A stretch of DNA of 64,000 bases. Source: Branchiostoma lanceolatum (Eukaryota; Chordata; Leptocardii; Amphioxiformes; Branchiostomatidae). The DNA lies in the NCBI RefSeq assembly GCF_035083965.1, contig NC_089723.1, forward strand, positions 5,913,501 through 5,977,500, read 5' to 3'. The notes beneath the pieces were generated by a model. That model was not told the origin of the DNA, searched no databases, and was given only the letters and a program-made list of their open reading frames with translations. Both the position numbers and the translations under genes were made by a program. How positions within the stretch are numbered: the stretch's first letter is position 1; the number at the start of each line of letters is the position of its first letter. Positions 1-64,000 of the stretch are shown in pieces.

Positions 1-1309
1 CAAAGATCTAACTGGCAATCTGTTGAATGTAAAGAAAGAGATATATAGATTTTCAAGCCTTGCAGTATCTTGTTGGGCGCTACTGCATAACATACAGCCT
101 ACCGCAATCTGGGAGACTATTCAGGAGCTAAGAAACGCTGGAGTCGTCAATAGTGAGAACGCACATCACTTGTTGGTGATCGTCAGTATCTCAGCAGAAT
201 TGAGGCTACGAACATACCTGAGCAATGGTGGTCAGGTGGAGAACCTGTCAGCTCTATCGTCAATGTCGACAGACACAGGCATAGAGGCAAAACTGGAGAA
301 AGTGTTTTACTTCTCAAACAGAAAGCAACTCATGAGATACTATTACACAGAAAGGCCGTTAAAGGATTTCATTTCACAGCTGAGTGACAGCGGGTCACAG
401 AAAGAGCAGTCAGTTTTGTTTGACAACTCTTCAGAACTAAAAGCAGATGTTCACCAAAGTCTGTGTGATTACGAAAGTTGTAAGACGTGCAGAGAGCAAA
501 CACTTAAGAATAAGCTGTCAAAATATGGCAAGCACACTGCACATGTTGCTATTGCCAATTCACTTAACAAGTTGGGTACCGCTTGGAGTGACCTTGGTGA
601 TCATAGAAAGGCTGTCGATTTTGATGAACGGGCACTAAAGATGACGAGGAGTATATATGGTGAGGGCACTGCACATTCTGACATAGCCTCCTCACTTAAC
701 AACTTGGGTAGCGATTGGAGTAAACTTGGCGATCAAAGAAAGGCTATCCGCTATTATAAGCAGTCACTACAGATGAGGCGGAGTATCTATGGTAAGGGCA
801 CTGCACACCCTGACATAGCCTCCTCACTTAACAACTTAGGTAACCCCTGGAGTGACCTTGGTAATCACAGAAAGGCAATCAGCTATCATGAACAGTCACT
901 ACAGATGAGGCGGATTATCTATGGTGAGGACACTGCACATCCTGACATAGCCTCCTCACTTAACAACCTGGGTGCCGCCTGGGGTGACCTTGGTGATCAC
1001 AAAAAGGCGGTCAGGTATCATGAACAGTCACTACAGATGAGGCGGAGTATCTATGGGGAGGACACTGAAAATCCTGACATAGCCTCCTCACTTAACAACT
1101 TGGGTATCGCCTGGAGTCACATCGGTGATCACGAAAATGCGATCAGCTATTTCGAACAGTCACTACAAATGATGCGGACTGTTTATGGTGAGGGCACTTC
1201 ACATCCCGACATTGCGGTAACACTTAACAACTTGGGTACCGCCTGGAGTGACCTTGGTGACCACAGAAAAGCAAACAGCTATTTCGAACAGTCACTACAG
1301 ATTACTTAA
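1..1309 (+). CDS. TPR-repeat protein, 3' part (amphioxus-type nephrocystin-3/kinesin-light-chain-like TPRs)
   Basis: The frame is open from base 2 to the TAA at 1307-1309, so the 5' part lies outside the window; no methionine here is a convincing start. The first ~150 residues are a helical region ([16 protein letters not shown], then [16 protein letters not shown]) of the sort that precedes TPR arrays in expanded amphioxus proteins. It faintly recalls the substrate-binding part of DUF294 nucleotidyltransferases, which is an inference. From about residue 170 there are six full 42-residue TPR units and a seventh partial one, each carrying [17 protein letters not shown] and YEQSL-like helix pairs. 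The DNA repeats with a 126-bp period and the copies are very alike, pointing to recent unit duplication or conversion. TPR arrays of this type bind proteins; partner and pathway are unknown. No intron is visible, so this is probably the last exon. Confidence 0.8.
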
Positions 1310-2564
1310 AGAGGAGCTCGGCGTACCCTGGGTAACGCAATAAGGAAGAGCTCCTCCTGTGACCTTCCCAGCAGGTTGAGGGATGAATTGGCCCCATAAC
1401 TACATACACTCATAAAAATCCCAGACTGTCTACAAGCTGGAAACAATAGCTGGAGCAGATTCGCATAAAACTAACCAAAAGATTCAAATATTTTTCTCTA
1501 CTGGTTTTCAATGAAACATTATTAAATCATGCAGAATGATCCATAGAGTTGCAACAAAGTTACCACATCAAGGCAATAATATCTGAAACTTTCAGAGTTT
1601 GGAAAACCAATCTTGTTCCCAACTTTCAAACCGACTGTCAGACTTGTATCAAAGTGTCTATAAATTCAATCTATGTTTGCAAGTGTAACAGTGGGGTTCA
1701 ACCGCCCCCCAATTGACCAGTCTAACCGGTCTAGACATGTTAGCCTAGTGGTTAAAGCGTGCGTGCCTGTGATCTGGCTGCCCGGTTTCGGCGCGAATTC
1801 GAATCCCGGGGGCCAGGCGACTGCTTCTACTCGCTTCTTTGTTTCACAACTTCAAAAATGTTGCCTTACAGATTGTGTGTCTGAAAATATTAGATATACA
1901 ATAATTTGGCATTTAGAGCGTTAGTGAGAATTATGTGATTTACACTTTTTACTGCACCTAGGCTATTGTACAGAGTACACAACGGTTGGTTTGGTTGTCA
2001 TTATAAAGGAATATGTACATTTATAAAAATAATTCCAGAGGACAAGAAGTACACTTTGTTTTGAAATTTTCACTGTGCACAGGCATGCGCAATTTTCCTG
2101 TTAATAACCTACAAATAGACTAGATGTGTGCATATTTAATGAAGCGTATATTATGTCATCTAAAACCTACGACGTAATTGAGAAACTTTGAATTTGTCCA
2201 CATACTGGGGGTATATGATTTTAGAAGAGGGAAGAGACTCTCTAGCCAAAGATGGAATATGGCATGAACTTTATATTATCATATTTCAGTTATCCAACGT
2301 AATGTATTCGCCCTATCTTGGGCATGAATATGCAATAAAGTTTAATGTCATTGTCATCATAACATTGTCATTTTCTGTGTTGATCTATACTACTGTACTA
2401 TTTAACAACTTACTAGGTTGTTACTAGGTAACAACATACGACAGACACTTCCAACGATTACCATTGTTGATAGATCAGATCAAAAGTCTCCAGAATGAGT
2501 GACCACAATCTGCGGGGTGGTATGTTTGTTTAGTGGTAGCGACAAATGTTGATAACAGCACAAA
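1310..2564. other. Intergenic, no gene seen
   Basis: This is the 3' flank of the TPR gene. Apart from the SINE-like tRNA-derived segment at 1728-1825 it is AT-rich sequence in which I see no coding exon, RNA gene or clear repeat structure. The short open frames here have no splice context or recognisable protein. Confidence 0.5.
1728..1825 (+). mobile_element. tRNA-derived SINE head
   Basis: A box-A-like stretch TTAGCCTAGTGGTTAAAGCG is followed about 50 bp later by a box-B-like GAATTCGAATCCCGG, the spacing of an internal RNA polymerase III promoter. It does not fold into a clean tRNA with a matching acceptor stem, so a SINE head fits better than a functional tRNA gene. The 3' end of the element is not clear. 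Confidence 0.55.
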
Positions 2565-2775
2565 GGTCGCGCTAGGGATAGCCCCTTCGGTCTGGGAAGT
2601 CACATACCCCTCTACCTAAGTCGGCACTATAATATCTATCCCGCAGGTCTAACTCATACGGGGTCTTAGTAAATTTTTCTTTGGGTCGTGTTGGCCCTGA
2701 GAGACAATGAGCTGACCTGTCATGCCTATGTACGCCCTGGAAACAGTCTGACCTCCAGGCTAATAGGTAGCCTAT
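2565..2775 (-). mobile_element. MITE-like repeat, CCTGGAAACAGTCTG family
   Basis: It shares a block (TTGGCCCT followed by the interior and CCTGGAAACAGTCTG) with the copies at 47803-47951 and 56215-56330. The 47803 copy shows inverted ends AGCCTGGATGCCAGAC, so the family looks like a small foldback DNA element. Boundaries here are approximate. Confidence 0.45.
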
Positions 2776-2993
2776 GTAACACAATCTCTTCCCGACCGAA
2801 AAGTCGGACAGGTCGCTAGGAACGCGATTTAGTCAAGCTATTGTCTGCCCAACTGCACATTAGGTGATCTCCATACTAGCTTACTCATGAAATCGCTTGT
2901 CGAAAGTCTGGGGGTGTGGGCTGTAATAGTATCACTTATTAGTATGCATCTGATCTGTCAGCAATCTGGCTGTCAGCAATGTGTTTCTTACAT

Positions 2994-3415
2994 CAGGCCA
3001 TGTTGATTTGATTGTATGGATGACATCCGCGCGCACATCAATGCCCACAAAAAAACGTTTTCGGCCATATTGTAAATCATACAAAGCAGTTGTAAAGTGT
3101 TGACATATATGCTGTATACGTAAGTTGCCAAAATATTTCGGAAACGAATACCAATGTCGTAGAATGCCAAAGTCAATTCCAAAGTCAAAGCCGAAGAAGA
3201 TGTGAAGGAACAAAAATTAAGACTTTATTATTCGGTATACCCAAAAACATTATATAGATGTCCTTGGTATACCATACTCTGTGTGTTAAGTTTTGTTAAT
3301 CCTTCTTGACCACGCAGATTTCATAATAGGACAACTTTTTTTTTTATTCGCATGCACGTATCAGTTTTGGGGTTCTCAGAGGATGTCATCCATATAATCA
3401 AATCAACGCGGCCTG
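2994..3415. mobile_element. MITE with ~35-bp terminal inverted repeats (GATGACATCC family)
   Basis: The left end (GGCC...TTGATTTGATTGTATGG then ATGACATCC) is the near-perfect reverse complement of the right end at 3381-3415. The interior is non-coding. A right-half copy lies at 12855-13055 and a full copy in reverse orientation at 38575-38967, giving three members in 64 kb. Confidence 0.75.
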
Positions 3416-3475
3416 AAAAGTGCCCCCCCCCACGCACTAAAAGTACAAACAGAAGGAGTGCACATTTGTGTATGA

Positions 3476-3915
3476 TACAGGACACAGAACAAAATCTGAC
3501 ACGCTTTCATCTCATACCTTCTGTTTATTGGTTAAACGTTTGTCACGCAACGCAATCGTTTATTTCTGACGATTTTGTTGCAACGTGGACGTGTTTAATC
3601 TCGCGGCAGATCTATCGGTGGCAAAGACCGAATCCAACTGGCAAAAGGAGTTTTGAACGGCGATTAAAACTCCTTTTGTCAGTTGGATACGGTCTTTGCC
3701 ACCGATAGATCTGCTTGAAGATTAGACGCGCTGTTCAATCAGGGATATACCGAAGCCAGTTAGCAGGTAAACCTGTTTTTCTCGACATGTGACGTCGTCA
3801 TACAGGACACGGAAAAAATCTGACAGGCTTTCATTTCATAGTATCTATTTATTGGTTAAACGCACGCAGCGCAATCGTTTTATTTCTGAAGATCTTGTTG
3901 CGGTCAAGACGTGCT
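3476..3915. repeat. Palindrome flanked by ~115-bp direct repeats
   Basis: A nearly perfect inverted repeat (3606-3659 and 3661-3714, arms of about 54 bp with almost no loop) would form a long hairpin. On each side lies a copy of the same ~115-bp sequence in direct orientation (about 3476-3600 and 3803-3915; shared blocks include TACAGGACAC and TATTGGTTAAACG). This may be one composite element or a MITE inserted in a tandem duplication. Confidence 0.6.
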
Positions 3916-4009
3916 ATTCTTCAAGCAAAGGTCTTGGTCTCGGACGAGTGGAAAGGGGGGAGAAACGTTTAAAATACCTGACACTCCTAGCCCACTTGAC
4001 CGAAACCAC

Positions 4010-4208
4010 TACTCTCCAAGCAGAGGAGTAGTTCCGGCTGGTTTTTGACGTGTTTTTAGGCGTTTTTGTCGGGATTTTCTACTTTGTCAATTTTTTCTCT
4101 CTTTTGTGGGGTTTGTAGAGACACAAAAATGACAAAATAGAAAGCCCGACAAAAACACCTAAAAGCACGTCAAAAACCAGCCGGAACCGCTCCTCTGCTG
4201 GGAGAGAG
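4010..4208. mobile_element. Palindromic MITE, CTCCAAGCAGAGG group
   Basis: Ends TACTCTCCAAGCAGAGG and its inverse enclose inverted arms of about 85 bp (CCGGCTGGTTTTTGACG, GCGTTTTTGTCGGG). Flanking 9-mers CGAAACCAC (4001-4009) and CGAAACTTC (4209-4217) match at 7 of 9 and look like a decayed 9-bp target duplication. It sits 38 bp downstream of the ENDOU stop codon, so in or beside that gene's 3' UTR. Confidence 0.8.
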
Positions 4209-4246
4209 CGAAACTTCTGCTTGGACAATATGGACGCGATGTTGTA

Positions 4247-7200
4247 TCAGGGATATGCGGAAGCCAGGTAGCGCCCACGGTCCAGCCAGCTGTAGGTGAT
4301 GATTCTCATCTGTTGTCCCGCCATGTTGAACTGGCACTGGCCGTTGGGACGGGTCAGGAAGCAGAGGGTGTAGATGGCGACATCGAACTCCGGGCTGGTA
4401 CCCAGGAAGAACCCGCCCAGGTTCTTCCACACGCTGCCCCAACGGAACTGAACCCCGATGGTGCCAGGCTGAGGATACAAGAATTACACTTTTGAAAACC
4501 TTTTCTAATTACGCGAACAGACCAAGGAAAACAGACCTAGCATGAGTGTCATCTTGTTTAATTCCAGGCTCTAACTTTTTTTGCCGGAGGTAGCACCTGG
4601 ATCTAAATAGTTACAGAACAGCATTCACTTTGACCAAGGAAGGAGGTTTCAATCTTTTTTAACAATTCGAGTTTTATTTGTAAGTTCTTGCCCGAGGGCT
4701 AATGAATGAAGTTTGATTAAAGGCCTCCATAGCATTCTATGAGGCTTGAAACTTGAATAAAAAAACTCAAATTTCTAGTCATTCCTACACATAGTAAGTT
4801 TCAATGACACTATACCATTACATATCGACATTAAAGGATCTAGGAGCAAAGATACGATGTCGTTGTGTGGTGAGAACTGATAGAAAATCCAAGCCATGAC
4901 AGACTGATACTGACTGTCCATCAGAATTAGCGGTTCGACCAATGAGAGAGTGACTGCGTGTCCGTCAAACATTTGCATCTTTATGTTTTAATTTTGCATT
5001 TATACGTTTTGATGGAGGTGGGCGGGGCTATGGTATCGGTCTATTTACACTAGGCGCGTGAAATTAAAAGATCACCATGTAGCTTATTTTTGTGCCGCTT
5101 TTTAGCACTTTTAATAAGAAATCCGCACGCAAATGTGGTAAATAGTGGCATTAAATGTCAATTTCATAAAGATTACAGCAACTAGAATATTTCCAGTTTT
5201 GAAGCCTCATGAAATGCTCTGCGTGCCATTAATGCACAAAAAGTATACAGGAAGTGCAATTCAACAATAGTGGAACAAGTAACTATTCTAAGAACTGCTA
5301 CGGACACGGTGCTTCGGAATATAATCTAAGCTTTTGATATTCGACTTCTTTTTCAACAACTCAATGTCAACTAACCTGTTTTTTGTAGACGTAGCCTGAA
5401 TAATCAAAGACGCCGCTCTTCTCGGCCAGGTAGAACCGAACCCAGCTGTGCATGCCGGTCACCTGCCCGTTCTTCACTTCACCCACGAACACGTGTTCGA
5501 AGCCCGAAGTGTCCAGTTTTCCGTCCTGACGAGAGTAGCGGCCGAACCAGATTTCGCTCAGACGGGCCTTGAAGTCATCCTCGGTGTAGGGTACGATTCC
5601 TAAAAGTACATGAGATAATGTGTCATATTTGTAATATCGTTTAATGTAAAGTTTGCAGGGATTAAGTTGTTTTCTACTTTGACCCACCGTTGTGCAGCCT
5701 AGTTATCGAGCCAAAGAAACGACTTCCTCGGCTGCAAACTTAACCTAAACCCAAAACATGTGAATATGCAACTCCTGCGGACTTGTACATACGCACAAGT
5801 GTGTCGGGGGCTTAACGACGGAAACCAACTCACCCTTCCATCGGAGAAAGTCGTGAACCTTCGCCATGACCGGAGTTTTCATGATCTCGCTCAGGAATGC
5901 CTCGTTCTCGGCCGACTCGGCGGAAGTCACCTGTTCAGTGTTTCCGGTTTGAGCGATGTAGTTGTTCAAGATGGCGACGAAGGTCGAGTAGGTTGGGGAC
6001 GAGAGGACACCGTTCTCATTCATGTACGAGAAGAGTCTGGAAAAGAGGTTGGATTTCAAAATAGCAGAGACTTGAGATACTGTTACTTCGTCACCATCAA
6101 ACAGCTTTCAGCCAACAATGAGGGGAATGGCTTAAGCAGCTTAGCTTATCTTGTGCAAAAACCGCAAAGGTCGCTGGGAAGCTATCAGCCAATCAAGTTA
6201 CGTCTTACATCGCTACTTTGGCTTCCAAACAAGGTAACGTCTGTTTGTGCCAAATAAGGATAGCTCACTAATTATTTATGGGCAACTGTCAGTGACGCCC
6301 CCAGAAGCCAACCAACATGATCTCCGATCAAAAGAGCAGGGCTGAGACCGGGATGGTTTGCCGAGCATTTCCCGAGCGGGTTTCAGCGCTGCTAACTTAG
6401 AGGAGGGTGATTTTTTCCTTAACCCTTTCCCTTCCTCCTTTCCTCATTGTTAGAAACTAAAAGGTGTAAGAGATAGGAGTGGGGCCGCACCGTGATGAGG
6501 AGGAGTCCGTATGCAGTGCCGTGTTGGAGACATAACTCTGCAAGTTCAGGGTGAAGTCCATCCCTTCCGTGGCGAAGTTGACGTCACCATACCACAAGTC
6601 GTCAGCAATGTTCGACAGCTCCGCGGATGTGACAGGCAGGGGGGAGGACGGTACGGGTGGCAAGGTAGTCGCTGAAGGAAGTTTGAGAGAAAACATATTA
6701 ACGGAAGTTAAGCCCCCCTCTCACTGGACCCGCGGCACGCTGGTGGTGGCGCCTTGACTGATCAAATTGCCAAGGCAGTCAACGAATTTCATCGACAAAA
6801 CGAATATTTTTAAACTAGCTTTGTGTGTTTGTTGTCTTTTTGGTCATACTTGTACGTTTTGAATGATATTCCCATTGTAAAGTTAAGGGTAACACAAATC
6901 CAGTTTATGACGCAGCGACGCCGCCAGCGTGCCGCGGGTCCAGTGAGAGGGGGACTTAAGGCAACTGAATAGATTTTGGGAACGGTCTGACGTTTCAGCT
7001 AGCATCCGCTACCTTTCGTCAGTGACTGAAGGATATGTAGTTCAACAGGTATTTAACCAAAAACTAAGAATTGATAGGTGAATGCTTCTACATCAATTAG
7101 CTCCTGTTGTTTGAGTACAGAAGCTAATGTTGTCTCACGAGGGTGGTAGGTCAGGGGTCAAGTGCAGGAAGGTTAGACACGTAGGCCTCCTTTCCTGTTG

Positions 7201-10200
7201 AGGGTGGTATTGTACATTCTGTCATAGATAGCTTCTCTAAATAACCGCTATAGACATTAACTTCAGCTTAGTATCAAACAATGACCTACATCTTTTAGTA
7301 GGTAACAAGAACGGCCACACACGGGTAAAATACGTTCAGGAATTTGACTTCATCACAGCTAATGAATGTGACCTTTCGGTACATTTTGAGACTACTTACT
7401 CGGTACAGTTGTGGGAACGCAGAAGGCGCTGTAGTCATCACAACAGTTGCTGAACTCCTGACACCTGTCGTTACAGTGGCACGTATTGGAGGTGTCATAG
7501 GTTTCACCGCATCGTGAGGCACAGCTCACTGGGCAGGGGAGAAAGGGCATGAGAGGTAAGATAGGGCAGAACAGATGAGATACGACAGGAAAGGTAAGAC
7601 AGGACAGGTACGATAGGCCATGACAGGTAAAGTAGGACAGGACAGGTAAAGTAGGACAGGACAGGTAAAGTAGGACAGGACAGGTAAAGTAGGACAGGAC
7701 AGGTAAAGTAGGACTGGACAGGTGAGATAGGACAGGACAGACAAGGAACAAGGTTCCCCCTCTACGGTTTACTATGGTTTGATTGTTTCTAGACGCTATA
7801 AGATGTTGGGAAGATAGGATCGGACATGCATCGACGGCTTAGGTCGTTACAATTTGGACTAAGACACATCAGTCAGATATGTAGGTGATTGCTTGTGGAA
7901 AACACAGTCACTGGTAAATATCTGCACTCAACAAGACAGAAAACTAGTACACTGAAAAGTAATAATTATTGATTACTTTGTTTTTGGTACATGTAGACGG
8001 GCTCTCCTCGTTTCTTTTCAACCAGTGAGCTGAAGTCCCCAAAAGCTCTATACTGAACTAAACTCACCCCCCTCTAGCAGCGCGAAGACCCGCTCGGATG
8101 CTCGGCAAACCCTCCTGGACTCAGCCCTGCTCTTCTGAACTGAGGTTTTTGGGTATTGATGGCGTCACCAGAAAACAGTTTTCAGCCAATCAGAGGATTC
8201 CCACAAGCTCGTCTTGTGGAAATCCGCAAAGGTCGCTGGGTAGCTATCAGACAATCAGGTTACGTCTTACATCGCTACTTTGGGTTAAGAACAAAATAAC
8301 GGCTGTTTGCGCCAAATAAGGCTGGCTCATTAATTGTTCATGTGCAACTAACGGCTGTTTGTGCCAAATAAGGCTAGCTCAATGATTATTTATGAGCAAC
8401 TGTCAGTGACATCACCAATACCCCAAAACTTGGTTCAGAAGAGTCCGTAAGCCGAACGGGTTTTAGCGCTGCTAGAGGAGGGTGACTAGACTTGACTTCT
8501 GTACTTACTGGAGGCTACGAAAGACGATACGGGTGGCAAGGTGGTCGCTGAAGGAGATTGGGGAGAAAACGTCGCAGTTTTTAGTTAGCATTCATTAATG
8601 ACTTTGATCTTAAAGTAGATAAAAAGAATGGTCACACACATAATTAATGAGCTAGCCTTATTTGGCGTTAAGGAATTAAGGACGTTGGGGAATTAATCAC
8701 AGATACAAGTGCCTTCAAGTATATTTTGACTAGTCTCTACCAGACTAACTACACCAGTTATAGGGAGAATATTTGCCAGGGTTTCATTTGCAGGCCTCTA
8801 CACGGGCGAAATGTGATCTTCACCGTGGACTGACTCTACTGGCTAATTATTCATTTTTCTGCCTAATTCTACGATCCATACGCCCGTAGGAGAGCCTGGT
8901 GGAGGATATATTTTGACTACTGTGACTTACGCGGCGCATTTGTGGGAACACAGAAGGCGCTGTAGTCGTCACAGCAGTTGCTGAATTCCTGACATCTGTC
9001 GTTACAGTGGCAAGTATTGGAGGTGTCGTACGTTTCACCACACCGGGACGCACAGCTCACTGGACAGGGGATGACAAAGAACGCAACATGTAAGACGGGA
9101 GAGGTAAGGTAGGACAGGACAGCTAAGACAGGACAGGTAAGGTAGGACAGGACAGGTAATATAGTACAGGACAAGCGACCCGTGTGGCTGAACTAGCATT
9201 CGAAAGAAAATAAAGGCTTTCATTTGACTTGACTTGACTTGACTTGACTTGACAGGTAAGATAGAACAAGACAGATGAGATAGGACAGGAAAGGTAATAT
9301 ATTGCAAAACAGGTAAGAAACCTTCCAGTTGCTATAAGATGTTGACAAGATCGGATATGATATTTCTACTGGTTGACACTGGTGAATATTTGCACTCAAC
9401 AGGATAGGGAATGAGCACCAACCAAAAAGAAAACCTGACGTCAGCGGCGTTATTGTAATAAAGTAAACTTTGCTTTTGTACTTTGTTTATGTTGATCAGG
9501 TTCAGCCATTCGCACATGCAGCTTACTGATGCCTGACAATTAGAACTATCGCAAGGTTATCCAGACCACAGTATGCCAAGGTCAAAAGGAATTTCAATAA
9601 GATATACTATTAAGCTCGCTCCTGAAGCTTCGCCAAAAAAATCCTGATGAAAGTCGGAAATGTAGCAGAAAACTGCCAAGAATGTTTTTTGAGTGCCACA
9701 ACCCTTACCTTATAGAACACAGATTGCGTTGTAGTCGCTGCAACAGTTGCCATATTGGCTGCATTTATCATTGCAGTGACAGCGGTTGGCGTTGTTGTAC
9801 TAACTACTACTAAGTTATTCGTGAGTCTATATTGCCAAGAATGTTTTGAAGTGCCACAACCCTTACCTTGCAGAACACAGATAGCGTTGTAGTCGCTGCA
9901 ACAGTTGCCATATTGGCTACATTCATCATTGCAGTGACAGCGGTTGGCGTTGTTGTATTGCTCACCACAGCGACCAACGCAGGACGCTACAAGGGTCCAA
10001 GCAGATACATGAACAAGATTGTGAACGTTCATCATTGTGTTGTATAATTGAAAATTGCTAATTGAACGTACATTAACTTCTAGAGAAATTGTTAAATGTT
10101 AGACATATATTGATGCTGGTCTTGAATGAACGAATGAATGCATGGTTTATTAGTAACAAGTGTTACATGGTATTCAAAAGCTGAATACATTCTGTGAATT

Positions 10201-11074
10201 GCGTACACTGTAGAATATCTTATAAACACAAGGATAGTACAACTGGCGTCTATAACATTCAATATAAAAACATTTATCGTGTAATACATATCGAGCTAGA
10301 CTTAACTTAAGGTTTCTTCCCTGGCTAAATTGGAATTTGGCTTTCAATTGTTTTCTCACTAATGAACTAAGAAAGAACTGTTGTAGTACTGAATATTGAT
10401 AGCTGGTCATGAAAGAATTCTAAATCTGATGTTTTGGACCATATGGATGACGTCATCAAATTTGATTGCCCTTAATATGATTTTTTTTTCTGAGAGTAAA
10501 TACATCACTTTGGTACATAACACTGCATAAAACTATGTTTTCCATGTGCATAATGATCAAAGCTACAAACGTACGTTCGCACAAATTGATATCTATGAAG
10601 TGTCAATAGTTACTAGAAAATAATTTTTTTTAATCAGGTAAAAACAATTATTTTTCATTAACAACAGATGATAAGTAGATATCAATTTGTGCGAACGTGC
10701 CAGTGAGGAAACCTTAAATCAACTTTAACTTTCATTCTCGCCACCCACATGACTTTATCATTACCAAGTGCCATGAGCTCCAACTGTGTCAGCTCGTTAC
10801 TTCCCCTTCCTGTTTCCTTGTGCCAGAGCAAAGCAGATTAATTTGCTACGCCTGTGAATGATTTAAATCCTTCTCCTATCAGCAACAACAAACGTTGGTT
10901 GTTTTTAGTACAGATTTTTGTTCTGACATTTGAAAATCCCAGACGACTTTAGGTCTAACTGACAACATTTGTGAAAATATAAGTCTTACCTGTAGCGCGG
11001 TATGTCCCCATAATACAGCCTGACAACGTTGTCAAGACCAGCAACAACAAAGCCAATCCTTGTCGTGAAGCCAT
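4247..11074 (-). CDS. ENDOU: ENDOU-like secreted endoribonuclease: signal peptide, three somatomedin B domains, XendoU domain
   Basis: Exons in transcript order are 11074-10990, 9986-9867, 9059-8931, 8547-8509, 7528-7400, 6671-6491, 6036-5834, 5599-5376 and 4468-4247. They sum to 1332 bp (443 aa plus stop) with consistent phases and GT-AG sites. Exon 1 encodes a signal peptide (MASRQGLALLLLVLTTLSG). Exons 2, 3 and 5 each encode an eight-cysteine somatomedin B module (e.g. CHCNDECSQYGNCCSDY); exon 4 is a 13-codon Thr/Pro linker. The rest is XendoU: ELSNIADDLWYGDVN, LFSYMNENG, then GFEHVFVGE and MHSWVRFYLAE with both expected catalytic histidines, and LGTSPEFDVAIYTLCFLTRP near the C-terminus. 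XendoU enzymes cut RNA after uridines; the signal peptide and SMB modules imply secretion. Long introns hold several MITEs and minisatellites. The start is the first ATG before a canonical signal peptide. I am confident of the family; minor exons could differ. Confidence 0.88.
4500..5370. other. Last ENDOU intron, no other gene seen
   Basis: AT-rich intronic sequence between the last two coding exons. I see no coding potential, tandem repeat or inverted-repeat element in it. Confidence 0.5.
6095..6408. mobile_element. MITE copy, related to 8068-8484
   Basis: Blocks such as CGCAAAGGTCGCTGGGAAGC, TACGTCTTACATCGCTACTT and GTGCCAAATAAGG, and the end GGTTTCAGCGCTGCTA, match the element at 8068-8484 in the same order. 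The left terminus is degraded. It is in an ENDOU intron. Confidence 0.6.
6709..6959. mobile_element. MITE with ~32-bp terminal inverted repeats and TTAA flanks
   Basis: GCCCCCCTCTCACTGGACCC at the left is inverted at the right (GGGTCCAGTGAGAGGGGGAC), and TTAA abuts both ends. TTAA target sites are typical of piggyBac- and Kolobok-type elements. A decayed relative lies at 36429-36680. It is in an ENDOU intron. Confidence 0.7.
6965..7060. mobile_element. Short retroelement fragment (GACGTTTCAGCTAGCATCC)
   Basis: The string GACGTTTCAGCTAGCATCC followed by CTTTCGTCAGTGACTG recurs at 59112-59200 in altered form. Such sequence is typical of the terminal regions of Penelope-like elements, but no coding sequence remains, so the assignment is tentative. 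Confidence 0.35.
7546..7740. repeat. 19-bp minisatellite (ACAGGTAAAGTAGGACAGG)
   Basis: About ten diverged to near-identical copies of a 19-bp unit in the intron upstream of a somatomedin B exon. The same repeat occurs at 9084-9300 next to the neighbouring SMB exon, as expected if exon and intron were duplicated together. Confidence 0.8.
8068..8484. mobile_element. MITE with ~33-bp terminal inverted repeats (CTCTAGCAGCGC family)
   Basis: CCCTCTAGCAGCGCGAAGAC at the left is the inverse, with few changes, of the right end GGTTTTAGCGCTGCTAGAGG. The interior contains an internal duplication (GGCTGTTTGYGCCAAATAAGG twice). It sits in the ENDOU intron just downstream of the 39-bp linker exon. Confidence 0.7.
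8731..8908. mobile_element. MITE with TAGTCTCTACCAGAC ends and a perfect 9-bp target duplication
   Basis: Ends TAGTCTCTACCAGAC and GCCTGGTGGAGGATA are imperfect inverted repeats. Both flanks carry TATTTTGAC (8722-8730 and 8909-8917), a perfect 9-bp duplication. The right copy lies 7 bp from the splice donor of the second SMB exon. Relatives are at 12456-12651, 15690-15750 (fragment), 19999-20153 and, with different interior, 40001-40213. Confidence 0.82.
9084..9300. repeat. Minisatellite and (TTGAC)n tract in ENDOU intron
   Basis: Degenerate copies of the unit seen at 7546-7740 (GGTAAGGTAGGACAGGACA) are interrupted at about 9160-9250 by an AATAAAGG stretch and five to six TTGAC repeats, which resembles the tail of a non-LTR retrotransposon. 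Confidence 0.6.
9710..9800 (-). pseudogene. Decayed duplicate of the first somatomedin B exon
   Basis: It copies most of exon 9986-9867 at an offset of about 158 bp, including the splice donor and downstream intron. The 5' part with the first two cysteines is missing, there is no acceptor, and the codon before the donor has become TAA (CTATAAG for CTGCAAG). It should therefore be skipped or would terminate translation. Confidence 0.75.
10090..10430 (-). mobile_element. Probable non-LTR retrotransposon 3' end
   Basis: Read on the minus strand it ends with AATAAACCATG followed by CATTCATTCGTTCATTC, a polyadenylation signal plus short tandem tail. A similar tail (AATAAAGG then TTCATTCATTCATT) is at 33318-33350 on the plus strand. 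No coding part is seen. Confidence 0.4.
10573..10698. mobile_element. Short foldback MITE in ENDOU intron 1
   Basis: ACGTTCGCACAAATTGATAT at 10573 is repeated in perfect inverse orientation ending at 10698; the ~80-bp AT-rich interior is non-coding. Confidence 0.7.
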
Positions 11075-11319
11075 CCCGAGTTTTCCTCTTAGAAAATGAA
11101 ACGTAGAAAGTAGGTTTCGTATAATTCCTTATGGTTACTGTAACGGTTTTTTAACTGGGCTACTATGATATGTACGCCGAATTCAGCTAAGAGCCTCTGT
11201 TGTCGATGTAGCTACGAAACTATTTGCGCGTCTGCGCATACCTCCTAGAGAGAGTACTGCCGGTAGTTTATTCAAATGCTCGGCAAACAGCCAAAGTTCC
11301 GTTATTTGTACTGATAAGG

Positions 11320-11585
11320 CTGTCCTAGTTGCTGTTGGCAGCTGGTATGGTCACACGCGTGGGGTCGGTTCGAATCCTGTCATGTCACCGATTCTGTGCC
11401 CTTGGGAAAGGCATTTTACACGGCGTTCCTAACGCCACCCAGGTGTAAAAATGGGTACATGACTATGGTTGGGGAGATAAAAGGCGGAGGAGAGGGATGG
11501 GCTCTGCCTTCCAATACCGTGCCCCAGACATAGTGGAAAACAACCCACTGCCCCCACGGCCTCAAAAGGCTACCTTTGGGACTAC
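11320..11585 (+). mobile_element. tRNA-derived SINE
   Basis: GGTCGGTTCGAATCCTGTC is a good RNA polymerase III box B. Downstream is the body GGGAAAGGCATTTTACAC, CCACCCAGGTGTAAAAATGG, a layout I know from invertebrate-deuterostome SINEs. The CCTTTTT near 11585 may mark the 3' end. Confidence 0.65.
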
Positions 11586-12024
11586 CTTTTTAGATACCCT
11601 TTATAGTCACACGGCAGTGCCTTTACATCAGGATCACTGCAGAAAAGTTTCCAGAGCACATTGATAGAACGTATCGTATAATGTTGTGGTCGCGTGTAAC
11701 TGTTACAGACTGTGATGCTATCGCATTTATAGTGTCCAAATGCTGTGTCTAAAAACATATCGTATGCAACGGAAGAATTCTGATACAACGTTGATCAAAC
11801 ATCCAACATAAACCGTGGGGAATTCTAATGTAACCACAATACAAGAACTCCTGTACATACCTGATGATACGTTGCAGCTGAAGTACCATACTGGTCAAAG
11901 GTTAAAAGGTATTATTAACGGTTGACTTTGCCACTGGTTATTCAAATACAAATCATAAATTCACCAGCCAGGCTGGTTGCTCATAGTTCCGTGTATGCGC
12001 ATTACCGTTATGGGACAGCGCAAG

Positions 12025-12234
12025 TACTTTAAATACAGAAATGTTTGCGGTGGTTTTATGTTCGCGGTTTTCGCGGTGAACTCTATACCGCGAACTTAAA
12101 ACCACCTCGAAAAGCCGTTCCATTGTGTGACTGTAGCGCTACTATTGTTTCAAGCGCAACTCAAAACCACCGCAAACACTCCATTTTCACCCTACCGCGA
12201 AATTAAATCCCGCGAACATTCTGCATTTACAGTA
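12025..12234. mobile_element. Palindromic MITE (TACTTTAAATACAGAAATG)
   Basis: The left half (ACAGAAATGTTTGCGGTGG, TTCGCGGTTTTCGCGG) is the inverse of the right half (CCGCGAACATTCTGC, TTTACAGTA). This GC-alternating foldback type is common in marine invertebrate genomes. No coding sequence. Confidence 0.75.
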
Positions 12235-12455
12235 CTAGCCACGTTCCCAGTTCGATTACATTGAAATGAGTATTTAATGAGTGTATGATTAATCATGTTG
12301 GACTGACACGCGCTAAGACGATATGATAATCATCAATCAAACAGATATGTGTACTTGTCATCACATTCTTTGGCTCGTGAGTCAATAGTAAAAGTATTTT
12401 TGGAAGTAACATTTGCTTCTGTATCTGTATCTATATCTATATGACCTGTATAACC

Positions 12456-12651
12456 TAGTCTCTACTGAACTAAATACGCCGGTTATAGGGAGAATATGTG
12501 CCCGAGAAGTTTCGCCAAGAGGGTTTCATTTGCAGTCGTACGCGTAGGGGAGATGTTAACCTTACCGTGGACTTACTTTTCGGGCCAATTATTCCCTATT
12601 TTTACGAATTTTACGATCCCTTACCCCCGTAGGAGGGCCTGGTGGAGGCTA
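12456..12651. mobile_element. MITE, TAGTCTCTAC family
   Basis: It has the same arrangement as 8731-8908: ACGCCGGTTATAGGGAGAAT near the left and GCCTGGTGGAGGCTA at the right. Flanking 9-mers agree poorly, so the target duplication has decayed or is absent. Confidence 0.7.
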
Positions 12652-12854
12652 GGTATGCACGCGGTAGGAAGAGTCATGAAAGTGTCATGATCAGTTGATA
12701 AAGTATTGTGTAATGGCGACTACTTCTGCAGTTTTCTTTAGAGTCGCCAAAGGTCGCTTATACACGCTCATCCGAACTGGGTTGAGATCGCCTAACGTTG
12801 TGTCGTCTGGAATTTTCAAATGTCAGAGCAAAAATCTATACTAAGACGGAAAAA

Positions 12855-13055
12855 CAAAGATGTTTTGAAAGAACGAAAATTAATCTATATTTCGGTATGC
12901 CATACTCTGTGTGTTAGGTTGGGTTCAACCTTCCTGACCACATGATTTTAATAATGAAGGCAACTTTTTTGACAAGCTTTTTTTATTCGCGCACTCGCAA
13001 CAGTTTTGGGGTCCCCAGAGGATGTCATCTATACAATCAAATCAACATGGCCTTA
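12855..13055. mobile_element. Right-half copy of the GATGACATCC-family MITE
   Basis: It matches 3200-3415 in order (CATACTCTGTGTGTTA, CAGTTTTGGGG, GGATGTCATC) but lacks the left inverted terminus. Confidence 0.65.
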
Positions 13056-13667
13056 TTGGAGATGCAAAATTGACAGCTTGTCATTGTATGTAGGCCTTGG
13101 GTAGTAGGCCTTGGGCCGGTTATGCATAATTAATGTCCTGTTGCCCTACATGTGTGGTCACCACAACATCACAACTGATTCTTCATAAACACCACATTCG
13201 GAAGACGTTACATGGAAATAGCTGCAAAGGTAGGCCAATATTCCACAAACTAGTGGATACAATTTTGTCAAATTTCACGTTGTCTAAGACTACATGGTCA
13301 GCTTGTCTGCTTGGTCTCCGTTATAAGGACACTGCTACATGACGCGACTGTCTACAATATCATCATTTTAGATACAAAAGGACCATCGCACCTCTATTTT
13401 TCAAAAAGCCTCCTTTCCAATGGACGGCGATCACTGGGCGACCGTTGATCGACAAAAATTGGATTTGTGTGCGCCTTTATTTTATGATTACATTTGCCAA
13501 GAAGGTTATATTTTTAGAATATGACAATATGATGCAAAAGATTATTCAAAAGACAGGAAAAGACGCAATACGTAGGAAAAAATGTAGTTTCTTTTCTACA
13601 ATTCGTTTAGCCTGGGTGCCATCCTACTTCTACCGGGCTCCTACATTCGCTACCCTAAAGGTTAAAA

Positions 13668-14115
13668 TTCGTTGAGCGGAGTATCAAATATTTGGTCGCT
13701 CGTGGGTCGCTCCACAGTCGCAGCCTCCAGTAGAAAGGAGAGGTGTTGACCGTTGTGAAATTCGTTGAGAGATCTGTCAAATATTTGGTCGCTCATTGGT
13801 TGCACCACAGTTGCAGCCTCCAGTGGAAATGAGAGGTGTTGACCGTTGTAAAATTCGTTCCGCGGTCTATCAAATATCTGGTCGCTCATTGGTCGCCCCG
13901 CAGTCACAACCTCCAGTGGAAAGGAGAGGTGTTGACCGTTGTGACATTTGTTCAGCGGTCTATCAAATATCTGGTCGCTCATTGGACGCTCCACAGTTGC
14001 AGCCTCCAATGGAAAGGAGAGATGTTGACCGTTGTGAAATTCGTTCAGCGATCTGTCAAATATCTGGTCGCTCATTGGTCGCTCCGCAGTCGCAGCATCC
14101 AATGGAAAGGGATGG
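13668..14115. repeat. ~95-bp tandem repeat, about five copies
   Basis: Units contain TGGTCGCTCATTGGTCGC, CAGTCGCAGCCTCCAGTGG and GAGGTGTTGACCGTTGTG. Copies differ by a few bases. Open frames run through the array on both strands, as expected when the unit lacks stops, but nothing suggests a protein. Confidence 0.8.
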
Positions 14116-14149
14116 ACAGGCACGGAAAAAACAACATATATCATTAGAT

Positions 14150-15030
14150 TATCACTCGGCGTTAATAGGATTTGCTGTCGTAATCTTCTTTATCATAAAG
14201 TATTAACATATTGTGATATTGGAAATTTTAAACTATAATCCAACACAAAGAAGTTGAACTAACCATAAATTTTCGGCTGGTAACTCCAACCTTCGTCAGA
14301 TGTTCGAATCACTGCGTTGAACGCCGGGAAGTCGGAGACGTGATGACGTCAGCAGTGAATCGAAAGCAGCGGGCAGACGGAATCTTCCACCGTCGCGGTT
14401 CAGGGAGGGGTGATGAGCCCTGATGTAAGTCGCCTCCTTCACGCCCCTCACAAACCACTCCTGTTCCTTATCCAAAATGTGCACATTATCGAGTGTCACA
14501 GTATGTCACGGGGACTCAATATGAATGTGTTGAGACACTTCTGACGTAATGGTGCTGGGACGTCTGTGCTCCAAAAATCTAGTTTTGAGTGAACGTGACG
14601 TTTCCCCTATGTACGTCTCTGTACACGGTCCTCTGATGTTCTGTCCTGCACAACGTATGTGGTAGATCACCCCACACTTTTGTTCTTTCGGTGTTTTGTC
14701 CTTGGGTGAAACTAACAACTGTCTTAGTGTCCGAGTTGGTTTGAAGCAGGTCTTAATGCCATGCGTACTGAAAATCCTCCGCAGAGCCTCTGAGAGATTT
14801 GTGACATAAGGCAAGACAACCAAACCCTTATTCTGTCTCGTGGAAGGCGTTTGAGTACTACTGCGTGTAGACGTCGGTCTGGGTGCAGTTGCCTTGGCTA
14901 CCGCCCACTTCGGGTAACCACAGTTTAACAAGGCCTGAGTGATGTGTTCTTTCTCCGTGTCTCTGTCCTGGGGGTTTGTAATAATACTGTTGTGATCATA
15001 TATATTGTGATCCTTCCTTTGATAGGGCCT
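14150..15030 (-). mobile_element. Penelope-like element, 3' coding fragment with GIY-YIG endonuclease region
   Basis: On the minus strand, coding sequence from about 15020 reads DHNSIITNPQDRDTEKEH then ALLNCGYPKWAV, the linker that follows the reverse transcriptase in Penelope-like elements. It is followed by CGVIYHIRCAG, TYIGETSRSLKTRFLEH and HHPSLNRDGGRFRLP, the GIY-YIG endonuclease region. A frameshift or stop near 14500-14506 separates the last block. The reverse transcriptase part is absent: the fragment stops at the GA/CT microsatellite at 15045-15165. It is a dead, 5'-truncated copy. The sequence from 14296 to 14150 may be its 3' UTR. Confidence 0.75.
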
Positions 15031-15044
15031 GAGTCGTAACGTAT

Positions 15045-15074
15045 GTGTGTGTCTCTGTGTGTGTGTGTGTGTGT

Positions 15075-15160
<86 letters not shown>

Positions 15161-15165
15161 GTGTG
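15045..15165. repeat. (TG)n/(TC)n microsatellite
   Basis: Short TG runs followed by roughly 75 bp of almost pure TC dinucleotides. Apparent frames through it are artefacts. Confidence 0.95.
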
Positions 15166-15957
15166 TGCGTGTTTGTTTCTGTTTTTTTAGTCAGCATAAC
15201 TCAAGAACCTCTGGATGGATTACAATGATATTTGGTATGTGGACAGGTGTTGGGAAGACAAAGGTCAAGGTAGATTTTGGGCCCCCTAGTATGTGACCTT
15301 GTTATTATTGTGTAGGTGTAGGTCGACAAGACTTGTTTCTCTTTCACACCTGTGTACCATGATTCGTTCTTTTTGGGGTCACAACTGTCGAGAATTTTGT
15401 GGACCACGATTTACCCTTTTGCATGTTTTGTACCATTTCATGAGACATTTTCAGAACTTGTTTTTCACCGCTAGTAGCCTACATTGCATCGTGTCAGCAT
15501 TAATATTTAATGACGAAAATTACTATAATTGCTCATGTGAAACAATTGGGTTAACCTTGCGAAGTGAGGACCCCTACAGTGCTATATTGATTCCATTGAT
15601 AGTGGCGCTCTACAACTGTCACTGGCTTATAATCATGAATTGTTTTCCCCATCAAATACGCATTGAATCGGTTCAACTACGTGGCCAAACTCTCCTGGCA
15701 AATATTCTCCCTATAGCCGGCGCGTAGTCAGTCTGGTAGAGACTGATGCTGACAAAGCGTTATTGACGATGTACCTCTCATTTCCCACCTCACAATGCGT
15801 TCAGCGCAGCGCGATAGAGCGGAAAATCGAGCCATCATGCCGGTGTCCGAATGCCGTAAGGCGTAACTGATGAAGTTGTGGCTTGAATTCCAACACGTTC
15901 CTGTGAGGCAGTGAATGGGGTTTTCCTGCACTTGGGATGGGGAGAGACAACAAACCT

Positions 15958-16250
15958 ACCGCTAAGGTCACAATTGCGCCGGTGCCCGTAGGGGGTGAAG
16001 CCCCGGCTGGGCCCCGAAGCCAGAAATTTGTCCCGGTGGATAGCCTGATACCGGTAAGGTACCGCTCGGTGTTCTCACGATTAGCTTACGGCGTCTATTT
16101 CAGTATTTGTCATACCGGATCCCGGGTTGATTTTAACTCTGAGTTAAAAAAATCTCGGGACCTGGCCGTGCCGAAAAATAGCCCGGTGGCCGCAGGGTGT
16201 CCCATGGGACCAGGTAGGGGTCACGTCAGAAAGTGCAAAGAAAACATCCC
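15958..16250 (+). mobile_element. GC-rich dispersed repeat, copy 1
   Basis: Blocks GCCCCGAAGCCAGAAATTTG, CACGATTAGCTTACGGCG and GGTTGATTTTAA recur at 48935-49215 (same strand) and, reversed, inside the bounded element at 53403-53936. Only the last shows clear termini. Confidence 0.65.
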
Positions 16251-16596
16251 GTAAACTACCCGTCGGGGCCCCTTTTTCCAATGGTGACCGTAGCACAATG
16301 CTGTCCTTCATCAGCCGCCATAGGGGATACCTTAAACACAGGTGAAATCAATTGATAGGTATCGCCGCATTTGTGATTCCTGAGCCATCCCCTGTAAATC
16401 CGATCTTCCGTCTTTCTATTCAGTCCCATCGACGCAAATCCCATGATATAAACCATTGACGAAACGTTCATTGCAGACAGGATTTTAAAAGTGAGCTTAG
16501 GCGAAGCCCCGCGTAGTTCACACTGAGGACATGTGGAGGTGCATCCTACGGCGGGTAAAGGTGTTGTCAACACACTCACTCACTCTCTCCCATAGC

Positions 16597-16785
16597 TTAG
16601 TCAGCCGTCGGGGCAGCATGGCTCTCGGTGAAAGCTCTCCACTGATGGCGGTCTTCCGCCAGTCTGGTCATCTGGTTGGCTGAATGACCGGTCCACTCCT
16701 TTAGATCTGTGATCCACGACCGACGGGGACGTCCCCGCGGCCGCGCACCCTCCGCTTTTCCCTGAAGGATTGTCAACAACGAGGT
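16597..16785 (-). mobile_element. Non-LTR retrotransposon 3' coding fragment
   Basis: The minus-strand frame encodes RPRGRPRRSWITDLKEW then LAEDRHQWRAF and a stop. The R-GRP--RW--DL-EW----AEDR--WR pattern is the C-terminal tail of many endonuclease/reverse-transcriptase retrotransposons (RTE and related clades). Nothing upstream of about 16785 continues the frame, so it is 5'-truncated. Confidence 0.7.
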
Positions 16786-17005
16786 GAAAAAAGGTGTGTA
16801 CTCTTTCCTTGCCTTATAATAGGAATGAAAGACTGTCTAGGTGATGTACAGATTTATCTATTCATTTCCAAGCTTACGTTAAACGTCTTCGAGTGAATCT
16901 TAAGATCAATTCTACGTCACTATCGTTCCGGCTTAGTGTCACAAGCAATGAAGCAATGGGTAATTTACTTGTTATCTCCATGAAAAATAGAGATATTGTT
17001 TTTGG

Positions 17006-17009
<4 letters not shown>

Positions 17010-17038
<29 letters not shown>
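17010..17038. repeat. (TC)n microsatellite within dispersed repeat 16960-17140
   Basis: A pure TC run follows CTCCATGAAAAATAGAGATA, as in the copy at 44590-44905, where a TGTC-rich run takes its place. The flanks CAGCTTGCTCTG and CCGCAGGGGCGTTTTT are shared with that copy. Confidence 0.75.
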
Positions 17039-17040
<2 letters not shown>

Positions 17041-17515
17041 CATATAGCTTGTGATGTAAGGAAGACGTGGTGTCGGTTAGAACCCTCAAGCAGCTTGCTC
17101 TGAAACCGCAGGGGCGTTTTTGTCAAGATCTTCCAAGGAGAATAAGTGAACAAAGGAATGACGGATTTCCATAATATTTTTTGGATAGAGCGCATAACGT
17201 CAGGTGCACTCTTCAGTTGGTCATTGTTGGCTGTTTTCTACAAGCTTGCACTGCGAGATCCCCAACAGCGGTACTTTCACGATGTGAATGCTACCCCCAT
17301 TTCACAAGACGGTGCTCTCGCTGCGACCTAAATCGGATTGGTCTAATCCTTGATTTCATAATGGGAATATTATGCAAGATGTAAAAGTATGTCTGAAAAG
17401 AAAACAAAACACACAAAACGTAAACATTCGTTTTAATCTATGAATTTCGTTGAGCGCTCTGTTGAATTTAAGGTCGCAGAGAGCGCACGACGAGAGCGCC
17501 GTCCTTGTGGAGGGG

Positions 17516-17680
17516 GGTGGGTGTACAGAAAATGCAAAATGAAACGAAATGGAACGAAATTTCGTACTTTCTGTAGTTCCATTTCGTTCCATTTCGTTCC
17601 ATTTCGCAATTTCTGTAGTTCCATTTTTGCCATTTCGTTTAATTTTGTTTTGTTTCATTTCGTTCCATTTCTGTACACCG
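17516..17680. mobile_element. Foldback element with TTCCATTTCG repeats
   Basis: GTGTACAGAAAATG at the left is inverted at the right as CATTTC-GTACAC-type sequence, and the interior is built of TTCCATTTCG decamers. The interior is low-complexity. Confidence 0.5.
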
Positions 17681-18213
17681 TGCAAGTTTCCTATATTAGC
17701 CAGCATTTCCCAATGAAGGGATCGAGGTCGAGACAGGGAAGATATATTAAGCGCGCTTGCCAACCATGCTCAGCCAGTGGGACTGCATTAGTCACGTCTT
17801 GGTGTTTCATTAGAAGTTCAGATGACTCGTGAAAAGTGAGGTTATGCCCCTCATAACATTTGACAGTCACTACGTGGACGTACACGAATAATTGCTGCAG
17901 ACGAAACAAACGGAATGACCCCTTTCCACTAGACGGCGATCGCGCTACGATCTCGCTGCGACCGAAATTGGGTTTGTGTAACACTTGATTTCATGTAAAA
18001 TGTAAGAATATATGACTTAAAAGACAACAAAGCACACAAAGCGTAAACAGATGCGTTTCCATCTATGAAATTCGTTGGGCTTTCTGTCAAGTCGCGACTC
18101 GGTCGCAACGCGGTTGCAGCGAGGACGCCGTACAAGTGGAATGGGGGTATAACATTCAATGATCATGCAATACAAGACTAATTGCTGTAGATGAATCCCG
18201 CACGGAATGTGAT

Positions 18214-18331
18214 AACCTGGAGCCCAGCCTTGATAGCTTTGGTCCGTTCCCAACGGCCGCTTCTCCACCAACACGTTGTTATAGCGAGCGTTGGGAGCGG
18301 GCCAAAGCTAATACGGCTGGGCTCCAGGCTA
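18214..18331. mobile_element. Short palindromic element (AGCCTGGAGCCCAGCC)
   Basis: CCTGGAGCCCAGCC is inverted at 18316-18329, and the arms continue inward (AGCTTTGG; CGTTCCCAACG and CGTTGGGAGCG). Confidence 0.65.
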
Positions 18332-18529
18332 GGAATGTAACGTATGTGGCATAATCTATTTACGTACCAGCACCATACACTCACGTGGTTGACATTGACC
18401 TTGATTACTTGACATTGACCTTGAATACTTGACACTGATCATGTTCGAATGTCTGGGTCAAAGGGCGGCTCTCTTTGCCACAACTGATTGGTTCACCCTG
18501 TTAAGTTTATACTTGAAGGTGAGCCAAAC

Positions 18530-18724
18530 TACTCTCCAAGCAGAGCATGGGTTTCGGCTGGTTTTTGACGTGTTTTTTAGGCGTTTTTGTCGGGCTTTCT
18601 ACTTTGTCATTTTTGTTGTTGTATAGCCAACCAAAACAAAAGATGACAAAGTAGAAAGCCCGACAAAAACGCCTAAAAACACGTCACGAAAACCAGCCGA
18701 AACCCATGCTCTGCTTGGAGAGTA
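18530..18724. mobile_element. Palindromic MITE, CTCCAAGCAGAGG group, perfect 9-bp target duplication
   Basis: It begins TACTCTCCAAGCAGAG and ends with the exact inverse, with long arms (GGCTGGTTTTTGACGTG, GCGTTTTTGTCGGGC). Both flanks carry GAGCCAAAC (18521-18529 and 18725-18733), a perfect 9-bp duplication. This is the best-preserved member and defines the family's termini. Confidence 0.9.
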
Positions 18725-18734
18725 GAGCCAAACA

Positions 18735-19507
18735 TGTGTTCTCTATTAGCTCGGTAACCGGTAAGTCATAGGCATTGCCAGAATTTGGTAAGGTAGGACT
18801 CCTTGCTTTTCTTGTTTAATTTTCTTTCTTTTTAAAAATGTAGTTATACCCCAATTAAAACAGAGCTGTGGCTAGGTCTCATCATCAAGTAGACCTTCAA
18901 TTTTGTGTACAGCAGAGAATTTTTTTTTTCTCGTGATATAGAATTCAGATGACGTCCCCCTGTAAGAGTCTGTGTGACTACTGTTGTTTTAAGTGATGCC
19001 ATTCTTATAGAATAATCAGTGACATACGAACAAAACCGTTATGTCTAGAAGAAGAATCGGTCTTTGGCCTCAATGGATGCCAGCTTTAACGGCAGAGTAT
19101 TTGCCGTTTTTGGCACAGAATCAGACAGACGGATTCTAAAAAGGTGCTGTCATTTCATTTCTATGTAAATATGTAGAATCCGTATGCTGTTGCTCACATG
19201 ATAGGGCTATAAGGAATTATGTAGTACGACGTCTAATGTAATGGTAACATGAACATAATGATATCAACTGTAATTCAATGCTTTTCTTGATCGCTCTGTT
19301 TGTATTTAGAGAACCTTTCGGCTGATCTTTCTAAGTTAGGTTAATGCCGAAATTGAACTGGCAACAGTGGATGGAATCTTCTTATCATACGAGCACATTC
19401 TGCGGTTGGAAAGCAACAGGCATCAATATCATTTATATCTGAACGTGCAGTATGGTAGCCTTCGCCTGTTTTGTGTTATGGAATCTGCGCTGTTGCTGCC
19501 AATAATG
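18735..19507. other. Intergenic, no gene seen
   Basis: AT-rich sequence between two MITEs. I see no exon with splice context, no RNA gene and no clear repeat structure. Confidence 0.5.
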
Positions 19508-19713
19508 TACGCTCCAAGCAGATGTTAGGCCCCGGCTTGTTTTTGACGTCTTTCGAGGCGTTTTTATCGGACTTTGAGGCGTTTATAGGGTTTTATATTT
19601 TTTTCAGGCTTTGCTGGAAGACAAAAAGAATGCCTGACAAAATATAGAGCCCAATAAAAACTCTTCAAAAGACGTCCAAAACAAGTCAAAGCCTAAACTC
19701 TGCTTGGAGAGTA
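19508..19713. mobile_element. Palindromic MITE, CTCCAAGCAGAGG group
   Basis: Ends TACGCTCCAAGCAGA and TCTGCTTGGAGAGTA; arms include CCGGCTTGTTTTTGACGTC. Flanking 9-mers CCAATAATG and CCGCTAATG match at 7 of 9, consistent with an old 9-bp duplication. Confidence 0.82.
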
Positions 19714-19924
19714 CCGCTAATGATCACCAATGGGAATCGCTTTGAGTAATCTAATTACCCAGTTATCGCCCAATAGCTATTGATCTAACTCACCAGCTGG
19801 CGCGCGTTGACCGTTTCGATTTCGAAGTAAACTAGGCCACAAGGCGCACATCTGGAAAATGATAACATGCTATTCATAGATGTCGTGAGTACTTATATTG
19901 TTGAGAAGCTTTTTCTCCTAGCAT

Positions 19925-20345
19925 TGGCAATTTATGGCTCCAATCAGTTGGTAACTGGGAGACCCCGGTTCAACCCTGGGAAGGCCTCGGTACGTTACTA
20001 CGGACTAACTACGCCGGCTATAGGGAAAATATTTGCCAGGGTTTCACTTGCAGAATGGCAGTTTGGACCCTTTCTCCGTAGCCGACTCCTTTAGCATACA
20101 ATTCACTCTATTCGGCCAATTGCCCAGCCATCCGCGGGGCCTGGTAGAGGCTAGTACGTTACCGTTTTAAAGACGGGACGTGGAATGGGGGTCCCGTGTT
20201 CGAGGGGGTGCCTCGAGTATGTTCGCTCGCGATGAACGGGTAGCAACCCCTCCATGTAAAGATACCAACCTCTCTGTGTAAAAATACATCCTGCTACGGA
20301 AACAACAACGAAACTTCCTGCCCAATGTTTCTCTAGGCACTACAA
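19925..20345 (+). mobile_element. tRNA-related SINE carrying a nested MITE
   Basis: Head ATGGCTCCAATCAGTTGG then CCCCGGTTCAACCCTGG (box-B-like). The body resumes after the MITE at 19999-20153 with GACGGGACGTGGAATGGGGG, TCCCGTGTTCGAG. A second copy in reverse orientation is at 33700-34085. Its 3' end lies just before the start codon of the SLC16-like gene, so it may contribute to that 5' UTR. Confidence 0.65.
19999..20153. mobile_element. MITE, TAG-CTCTACC family, nested in a SINE with 9-bp target duplication
   Basis: Right end GCCTGGTAGAGGCTA; left end degraded (TACGGACTAACTACGCCGG). GTACGTTAC flanks it perfectly on both sides (19990-19998 and 20154-20162), and SINE sequence continues outside. 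Confidence 0.82.
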
Positions 20346-20392
20346 GGGTCTGGACGAACGAATACGACAAGGTACTGCGCTGCACCGAGGAA

Positions 20393-21771
20393 ATGTCGAC
20401 CACCGAAGGGGACAGTCAAGCGCTCAGATCGGATGAGGGACCTAAAAGGCCCGCAGAAAAACGCGCAGAGGCCCCGGACGGAGGCTGGGGGTGGTGCGTT
20501 GTCCTCGCAGGATTTACCGTATGCTTCTGTACAGCGGGAACAATAAGGTTCGACAGTTTCTTGTTTCTCTTTCTTTGTAGTAAGGAAGTTGGTTGCTTTT
20601 CACTGCATGTTGGGGATTCATCTGATAGAGTCAAGATGTGTGACGGAAAGGAGTTTGTAGTACAGTCAAACCTGCCCAAGAAGACCACTTAGGAGACCGA
20701 TATATTCTGTTCTATGTGGACAGGTGGTAACATTATTAGACAGAGTGTTTAATGATTGTGGACCTTTGTGGCATTGGGAAAATTATATCAGAGACCACAA
20801 AAAAGTGGTCACAACGGCCAGGTGGTCCTTGTGTAAAGGTAGCCACTGGTACAAGTTTCACTGTACGTATACCGGTAGTCGTCCGTTTGTCAAACGAAAT
20901 AGCTTTTTCTACACCCTAAAGGATGTTGCATATATTAAACATGTCTTCACAAATCATAGAGAATGAATTGAGAAGAATTGAGTCACTCGTCTCAGAACTT
21001 TCTCGCTCCATTTTTACTCAGGTCTCTTGGTGTGTTCTTCCTTGAGTTTGTCCACCATTTTGACACGACCTACGGGAAGACATCCTGGATCACGTCCATT
21101 ACTCTCGGCAGTCGCTGCAATGTATGGAGGAGGTAGGCGATATCTTTTCTCATAACAAAATAATCGAAAAATGATTAATTTCGGTACAAAAATTGCAGAG
21201 ATTTTATGGAATACAAAAAGCTCTCACCAACAAGTTTTCGATCAATCTGACGGTCCTCTGATCCTTGTCAAGTTGGAATGACCCGTAGTCTATGTCACGT
21301 GACCTGAACGAAATTGTGACGTCAGCAACGGGTCAAATGTGTCTGGTAGTTTGTATCGGCCCTCGTTCTGGTCAAGGGATGGTTGATGTGCTCTTATGTA
21401 GAGATTGATTTAGCTTGAAAGTTCATCTGTATTTATTGAAATTATTCTAGAGCAAAGTTCCACTGTAAGAATCCCCAACACAAAAATTGGACTAACTCAA
21501 CTTTCTGGTTCCTTGATAAAGTCCAATTTTTGTGCTGGAGATTCTCATCCAATACTTCTTAGTCTTTCTGTATGGTAAATTAGCGCAATTGTTGTTGTCA
21601 TGCTATGTAGTGAAAACGCCATACGATACGTTGTACCTAGTACAATTGTTGTGCAACAAAGTTTATCTTCCAAGGTCCGCTGGCGAGCCTGGTGAACCGC
21701 GCCGTGGGGCCCCGGTGTGCTGTGATGTTGGGGGGAGTCATGAGCGCCTGCGGCTGCATGTTCGCCAGCTT
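20393..21771 (+). pseudogene. SLC16/monocarboxylate-transporter-like gene, 5' exons (frameshifted, then cut by a transposon)
   Basis: Exon 1 (20393-20547) encodes the SLC16 N-terminal signature APDGGWGWCVVLAGFTVCF after a hydrophilic leader. Exon 2 (21022-21132) continues RSLGVFFLEFVHHFD and TSWITSITL. One extra base near 21107-21109 (CTCGGCAGTC, where CTCGCAGTC would read LAVAAMYGGG as in monocarboxylate transporters) breaks the frame before the donor. Exon 3 (21675 onward) returns to the family frame, with GPLASLVNRAVGPR and AVMLGGVMSACGCMFASF, but is cut after 97 bp at 21771 by the 10.5-kb transposon. The homologous exon of the second SLC16-like gene is 144 bp, so about 47 bp is missing. 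The gene resumes at 34255. Proton-linked transport of small carboxylates is the family role; this allele looks non-functional unless the frameshift is a sequencing error and the insertion is polymorphic. Confidence 0.75.
20661..20866. mobile_element. TA-flanked MITE (CAGTCAAACCTG family)
   Basis: TACAGTCAAACCTGCCCAAG at the left and the imperfect inverse (AAGTTTCACTGTA) at the right, with TA at both ends as for mariner-type targets. The interior has paired motifs (GGACAGGTGGT, GGCCAGGTGGTCC). Relatives are at 45019-45202 and 60717-60868. It is in intron 1 of the SLC16-like gene. Confidence 0.7.
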
Positions 21772-21848
21772 TATTCTCCAAGCAGAGGTTTTGGTCGGCT
21801 GGCTGGGGTAGTAGCGGCCGGGGCGCGTAACCATTGCCTCCCGTAACC
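21772..21848 (+). repeat. Left terminal inverted repeat of the 10.5-kb transposon
   Basis: Seventy-seven bases identical to the reverse complement of 32189-32265. They begin TATTCTCCAAGCAGAGG and end in CCTCCCGTAACC. Confidence 0.9.
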
Positions 21849-22346
21849 TCTGCCACAGAACGCATAAGGGCGGGGCAGTTCTTTCAGAATCGGTGCCGCT
21901 GCCCCTCCCTGTGTATCATTAATTTATCATTAGGCAAAGAGTTTTACTGCCGGGGGATTAGCGCGGCCTCCGGTAACTTGGGGGAGTGTTCATCCAGCCG
22001 CGCGGGCACCCTGCTGTCACCCATACAATCACTCTGAATGGCTCCCGCCAGTTTGAAAGCATCCTAACGTAAAGTAAACTTTCCACACATTATGATAAAT
22101 GTTTCTTAGAAAAATTAAAGGTATAAATAAGATGTATAATTTTATGAGTAAATACATTTTATATTTTGAACATAATTATCTGAGTCTGAACTAGATACAC
22201 CGACATGAGAAAAACGTACGTGGATCGTTATGTTTACATGCGGTCAGGGCAACATGTCCAACATGGCTGCCGGAATATGATCGTCAGCTATCGGCAGTGT
22301 TTTTGAGAAAGATTCTGGCTGATTTTGCGGTATTAAAGACCCCACA

Positions 22347-25300
22347 ATGGCGTATGAGGAAAGAATCAGAACAAGGTATGTACTGTAGACAATTTCGTGG
22401 TTTGAACTTTGTTTTAGAGGAATATATTTCGGCACGTGTAGCTGGATATTTCAAAGCCTTTGTCATTGAAATTTTTTCAGTGTTTTTTTTTCTAAACTAG
22501 CGAGACAAATTCTTTCCATTGACTGTTCACAGTCATGTATACCATCAACATGAAATATTAAGTACATTTGAGTCTTAGAATTACTGTGGTAACGTTACCT
22601 GTGAGGATGGTAAACTTAATATACAAAATGCATCCTTGCTAGTCCAAATTCTGACGCTAGATAGCTGGTAGACATATTTTCGCACATAATTTATTTTATC
22701 CTTGATTTTCTACGAACTGCTAGTAAGCGTTATTCTGTTACGCGGAACAATCTTGAGTACAAAATGTAGTTCTATACTAAGAAATATACGAGTCCTTTCT
22801 CTTCTCGAACGTATAACAACAGGGCGAGAAATCATTTGTGTTTGTTTACTCGTGTTCTGCTCTGGTGATGGGGGAGGGGGGTATTTTTTTGGAGGGAAAA
22901 ATTTCACAACAATTACGTGCAAGTAATTTGGTACTTCCATGATATGAGTAACAGTTCCTGGTGATTTCGAAGGTATTGATTCACATGATTCGTTCTCTTG
23001 ATGTAATTCTTCAGGGAATTTTTTCAGTCCAACTTCTGCAAATCTTTATTCGTTTATATCAACATGGCAGAAATAGATATGATGTTCATTATTTAGATGA
23101 AATTCAAGTTCAGACTGCATTTTCATGTTGTAAGAATATAAAGGGAAATAATTTACGTATGCTCATGATTTTGTTTAAAAGGAAAAATGTTAAAAGATAT
23201 GGAGATTGACTGTATTTCATCCCATATTCCTAAGGTTGCGAGAGAAGATATGGCCAGACCCTTTTGGTACAGTTGAGCTGAAAACCATCGTGGCACTTTT
23301 GGACGACTTCCGCCTATCCCGCAACGAGGTCGGAAAGTATCTGAAGGCTGAATTTCCCCAGGTCAAAGTAAGACGAGGTCGGGCAAATACTGTAACGTTG
23401 TACACGGGTGTGTCCCTCAGCCTGCCCGTTCCAGCTGCATCATCAAGACGGTACAACCGACCACTAGCGAGAGACCGATCGCTTCTGTCCTCTACCATTG
23501 GCCACGTCTCAAGACAACCAAGCCTGGCCGACCCAACATTGACTTCAACACCAACCTACAGCAGCCACATCTCAAGACAACCAAGCCTGGCCGATCCAAC
23601 ATTGACTTCAACACCAACCTACAGCAGCCACATCTCAAGACAACCAAGCCTGGCCGACCCAACATTGACTTCAACACCAACCTACAGCAGCCACATCTCA
23701 AGACAACCAAGCCTGGCCGATCCAACATTGACTTCAACACCAACCTACAGCAGCCACATCTCAAGACAACCAAGCCTGGCCGACCCAACATTGACTTCAA
23801 CACCAACCTACAGCAGCCACATCTCAAGACAACCAAGCCTGGCCGACCCAACATTGACTTCAACACCAACCTACAGCAGCCACATCTCAAGACAACCAAG
23901 CCTGGCCGACCCAACATTGACTTCAACACCAACCTACAGCAGCCACATCTCAAGACAACCAAGCCTGGCCGACCCAACATTGACTTCAACACCAACCTAC
24001 AGCAGCCACATCTCAAGACAACATACACTCACACCAATCAACCATGGATACAGTAGCCATGATGTTACAGCATTAATCGAAGAAAACAGAATGCTGAGAG
24101 CACAGCTGTATGAAGCCCGCCAAGCAGCAGCCATCCTTGACCAATCTACTATGGAACATAGACTACACATGGAAATTTCAGCCCTTTGTTCAAACAGAAG
24201 CCCACTATCAGCCTCAATCAGAACTGTATCAGACATCCAACTATACAGCATCCAGGACACAACCTCATACATAAAAACACAAGCGCCAACAATCTACCAT
24301 CTAATCAGTAACTTGGTATCACCAACATACACAAGGAGCACAGAAGAACGGTCACACTCTGTAGCCGCGCTAGTCATCTCCACCATAGCCAACCACCACA
24401 GCCACAAGACAACTGGACTACAGACCATCCTTTCACTTGGATTTATGGCAAGGACTTGCAATGACCAGGTATATTCTAATTATAGGTTACATTTCAATGA
24501 TTTTGTCCCTCTTTGCTGGAAATAAGTTACATGTATCAAGTACAGCTTCTGGTTGGTGTCATATCTTGACTTAATAATCTTGACTAGGATTTTATAACCA
24601 TGGCTTGATGAAATTATTCCTTTCAGCTTCTGACAATCCTGAACCATGCGGGCATGACAGTTTCCCCCAGCACAACATCAAAGATCATCAAACAGAATGC
24701 TGATGAGATGCGGTCCACCCCCATCCCAAGTGAAGGACAGATATGGGCCTATGACAACCTGAACATCATGGTCCGTGTCCAGCAGATGAGGAAAGGTTAG
24801 CTATGACATCTTAACTTTTAACTTATGTATGTTTTATGTTGTACTTGTACCTGTATTTTTACTTAGTTTTTTAGAGCTCTGCATTTTGACATTACAGAAC
24901 TTTCAGCTATGTATTTTCAATCATACCGGTAGCAATAGGGATCACAAAAGTTCTTAAGAGGACAGAGTAAAGGCTCATCACAATTGATATATAACCAGCC
25001 TGTTGGTGATTACTTTTTTCAAAACAAATCATACAGCACAAATTTTGTGTCATATGAAAAACTAGCAGAAGGTTTAGGTATGGAAAGATTCTGTATGGAT
25101 TAGGTTTTAGATGTTGTAGTTGATGTTGTAGTTGTTTAGACATTGTAGTTGTCCACTTAAACAGAGCCACCATCTTTTCCATCTTTTGATATAGGTCTGC
25201 ATGGTGAAATGATGAACTGGACATCACGCATTACTATCCCGCTGAGGTACTTCCCTGATGCTGCTCTGTCCACAGAACCTTTGGTAAGTTTATACATATG

Positions 25301-28300
25301 TAGATGGCATTTTAGTTGTTATTCAACATAAAAAGGAGCTTGACTTGTACTTTGATGTTGCCTATGAACTTGTTTTTACATTCCTGATATTTATGGTATA
25401 CATGTATTTTTATAGGGAAGACGTCGAGATCTTCGTGCAGCTGATCTGCTGCCTAACCAAGAGGACATGACAATGCTGAAAAGGAGATTGGCCTCAAAGG
25501 TAAAGTCCCTGCTGTGTGCAGACTTCACTCGGTTCCAGGTGCACTACAAACCTCAACCCAACAAGGCGGTGCCAAAATCATCTTATAGGCCCCTGGAACT
25601 GATGAAGGAAAATGAGGCCAAAACTTCCGACAACATTGTCATTCTTCGACGTTTTGCTTCGGATGCTGGCATGACGCCTGAAAACTGCTGGGATCAGGTT
25701 AGACCCTTATTCATGAATCATTGTGACAGTGTTTGTTCTATGTAAACATTGTGCTGGACTTGATTCAAATTTGATATGCATAAATTGTAATCAGTCATCA
25801 TTATTATCGCATTGTAAGTTCAAAGTCAAGCATAACAAAAGTTTGTATTCTATTAGACTAAGTATTGATTTCATGAGTGTCATCTTGTTTTAGGGGACCA
25901 TATTATAGTACAGTATCAACAGGACATGACAAACATTATGTAACTGTTGCCTCTCTATTATCTAATAGGAAATTGTTGGTGACCAAGCCACCTGCAAAAA
26001 CATCAGGGGGGCAAGGCGTTTCAGGCAAAATGACATCAATCCACTTGAACAATTGACGTGGCCAAAGGAGTGTCCAGGTGAGTTCATGTGGAAGTTTGAT
26101 GATGATCTCCACTTCCTACATGGAAGACTGGAAAGTGTGTAGTCATGTTAGTCTTGTGGCAGTTTGTGTATGGTTGTTCAGTCTGAATTTTAGGATAGTT
26201 AAGAGTTATGACTTCATCCATAATCCATGATTATGTTAGTAGAAATGGAAATATCTGATGCCAAACTATACATTTGCAGGTGACTTCCACTTTCTGTGGG
26301 AGGACGCGAAATGCGTAGTGATGACGTATTGGTCCTCTCCCCGTAATGCTGGGTCCCTGGGCCATCTCAGGGATTTAGTGGACAGAAGAAACGTGGACTC
26401 ACTAGGTATGTACCTATTAGTTTTTTTGTGAATATGTTTAGAAAGACATTGTAATACATTAAATGACTGTAATACATGTGGACCTGAGTGAGTGAGTGAA
26501 TACAGAGGCGAATTCTAATGATATATACATAGTGTATTGATTCAGCTCTGAGTAAATTATGTTTATATTTTGCTGTTGTCACTACAGGCAAAAACTTCAA
26601 CGCCACAGACGAATTCTTGCATCATGCTTGCAAGGCACACCTGACGGCAGCCCTACTCCAACATCTAGGCATGCAGTCTGTCTCAGAAGATTTGCCAGGG
26701 ATGAGTGAGGAGGACTTGGATGAGATCATAGATTCCTTCTTGGATACATATGTTCTCACTCCACCTGACAGTGTTGAAGAGGACGATGCTGTTTTCAAGC
26801 AAGCCAAAGCTCACCTGACACACTTGCTGATGTACACAGACTTAAGACAGTGTATAAGGTGAAGACACGCATTTTGTTATTATACTTTGGTATTGTTCCT
26901 ATGCTGGCATCTTTTGATTTTTATCAAGCTTCCATCTGAAGTTTTGTATTAGAAATATTATTAATGTCTTGTGACAATCTTTTCACTAAAATATATATTC
27001 TGTACACAGCTTATCTGTCTGCAATTGCTTTTATGTTTGTAACTTTTGGTACAGCATTGGCATTAGTAAAGAAGAAATACACATGTACATTTTGGACAAA
27101 CACAAATATATTTTGTTCAGGAATGAAGACGGACCAGCAGTCGTCTCCCATTGGAGGCTCTGGCTGCCTACGTTTCTTGGAACCAACCGTACACAGTACA
27201 GCACAGAAGCAGCCAATCATCTAGCAAACATGAAAGCTGACTGGTCGCCCAAAACAACTTATGTCCTCACACACAACAGGTTCTACAACACGCATGGGAG
27301 ACATGGTCACGCCAAACCTGTAGACATGCTGGTCGAACACTACAACAAGTAAGCTTGTTTCAATGTCATCGACATCATGTGTTTTTAGTATGATGATTTG
27401 TTGACAAGCTCATATACAACCAGGCCATTGAGTATCGTAACTTAACATCATAGAAGTCACATTATTTACATAACTGTTTTACATACTTTTACAAGAGAAT
27501 TGATTTCACTATTGCATATAGAAAGAAATACTTAAAACATTGACAATTGCTTATACATAACAAAACATCTGTTTGTGAACCAGTGAAAAATACTACCAAC
27601 TACAGCAGGCTAGCTTCAATAGACATACATGGTTTTAACAACTCTATGCAGTGTGTATTGTATTCAGAAGTATATATTGACAATCATATGGACAGAACCG
27701 GTGGAATCATGTAAAAGATTTGCATGTACTTTGGAAATGATGAAGCATTAAACACCACAAGGCATGTCAGCCATTGTCAGCACATGCGTTTCAAAGTCTT
27801 CATGTGTTGAGCTGTTTTTATTTTAGAACTATACAGAAAAACAAAAAGAGCCATAAAAGGCTTAACATGTGACACAAATAATGTTTCCTACTGCAGGATC
27901 CTCAAGAAAGCCCTCAAAAGTTCGGGGGGGCGCTTGACGTTGCGTCATGCGCAGGAAGTTTCCCTGGCTGTGCCACTCCTTGACGAGGCGCGGAGGTTCT
28001 GTGATGGTGTGTTCAGAGCACGAAAGACGGTGAGCCATACATCTCCATCTGCTGATGCCGACGTGCAGTCTATGATACAGGCCATTTCCGAGGAGAAAGT
28101 GTACTCCCCTACTGCCGGCAGACGCCTCTTCTTTGGCAAAGATTTCAAAGACGTAACGCAGAAAGGGTGGAAGCGAGTCACTGCAGACAAGTGGTTGGAC
28201 AACTTCCTGCAGAAAGGAGTGACAGATGTAGATGAGGACGAGGATGGAGTCATCTCCAGGGATGAAGAGGAGGAGGATGATGCTGTTGTTGACTTCCCAG

Positions 28301-28317
28301 CGCTGATGGATGAATGA
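22347..28317 (+). CDS. Transposon-borne DUF6589-like protein, candidate transposase (985 aa, 10 exons)
   Basis: Exons: 22347-22375, 23235-24468, 24627-24795, 25195-25283, 25416-25697, 25969-26077, 26280-26405, 26588-26858, 27121-27348, 27897-28317. They total 2958 bp (985 aa plus stop) with matching phases. The start in exon 1 (MAYEERIRTR) is inferred from phase and splice sites and is the least certain part. Exon 2 holds LREKIWPDPFGTVELK and about eight near-identical 21-residue repeats (HISRQPSLADPTLTST). The conserved body reads HSVAALVISTIA, WAYDNLNIMVRVQQ, EIVGDQATCKNIRGA, DFHFLWEDAKC and THNRFYNTHGRHGHAKP then LVEHYNK, the order I associate with DUF6589. YDN, GDQ and the last E are possible acidic catalytic residues of an RNase-H-like transposase, which is inference. 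The C-terminus is strongly acidic (DEDEDG, RDEEEEDD). Confidence 0.82.
23502..24020 (+). repeat. 63-bp in-frame coding minisatellite, about eight copies
   Basis: The unit, containing CAAGACAACCAAGCCTGG and ACTTCAACACCAACC, encodes 21 residues. Copies differ at only one or two positions (e.g. GAT or GAC), so the array expanded recently or is kept homogeneous. The length is a multiple of three, so copy-number change preserves the frame. Confidence 0.95.
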
Positions 28318-28331
28318 TGATGAGGTGAGTA

Positions 28332-31300
28332 TCACAATGTGTTGCTGATGTCTTGTAGGGCCTGCCTTGCAACACGTGTCCTCCTTGCTCTCACCCGTCT
28401 GGTAGGTTGATACTCTGGATAGAGATGGTCTATCACTGCTAATAGGTCTTGAGCCTTGCCCTCTGGGATGCCGCTGATTTTTTCAAGATCTTCAGCAGTG
28501 TGGATGGTTTTGCACTTCCCTCCAATTTGTTGAACTGTCTCGTCAGCCATTACGGCATATGGCCCAAATAACCAGAGCTCTGGCCTTTGAGCATACCACT
28601 CTTTTCTCAGTTCCTTTATACGCTTCTCAAGCTCTTCAGACATACCGGTGTCTGGCCGTGCCCTCCTGCGTTTTTGTCCAGCTTGCTGCTGTCTCGGCTC
28701 ATTTTTATAATTGAAAAAAATACATTGCGACTCAGTGTCATCAGCAGTGTTACAGTGACTACAGCACTGATCAGGCTTTGCAGGCATTTCTTGGCCGAGA
28801 TGGTTTAAAAGGTCTGCACGGAGGCAGCCATCTGCAGCTACGAAGGCTTTAACCTCATCCTTTGCCTTTTTTAGATCACCCTTTCCGTTGAATATGATGG
28901 CACTGGCTTGCTCACCGTCTCGCCCAACTCTGCCGATTTCCTAGAACAAAGGAAGGTTCATTTAGATGTAAACACACCCTGGATTTGCATTTTGTGCTTG
29001 ATTTTTTAATAAACATTATTCTGCACTCACTAAGAGAATTTGACTAGTCTCATAGATCTTTCTTAATTGAACTACAGTAACCATATATGTTGCAGTTCTA
29101 ATTTCACTTAAAATGTGCAGCTTTCTGGCAGAACACTGATTGTGTGTGTCAACTATTACAAGACATTCTATACCTGGTAAAGCTGCCCGATGGTTGACGG
29201 CACGTGGTAGACCACTACTCCCCGCACATCAGGAATGTCAATGCCCTGTGTAAGAAACGATGCATGTAAATGCATTAGCATAATCCTATCCATCTTTATG
29301 TCTCTCTTTAGACAATAGATTACAAGCTTTGAAATTGCAACAGGACCATATTCAAACCATTAATTTAGATTGACTGAAACGCTGTGAAAACTTGTCAGGA
29401 ACAGATTGGTCTTGAGTCTATTATCTTGAGTCAGCATTAGAGCAGAAATGCAGAAATAAGTGTTTCAGTCAATCAAACAGACATCAACCACTAACATTAA
29501 AAAAAAAACGTAACAGAAACAACTTCATTGCAACAGGTTTATGCCAGGAACATGTGAAGTGTTGTGGTTACTGCAATGCTAATGGCAGTGAGTTATGATT
29601 AATTGAATTTGTAATACCATTCCAAAAGCAATGGATGATACAATCACCCTGACGGATCCTTCTCTGAAGCGCTGAAGCCATGTAGCCTTTGCCTCGCTGG
29701 ATATGTCGGCATGAAAGGCCACCACCGCCTTCTTTACAGCACCCTTGCAGTTTGCGTGCAGCTCTTCCCAGATTGCCATCACTGTATCTTTGGTCGTAGC
29801 GTAGACGATGTGTTTTCTGATGTCTTCCGAAGTCCGCGCCTCTCTCAGGTGTTCGATGAGAGGCTGAAAGTCTTCCTGTGTTGAAATAAATTGTTAACTA
29901 TATTAACAGAGTACAAGCTACTATAGATAACATATGAATATATGCTGTATCATTACTTAAATTGTTGTCAGGCAATATGGTTTTTATAAATGCTGCTGGT
30001 GCACAATGTTCAGATCTTATGTTGCTCTCAAATGTTGATCTCAAATGTTGATCCCAACTTAGAATTTCTATATATGTTCTGTTCACAATTGGTGTGATAT
30101 AGAAAGAATAAACTATACTTTACCTTTGTGCTCTTTATCTTTTTGGACAGGATCAGAATGTTTGGCCGGTCCAGGCTGCCCTCCACCACAACAGGATCAT
30201 CCATATGCAGCGCTGTAGTGACACTGTTGCGGACCTCAGCAGTGGCGGTGGCAGTCAGGGCCATGAATGGTACCTTTGGCAAGAGGGCCCGCAGTTCCCC
30301 GAGCTTGCTGAACGCCTTCCTGAAGTCGGCGCCCCTGGTAGATTAATGGAAGATTTCAGTCTCAAAAACTTGCGCACATTTGTAAAGTCTTGTCTATCCA
30401 TTACAACTGCTCACAAATACTGACCACATGTCAACAGTAATGTTGGAAATATATACCAGTATACATGCACAGGATGCACTACTGTGAAATTAGCTTGGTT
30501 TTGAGGAGCTGGTTCAATAATGTTACCACAAACTTTTTGAGATTTAACAGATTGTGCATTTACCTTGTACATTGTTCGGCAATTGTAGAAACCATATTTC
30601 CTTCTTTCTTTTTTAAACTCCTCCCTACATGATCTACTGTATACATATGTCATTTTTGGGTGACAACATACCATTCTGGTATGCAGTGTGCCTCATCCAC
30701 TGCCACCAGTGCTATAGGCAATGGTGGGTTCTGAAGCAGGTGTCGACCTTCTGTTGAGACCGCTTGCTCGGGAGCCATGAAGACTGTAATAAAAGTACAG
30801 TGCAGTTACAAACTTGTAAGACCTGCCTTATTCAGATCTCATTCTCCTCTTGTAAAAAGGAAGTTTAAGTAGGACATATCACTAGGTCTGTACCATGGAC
30901 AAGGAAGCCACCAGGGTCCATGAGTATTTCTTTATTGTTTGATATTGATATGTTGCAATACCACTGTGACTCATGCTGAGATTTGTATTGTTAATTATTG
31001 ACATGTTGCAAAAGAAGCCAATGGTTTATTCTATGGATATGTACTGTTGTTGGGTTGCAAAGAAAACACTGGTTCATTCAGGGATATGTTGAAAAATCCA
31101 CTTGTTTATTCTCATGGTAATGTATTGTTGATATAGTAAGAACACTAAGTGGTATATTCAGGGACATGTGTTGTTGATAACAACATTGGTTTGTTTAGAG
31201 ATATGTTTTGTTGATATGCTGCAAAAAACACTTGTTCGTTCTGTATGTATTGTTAACATGTACATTCAGGGATATGCACCGTTGATGTGTTGAGAAAAAA

Positions 31301-31849
31301 ACATGATTCAATCAGGGAGAGGTATTTTTTATACTTACCCATTCGAACATTGTTGTCTGGCGTTTGTTGAAATTCTTTGATCTCTGCCACTGTTCTGAGA
31401 TGTATGCCTTTGTAGCCAGTGACAGTCTCATATCGATGGATCTGAAATAATAAAAAATGTGTTGTTTAGAAATGTGGTACACCCTCCTAGGAGAAAATAT
31501 ATCAAATCGGAAGGGGGAGGGGGGCGTTCGTGATTGAATAAACACTGGTGAAAAACACGTCGATTTTCAGGTAATGAGAAACAATTAACTTTAACAGTAG
31601 GCAAATATACGTTACCTGATCAGATACAAGTGCTTGGAGAGGCGAAATCACGATGACGATCTTTGATTCTTTTGAGATTGATGGCAAAATCTGATAGCAG
31701 AGGGATTTGCCTTGTCCCGTAGCCAATCCAACAAAACAATCTTGCCCCCGACAGGCGGCACGGATGGCTTCCACCTGGCCTTCCCTCAGCTCTGTAAAAC
31801 CCCACAAGTCCTTTGCCACCCGTACTGCCCTTGACCCGGCGTCATCCAT
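28332..31849 (-). CDS. Transposon-borne RecQ-family DNA helicase (532 aa, 7 exons)
   Basis: Exons in transcript order are 31849-31616, 31441-31339, 30783-30672, 30334-30124, 29875-29618, 29245-29174 and 28940-28332. They sum to 1599 bp with consistent phases. Motifs in order are: motif 0 (GFTELREGQVEAIRAA), Walker A (LATGQGKSLCYQ), Ia (ISPLQALVSDQ), aromatic-loop region MAPEQ, DEAH box (VAVDEAHCIPEW), III (MALTATATAEVR), IV (IVYATTKDTV), V (VSSIAFGMGIDIPDV), VI (QEIGRVGRDG). A zinc-binding segment follows (CLRADLLNHLG then CCSHC). The basic C-terminal tail (QKRRRARP, RRVRARRTRVARQ) could bind DNA. RecQ enzymes unwind DNA 3' to 5'; here a role in transposition or repair of the excision site is inferred. 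The stop lies 14 bp from that of the DUF6589-like gene, so the 3' UTRs must overlap. The ATG at 31849 is the first in frame after an upstream stop. Confidence 0.9.
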
Positions 31850-32188
31850 CGTCAAGTAGAGACGGTAAGTGTTCTGTTTTGAATGGACGGGTTTTGAACT
31901 GGCTGTGACCCCGACCGTTAGGAGTCGTCGTGGGTCACTGCGTGCCTCGTCCGGCAGACCGGAAACGCCCGTGGCGCGGGTATGGCGCGGGGAGAAGAAA
32001 CCCTAGACTGCCTTGGCAGACTTCGCACCTACTTACAAAATAGCCTTAATGTGTCAAAGGGATTAGATTTAAAAGGCTTGATCGGTTCCGTCATCTCGCA
32101 GAGGTTACGGGAGGCGATGGTTACGGGAGGCAATGGTTACGCGCCCCGGCCGCTACTACCCCAGCCAGCCGACCAAAACCTCTGCGAT
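31850..32188 (-). promoter_or_regulatory. Probable promoter/5' UTR region of the transposon helicase gene
   Basis: About 340 bp between the helicase start codon and the right TIR. It is CpG-rich near 31910-31990 (GTCGTCGTGGG, GTGGCGCGGG) and contains a first, slightly diverged copy of the duplicated subterminal repeat from 32116. No TATA box is clear. The assignment rests on position only. Confidence 0.4.
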
Positions 32189-32255
32189 GGTTACGGGAGG
32201 CAATGGTTACGCGCCCCGGCCGCTACTACCCCAGCCAGCCGACCAAAACCTCTGC
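32116..32255. repeat. 70-bp tandem duplication at the right terminus
   Basis: Two identical 70-bp units (32116-32185 and 32186-32255) start with GATGGTTACGGGAGGC and end AACCTCTGC. The second forms most of the right TIR. The left end carries a single copy. Confidence 0.92.
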
Positions 32256-32265
32256 TTGGAGAATA
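32189..32265 (-). repeat. Right terminal inverted repeat of the 10.5-kb transposon
   Basis: Exact inverse of 21772-21848. It ends CTCTGCTTGGAGAATA. Confidence 0.9.
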
Positions 32266-32275
32266 GTGTCTGAGT

Positions 32276-32715
32276 ATTCAATTTAACGGAATTCATACCA
32301 ATTTAACGGAATTCATACGAATTTTACGGAATTCATACGAATTTTACGGAATTCAAACGATCCACTACTAAGGAACAGGCGAAATTTACAGAATACATAC
32401 GAATTTTTCGGAAAACATACGAATCTTATGAAATTATTAGAAATACAATTCGCTACTCAGAAACATACGAATTTCATGGAATCTATACGATCCACTACTG
32501 AGAAACATATGAATTTTACAGAACTCATACGAGTTTTACGGAATACATACGATCCTTACTACATGTGTTAGTAAAACTCTTATGAATTCCGTAAATGTGT
32601 ATGTTTCTTATCAATGTATGATATAAATTCTGCAAAATTCGTATGTTTCCTAGCAGTAGATCGCATGAATTCCGTAAAACTTGTATGAATTGCGTACAAT
32701 TCGTATAAACACTTA
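32276..32715. repeat. AT-rich degenerate repeat, inverted halves (GGAATTCATACGAATTTTAC)
   Basis: About twenty degenerate copies of a ~20-bp unit; from roughly 32575 on, the units appear as the reverse complement (GTAAAATTCGTATG-like). The block abuts the right end of the big transposon and may be a foldback element that inserted there. Confidence 0.65.
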
Positions 32716-33699
32716 GGCACCCCTTGTTTCCTACCGTGTGAAACAACATGATTAATTCTTCCAGCCGCATTTCGAATGCATGTTTCGCGAAGATAAGGAT
32801 AGGTGATCAATAGAAGGCAAAGGACCGTACTATGGTGTCTACACTTATGAAGCACAAAACCGATAAAGGGTACAAAACAGGTGAAACCAAAGCTAAGCGC
32901 TATGCCAGTATCGGCCGCCTCATATGGGATGATAGAAGTGGGTAATATATCTTTTTGCGACAAGAAGGCAAATAACTTTAGATTACAGAAAACATTGCTT
33001 CAAAACGAACAGTTTTTGCATACTGGCTGCTCCAAAGTTAGAATGAGTGGAAATTTAGAAATCATTTTTTCAGATGTTTCGCAAGATTTCGGGATCAATA
33101 ATTGTTGGGTTCATATATTTAATGGCTTTAGACAAACCTTTAATTATAAAGCACATCTGTACCTATATTTACACCATTACTAAGAAGCGAGAAGAAGCTA
33201 AATTCATGTAATTATTAGACTAGTGCTAGCTTTTCATTGTATACTAGTATATGTATTTGTAAAGTGTGGCGTTTTCTGTTGTGACCTGTCCTGAACCTAG
33301 TGGGTATATGTGTACAATAAAGGTCTTCGTTCATTCATTCATTAAAATTATATCACATGCGATCTTCAATGCATTTTATAAAATCCTCCCAAGAAAAAAT
33401 GAAAACCCATCACAATGACATTCCTTTTTAGCTCACACCCCTACCATTTTTAACCCCTCGTTTATTCGACATTACTTTTACTTAGGTAGACTACAATGGT
33501 AAAATACGGCTCGTGAAATCTGAAGCTATCGTTAATTTTCAAAGCACGACTTTCAGCTCAGTCAGGGATGAAAGTACGCTAATGACTAGGCTTCGAGCTG
33601 AGCTATTGTCTGGAATCACCCAGGGAGATGTCGACGTCTTGATGCCAGGAATTATAATCAGGCAGCGTCTCATTCTGAGAAACAACAAGGACAGCCTGT
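32716..33699. other. Non-coding stretch with a probable non-LTR 3' tail
   Basis: No exon of the interrupted SLC16-like gene could be found here. GTACAATAAAGGTC followed by TTCATTCATTCATT at 33316-33345 looks like a retrotransposon 3' end. The rest is unassigned. Confidence 0.4.
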
Positions 33700-34085
33700 C
33701 TCTGAGCGATAAGAAGCTCCTGGGATGTCGGCAAGTATAGCTGTCAATCAAAACTGATTCTTGAAGTTCGCCCACCGGACCTGTCGCATATGTTGAGATA
33801 TTTTTCGGTCGTCGTTCATTGCAGTGGGGCATAGGACAGAAAGTTTCCTTGCTGTTTCAGTAGCAGGGTATATTTTACAGGGAGGGGTTACTAGCCCTTC
33901 CCTTTTAATGTGCTCGAGGACCTCCTCGAACACGGGACCCCCATTTTACGTCCCTTCCGAAAGACGGGTGCAGCCCCAACCGAGCTGTTCTGACCCATGA
34001 TTGCACCGGGGTCTCCAAGTTAGCAGCTAATTAGAACCAGGAGCTCAACTAAGGCTGCTATCAGTTGAGCTATAGGGACATCCCT
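33700..34085 (-). mobile_element. tRNA-related SINE, second copy
   Basis: On the minus strand it starts near GTCCCTATAGCTCAACTG (box-A-like), then GAGACCCCGGTGCAATC. The body AAATGGGGGTCCCGTGTTCG and the 3' part (CCTGCTACTGAAACAGCAAG) match the copy at 19925-20345. Confidence 0.65.
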
Positions 34086-34254
34086 ATGTTGCGATATACT
34101 AGTACGTGCGTAATCTATGTTACTGTGATGCAATAAAAATACGGTTTTTGGCGGCAAATGTACAGTTCTTTGCATATTGGTTCACCAAATCCGTATGCGA
34201 CGCCACGAAATACAAGTCATGTCCATAATTGCATTATTTTTTGGTTTGTTACAG

Positions 34255-35975
34255 GGTTCGGCTTCTCCCTTGCCTTTCTACCAACGATGACTATGGTGGG
34301 ACGTTACTTCGAAAAACGACGTACGCTTGCCAACGCCTTGGCGTGGATGGGGGCGTGCACCGGCAACTTCGCCTTCCCGCCATTTTTCCAGTTCCTGATC
34401 GACTATTACGGTTGGAGAGGCGCCCTTTTTGTGATCAGCGGAATAGCTCTGAACTGCTGTGTCTGTGGCGCTCTGCTCAAGCCGATCAAAATCCCTGCAG
34501 ACGACACTATTCATGACTGTTGCCAAGGAGATGACATCACTAGGGATGACGTGTGCAGACCTGAAAAAGATGATGTCACTGTAACGACGAAAACATTGCC
34601 AAAGACATACCACCGAACTAGATGTAGAATGTTAGGTTTCTCCCTTCTTAGGAAACGCCAGTTTGTACTATATCTTCTCTCGTTTGCTTTTCTATACTTT
34701 GGATACTACGTGCCATTTGTACATTTGGTTCCACGTGCAGTGTTCCAAGGAGTCGGCGAGTACCAAGCCGCGTTTCTCATCTCGGTCCTTTCCGTCGGGG
34801 ACTTCGTCGGTCGGGTTGTCATAGGGATGATTCCGGAATTTCCCAAATATGGAAAAGTGCACAAGTACGTCATCACGGCGAGCATGCTGGGAATTTGTTC
34901 GCTGCTGTGTCCGCTGGCTGTGACGTATACGGCCATGTTGGTTCACAGCGTGGTATACGGGTTTGCGAACGGGCTTATCATCCCCTTGACGTTTGCCGTC
35001 GCCGCCGATCTGGTCGGGACGAAACGGTTAGGCAGCGCCATCGGGCTACTGATGATGGCGGAAGGGATCAGCGCCTCGTTGGGACCGCCCGTGGCAGGTA
35101 ATTAGTACTGTCCGCGATGTAACATCTACTAACATATAATTCCACCAGGGTACATAATTCCGCCACCCTGAAAAGATACGTCTAAACAGATATCCAAACC
35201 AACGTCCCCCAGTATAATGCACTCCTGTATATCTAAACTGTGCATATCTGGGAGATGCTGCACTAGAGATCTCTCAAACCCGCTGTTTTTCAAAGGTGCG
35301 GATTTATGTTAGTGGAGGTTAGATTTCCGTCTCTGCCATTTAAAACGGTCGATGCCATATCCGAGCGCATTATAACTTTTTTGGGAAGGAAGGGGGAAAG
35401 ATTGATAGTGAAAAAAGGAAACTATACCAGCTCGGGTTAAAACCCAGGTCAAAAAGTCTGACCCTAACTCTCTACGACACAAAGCATCACAGTGTTGATG
35501 ACAAGTGCTAATACACTTAGAAACGTTCTGCAACATGGCATCGAGCGGGTCAAATGGCAATGACCGGTTGCGAAATAAAAATCTGGCACTGACGAACAAC
35601 TGTGTTGTACAACTGTGTTGTTACGGCGGACGGACAAAGAACGTATGGACTAGGGTTGGTCGGTTACGGTTTAAACTTTTTTAATACTTGAATTTATAAT
35701 TGATTTGACTTTCAGAAAATGTTGCGGGTAATGTGTTCTTCATCAATAGTTTTGTGTGTGTGTTAACAGGTGCTTTGTATGACCTGACCGGAAACTACAA
35801 CATGTCGTTTCTGACCGCCGGAAGTTCCATGGTCCTGGCCGGTATCATCATGATCCCCGTCATACTTATCGCCAGAAAGAAAGAACAGTCGCCTTTTAAT
35901 GGAGAAGTCAAGAACAGCACAGCAAAGGATGACGATAGACTAGAGACGGTTTATGAAAGGCTAACATCTCTATGA
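34255..35975 (+). CDS. SLC16/monocarboxylate-transporter-like gene, 3' exons
   Basis: Exon 34255-35097 enters in phase 1 and encodes FGFSLAFLPTMTMVGRYF, ANALAWMGACTGNFAFPP, the DYYGWRGALFVISG helix, a hydrophilic central loop, and the second set of membrane helices (ending AIGLLMMAEGISASLGPP). After a 672-bp intron, exon 35770-35975 encodes ALYDLTGNYNMSF, the last helix and a short hydrophilic tail. The two exons are intact (349 codons with phase-1 borders) and match the second SLC16-like gene in order. They belong with the damaged 5' exons at 20393-21771. Unlike that second gene, there is no intron after the PPFFQ motif. A SINE starts directly after the TGA. Confidence 0.8.
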
Positions 35976-36290
35976 GGAGGTGTCCCTGTGGTGTAGTGGT
36001 CTGTGCTTCTGTCTCTCACCACATCTGGTTTAAATTACTTGGACCAGAAGGACTGGGGTTCAAGCCACAGGTAGGACACCTCTGGACAAGAGGCGCATTG
36101 AGTCATATCAAAGACTTTATAAGAATAGTACATACTTCTGAAACAGTATGGAAGTTAAACACACTTCACTGACAGTGGACTAGCCCCCTGCTGCATTGAT
36201 TGCACCACAGTGTGGCACAGGGCTATGAAACGGAGATGGGCACCGCCCTATACACCTTATGGTGTGGGAGGATTTCAACTTTTTAACTTA
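35976..36290 (+). mobile_element. tRNA-derived SINE (GTGGTGTAGTGGTCTG family), target duplication spanning the stop codon
   Basis: Box A TGTCCCTGTGGTGTAGTGG, box-B-like GGGGTTCAAGCC, and a TTTAACTTAAA-type tail. The 13-bp flanks AACATCTCTATGA (35963-35975) and AACATCTCTGTGA (36291-36303) differ at one base. The left copy contains the SLC16-like stop codon, so the element begins exactly after it. Other copies are at 45358-45684 and 55709-56014. Confidence 0.88.
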
Positions 36291-36428
36291 AACATCTCTG
36301 TGATAGACATTATGGTGTGATAGTTACGAATTGAGTAATGATGTCATCTAGCTCTAGCTAGAAACAGACCATGGCGTTCAAAACGCACTCTTTTTCAACT
36401 GTATGATAGGCGAGCACGGCAAAGTTAC

Positions 36429-36680
36429 TTAAGCCCCTATCTCACTGGACCCGCGGCACGTTGGCGACCTCGCTGCGACCCAGCGATTTGGCAGTGCGCT
36501 CAATGAATTTCACAGATAATAAACATGCTTTTTACTCTTTATATGTTTTGTTATCTTTTTAGTCATACTCGTACGTTTTGCATCATACTCTCATTATAAA
36601 GTCAAGGGCAACACATATCCAGTCTATAGGACAAAGCAACGCCGCCAACGTACCGCGGGTCTTGTCTTTCAAATGATACC
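36429..36680. mobile_element. Decayed TTAA-type MITE
   Basis: TTAAGCCCCTATCTCACTGG and an inner CCAACGTACCGCGGGTC match the ends of 6709-6959; the right terminus is truncated. Confidence 0.6.
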
Positions 36681-36689
36681 ACCCCTAAA

Positions 36690-37405
36690 TGTTTCGTGAT
36701 TCTAACCCAATTCTGATGAGTATGTATGAGCGACCTCTGGCGACTCAAAAGAAAGTTACAGAAGAGGACAGATTTCATTGCACATTACTTCAGAAATCCA
36801 TATGAGGATCATAACACTTTCACTTCACTAATTACAAAAATCGACAGGTACATTATTCACGGTTTTAAAAGTGACATGGAAACGTGTGAGGTGTAAATAA
36901 AGGTCAAACTACACGACATATACAAAAATGTACGCTGGCAAAACAGCGATTTCCAATAAAGTTATCTTGTATCGAAACATGAATATGACATTTCGGATGC
37001 GCGGCCATTTTGTTTGCCGTTTACCCGGCTTTATTCGCAAATGCGTCGCACGTCCGTATGACACATATTCGCAAAGTTGGCGCAATTTCCTAGTGCGAAT
37101 CGGAGCAGTCCAATGAGATACCCGCTTTAACCTTGTCAGCTTTATCTTTTACAAGCCTGCAAAGCAGCTGCAAACTCCGCATTGCAGCACACAAGATGGG
37201 TCTTTCCGGAGGACCGGCCTACTCGGTTATCGGGGGCCTCTGGTCTGGTATGCAACAATATTTTGAGACAACATGGTCGTCATAGATCCAGAGACGGGCC
37301 ATCTGTAGCGAAGGGATAGAACGAGCGACTTGGTACGATTTGGTCAGACTGACGAGATTTCAAACCTTAGAGATTGGGAAAGACAGATGTTTTGGTCTTC
37401 ATACT
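36690..37405. other. Intergenic, nothing recognised
   Basis: I see no splice-framed exon, RNA gene or clear inverted repeat in this stretch. Confidence 0.45.
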
Positions 37406-37408
37406 GAG

Positions 37409-37648
37409 ACTACTAGCCTGGAAACCATACCGTCGGGAGCTCCCCGGTTTCTATGCGGCGCTGGGGGTGATGACCGCCCGCCCAGACAGATTAGCCCGCC
37501 CGGTTGTAGTTAGCTCGCAAAACTACGGAGGCTGCGAAGCTCTATATAGCAGCTAAGAAGACAGACTGACAGAAACGGATCAATTTAGCAGACTGGGCTC
37601 GCGGTAAAACACACCCAAGCCGACCCGTAGAGACTGGGACCAGGCTAT
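37409..37648. mobile_element. Possible MITE with TAGCCTGG termini
   Basis: TAGCCTGGAAACC at the left and GGGACCAGGCTA at the right form short inverted ends; the GC-rich interior is non-coding. The inverted ends are short, so this is tentative. Confidence 0.4.
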
Positions 37649-38212
37649 GAGACTACAAGTGGTGAATGTCCGCAAGCACCATGTTTGAGGATATGGCGTG
37701 ATCAAGTTCAACAGCAAAATATATCATGTCACTTTCCTGATAAAGGCCAGACTTCGCTCAAACACATGCACCTGAAAACTGAAAAGAAAACCCTCAGGGA
37801 AAATAATCACAATTGACAGCTACCAGGCCGGCTTCAAGCGGATTTATTTTCTAAACATATTGGACAGCAATGACAGAAATTCAAAACGTTTTGTACGATA
37901 AAGATCTTGTTGGGCCTCACAGATATTTGGCCGAATGAGCCCTTATTTGCTGGACATGTAGCTGCAAGGGACCAACAAATGTTATTAGAGGCTAGAGGCT
38001 GGATAGTCAGTCAAGAAAAGTTGTTCTGAAAATGTTGAGGATAAGAAACTCAAGACAATCCATGGAAGCACAATCTTGCACAAATTTGTTCTTGTCGTAT
38101 TCAGATAAGTAATGTCCCTCGTCCATCGTGCATTAAAAACTCCAGATAACAAATGATGTTCAGATATTTTTTTCAAGACCTAGCCGTGTATCTTTTGGAT
38201 TACCCGTTATGT

Positions 38213-38385
38213 TTAGGTCACATTTTCAAAGCGTGCCCCGGTCGGGCAGCTTGCGGGAACGGAAAATATGATATAGAATACAACAAAAGACACAAAACGA
38301 GAAAAATTACTCCTAACCGTAAATGTGTATTTTCTTGATATGCATTTTTTATATTTCGTTTTCGACTTGGAAATGTGACTCAAGC
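38213..38385. mobile_element. MITE relative of 59541-59750
   Basis: GGTCACATTTTCAAAG, CCCCGGTCGGGCAG and AAAATATGATATA appear in the same order as in 59541-59750. The right end GGAAATGTGAC pairs with the left. Confidence 0.55.
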
Positions 38386-38574
38386 ATAAATCAGAGCATG
38401 GCTCCGACAGTGCGCTGTTTGCCAATAGAATGCTAAACTAAATCCAGCACTTCATCAGCCACCCGACGTTGATATCAACCCAATAGTTGCAGCAGGGATA
38501 CCTCAGATACCTCTATGCTGTCACACCCACTCCACTGCAGTCAGGACAACTTTTACCTCTCTCTCGGGAGGGCT

Positions 38575-38967
38575 TAGTTGTTCCGGATTTGATTATGTGG
38601 ATGACATCCTCTGGGCACCCCAAAACTGATGCGAGCGTGCGAAGAAAAAAACTTACATTCAATGTGAAATCTATAGGTGGTTAGGAAGGTTGAACAGGCA
38701 CTAACCACACAGAGCATGGTATACCAAACAATAAAATCTTGATTTTTGTTTTTTCACGATCACATTTTCTTCTTTAATGTTGGCAGCCTATAACATTAGT
38801 ATCCGTTTAATAAATATTTCTTTGGCAATTTACGGCATATATTTGCGCATTTTTCAGCTTCTATGAACGATTTACAGTATGGTCGTAAATTTAAACTTAT
38901 CGTTTTGTTGAAACGGACAAAAATTGATGCGCGTACGTCATCCATATAATAAAGTCAGTGCGGCCTA
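38575..38967. mobile_element. GATGACATCC-family MITE, reverse orientation
   Basis: GGATTTGATTATGTGGATGA at the left and TCATCCATATAATAAAG at the right are inverted. The interior matches 3200-3400 in reverse (CCCCAAAACTGATGCG, TGGTATACC). Confidence 0.65.
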
Positions 38968-39391
38968 AAGGTTCTAAAATAGTCCATGTCCGGAAAGCAG
39001 GTGTTTGTTGTGACAATTTTGTTGACATATTTCATTGATGACGTGATGCAGACCCTGCGGTGACGTCACTGACCGCGATGTTAATGTATTTGCATCATGG
39101 AATGGGAAGGCATCAGGGCAAAGGAAATAACAGACTACAGATTATGGTATGTACTCCGCATATAGTTTCATCACGTTGCTGAATGACTGAATAGCAAAGG
39201 TCTTTTATCCACAACTAAGTATTTTACGCGAGCCGCCGTTTCGATGACTGCCTGCCATCTTTATCAGGGCAATACTGACTGTTTCACAGTGCACTGAAGC
39301 TAGGTACCGGTGTTACTGCTACCACATATGGTATGTACCGTCTGGATATATTTCAGATTTGTTGTCATTAGGTTCGTGTTTGTGCACTTAA

Positions 39392-39761
39392 GGTACGGTT
39401 GAAGGGTAGATTTTGAAATGACGATTTTTTGAAAAATATTTTTGAAAAATTCGCCAAAAATCGTCATTTCAAAATACACTCATTGACACACTTCTTGAAG
39501 TATTACTATTATGTATATTCTTGCAAAGTTATATTGATAAACATCGAAGTATAAGCCAAGGAGAGCCTTTTTTCTAAACAAAGAACGTGGCCTTGTAAAT
39601 CTCGATGACGTAATCATGACGTCATACTCATTTGTATAAATCATCACCTTGCTATAAAGTACTACCTGAAAAAAAATCAAGGTTGAGGAAGGTTTATAAA
39701 GCTTAGGAAAGGTTTTTTTCCATAACATCTCAAAAATCCTCAGCCACCCTTCAACCGTACC
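39392..39761. mobile_element. MITE with TTAA duplication (GGTACGGTTGAAGGGT)
   Basis: GGTACGGTTGAAGGGT at the left is the perfect inverse of the right end, and TTAA flanks both ends (39388-39391, 39762-39765), as for piggyBac- or Kolobok-type elements. An inner hairpin (TTTTGAAATGACGATTTTT) lies near the left end. Confidence 0.82.
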
Positions 39762-40000
39762 TTAATTGTGGTCAGCAAAACCAGTGTTCAACACAAGTCT
39801 TTTTTTAAGCACAGTCTACCTGCTTCAGCCATATTTGTTGATCGCCTGAGGATAACTGAATTTAAAAATCACTAGAGACTCGGGCGTATTCTTCAAATGA
39901 AAATCTACCCTATCATATTTAACGGGGCTCTGTGACCTTCGTACATTGACCGATATCTAAAAATTGCTTGATGATTGAGAGAACACCAGGCGTATTACCG

Positions 40001-40213
40001 TAGCCTCTACCAGGCTCCACAGGTCGCTGGAAAAAACAGTAGAAACTTGCCAAATAGACAGATAACATGCCTGATAAGTTAGTCTGCTAAGGAGTACAGT
40101 TTGCGACCCTACTGTACTTCTTTAGAATACTAACTTAACTGGCATGTTATCCGTCTATTTGGTAAATTTCTGCTATTTTTCCAGCGACCTGTGGAGCCTG
40201 GTGGTAGAGGCTA
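40001..40213. mobile_element. Palindromic MITE with TAGCCTCTACCAGGC ends
   Basis: Long arms (TAGCCTCTACCAGGCTCCAC, AGGTCGCTGGAAAAA, GGCATGTTATCCGTC) around a short loop. Flanking 9-mers GTATTACCG and GCATTACTG match at 7 of 9. The termini are those of 8731-8908, but the interior differs. Confidence 0.82.
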
Positions 40214-40214
40214 G

Positions 40215-41090
40215 CATTACTGTCGAAAATGCCATTTAGCGCTGCCAAACTCGTCAGCCGATCGGTTTTCCTTCTGTGTGACAGGAGCTTTATATAATAA
40301 GGCATGCAGATCACCATGTCGCAGATAAGCCACAAGTGTTAAAACGTTCTAGTTCTAATTTGAACAGCGTTCGTGTGTGTGTAAATGTATCTGTAAACAC
40401 TATAACTCGAGAATGCCTGGGTGGATTGTCTTCATACTCGGTATGTGGGTAGGTCTTCTTGATACCTCGAAATGATTAGATTTTGGGCCCCCTAATAGCT
40501 TGCTATGATATTGCAGCGGAAATTCCGGGTTTGATTCTAGTCCATTCTGCCCCACATTTGTGACTTGGCAGGGTGGACTTGGATTCTTTACAATTGCGCA
40601 TATCAAATCATAGCCTTGGCCTAATATGATACGTAGATGCCAGAGAAAAACGTTTTCTCGTTCAAAGATAACTTCAGGCTGTGCAACGCAAACTTCGCTG
40701 TCCGGGACTGTATTGTGGCGATTTTGCATGACCGCCCTCTTTGAAAAAAATCCTGTTCAATCAAATCACTGGGTTTAACACCGACCAGTTAACCTTTAGC
40801 ACTGAAGTAGCATTTTGGTACCCCCCATTCTCTATCGGTCACAGAGTTAGGCAGCAGGGAGAAGGTTTAAACTGGATCAAACCGCCATTATTTAGCCGAA
40901 AATAGGCGCTTTCCGTCCTCGACACTTGCAGAAATCCAGGCATCACGGGCCTTCGGGAAATGTCAGAAATTTGCGGGAGCACCGTAGCTTCTAGGGCGAA
41001 CTTTCCTCTAGAGACGTGCCTTAAGCCAACCCCCAGACTGTTCTATTATGAGACGCGCGGATTTCTCTCCTTATAAAGTCGGCCTGACAT
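40215..41090. other. Intergenic, scattered repeat fragments
   Basis: 40395-40500 (AACTCGAGAATGCCTGGG, TTTTGGGCCCCCTAAT) matches 15195-15300, a dispersed repeat of unknown class. No gene seen. Confidence 0.45.
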
Positions 41091-41099
41091 CTTATCCAC

Positions 41100-41318
41100 G
41101 CAGGTCCCGTCACTAAGAAAAGCTAAAGACTGTAGAGAGGCGAAATTTGAAGCTGCGGTGGCTTTCTTATTGGAGGGGCGGCGGTGCCACGTGATTCCGC
41201 GGCGGTCCGGGGGTTAGGGAGACGGGTGGAAAAGAAGTTCTTTGGTGGAGGAATGGGGCCCCGTTCACCCACCCGCGTAGGCTAGAGCTTGGGTGGAGGC
41301 AGGACGTCGAGAAGCATG
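41100..41318 (+). promoter_or_regulatory. Probable promoter and non-coding exon 1 of the unknown gene at 42661
   Basis: A CpG-rich block (CCACGTGATTCCGCGGCGG, an E-box-containing stretch) precedes a good splice donor at 41318 (GAAGCATG then GTAAGA). The matching acceptor is at 42316 (TATTTTACAG), giving a 345-bp 5' UTR segment before the ATG at 42661. The assignment rests on composition and splice sites, not on transcript data. Confidence 0.45.
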
Positions 41319-42553
41319 GTAAGAACTTTCCTCTTACTCTTACAGTCTTAGCATACTAGATGACGCATTTTGGGGGGTTGTACGTTTCCTGAAGTCGTTT
41401 CGCTACATGGGCGTTTTCATCAGACGTGAATGTTTTGGGGACAAATTTACCATACGCCGTTCAGACATTTTGAACCTGTACTTATGTTCTATATAACAAC
41501 AACACACTAACAAAAACAATGTTGTTGCTACAAGATCTATACAGTCGAACATTTCGAATTTATTTTGCTAACTACATATATCATTTGAAACGTTGGACTT
41601 ACGTTTTAGATGTTGTCGCACAGTAGAAGAATTTCATCACTTCTGCGCAGTAGGGAGGATGAATATGTGATTATTCTGCCTTCAATAACATCTAATGATC
41701 GACAGTTTGTGTTAAGAAATAAAGTTTTACTAATTTTCAAGCGAAAATAATCTGTCCCATTGGCAAATATAGAATTTTATGAAAGTTATTTGGTTGGCGG
41801 AGATTTGTGGCATGTCAGGCGCGCGCTGCCTCTTGGGAACTTGTGTCCGACATTTGAAATTATCGCGCGTTTGAATCTCTAACGGCCGATAACGGAACAT
41901 AACTGGGAACCTAAAATTAGACGTGTGTGTCAGGGACTTTTCCTTTCCGTGACACTAGGTCCAATTTATGTCTTCAAAGACCGACATCCGTTCTTTTCTT
42001 AGTTGGGGACGTTGCAAAAATTGTCACTGTCAGCATATGTAATAATTGTTATGATCTTGATAAACTCTAAATTACATAAATAGTGAGGATTTCTCTACCT
42101 TGTCTACGGTAGTCAATGCAATAATGTGAGAATCACAGGATTTAAACTTGTTTCCAGTATGCGCAATGGAGGAGGAGGGGGGGGGGCGGTGATAGATGAA
42201 ACGCGTTATTTACCGTGGCTTTGCTGTCTTAATACAATGGCTTTTATTACACAAAGAATCATGCATTTACAACTTTAGCATTTACCTTTAATCATTTTTG
42301 TTGTTTTATTTTACAGCTAACATGTAAAGTGCTCTTCCATTAACAAGGCGTTTTGTGGATATCTGGAAATCTTGGCAGTAAAAAGCGCCTACGGAAGGAA
42401 GGGGCGATTATTCATATAGGCCAACCTCGTACGAAGAGAGCCGACTGCTCTCCGAGGAAGACCGAATACTACACGAAGGTAGTCGAGCAATCCTAGAGAA
42501 GGATCAATCGGTTGTCGAGGATAGGATTTGCCAGGAAGGAATCCGTATAGTCA

Positions 42554-42612
42554 CTTCGGGAGACTTCGGGAGACTTCGGGAGACTTCGGGAGACTTCGGG
42601 AGACTTCGGGAG
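42554..42612 (+). repeat. 10-bp tandem repeat (GAGACTTCGG) in a 5' UTR
   Basis: Six head-to-tail copies with no differences, about 50 bp upstream of the start codon of the gene at 42661. Confidence 0.92.
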
Positions 42613-42660
42613 ATCGGACTTTTTCGGGTGTCCTCGGGAAGGGTCGAGTCGGCGAGCGCC

Positions 42661-47742
<5,082 letters not shown>

Positions 47743-47802
47743 TGGCTGTTACGTTAGCAAACGCCTTATGTCCAGGGCTGTGGCCAGAGTTCTTCCGGTT
47801 AT

Positions 47803-47951
47803 AGCCTGGATGCCAGACTGTTTCCAGGACCTACAGAGGCCAACTCCTTGGCTCTAGGGCCAATGTGCCCCCAAGGAAATTCTACAACAGGCCCCTCCTG
47901 CGAAATATGATAGATAGATATCATAGAGATCGGGGGTCTGGCATCCAGGCT
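47803..47951. mobile_element. Foldback element, AGCCTGGATGCCAGAC ends
   Basis: AGCCTGGATGCCAGAC is inverted at the right as GTCTGGCATCCAGGCT. The interior matches 2565-2775 and 56215-56330. It lies 60 bp past the stop codon of the unknown gene. Confidence 0.75.
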
Positions 47952-47954
47952 CGT

Positions 47955-48930
47955 CAATAGCCACAAATAAAAGGGCAAACTTGCCTGGTTACTTATCCCA
48001 ACAACCAAGGGCTGAGTTGATGACATTGAAGTCCTGGCTACATCCCTGTTCATAACGTTGAAATCTAGATATGCAGATATGAATCTAATGTAGCAATGCA
48101 GGAAGTGACGTTTCCGCAACAGGAAATGACGTTGCTGTAAGTGCGCCACGACACAATTTTGCAACATTTTCTTCCAATATCTCTCTTCTAACTGTACACG
48201 TAACCGGAGCTTCTTAACGCACATATAGCTGAAACACAACCGTCAATGGTCGTACAAGGCCTAAATATATGGTAGCAATTGCTTATCATCGCATTTTTAT
48301 TTCATGAGTTGATAAATTACAAAAGGCTGTTATTGTAGATGTGTGGAAAATGCCTGCGCCAGGCCATCCTTGTCATAAACTTAAAATGTCTTTGCCATGA
48401 ACTCAAGTATAACAGTTATACAATTTCAACATAACTTCAGTGGATAATGCTTTCTGAAAATGTTCACTCTTGGCACATTTTGAAACTCGATCTTAGGTGT
48501 CATTTTCCTTGCTTGAGAGTCGTAGGCAGAATGCTAGGCGAAGAAAGCATTTCTAGGCATTAGAGTCTGTACTGTTTTAGTTTAGGTGGAGCTGATTGAC
48601 ATATTAGCAAGCAATGCTGTTTGTCTAGCTCTCTACTGTATCCACACGCGTATGAGAATAAAGCTTTTGGAAAAATGTCGCCATTGTATTTTCTTTTATC
48701 AGCAGACCGCACAACAAATAGAAATTTTTGACAGCAACATCAGGATACATGCTTATGACGAGCATATTGTCTAGTCACTAGTACTTTCTCTAACAAGAAA
48801 TCGTGAAAGAGTTTTGTGGATTTCCTGTTTTATTCAATATTGTGAATTTCTCGATAAGTCTGTTAAAGCATTTTACTGCCTTCATGTTCGACAAACCAGC
48901 GTTTCCATCCTGCAAGTCTCCAGTTGCACC
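47955..48930. other. Intergenic, no gene seen
   Basis: AT-rich sequence without recognisable exons or repeats. Confidence 0.45.
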
Positions 48931-48934
48931 TTTT

Positions 48935-49215
48935 TCCGCCACCCGGGCCAAGGTTCCAATCGCACCGTTGCCCGTCGGGAGTGTAATCCCGGCCGGGCCC
49001 CGAAGCCACAAATTTGTCCCGGTGGACTGCCAGGTACGGGGTGGGTGGACCTCTCGGTGCTTGCACGATTAGCTCACGGCGACTACTTATTACCGGGTCC
49101 CGCGTTGATTTTAAGTCCAGGTTAAAATGATTCGGGGTCCCGGCCGGGCCAAAATATAGCCTGACAGCCGCAGGTTGTCCAACGGGGCCGCGCAGGGGTC
49201 ACACACGAAAGTGAC
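48935..49215 (+). mobile_element. GC-rich dispersed repeat, copy 2
   Basis: GGCCCCGAAGCCACAAATTTG, CACGATTAGCTCACGGCG and GCGTTGATTTTAA parallel copy 1 at 15958-16250. It ends in a C-run and A-run. Confidence 0.65.
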
Positions 49216-50483
49216 CCCCCCCCAAAAAAAAAACATTCCGTGATCATCTTTTTGATAATTTTGTCACCGACTCACAAAACAGCCATATTTGTACTAAGCA
49301 AGAATGGAGACTGTCCCTGACACAATTATATTTGCAGCTAAAGAACGAAAAACAGACAAGGGAGGACACAATAACGACATGTGACATTTATTGCACCTGA
49401 GCACGTTCACTGTACACAGTACAGGAAAATACTATTGCAATAATCTACAGGAAAAATACTATTGAAATAATCTTCAAAATACTGACATCTGCTTTGGCTC
49501 AGCCAAACGTCATGAGGAAGACACTGTTCAACTGTTCCCAAAATGGGAAAGACTGTTACAAAAATAGTCAACAAGATCTCAGTCAACAGGAAACATGTCC
49601 TGGAGCGAGCATCTATTACAAAGGCACATCTATGGTAACACAATCTACGGTAATATCTGACATTTCAGTAACACTGATCCGATCTGAAAGTTATTCTTCT
49701 TCTTCCTCTCTTATGATCGATGATAAGAGGTATTGAATGATGATTTCTACTGTCACGTTATTTTCAAAATATCATAGATTTGAAAATAATTTCACATGGC
49801 AACAACAGATCACAAGGCTGCAAAAAATACATCAATTATTTATAATCGTACACTATCATGTATCTCTACATTAATAAGTTAATATAGCGAATTAATAAGT
49901 TAATCAATACAACATGTCATGGCTAAAATGTTGAGGTTGAAAGTACCCATCACTTAATAAGGGGACTGCAACCTAAGGTTCAACTTTCTTTAGTTGACTC
50001 TTTAACCACTAGGGGTTCCCCTAGTTTTCTTATTGGGTTTTCACCTTCTAACTTATAAGTGATTTGTTAAATACGGTAGTCCTGAAATAAGACGTTTAAA
50101 ATACATCTATGAGTAACATTGTGCGACGTACAGTGCAACAGTACTAATACCAACATTTGGAGCGTGTAGATACGAATATCTTGGCCATTGCTTTATAAAA
50201 TAATCTACAGGAATGTTGTGTGGTGTTACAACAACACTTGCCGTGACTTGAAATGGTCTCTACATAGTAAATATTGACAGAATTGAGCAAGGATTTATCA
50301 GAAATTTCTATTTTCATATTCATTATTTTCATAGAAATATACTATTACTGTTTGTGTTGAATATTATAGTTATCAAGAAAGTAAAAACTACACAAAACTT
50401 TGTTAACTTACAGATAACTAATCTGAACACAAATACTAAAAGGTTAATATGTTTGTCTTTAAAATATTGCACCAATTTAGATG
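49216..50483. other. 3' flank of the second SLC16-like gene
   Basis: AT-rich sequence downstream of that gene's stop codon; it probably includes its 3' UTR. I see no other gene. A near-tandem repeat (TACAGGAAAATACTATTG, TACAGGAAAAATACTATTG) lies at 49420-49470. Confidence 0.45.
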
Positions 50484-53400
50484 TCATACAGTAGTTTCCA
50501 GTTCTATAACGACTGGTTCGTCGGGAAAATGAGTCGTTTTTAAGAGTTTTTTCTGCTCAGCTTCGATAAATATTACAGGCTGAGTTCTGTCAGTCGTTGA
50601 TCTGCAGAACCCCATGTCTCCCATGATGCAGTGCGCGGTGAGGCGGAAGAGGGCGGAAGTGACGACCATCCCGCCGCACAACAGGAACGACACGTTGTAG
50701 CTTCCGGTGACGTCAAACAGCCAGCCTGTACAAAAATATGAGCAGAAAATCAACATTAACGTACCGACTCCCTACTGAAAACAACATCATAAATATCACT
50801 TTCAAGTTTGCTTCCAAGATCGAACAATAGAATGCTTTAAACTATCAGCGCATGCTTCTCCATCAGAGGAGAATAAGCATAAATCCCAGAATTCCTTGCG
50901 ATACACATTCCACAACTCCTTGCTGAGGGCAACAAAGTTTATCACACAACTAAACAAAACAGTTGTACAGAAGTAACAAAAGCAGACAGTCTCATGGACT
51001 ACTTCAGTCTTCTGACAATTCAAGAAAATTAAAAAAAAATACTGATCAAACTGTACCAGTTGCTGCGCTGTCAAAAGCAACGTGACAAGTCTGTATGCTT
51101 CTTGATCAGTTAGCCATTTTAAATATGTATTGTGGACTGTGTATTGCAAGGAATGCTGGGATGGATGCATATCCTTCCCTGCTGCTACCAGTATGACTTA
51201 CCTACAACAGGGGACCCAATAAGTTGCATGACGCCGTTGAACAGCAGCATGGTCCCCAGAGCCTGCGGGAACTTGGCTATCTCGACAAAATCCGGAATCA
51301 CTGTGACGATGGTTGGCACGAACAGGCCAGAGAATAACCCGAACAACACGCACATCACCAGCATTAACGTGTAGGTCTTCGACAGCGTGAATACCAAACT
51401 AGTTACCCCTAAACACAAAGCAGCTATGACGGCAAGCCAGAGTCGTTTCAACGGAGACGGACGGAAACTCATGATCAGGCCGCTGGACAGACGACCTATG
51501 ACGTCAGTGATGGCGTTGGCCGATAGAAGAAACGCAGCGCTGTACTCTTCGATCCCAATAGACCTTGCGCGCGGAACGATGAAGAAGATCAACGTCGGGA
51601 ATGAGAAGGTGAACAGCATCATGGTACCGATGTGTACCAAGTACGCGGGCACTCTGAATAGGGATTTATCGATGATATTACAACAACACAGTGTTCTGTT
51701 AGTTTTGTCTGTGTGAACGGCTTCGCTGGAATTTTCCTCTTCAGCACGGGTGAGTTTCTTGGCGTCTCCCTTCAACTGAATCGGACGGAAGAATGAAGAG
51801 AAGACGCACGCCTGCAGTTCCAGCCCCGCGATGATGATGAGGGATCCCCGCATCCCGTACTCGTCGATAAGAAGCTGGAAGAGGGTAAAGGGAGCATGTA
51901 CACGTAGTTTTCCCATTTATGCAAATGAGCAAATGCGTAGAAGCAGTCATGCATATATCACCACACATGCTAACGTACTTCTCAACCACAGCTATCAACC
52001 GTCTCTTTTTATACACATCTTGTACACTCTTCATTACTCTAATTCATCCTACCTGATTCTGTATCACTCCTATACACCCTTCTGCACTTGTATTCATTAT
52101 CCTAACTGATTCTGCATCACCCTAGTACACCCCGACCAATCGATCACATTGAAACTCAGATTCGAATCAGCCATTTCCCGACAAATTCCTTTCTAAGTTG
52201 CGGTAACGACTACATCTGACAAAATAAACTCGCCAGTGAGATGCTGGAAGGTGTCAGCTTTCCAGAGATGTTTTCAGATTGGCAATTTTGGCACTTTGGA
52301 AGTAATAGAAAGTGACCGCGATTTAACGTTTACAAAAATAGTTTCTACTACTTTTCTTCAAACGTTAAATCGCGGTCACTTTCTATTACTTCCAAAGTGC
52401 TAAAATCTGAAAACATCTCTGCAAAGCTGACACCTTCCAGCATCTCACTGGCGAGTTTAGTTTGTCGGATTTAGTCGTTAACGCAACTTAGAAGGAATTT
52501 GTCGGGAAATGGCTGATACGAATCTGAGTTTCAATGCGATCGATTGGTCGGGGTGTAGTACACCCTAAAAAAGTACATGCTCCCCTTACCTGGAAAAGAG
52601 GCGGGAGGGCGAAGGAGCCGATGCAGGTCCCCATCAGGGCAAGACTGTTGGCGAGCCCGCGCCGTCTGTCGAAGTACCGACTAACTATGGACGTGGAGGC
52701 CACGTGTGTCAAAGACACGCCCACTCCTGAGAGAGTGAAAGGTCACAGATTGCAATAGGTGCTGACAATGATTCTGATCGCGGTTTACACTGCGCATGCG
52801 TAGCGAGATGCATTGTGGGTGATATGTCAAAGGTGAAGGCCCCCAACTTGTAAACAGTTCTTGTTCAGATACGCTTGTTTTGTTTATGTCTCAGGGCTCT
52901 ACAACTTTAAAATATCACACACAATACATCTCGTAGCGCATGCGCAGTTTAATCCGTGAACAAGCTTATACACAAACGTACGGATTATTAATGATTCTTT
53001 TCACCGGTGGGCAGATATCATCAAAACTAACAATTACAAAAAAATGGTACTAGCATAAGAGATGCCAAAAATCAATATTTGAAATTGGGAAATGGGGACG
53101 CCTATGAAATAAGAAAAGCAGTCACGATAGTCACAACTGATGGTGAACAGTCTGCCCCACCTGCTACAAGTCCAAGTGTGACGTAGACATGGTAGATCTC
53201 TGTGGCGAAGCTGCTCAGGAAATACCCGATGCACACAAAGACTCCTCCCGTCATAGCAACCGGACGGCTTCCGAATTTCCTGATCAGCGCCCCTGACACT
53301 GGACCTGTAGGCATGAAAAAATAAGTACTGTAGATCACTGAGAAGACAGTCAAGTTAAAGTGTTTGTTGATACTCATCCATCATACGAAAGTTGGTTGTT

Positions 53401-54405
53401 AAATAAAGCCCCTGTCATACATACGAGTCTCCGAGCTCTAAAATGACATTTTTGGCAGTAAGACGCCCGGCTTTCTCGCGCGACTTGCAGGGATTGGCCG
53501 ATGTTCGCAGGTCACCGAGCCCTGTTTGATAGACTTTCAGGCGACTATTACGCGTGACACTGTCGGCTTTAAAATTGGGCGATCTTTATAATATATACGA
53601 CCGAAGCTCGTCGACTGTGTAATGCTTAGGTCGCAGTTCACGGGCTGTTTTTGTGCACTTTTGGGCGTTACTCCTACGTGGCCCCGTAGGGCACCCTGCG
53701 GCTACCGGGATATTTTGGGGCCGAGCCGGGGCCCTGGAAGTTTTTGACACGTACTTAAAATCAACGCGGGGCCCGTCAACAAATAGGCGCCGTGAGCTAA
53801 TCGTGAGAACACCGAGAGGTACGCTTCCGGGGTCCGGCAGTCCACCGGGACAAATTTGTGTCTTGGGGGTCCGGCCGGGACTGCATCCCATGCGGGCACC
53901 GGCGCAAATGTGACCGAAGCATGACGGGGGCTTTACTGATGTCACTTTACGATTTCAGACAGTACAGGCAATGCTTGGTTCACATTTCCAATCCGGGGCT
54001 CTACCGGGCAGTCTTTGGGACCGTAAAGTATGATATTAAAGAACAAGACGTACCAAAATTATCTTAGAGCATAGCTTGTGCATATCTATTGATAGACACT
54101 TTGATTTGTCGTTTCCGCAAATGTGACCCAAGAATAAGCAAAAAGTAACACTCACCACAAGCAAATGAGCAGCCCATGAGCGTTGACACCACCCATGATG
54201 TCGTCCCGGCGTTCGTGTCGAACGTCTCCATCATAGGGACGAAGAAGACGCCTAGCGACCGGACTGTGCCGTACATGAAGCCCAGGTTGCACAGGGCGGC
54301 TAACACCACCACCCAGCCCCATCCGCCGTCAGGGGGGCGGTCGTATTCACGGCCTTCATTCTTCGCACAGTCCTTCAGGTGACCTTTCACCTTCTCTAGT
54401 AGCAT
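50484..54405 (-). CDS. SLC16/monocarboxylate-transporter-like membrane protein (481 aa, 5 coding exons)
   Basis: Exons in transcript order are 54405-54156, 53304-53161, 52726-52590, 51874-51202 and 50725-50484. They total 1446 bp with matching phases (1,1,0,1). The N-terminal signature RPPDGGWGWVVVLAAL begins helix 1, followed by SLGVFFVPMMETFD, TSWVVSTLMGCSFACG, PVSGALIRKFGSRPVAM and ASTSIVSRYFDRRRGLANS, the canonical SLC16 N-half. A hydrophilic central loop (KKLTRAEEENSSEAVHTDK) separates the two six-helix halves; the second half includes VPRARSIGIEEYSAAFLLS and ends LFDVTGSYNVSF. Family members carry small monocarboxylates or related solutes with protons across membranes; the substrate cannot be told here. 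The acceptor (TTGCAG) 7 bp before the ATG shows at least one upstream non-coding exon. Introns hold a 430-bp palindrome and two MITEs. It is oriented opposite to, and about 15 kb from, the damaged paralogue. Confidence 0.9.
52126..52557. mobile_element. Long palindromic element, ~205-bp inverted arms
   Basis: From TACACCCCGACCAATCGAT to its inverse at 52557 the two arms match almost throughout (blocks TTTCCCGACAAATTCC, CACTTTGGAAGTAATAGAAA, CGTTAAATCGCGGTCAC) around a loop of roughly 25-35 bp. Possible flanks TCACCCTAG and ACACCCTAA match at 7 of 9 if the right end is taken two bases further out. It is in an SLC16-like intron. Confidence 0.85.
53403..53936. mobile_element. GC-rich MITE with AAAGCCCCTGTCAT ends
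   Basis: AAAGCCCCTGTCAT at the left and ATGACGGGGGCTTTA at the right are inverted. The right 300 bp is the reversed copy of the dispersed repeat at 15958-16250 and 48935-49215, giving those fragments a parent. It is in the first coding intron of the second SLC16-like gene. Confidence 0.7.
53968..54130. mobile_element. MITE relative of 59541-59750
   Basis: TTCACATTTCCAATCCGGGG and the GTATGATATTAAAGAACAA interior match the family; the right end GCAAATGTGACC pairs with the left. Confidence 0.6.
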
Positions 54406-54870
54406 TGACTGCCTGCAATGAAATAATAGGTATTGTTACCTTTAGGAAAAATGAAGGTATTGTTTTTGGAGTATCTGTCTGTGTTTGTGTGCAAAGTTTG
54501 TGCGTCTGTCATTCCTAGCAGTCCTTCAGGTGACCTTACACCTTCTCTAGTAGCACCGACTGCCTGGAACAATGTTATAGATACGACCTGTTACCTTCAT
54601 GAAAAATTGAGGTACTGTTTTTGGTGTGTCTGCCTGTATTTGTCTATTTGTGCGTCTATCCTAACACAGTCCTTCAGGTGATCTTTCACCTTCTCTAGTA
54701 GCATCGATTGCCTCGAACAATGATATGGTAGGAATTGTTACCGTTAGGAAAAATGAAGGTATTGTTTTTGGCGTATCTGTATGTGAGTGTGTTGCGTGTG
54801 TCATTGCTCGCACAGTCCTTCAGGTGACCTTTCACCTCCAGTACCATCGACTGCCTGCAACAATGATTTA
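54361..54870 (-). repeat. Four tandem ~148-bp repeats containing the SLC16-like start-codon exon edge
   Basis: CAGTCCTTCAGGTGACC followed by TTCTCTAGTAGCAT recurs at 54368, 54518, 54667 and 54813 (spacings 150, 149, 146). The first copy is the coding exon (splice acceptor, ATG and first ~15 codons). The start codon is altered in the second copy and kept in the third. Between the units lies GGTATTGTTTTTGG-type sequence. Confidence 0.85.
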
Positions 54871-54871
54871 T

Positions 54872-55708
54872 GTGGAAATGTTTATTGACACAACAAAAGT
54901 ACAGCGACGTTCGTAAGGTCTACTACATCTATACATGCAGTCAAGTGGGTACATGTATATATAATTTCACATTTATATTTCCTGGTAGTGACGTCGGAAG
55001 CACTTGAAAAGCTATGCAACAGTGACTCAGCCGTTCTGCCAGACCAGTTCTAACCGCCTGCGGCCGTCTGGTATGTTGGGTTCAACTCGAGGTCGGCTCA
55101 TGGGGGAAACAAACGTTTACCAGATGACGCTGTATAACTCTCTATAGCTATTGTAGACATCATTGTTTCGCAAAGGCTATTGTCCTATCACCTGATCCAA
55201 GGACACTTGTACGTGACAACTTGTTTGGCTGTACATAAAGACCTTTCGCACATTGTAGGGCAGCATACCATGCATGGTAAAGATTAACTAAAAGTTAAAC
55301 ATCACTGTACTGGTGATGTCGAGCAGCTCTGGCGGTCTCATACCATGCATAAATCAAGGACAGGTTAACATGCGTTCACCCATGGGGTCTACCATAATTC
55401 AGCCACATGTTCTAACTGTTAAAATGCTTGCTGAAATCAGTTCCTTATGCAAAGGACACAACTTTTTGTGGTAGCATTTCATTATCTACAACTAGCTGTA
55501 TTAAGAAGCAAGAAGGAATTTAACCTGTACATAACAGTATCAATTTAGTCGTTAGATGTAGTAGAATATCACGTTTTTAACATAACTGTAATTGTTCCAC
55601 TGCTTTATCACCATGACCTGTATTTAGCTTGTAAGAGCAGAAACTTACATTAATCTAAGGTCTTTCATTCATTATCATGTAATTTGTTACCTAGCTTGGT
55701 GGTCATTA
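54872..55708. other. Upstream intron/flank of the second SLC16-like gene, no gene seen
   Basis: Apart from duplicated short motifs (TACCATGCAT twice near 55270 and 55345) I see no feature. Confidence 0.45.
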
Positions 55709-56014
55709 AGTTAAAATCCTCCCACACCATTATTGATGTATAGGGCAGTGCCCATCTCCGTTTCATAGCCCTGGGCCACACTGTTGTGCAATCACTGTAG
55801 CAGGGGGCTAGTCCACTGGCAGTGAAGTGTGTTTAACTTCCATACTGTTTCACAAATATGTACCATTTTTATAAAGTCTTTGGTATGACTCAATGCGCCT
55901 CTTGTCCAGAGATGCCTTACCTGGGGCTTGAACCCGGGCCATCTGGTCCAAGTAATTGGAACCAGATGTGGTGAGAGACAAAGGCGCAGGCCACTACACC
56001 ACCGGGACACCCCT
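55709..56014 (-). mobile_element. tRNA-derived SINE, copy 3
   Basis: Same family as 35976-36290. Flanks TAGCTTGGTGGTCATTA (55692-55708) and TAGCTTGGTTGTCATTA (56015-56031) form a 17-bp target duplication with one mismatch. Confidence 0.9.
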
Positions 56015-56214
56015 TAGCTTGGTTGTCATTATGAATGCGCAATTGCCTCTTATCATCAGGCTTTCTGTATCTGTATCTATCTAGCCGGTACAACCGCCAT
56101 CAGGCGTAACACACCAGCTTAATGCCATACCCACCACACTAGACGATATTCTGAATTCTACTGGAAAAGCCACATGTCACGCTATCAAAGTTTGGACCCT
56201 CTCTATGGCTATGT

Positions 56215-56330
56215 GTCTCAGGGTATAACTCAGGGGAACTGTTGTAAAATTTCCTTGGGGGCATGTTGGCCCTAGAGCCGAGGAGCTAACTTGTGTAGGC
56301 CCTGGAAACAGTCTGGCATTCAGGCCACCC
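56215..56330 (-). mobile_element. Fragment of the CCTGGAAACAGTCTG foldback family
   Basis: TTCCTTGGGGGCATGTTGGC and CCCTGGAAACAGTCTGGCAT match 47803-47951. Confidence 0.6.
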
Positions 56331-56339
56331 TTATCATCA

Positions 56340-56933
56340 TTACAGACGAGGAAATAATTCACACATCAACTAGTTCTGGGAGTGAAAAATACTAAAACAC
56401 GTCATGTTTATAATAGGATAGACAGGTTGGACGCGCAACTTCACAAATGAGGAAGTAAACGAAATATACGAGCAAGTTGCGTCACGTCAACGGTTAGTGC
56501 AGTGCGTGTTGCAACTCACTCCTGATTTCGACATCGCAAAATGAAAATTATTCAAACTGCTAGTGACGAAGTTCCATATAGGAGAGGCAACGACAAGAGT
56601 GTCCAACAGAAATTGAGCCTTGAAGTCTAGACTTTACGGACAAAATAATGCTGTACTATAGGTCAATAACCCTTGGCCTACCAGTAGTGTTTTAAGATAA
56701 CATTATTGACGTACATCAAAGTTTACTTACGGGTGGTGGCATAAAAAAGCTACCACCATGTAGGCATGCAAGTCTAGCCTTCTTAACAGTGCATATATTT
56801 TCCATGAATGCAGACTGCATACACTTATGACCTAAATAAAAAAAATCTAACCATTTCGAGGTCTCAAGAAGACCTTAGTTACCCCCATACCAAGTGTCAA
56901 GACAATCCATTCATGTATTCTTAATTTTATAAA

Positions 56934-56934
<1 letters not shown>
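56340..56934. other. Non-coding stretch
   Basis: No gene seen. The end (GTCAAGACAATCCATTCATG) belongs to a dispersed repeat that also holds the CA microsatellite. Confidence 0.4.
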
Positions 56935-56988
<54 letters not shown>

Positions 56989-57020
56989 ACACACACACAC
57001 ACAGACAGACAGACAGACAC
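56935..57020. repeat. (CA)n and (CAGA)n microsatellite
   Basis: Pure CA dinucleotides followed by CAGACAGACAGACA. Confidence 0.95.
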
Positions 57021-57067
57021 ACGAACGCTGACAAAAACCTAACCATTTAGGCGAAGGTAATAAATAC

Positions 57068-57446
57068 TTAGCCCATGGCTACTTCCCCTCAGCCAATGGG
57101 AAGCCCCCATTTTCTGTGGTTATATCCACATAGTGTGGGATATCAGAAAAGTGTGAGTGATATCTGTGGGTGATATAGAAAAACTGTGGGTAATATAGAA
57201 AAACTGTGGGTGATATAACCATGTGACCTATTCTGACCAATCCCTGCTCTGATTTCTAATTGCCCGGGGATTTGGGACTCTCCCCATATGTTTTACAGAC
57301 CTGGTCTGTGCTAGCCTTGCAGCTGTTACTTGTTTTTCAGCATGTCCAGCAAAAAGAGAGATTTCTGGACTTTCAGGACAAAATAAAGTAACATTTAGTA
57401 GAGCTGCTGAACTAGGGAAGCTTCGGGGAAGTATGCCATGGGCTAA
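57068..57446. mobile_element. MITE with TTAGCCCATGGCTACTTCCC ends
   Basis: TTAGCCCATGG-TACTTCCCC at the left is inverted at the right (GGGGAAGTATGCCATGGGCTAA). The interior has a short tandem repeat (GTGGGTGATATAGAAAAACT). Confidence 0.65.
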
Positions 57447-57448
57447 AT

Positions 57449-57614
57449 TAGATAGCTGATGGTATTGGCCTCGATATCTGGATATAACAGCAGTCCCGCC
57501 ACCTTGGGGTTTCTAGTCTCCACTCGGGCTTCGCCCTCGGGGAGACTAGAAACCCCTCGGTGGGCGGGACTGCTGTTATATCCAGATATCTTGGCCACTC
57601 CAATCAGCTATCTA
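57449..57614. mobile_element. Palindromic element (TAGATAGCTGAT...ATCAGCTATCTA)
   Basis: Arms of about 75 bp pair (ATATCTGGATATAACAGCAG, TCCCGCC, GGGGTTTCTAGTCTCC) around a short loop (GGGCTTCGCCC). It directly follows the MITE at 57068-57446. Confidence 0.8.
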
Positions 57615-57619
57615 TTACA

Positions 57620-58340
57620 TGTTTGATAAACTTCCGGATCCAAAACACAGCTCAGACTACACAAACCAACACTGTATTACTGTTTCTAACATTCAACCTT
57701 CTCGAAGTTGAAGGCATTCTACAGATAGTATAGAGTGCTATTCTATATATTCGGAAACGATGGACAGAAAATCAAACCAAAACAACGCTAGCTTCTTCAT
57801 TTCAAGCGTTGTGATGTGATTTGATACTTTGCGATTGCGCAACCCCCGCAGAGCGTTTTGTAGTATAGCATATGCATACGGCACTACCACTGAAACCGTC
57901 TCATACTTACAGCGTACGTACGTATACGTATCGTTATGGTGCTCATATGAAAATATCATCTTTCTTGGCCATTTACCTGGTTTGCTTGTCAATGTAAGTC
58001 AACAGTATTAGCCCAGAAGAGATTTTACACTAAGCAGACATGCCTATTATACTTTGAATATTGCACAATCCCACAGTCACAGGACTACACTGTAACCGTC
58101 CGACCAATATTCACAGCGTACGTACACGTATCGTTATGATGCTCATACGAAACAATATCATAACCCCCGTTCACTTGAATAACTGTTTTGCAAGGTTAGC
58201 TCTCTGTAATACGTCCGGAAGCAAGGAAAGACCTTGCAGGCTTGCAGCAGACGACATGACAAGTATGTATGAACAAAAGAAAGCACCCACGAAGCTTACC
58301 TTCTCATCGCATTCACAGTCGTGTGAGGGATCCTGAAATC
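57620..58340 (-). promoter_or_regulatory. Possible promoter and 5' UTR exon upstream of the second SLC16-like gene
   Basis: On the minus strand a good donor lies at about 58299 (GCGATGAGAAG then GTAAGC), compatible with a non-coding first exon spliced to the acceptor at 54413. The region also holds a duplicated block (AGCGTACGTACG...CGTATCGTTATGGTGCTCAT near 57909 and 58117). There is no transcript evidence. Confidence 0.3.
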
Positions 58341-58747
58341 AGTGAACAGTTGTGTCGGTTCGCTGTTGTCTCTACGTACCGGTAGATATCACAAAACCCT
58401 CCCCTAGTACGTACGGTCAACTCCGTACAACGTCCTCGTAGCTGGTACGACATGTAGGTAACGGTTTGATAACCTTTCCATGACACAGCATGTCAGCTGT
58501 TTTCGCTGGACTATACCACTTGTACGGAGGGGTCGCGTACAATACGAAAGGACTGACATATGAGAATCAAGATTGATTATTATACAAATAAGGTCCTTTT
58601 ATGGTCCATAAATGTACTGAAAGGTTGAGGGGATTGATAATTTAAAGGAAGTAATCCTACTACGATTTTTAGTTCTTTATTTAGATGACAATGGACTATT
58701 CCGGTATTGCATCATAGCCACAAGAGCGGTGTTTCCACGTGATGACC

Positions 58748-58973
58748 TACTTTCCAAGCTGAGGTTCGGCTCTAGCTGGTTTTTGAGGTGGTTTTAGGCG
58801 TTTTTGTCGGGCTTTCTGTTTCGCCCCGTTTTATTTATGTCGCCAATTCATTGTCATCAAGGATCATCAAGCCATTGGCGACATAAAGAAAACGGGACAA
58901 AATAGAAAGCCCGACAAAAACGCCTAAAATCACGTTGAAAAACAGTCGTAGCCGAGCCCCTGCTTGGAGTGTA
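58748..58973. mobile_element. Palindromic MITE, CTCCAAGCAGAGG group
   Basis: Ends TACTTTCCAAGCTGAGG and CCTGCTTGGAGTGTA; arms carry AGCTGGTTTTTGAGGTG and GGCGTTTTTGTCGGGC as in 4010-4208. The inner hairpin (GTCGCCAAT...ATTGGCGAC) is specific to this copy. Confidence 0.8.
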
Positions 58974-59111
58974 CACGTGCATGAACTACTTACTTTCCAC
59001 ATTCTCACATGGCAAGGGTGAACTATTAATGGTAAGACCAAGAACTGTATTTAAAAAGGGGAAATGTGTCTCGGGAATTTTTGTTTTGGTTCAATAAGTT
59101 GCGCCAAAAAT

Positions 59112-59200
59112 AATTACTCAAGCAACTGGAAAAAAATTGAAACAGTCAGACGTTTCAGACAGCATCCGCTGTCTTTCATAAGTTGGTTTCGTGTTCTAAC
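59112..59200. mobile_element. Retroelement terminal fragment
   Basis: TTACTCAAGCAACTGG, CAGTCAGACGTTTCAGACAG and CATCCGCTGTCTTTC match 6965-7060 and part of 43172. Probably Penelope-like, with low certainty. Confidence 0.35.
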
Positions 59201-59540
59201 AGGGGTGGCTCTTTGACAGTACTCGCTATGTTCTAGACACCTGTTCAGCAGTCTGAAGAAAAAAATAAACGGCATACAAAGGGAGTCAAAAAGTGTACAC
59301 CCAACATTATTGCACTGTTGACAGAGGGCGCTATGTAATTAATGGAACAAAGAAATGGCTAGTTGACGCAGTACATAGCCTGTGTTTACACAAGCTCGCG
59401 CTGGCTGGGGTTAATGACCTGGGGAACAGTTTGAAGCGAACGTTGCGTAGTGCACTCAAAGAAAGCAAACATCTGCGAGGCCAGTACGATTTTTTTCTGC
59501 GTACTATGCATCATCAGTGAATGACGCAATGTCCTTTTAC

Positions 59541-59750
59541 TAATGCTACGGTCACATTTCCAATCCGGGGCCCGGTCGGGCAGTTTGGGCGAACGAAAAT
59601 ATGATATAAAAGACAACAAAACACACAGACATAAAAAAAATATCAATCATGACCGTAATTTGTGTATATTTCTTGACATACACTTTAATTTTCCCGCAAA
59701 CAGCCCGGTCGGGCCCCGGTTTGGAAATATGACCGTAGCATTAGTAGTAG
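59541..59750. mobile_element. MITE with TAATGCTACGGTCACATTTC ends
   Basis: The left end is inverted at the right (GGAAATATGACCGTAGCATTA). Inner CCCGGTCGGGC pairs too. Relatives are at 38213-38385 and 53968-54130. Confidence 0.8.
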
Positions 59751-59759
59751 ATGTAGACT

Positions 59760-60715
59760 GAGACAGCAAGATGGCTTTCTCTAGTTTAATCCACAGGGTT
59801 AATAGCAGAGGATCTTGTAATGACGGTTTTCAAGGCTCAGCCGGGGAACAATGAGATGGAACTTAGATCTAGCATTACTTAATTACCGCGACCTAATTAA
59901 TATTCATGATCACTAGATCTAGAGCTCAACTATTGGCTAAAGGGGGTGTTGCGGCGTCTTTCTTACTAATATAACAAATTTCTGCTTTTTACAGGTTTGC
60001 GTAGCAAACCCTTTGTTGGGTCCGTTGGCATGTGAGGTGGGCGCCATCTTGAATTGTGACGTCACGGGGTCGCCATACCATTTTATTTTATTGCGAGGGG
60101 TGTTTTGGGGGGTCGCTACCGTTCTCTCTAATCTTAACAAATCGGCACACAACTATCACACATTCAACTCAAAAATAAGAATAAAAATTCAATACCAATT
60201 CATATTTATAAAAAGATCCCGCAATCGCTAAACTGACATAGCACACCTGAAGTATATGTAGCACAAATACTTAACTCTAGTAATAGTATAAACTTCAACT
60301 TTCTGCTTTTATAAACTTTTTTAGAATAGACATAAAAAACCTATGTTGCTCCACACAGATTTTCAACGTAGTGTGGCATATCAACTTATTTTAGTTGTAT
60401 CACATGACGACCGTTGGCTATGGTGAGATGTAGGGTTAGTGACCGTATATCGGCTAGCAGAGCTTGGGTTTACAGCGGAGATTGGGGCGGGGTCGGTCTT
60501 CGGGGGGCAGCGGGAGGTTGGGCCGGGAAAGCTTGGGAGCTCGTGCGGTGCTCGGTGGCGCGTCGATTACGGTGTCTGGACTCCCAGGGTACCGTATATA
60601 TAGCATATCCCTGGATGCGAATGTGAAATTAGAAATTAGAATTTACTTTCCCTCTAAAATCTTTTTATACAACTCATATGACCTCTGTAGTCTACAAAGT
60701 AACGTTTCTGATTAA
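59760..60715. other. Intergenic, no gene seen
   Basis: A small hairpin GGTTTGCGTAGCAAACC is at 59995. The GC-rich stretch 60414-60600 has an open frame but no splice context or recognisable protein. Confidence 0.4.
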
Positions 60716-60716
60716 A

Positions 60717-60868
60717 TACAGTCAAACCTGTTCAAGTGACAACCTCTACATAAGGACCACCTAGCCACTAATAATCCTGTCTATAGAGACCACCTGCCGG
60801 TCTATATAGACCAGATTTTATGGTTCTCGGAGTGCATGGTCTTTGTTGGGCAGTTTCAAGTGACTGTA
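60717..60868. mobile_element. TA-flanked MITE (CAGTCAAACCTG family)
   Basis: TACAGTCAAACCTGTTCAAG at the left and TTTCAAGTGACTGTA at the right. Same family as 20661-20866 and 45019-45202. Confidence 0.65.
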
Positions 60869-61108
60869 TGTTTCAAGAGGTTTCAGTTTCGGTGTATGTG
60901 ACCTAGTAGTAGTGAAATGTTTCTTCTAATCTTTCTTCTTCGGTTCCTCTTGAACAGTGCGTAGGTGTTTTTTAGTTCCGTATACCCTCCTTTCCGGTTC
61001 ATACTTCATGAATTCGGTAAGTTGTTAAACGGCCTTTAATGGGCATTGTCAAGACAAAATAAAGCCCTTCTGTTTACTACCCACTTGTGATTCAATGGAC
61101 GTGAACTG

Positions 61109-61316
61109 TAGCCTCCTTTTCAGGCCTTCGGTGTTTACTTTTCGGGGGAGCGCTGATTCGCAATTTTCAACTTTAACATCGGGTCCAATGACTTTAGCTG
61201 GGCAATAAGATTTCCCTTACTCAAGTCGCTGGACCAGATAACTTGAAAATTGCGAATCAGCGCTCCCCCGCAAAAGTAAACACCATCGTAGCCTAGAAGA
61301 CCTGAAAAGGAGGCTA
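61109..61316. mobile_element. MITE with TAGCCTCCTTTTCAGG ends
   Basis: The left arm (TAGCCTCCTTTTCAGG, GTGTTTACTTTTCGGGGG, GCGCTGATTCGCAATTTTC) is inverted at the right. Flanking 9-mers CGTGAACTG and CCGAAACTG match at 6 of 9. Confidence 0.8.
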
Positions 61317-61615
61317 CCGAAACTGAGCGTGGGTGTAGAAAGTTTCGGTCACAGTTTCCGTTCCGGTTTCCATGTTCTTAAATAAGACAGTACAGGCGTG
61401 ACCCTGCCCACATTGGTGTATGAAACTCCACAGACAAGGTAGGTGTGTAGCGTCTTAGCCTGGTTTTATATTCTTAAGAAAACGTTCAAGATAAAATGAC
61501 AGCCCTTGTATACTGAATGTACATATTGTAGTTCTTTTGTTGAGTTTTTGACCGAAACCGGGCCCGTTCAAAACCAACAGCTAGTTTTCGGTAGTCATGT
61601 GAAGTAAGGAACGCA

Positions 61616-61764
61616 TAGTATCCAAGCAGAGGTTGTTGGGGGAAATTGTGACCTTCTTAGCATACGCCCCGTTTTTTGTCAGCATTGACAGAAAACCTAG
61701 ACAGAAAACCTAGCATATTATAAGAGGGTCACAATTTCCCCCCACAACCTCTGCTTGGAGAGTA
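61616..61764. mobile_element. Palindromic MITE, CTCCAAGCAGAGG group, 8-bp target duplication
   Basis: TCCAAGCAGAGGTTGTTGGG and GGAAATTGTGACC-type arms pair with the right end AACCTCTGCTTGGAGAGTA. GGAACGCA flanks both ends (61608-61615, 61765-61772); a ninth base differs. Confidence 0.85.
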
Positions 61765-61857
61765 GGAACGCAGTGGTTCAACATTGATATATAAGACAGC
61801 AGTGAGAGCGAATAGAATTCATCGTGTTAGAATCGTAATGTAAATACTATATTTCAG

Positions 61858-63561
61858 AAGAATAAATATCTGTCCCTGTATGGTAAAATTGTTATTATTA
61901 ACACTTTGGTGGTTCCCCAATTTACAAATCTATTTCAAGTCTTACCATCCCCTAACGATTCCTTTTTCAAAGTATATGAAAAGAAGATATTTTCTTTTAT
62001 TTGGGACAACGGTCCTGAACGAGTTGCACGGAGGGTTTTATACAATACATCGGAAAATGGAGGACTAAACTTAAAAAATTTACGCGCGTTCAACACTTCT
62101 ATAAAAGCTTCATGGGTACCTAAACTTTATTCTCATCCCGAATGGTTTTCCTCCTGGGTAACAGTCTTCCATCCTCAACTTAATCATAGTTTATTTCCTT
62201 TTTACCAGCTGTCCTCGGTGATAAACCTTTGTTTAAAAGGATTTTTTTCTGAAGTTTTTATGTCCTGGTTTCAATTTCAGCACGTAGAGCCCACGACGCC
62301 GGCAAATGTACGACAACAAGTAATTTGTTTAAACTCTAATATTATTATTGATGGTAAAACTGTTTGTTTGACAGCTTTTATGAATAGGAATATATATTTC
62401 ATAAATGACTTGCTGTCCCCGGACGGCAATTTTATGTCTTATGATGAATTCAGTACAAATTTCCCAAATGCTTGTGACCAACATAGATATCTACAGCTTA
62501 TTTCAGCTATTCCCGGTAAATGGAAAAAACTACTTAGTACTGAGAAGCGTAAAGACCTTGTGTGCCTGCCCTTTCAAAAAAATTATAAATGGTTACGAAA
62601 TATAAAAATCAATAAAAGCATGTATATCTACTTTCTTACGTCCATGAACGAGGTCAGCCTTGCACACAATACTAGACTTTCGTGGTTCTATTATTTTGAC
62701 AAACCTATACCATGGCGAGATGTATTTACAAACTTATATAGATGTACTATTGATCCAAGTACTAGATATTTTCAATACCGATTAATTAATAAATTTTTAC
62801 CTTGTAACAAAATTCTACATATATGGAAATTAATAGACTCTAGCTCTTGTTCTTTCTGTCATGACGATGTAGAATCCTATATTCATATTTTCTGGGAGTG
62901 TCCGCATGTAGTATCATTTTGGAACGATGTAAAAAATTGGTTGAAAGTAGAAACTTCTATAGAGTGCTACCTAAATTCCTTTATTATCATATTTGGAGAT
63001 ACATGTAACGATGCGCCCCCCCTGAAAAATCTGATTATTTTGTTAGGTAAAGTTTTCATCTTCCGGTGTAGACGCTTAAAAATAATAAACTTCCAGGCCT
63101 TTAAAAGACTAATATCTACTTTTGAAAAAACTGAACGTCTCATTGCATCTCGGAGAGGGAAGCTGGAGAAGCATCGGGGTAAGTGGGGAACTTTGTGTTT
63201 AATTTGATTTTGAAATGTAGAAATAATCATGAAAGAATATAGAAATGACATGATAATGATATTTGATTACAATACTGAAATGATTATGCGAGTAATGATA
63301 CAATGCTTATATGAAAAGATTATATGTAATGTGATAAAATGATATGTAATGACTTGATAACCAATATGAATAACGTTAGTAATGACATAATAATAATCAT
63401 ATTATATGAGCTGTTAAGTTTACTATGTGGCTGTTAGACTTGGATAGGTCAATATTTAAGGGAGGTTCTTCTTTTTCTGTTGTGTGATTGTTATATTTAT
63501 CAGTGAAAATATAATAAAGAACAATAAAGAAAAAAAAAAAAATAAAAAATAAAAAAAAAAA
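61858..63561 (+). mobile_element. 5'-truncated L1/Tx1-type non-LTR retrotransposon with 16-bp target duplication
   Basis: An open frame runs from the 5' junction (NKYLSLYGKIVIINTL) to the TAA at 63205-63207. It covers the segment after the reverse transcriptase core (ENGGLNLKNLRAFN) and the typical C-terminal end (FQYRLINKFLPC, CSFCHDDVESYIHIFWECPH). About 320 bp of AT-rich 3' UTR ends in AATAAAG and an A-rich tail. AAATACTATATTTCAG is duplicated exactly at 61842-61857 and 63562-63577. The frame is unbroken, so the insertion is young, but the 5' truncation makes it immobile. Confidence 0.92.
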
Positions 63562-63577
63562 AAATACTATATTTCAG

Positions 63578-63774
63578 TTCTTATAATCACTCTTCCATCA
63601 TATCCCAATGTCATAGTTCCAGTTGCCTCCGGTGAAGAGGTTGATTTTTCTCTGTTTGGGTTTTTATATGATCAGAAATTAACTCAAGTAACGTTTACTA
63701 TCGGTGGATATTTTGCAAAGTCTGGTTGGGAGTTTAGGATATCTTTATGTAACGGAGAAACAGTTGGGCTGTGA
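63578..63774 (+). CDS. Possible terminal exon of an unknown gene
   Basis: Directly after ATTTCAG a 195-bp frame reads LIITLPSYPNVIVPVASGEE, DFSLFGFLYDQKL, FTIGGYFAKSGWEFRI and ends in TGA at 63772-63774. It has no internal start codon. Reading begins two bases after the AG, so the exon would complete a split codon (phase 1). The product is unrecognised. The upstream exons would lie left of the L1 insertion, but I could not find them. A chance frame is possible. Confidence 0.35.
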
Positions 63775-64000
63775 GCCTCCTAGCGACCATTTTCGGATCT
63801 GAAGTTGTGTTGTATCTTCTTTTTTGAACATGGTATGGTCATGTTTTAAGTTGTTGGTACATTATACCTATTGACTTTAGAAATAAGCAATGGAATTAAC
63901 AAAGGACGGAAACTCTACAAACCGTACAGAAGGCTTTTAAACTTGTCAATCAATTCCAGACGTAAAGACTTAGTCTTCTGATATGTGAATTTAAAGAGTT
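63775..64000. other. Window end, nothing recognised
   Basis: AT-rich sequence after the possible terminal exon; perhaps its 3' UTR. Confidence 0.4.

Follow-up and report, generated by a model that had tools for sequence, protein, structure and literature searches.

Is the 10.5-kb stretch at 21772-32265 a single mobile element with a helicase of its own, and if so, to which group of DNA transposons does it belong? The window, to which all positions refer, is the whole 64-kb stretch of DNA that was analysed. Our answer, to which we give a probability of roughly three in four (0.75), is that 21772-32265 is one copy of a two-gene cut-and-paste transposon that most likely belongs to the AcademH lineage in the Academ superfamily. 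The AcademH lineage of this superfamily reportedly goes back to Kojima in 2020.

A preliminary description of this DNA had claimed perfect inverted termini of 77 bp, and the two termini were indeed 100% complementary over all 77 nt (21772-21848 vs. 32189-32265). Terminal inverted repeats (TIRs) were among the features by which membership of AcademH was judged, and those found here are 77 bp long and perfect. The ends consist of the following features:

21772..21848, + strand: left TIR, 77 bp, beginning TATTCTCCAAGCAGAGGTT
32189..32265, - strand: right TIR, 77 bp, a perfect match to the left TIR
32114..32183, - strand: second, tandem copy of TIR bases 11-80, identical to 32184-32253 and adjoining the right TIR

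Within the terminal repeats GCAGAGGTT and AACCTCTGC form recurring blocks. Counted over 400 bp from each end, GCAGAGGTT is found once on the left and twice on the right. The bases immediately flanking the element are GCTT (left) and GTGT (right).

Both genes between the termini were modelled from the DNA on the basis of open frames, splice signals and the order of Pfam matches. The lengths of 985 and 532 aa given in the preliminary description were known while the joins were being chosen, so the agreement in length is not fully blind. The models are:

22347..28317, + strand: transposase-like gene, 985 aa, 10 exons, 9 GT-AG introns and one terminal stop
Its modelled exons 1-5, + strand: 22347-22375, 23235-24468, 24627-24795, 25195-25283, 25416-25697
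Its modelled exons 6-10, + strand: 25969-26077, 26280-26405, 26588-26858, 27121-27348, 27897-28317
23501..24022, + strand: tandem repeat within exon 2, 63-bp unit in frame (21 aa), 8.3 copies matching at 98%
28332..31849, - strand: RecQ helicase gene, 532 aa, 7 exons and 6 GT-AG introns
Its modelled exons, - strand: 31849-31616, 31441-31339, 30783-30672, 30334-30124, 29875-29618, 29245-29174, 28940-28332

That two complete spliced genes are present had been claimed before, and the rebuilt GT-AG models are open through all exons; when each coding sequence was shuffled 500 times by mononucleotide, an open one never arose. In both genes the G+C content is 50-51% in exons and 33-34% in introns. 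The two genes begin near opposite ends of the element and converge tail to tail, with their stops 14 bp apart. The weakest part of the 985-aa model is its first exon (22347-22375, 10 codons), which has an ATG and a donor site as its sole support. The 25194/25195 boundary of the same gene was chosen for frame retention; mini-exons between 24796 and 25194 were dropped, and the direct join from 24795 to 25195 preserves the frame.

When the tandem repeat was left out, the 985-aa protein matched positions 3-407 of the 410-position Pfam profile PF20231 (DUF6589) with 211.8 bits, in agreement with the DUF6589-like identity proposed beforehand. Consecutive parts of this profile were matched by five exon-bearing open stretches, two of which were above the cut-off alone. 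No Pfam family besides DUF6589 was found in the repeat-free protein at E values up to 0.5, and a PDB search with the DUF6589 region gave a best E value of 0.65, which is at chance level. A match of exon 2 to Extensin_1 was rejected, being weak (35 bits vs. a cut-off of 105) and caused by the 63-bp repeat. In viral contigs a DUF6589 exon yielded 3 pattern matches and 0 relatives. The 985-aa protein had no tblastn match (E 0.01) at the 80 best bacterial and archaeal RecQ loci described below, and no DUF6589 match was found in 3 bacterial genomes from these 80 loci and 14 control genomes, a result that does not prove absence. In the 985-aa protein D464, D639, and E842, chosen by eye, are candidates for the clustered acids of a putative RNase-H core.

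The 532-aa protein contains DEAD and Helicase_C domains (Pfam) and scored 281.2 bits against the RecQ family model TIGR00614 (curated cut-off 219.8), in agreement with its earlier identification as a RecQ helicase. An SF2/RecQ-type helicase was also among the features by which membership of AcademH was judged, and this protein is of that type. Patterns for what we take to be helicase motifs 0, I, Ia, II, III, IV, V, and VI were all found, in order; some of these patterns were derived from this very sequence, and the family matches are therefore the stronger evidence. A RecQ zinc-binding model gave a weak match, below its cut-off. The best solved relatives of the transposon RecQ were 4tmu (208.3 bits) and 1oyw (199 bits), both presumably bacterial chains. 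For the other solved chains, which we take to be human, the best scores were 170 (WRN), 166 (BLM), 152 (RECQ5), 138 (RECQ1), and 127 bits (RECQ4). Since 4tmu and 1oyw score above all of these human RecQ chains, the transposon RecQ does not resemble an animal orthologue of WRN, BLM, RECQ5, RECQ1, or RECQ4.

Bacterial and archaeal genomes yielded at least 594 relatives of the transposon RecQ among at least 596 pattern-matched stretches, and the best 80 of these at least 594 relatives were 30-37% identical to it. These relatives place the helicase in RecQ generally and say little on its origin. For three loci among the best 80 (L001, L002, and L004) the match extends to query residue 488-500, L004 being known by its match range alone (residues 11-496). 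L001 and L002 are the RecQ proteins of two Paceibacterota bins, and their alignments reach the C-terminal end of the transposon RecQ, a region that in our view resembles HRDC and that gave no Pfam hit. According to the alignments, the transposon RecQ, L001 and L002 all have just a short stretch between the zinc region and the HRDC-like end. The last RecQ exon gave 9 pattern matches and 0 relatives in viral contigs.

Elsewhere in the window the end motif is confined to seven short, gene-free MITE-like elements with ends like TAYTCTCCAAGCAGAGG, for which no strand is assigned:

3915..4230: element A, MITE with a similar end motif, 5/9 duplication bases, possibly interrupted by A_in
4010..4208: element A_in, 199-bp MITE inside A, 7/9 duplication bases
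18530..18724: element C, 195-bp MITE with a similar end motif and a target duplication exact over 9 bp, GAGCCAAAC
19508..19713: element D, 206-bp MITE with a similar end motif, 7/9 duplication bases
45677..45838: element E, diverged MITE-like element carrying the core of the end motif, 2/9 (no duplication), beside another repeat family
58748..58973: element F, palindromic and MITE-like, 226 bp, with a similar end motif, 2/9 (no duplication)
61616..61764: element B, 149-bp MITE with a similar end motif, 8/8 at 8 bp and 2/9 at 9 bp

Seven such elements in one 64-kb window suggest an abundant non-autonomous family, and judged by their sequences they look like ordinary non-autonomous derivatives. 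That A_in is nested in A is possible because of its 7/9 flank match; joining the flanks of A_in raises the TIR match of A from 23/40 to no more than 24/40. Element B has a 9-bp duplication if one boundary is shifted by a base, and element E reaches 4/9 if its left end is placed at 45337. The terminal motif had 0 matches in viral contigs, and a literature search with the end motif as text returned no transposon paper by title among the matches listed.

Some neighbours of these elements are repeats of other kinds. Element E adjoins one copy of a second repeat family, which is present at 35976-36254, 45396-45684, and 55737-55935; the three copies compare in inverted orientation at 92-93% identity. 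Element B adjoins a 458-aa open stretch (61831-63204) that is likely a LINE remnant, its zf-RVT domain (PF13966) scoring 36 bits. Elsewhere in the window there are open stretches with MFS_1 transporter matches on opposite strands at 34137-35102 and 51188-51916 (111.5 and 60.2 bits), an open stretch with a Somatomedin B domain on the - strand at 9613-10098 (46.5 bits), and a 132-bp tandem repeat at 560-1302 (5.6 copies, 83% match), the unit of which, by eye, resembles a TPR coding repeat. No Rfam family was found in the 64-kb window.

The presence in this window of seven elements that have similar ends and no genes, together with the lack of a target-site duplication at the outer ends of the large element, speaks for a reading in which a pair of host genes, or fragments from two insertions of transposons, lie between two MITE-type ends and do not form one mobile unit. 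We consider this improbable. With up to 2 mismatches allowed, the window contains 17 copies of the end core CTCCAAGCAGAGG, vs. 0.99 expected (0 of 100 shuffles reached 17), and at this threshold the large element has a single core at each end, whereas a whole MITE has two. The 77-bp TIRs are identical to each other, and the short elements match them over about the first 17-23 bases only. The two genes point inward, one from each end of the element, with their 3' ends facing each other, and the RecQ protein scores higher with 4tmu and 1oyw than with any WRN, BLM, RECQ5, RECQ1, or RECQ4 chain. The view that this is a DNA transposon pairing an open DUF6589 gene with its own RecQ, as put forward in the preliminary description, is supported by the TIRs, the gene models and the domain matches, and the copy may be autonomous, as was also suggested there.

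The flanks of the short elements were tested for target-site duplications with boundaries fixed by the end motif, at lengths of 2-12 bp (11 lengths) and with 20,000 random placements. Summed over the seven elements, the flank match peaked at 9 bp: 34 matches vs. 16.2 expected (z = 5.0, p = 0.0001, uncorrected for the 11 lengths, with 9-10 bp as a prior from the reported AcademH length). At other lengths the values were p = 0.03 (12 bp), p = 0.07 (8 bp), and p = 0.96 (10 bp, 12 matches vs. 17.9 expected), and there was no significant signal at 3 and 4 bp (p = 0.15 and 0.16). The seven pairs were set beforehand by end position, except for the choice of the left end of E, and E and F, which have no duplication, were kept in. 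Eleven pairings had been compared first; the sum omitted the large element (0/9), the alternative left end of E at 45337 (4/9), and the cross-pairings 3915-4208 (3/9), 4010-4230 (3/9), and 18530-19713 (4/9). A 9-bp duplication thus accompanies this end type in most, not all, of these elements, and by extension the same length would apply to the large element.

At the outer ends of the large element itself, 0/9 bases match in register and 4/10 match at 10 bp. No flank match was found at lengths 6-11 with boundaries shifted by up to 4 bases, and no 8- or 9-mer is shared, at up to 1 mismatch, between the 60 bp preceding the element and the 300 bp following it. With no flank duplication, either the flanks have been rearranged, or the two termini stem from separate insertions, or this part is misassembled. 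Local rearrangement is also suggested by the tandem TIR copy at the right end. An AT-rich region with tandem repeats of about 20 bp and an imperfect hairpin (88-nt arms, 81%) adjoins the right end at 32280-32709; it is possibly another repeat element and possibly the cause of the absent duplication. The transposon had been called intact in the preliminary description, a term that calls for qualification, as the present copy lacks the duplication that an undisturbed insertion should have.

The assignment to AcademH is weakened by the 0/9 of the large copy and by the fact that, among the short elements, C alone is exact at 9 bp. The text available from one source gives 9- or 10-bp duplications for AcademH and 3 or 4 bp for AcademX, and links these lengths to the AcademH helicase and the AcademX nuclease (PMC10045372). 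In the available part of another, "RecQ Helicase in Academ" is listed, credited to Kapitonov and colleagues and in print by 2013 (PMC3627910). AcademH is preferred over a separate lineage because of the 9-bp signal from the short elements as a set and this published RecQ in Academ, and the precedent named in the preliminary description is accordingly the better fit. The separate lineage would be a DUF6589/RecQ group outside Academ that gained its RecQ independently, as in KolobokH, its agreement in 9-bp duplications being a coincidence. RecQ genes are indeed not confined to a single transposon superfamily (KolobokH and Kolobok-1_CCri carry them; PMC9587614), and our literature search found no mention of DUF6589, hence no printed link between DUF6589 and Academ. 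We nevertheless judge this reading unlikely: the 9-bp signal and the RecQ agree with the reports on AcademH and Academ, and in the ends, the duplications and the helicase nothing was found that distinguishes the element from AcademH. It is also unlikely, in our estimate, that DUF6589 is a non-Academ transposase family with an independently recruited compact RecQ (core, zinc region, HRDC-like end and just a short stretch between) as its obligate partner; animals would then have two cut-and-paste systems that came to rely on a helicase by convergence.

Under the preferred AcademH reading, the 985-aa DUF6589 protein would be a DDD/E-type transposase that binds the terminal repeats, with the GCAGAGGTT and AACCTCTGC blocks as likely binding sites. 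It would cut at the TA-ended termini and join the ends to target DNA at positions staggered by 9 bp. The RecQ helicase, whose gene reads in from the other end, may unwind DNA during strand transfer or during repair of the gapped product, and the short elements with similar terminal sequence could be mobilised in trans. A role of its own RecQ in the movement of Academ is no more than a proposal in PMC10045372 and PMC3627910. Its two open genes and identical termini of 77 bp make the present element a good candidate for asking if an animal transposon requires its own RecQ to move. If the DUF6589 protein is the transposase, this also gives a function to Pfam DUF6589, a family labelled as of unknown function.

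Among known systems, Helitrons encode a Rep/Helicase protein and have no TIR, and they are ruled out by the long TIRs and the RecQ-type helicase. MULE and Merlin-type elements make 8-9-bp duplications; they are ruled out by the lack of any such Pfam transposase domain in the repeat-free 985-aa protein (E up to 0.5). Kolobok elements have TTAA as their target duplication. A KolobokH-like element, with a Kolobok transposase and a RecQ, is highly improbable here: the likeness is that KolobokH is a transposon encoding a RecQ helicase, whereas it is reported only from fungi (both according to PMC9587614), and neither the flanks GCTT and GTGT nor the 9-bp signal given by the short elements fits TTAA; no TTAA flanks the present element, and this reading is already contradicted. 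AcademX belongs to the same superfamily as AcademH; it differs, as far as the available text of PMC10045372 goes, in having a nuclease in place of the helicase and duplications of 3-4 bp, for which the short elements give no significant signal. Our literature search returned nothing joining Academ, helicase and XPG, and no description of this element was found in the text examined on Academ and Branchiostoma; it may already be catalogued in Repbase. AcademH itself is portrayed, in the portions available, as a helicase-carrying DNA transposon lineage named from animals and fungi (PMC10045372, PMC10799480), and as a low-copy helicase-bearing element of fungi (PMC10799480). Compared by description, the present copy differs from it in having no duplication and in its duplicated right TIR. 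It resembles AcademH in its helicase, RecQ being the type named for Academ, and the 9-bp signal from the short elements with similar ends may reflect the 9- or 10-bp duplications reported for AcademH. Helicase-bearing Academ elements having already been described, the find is not a surprise; it looks like a well-preserved addition to them.
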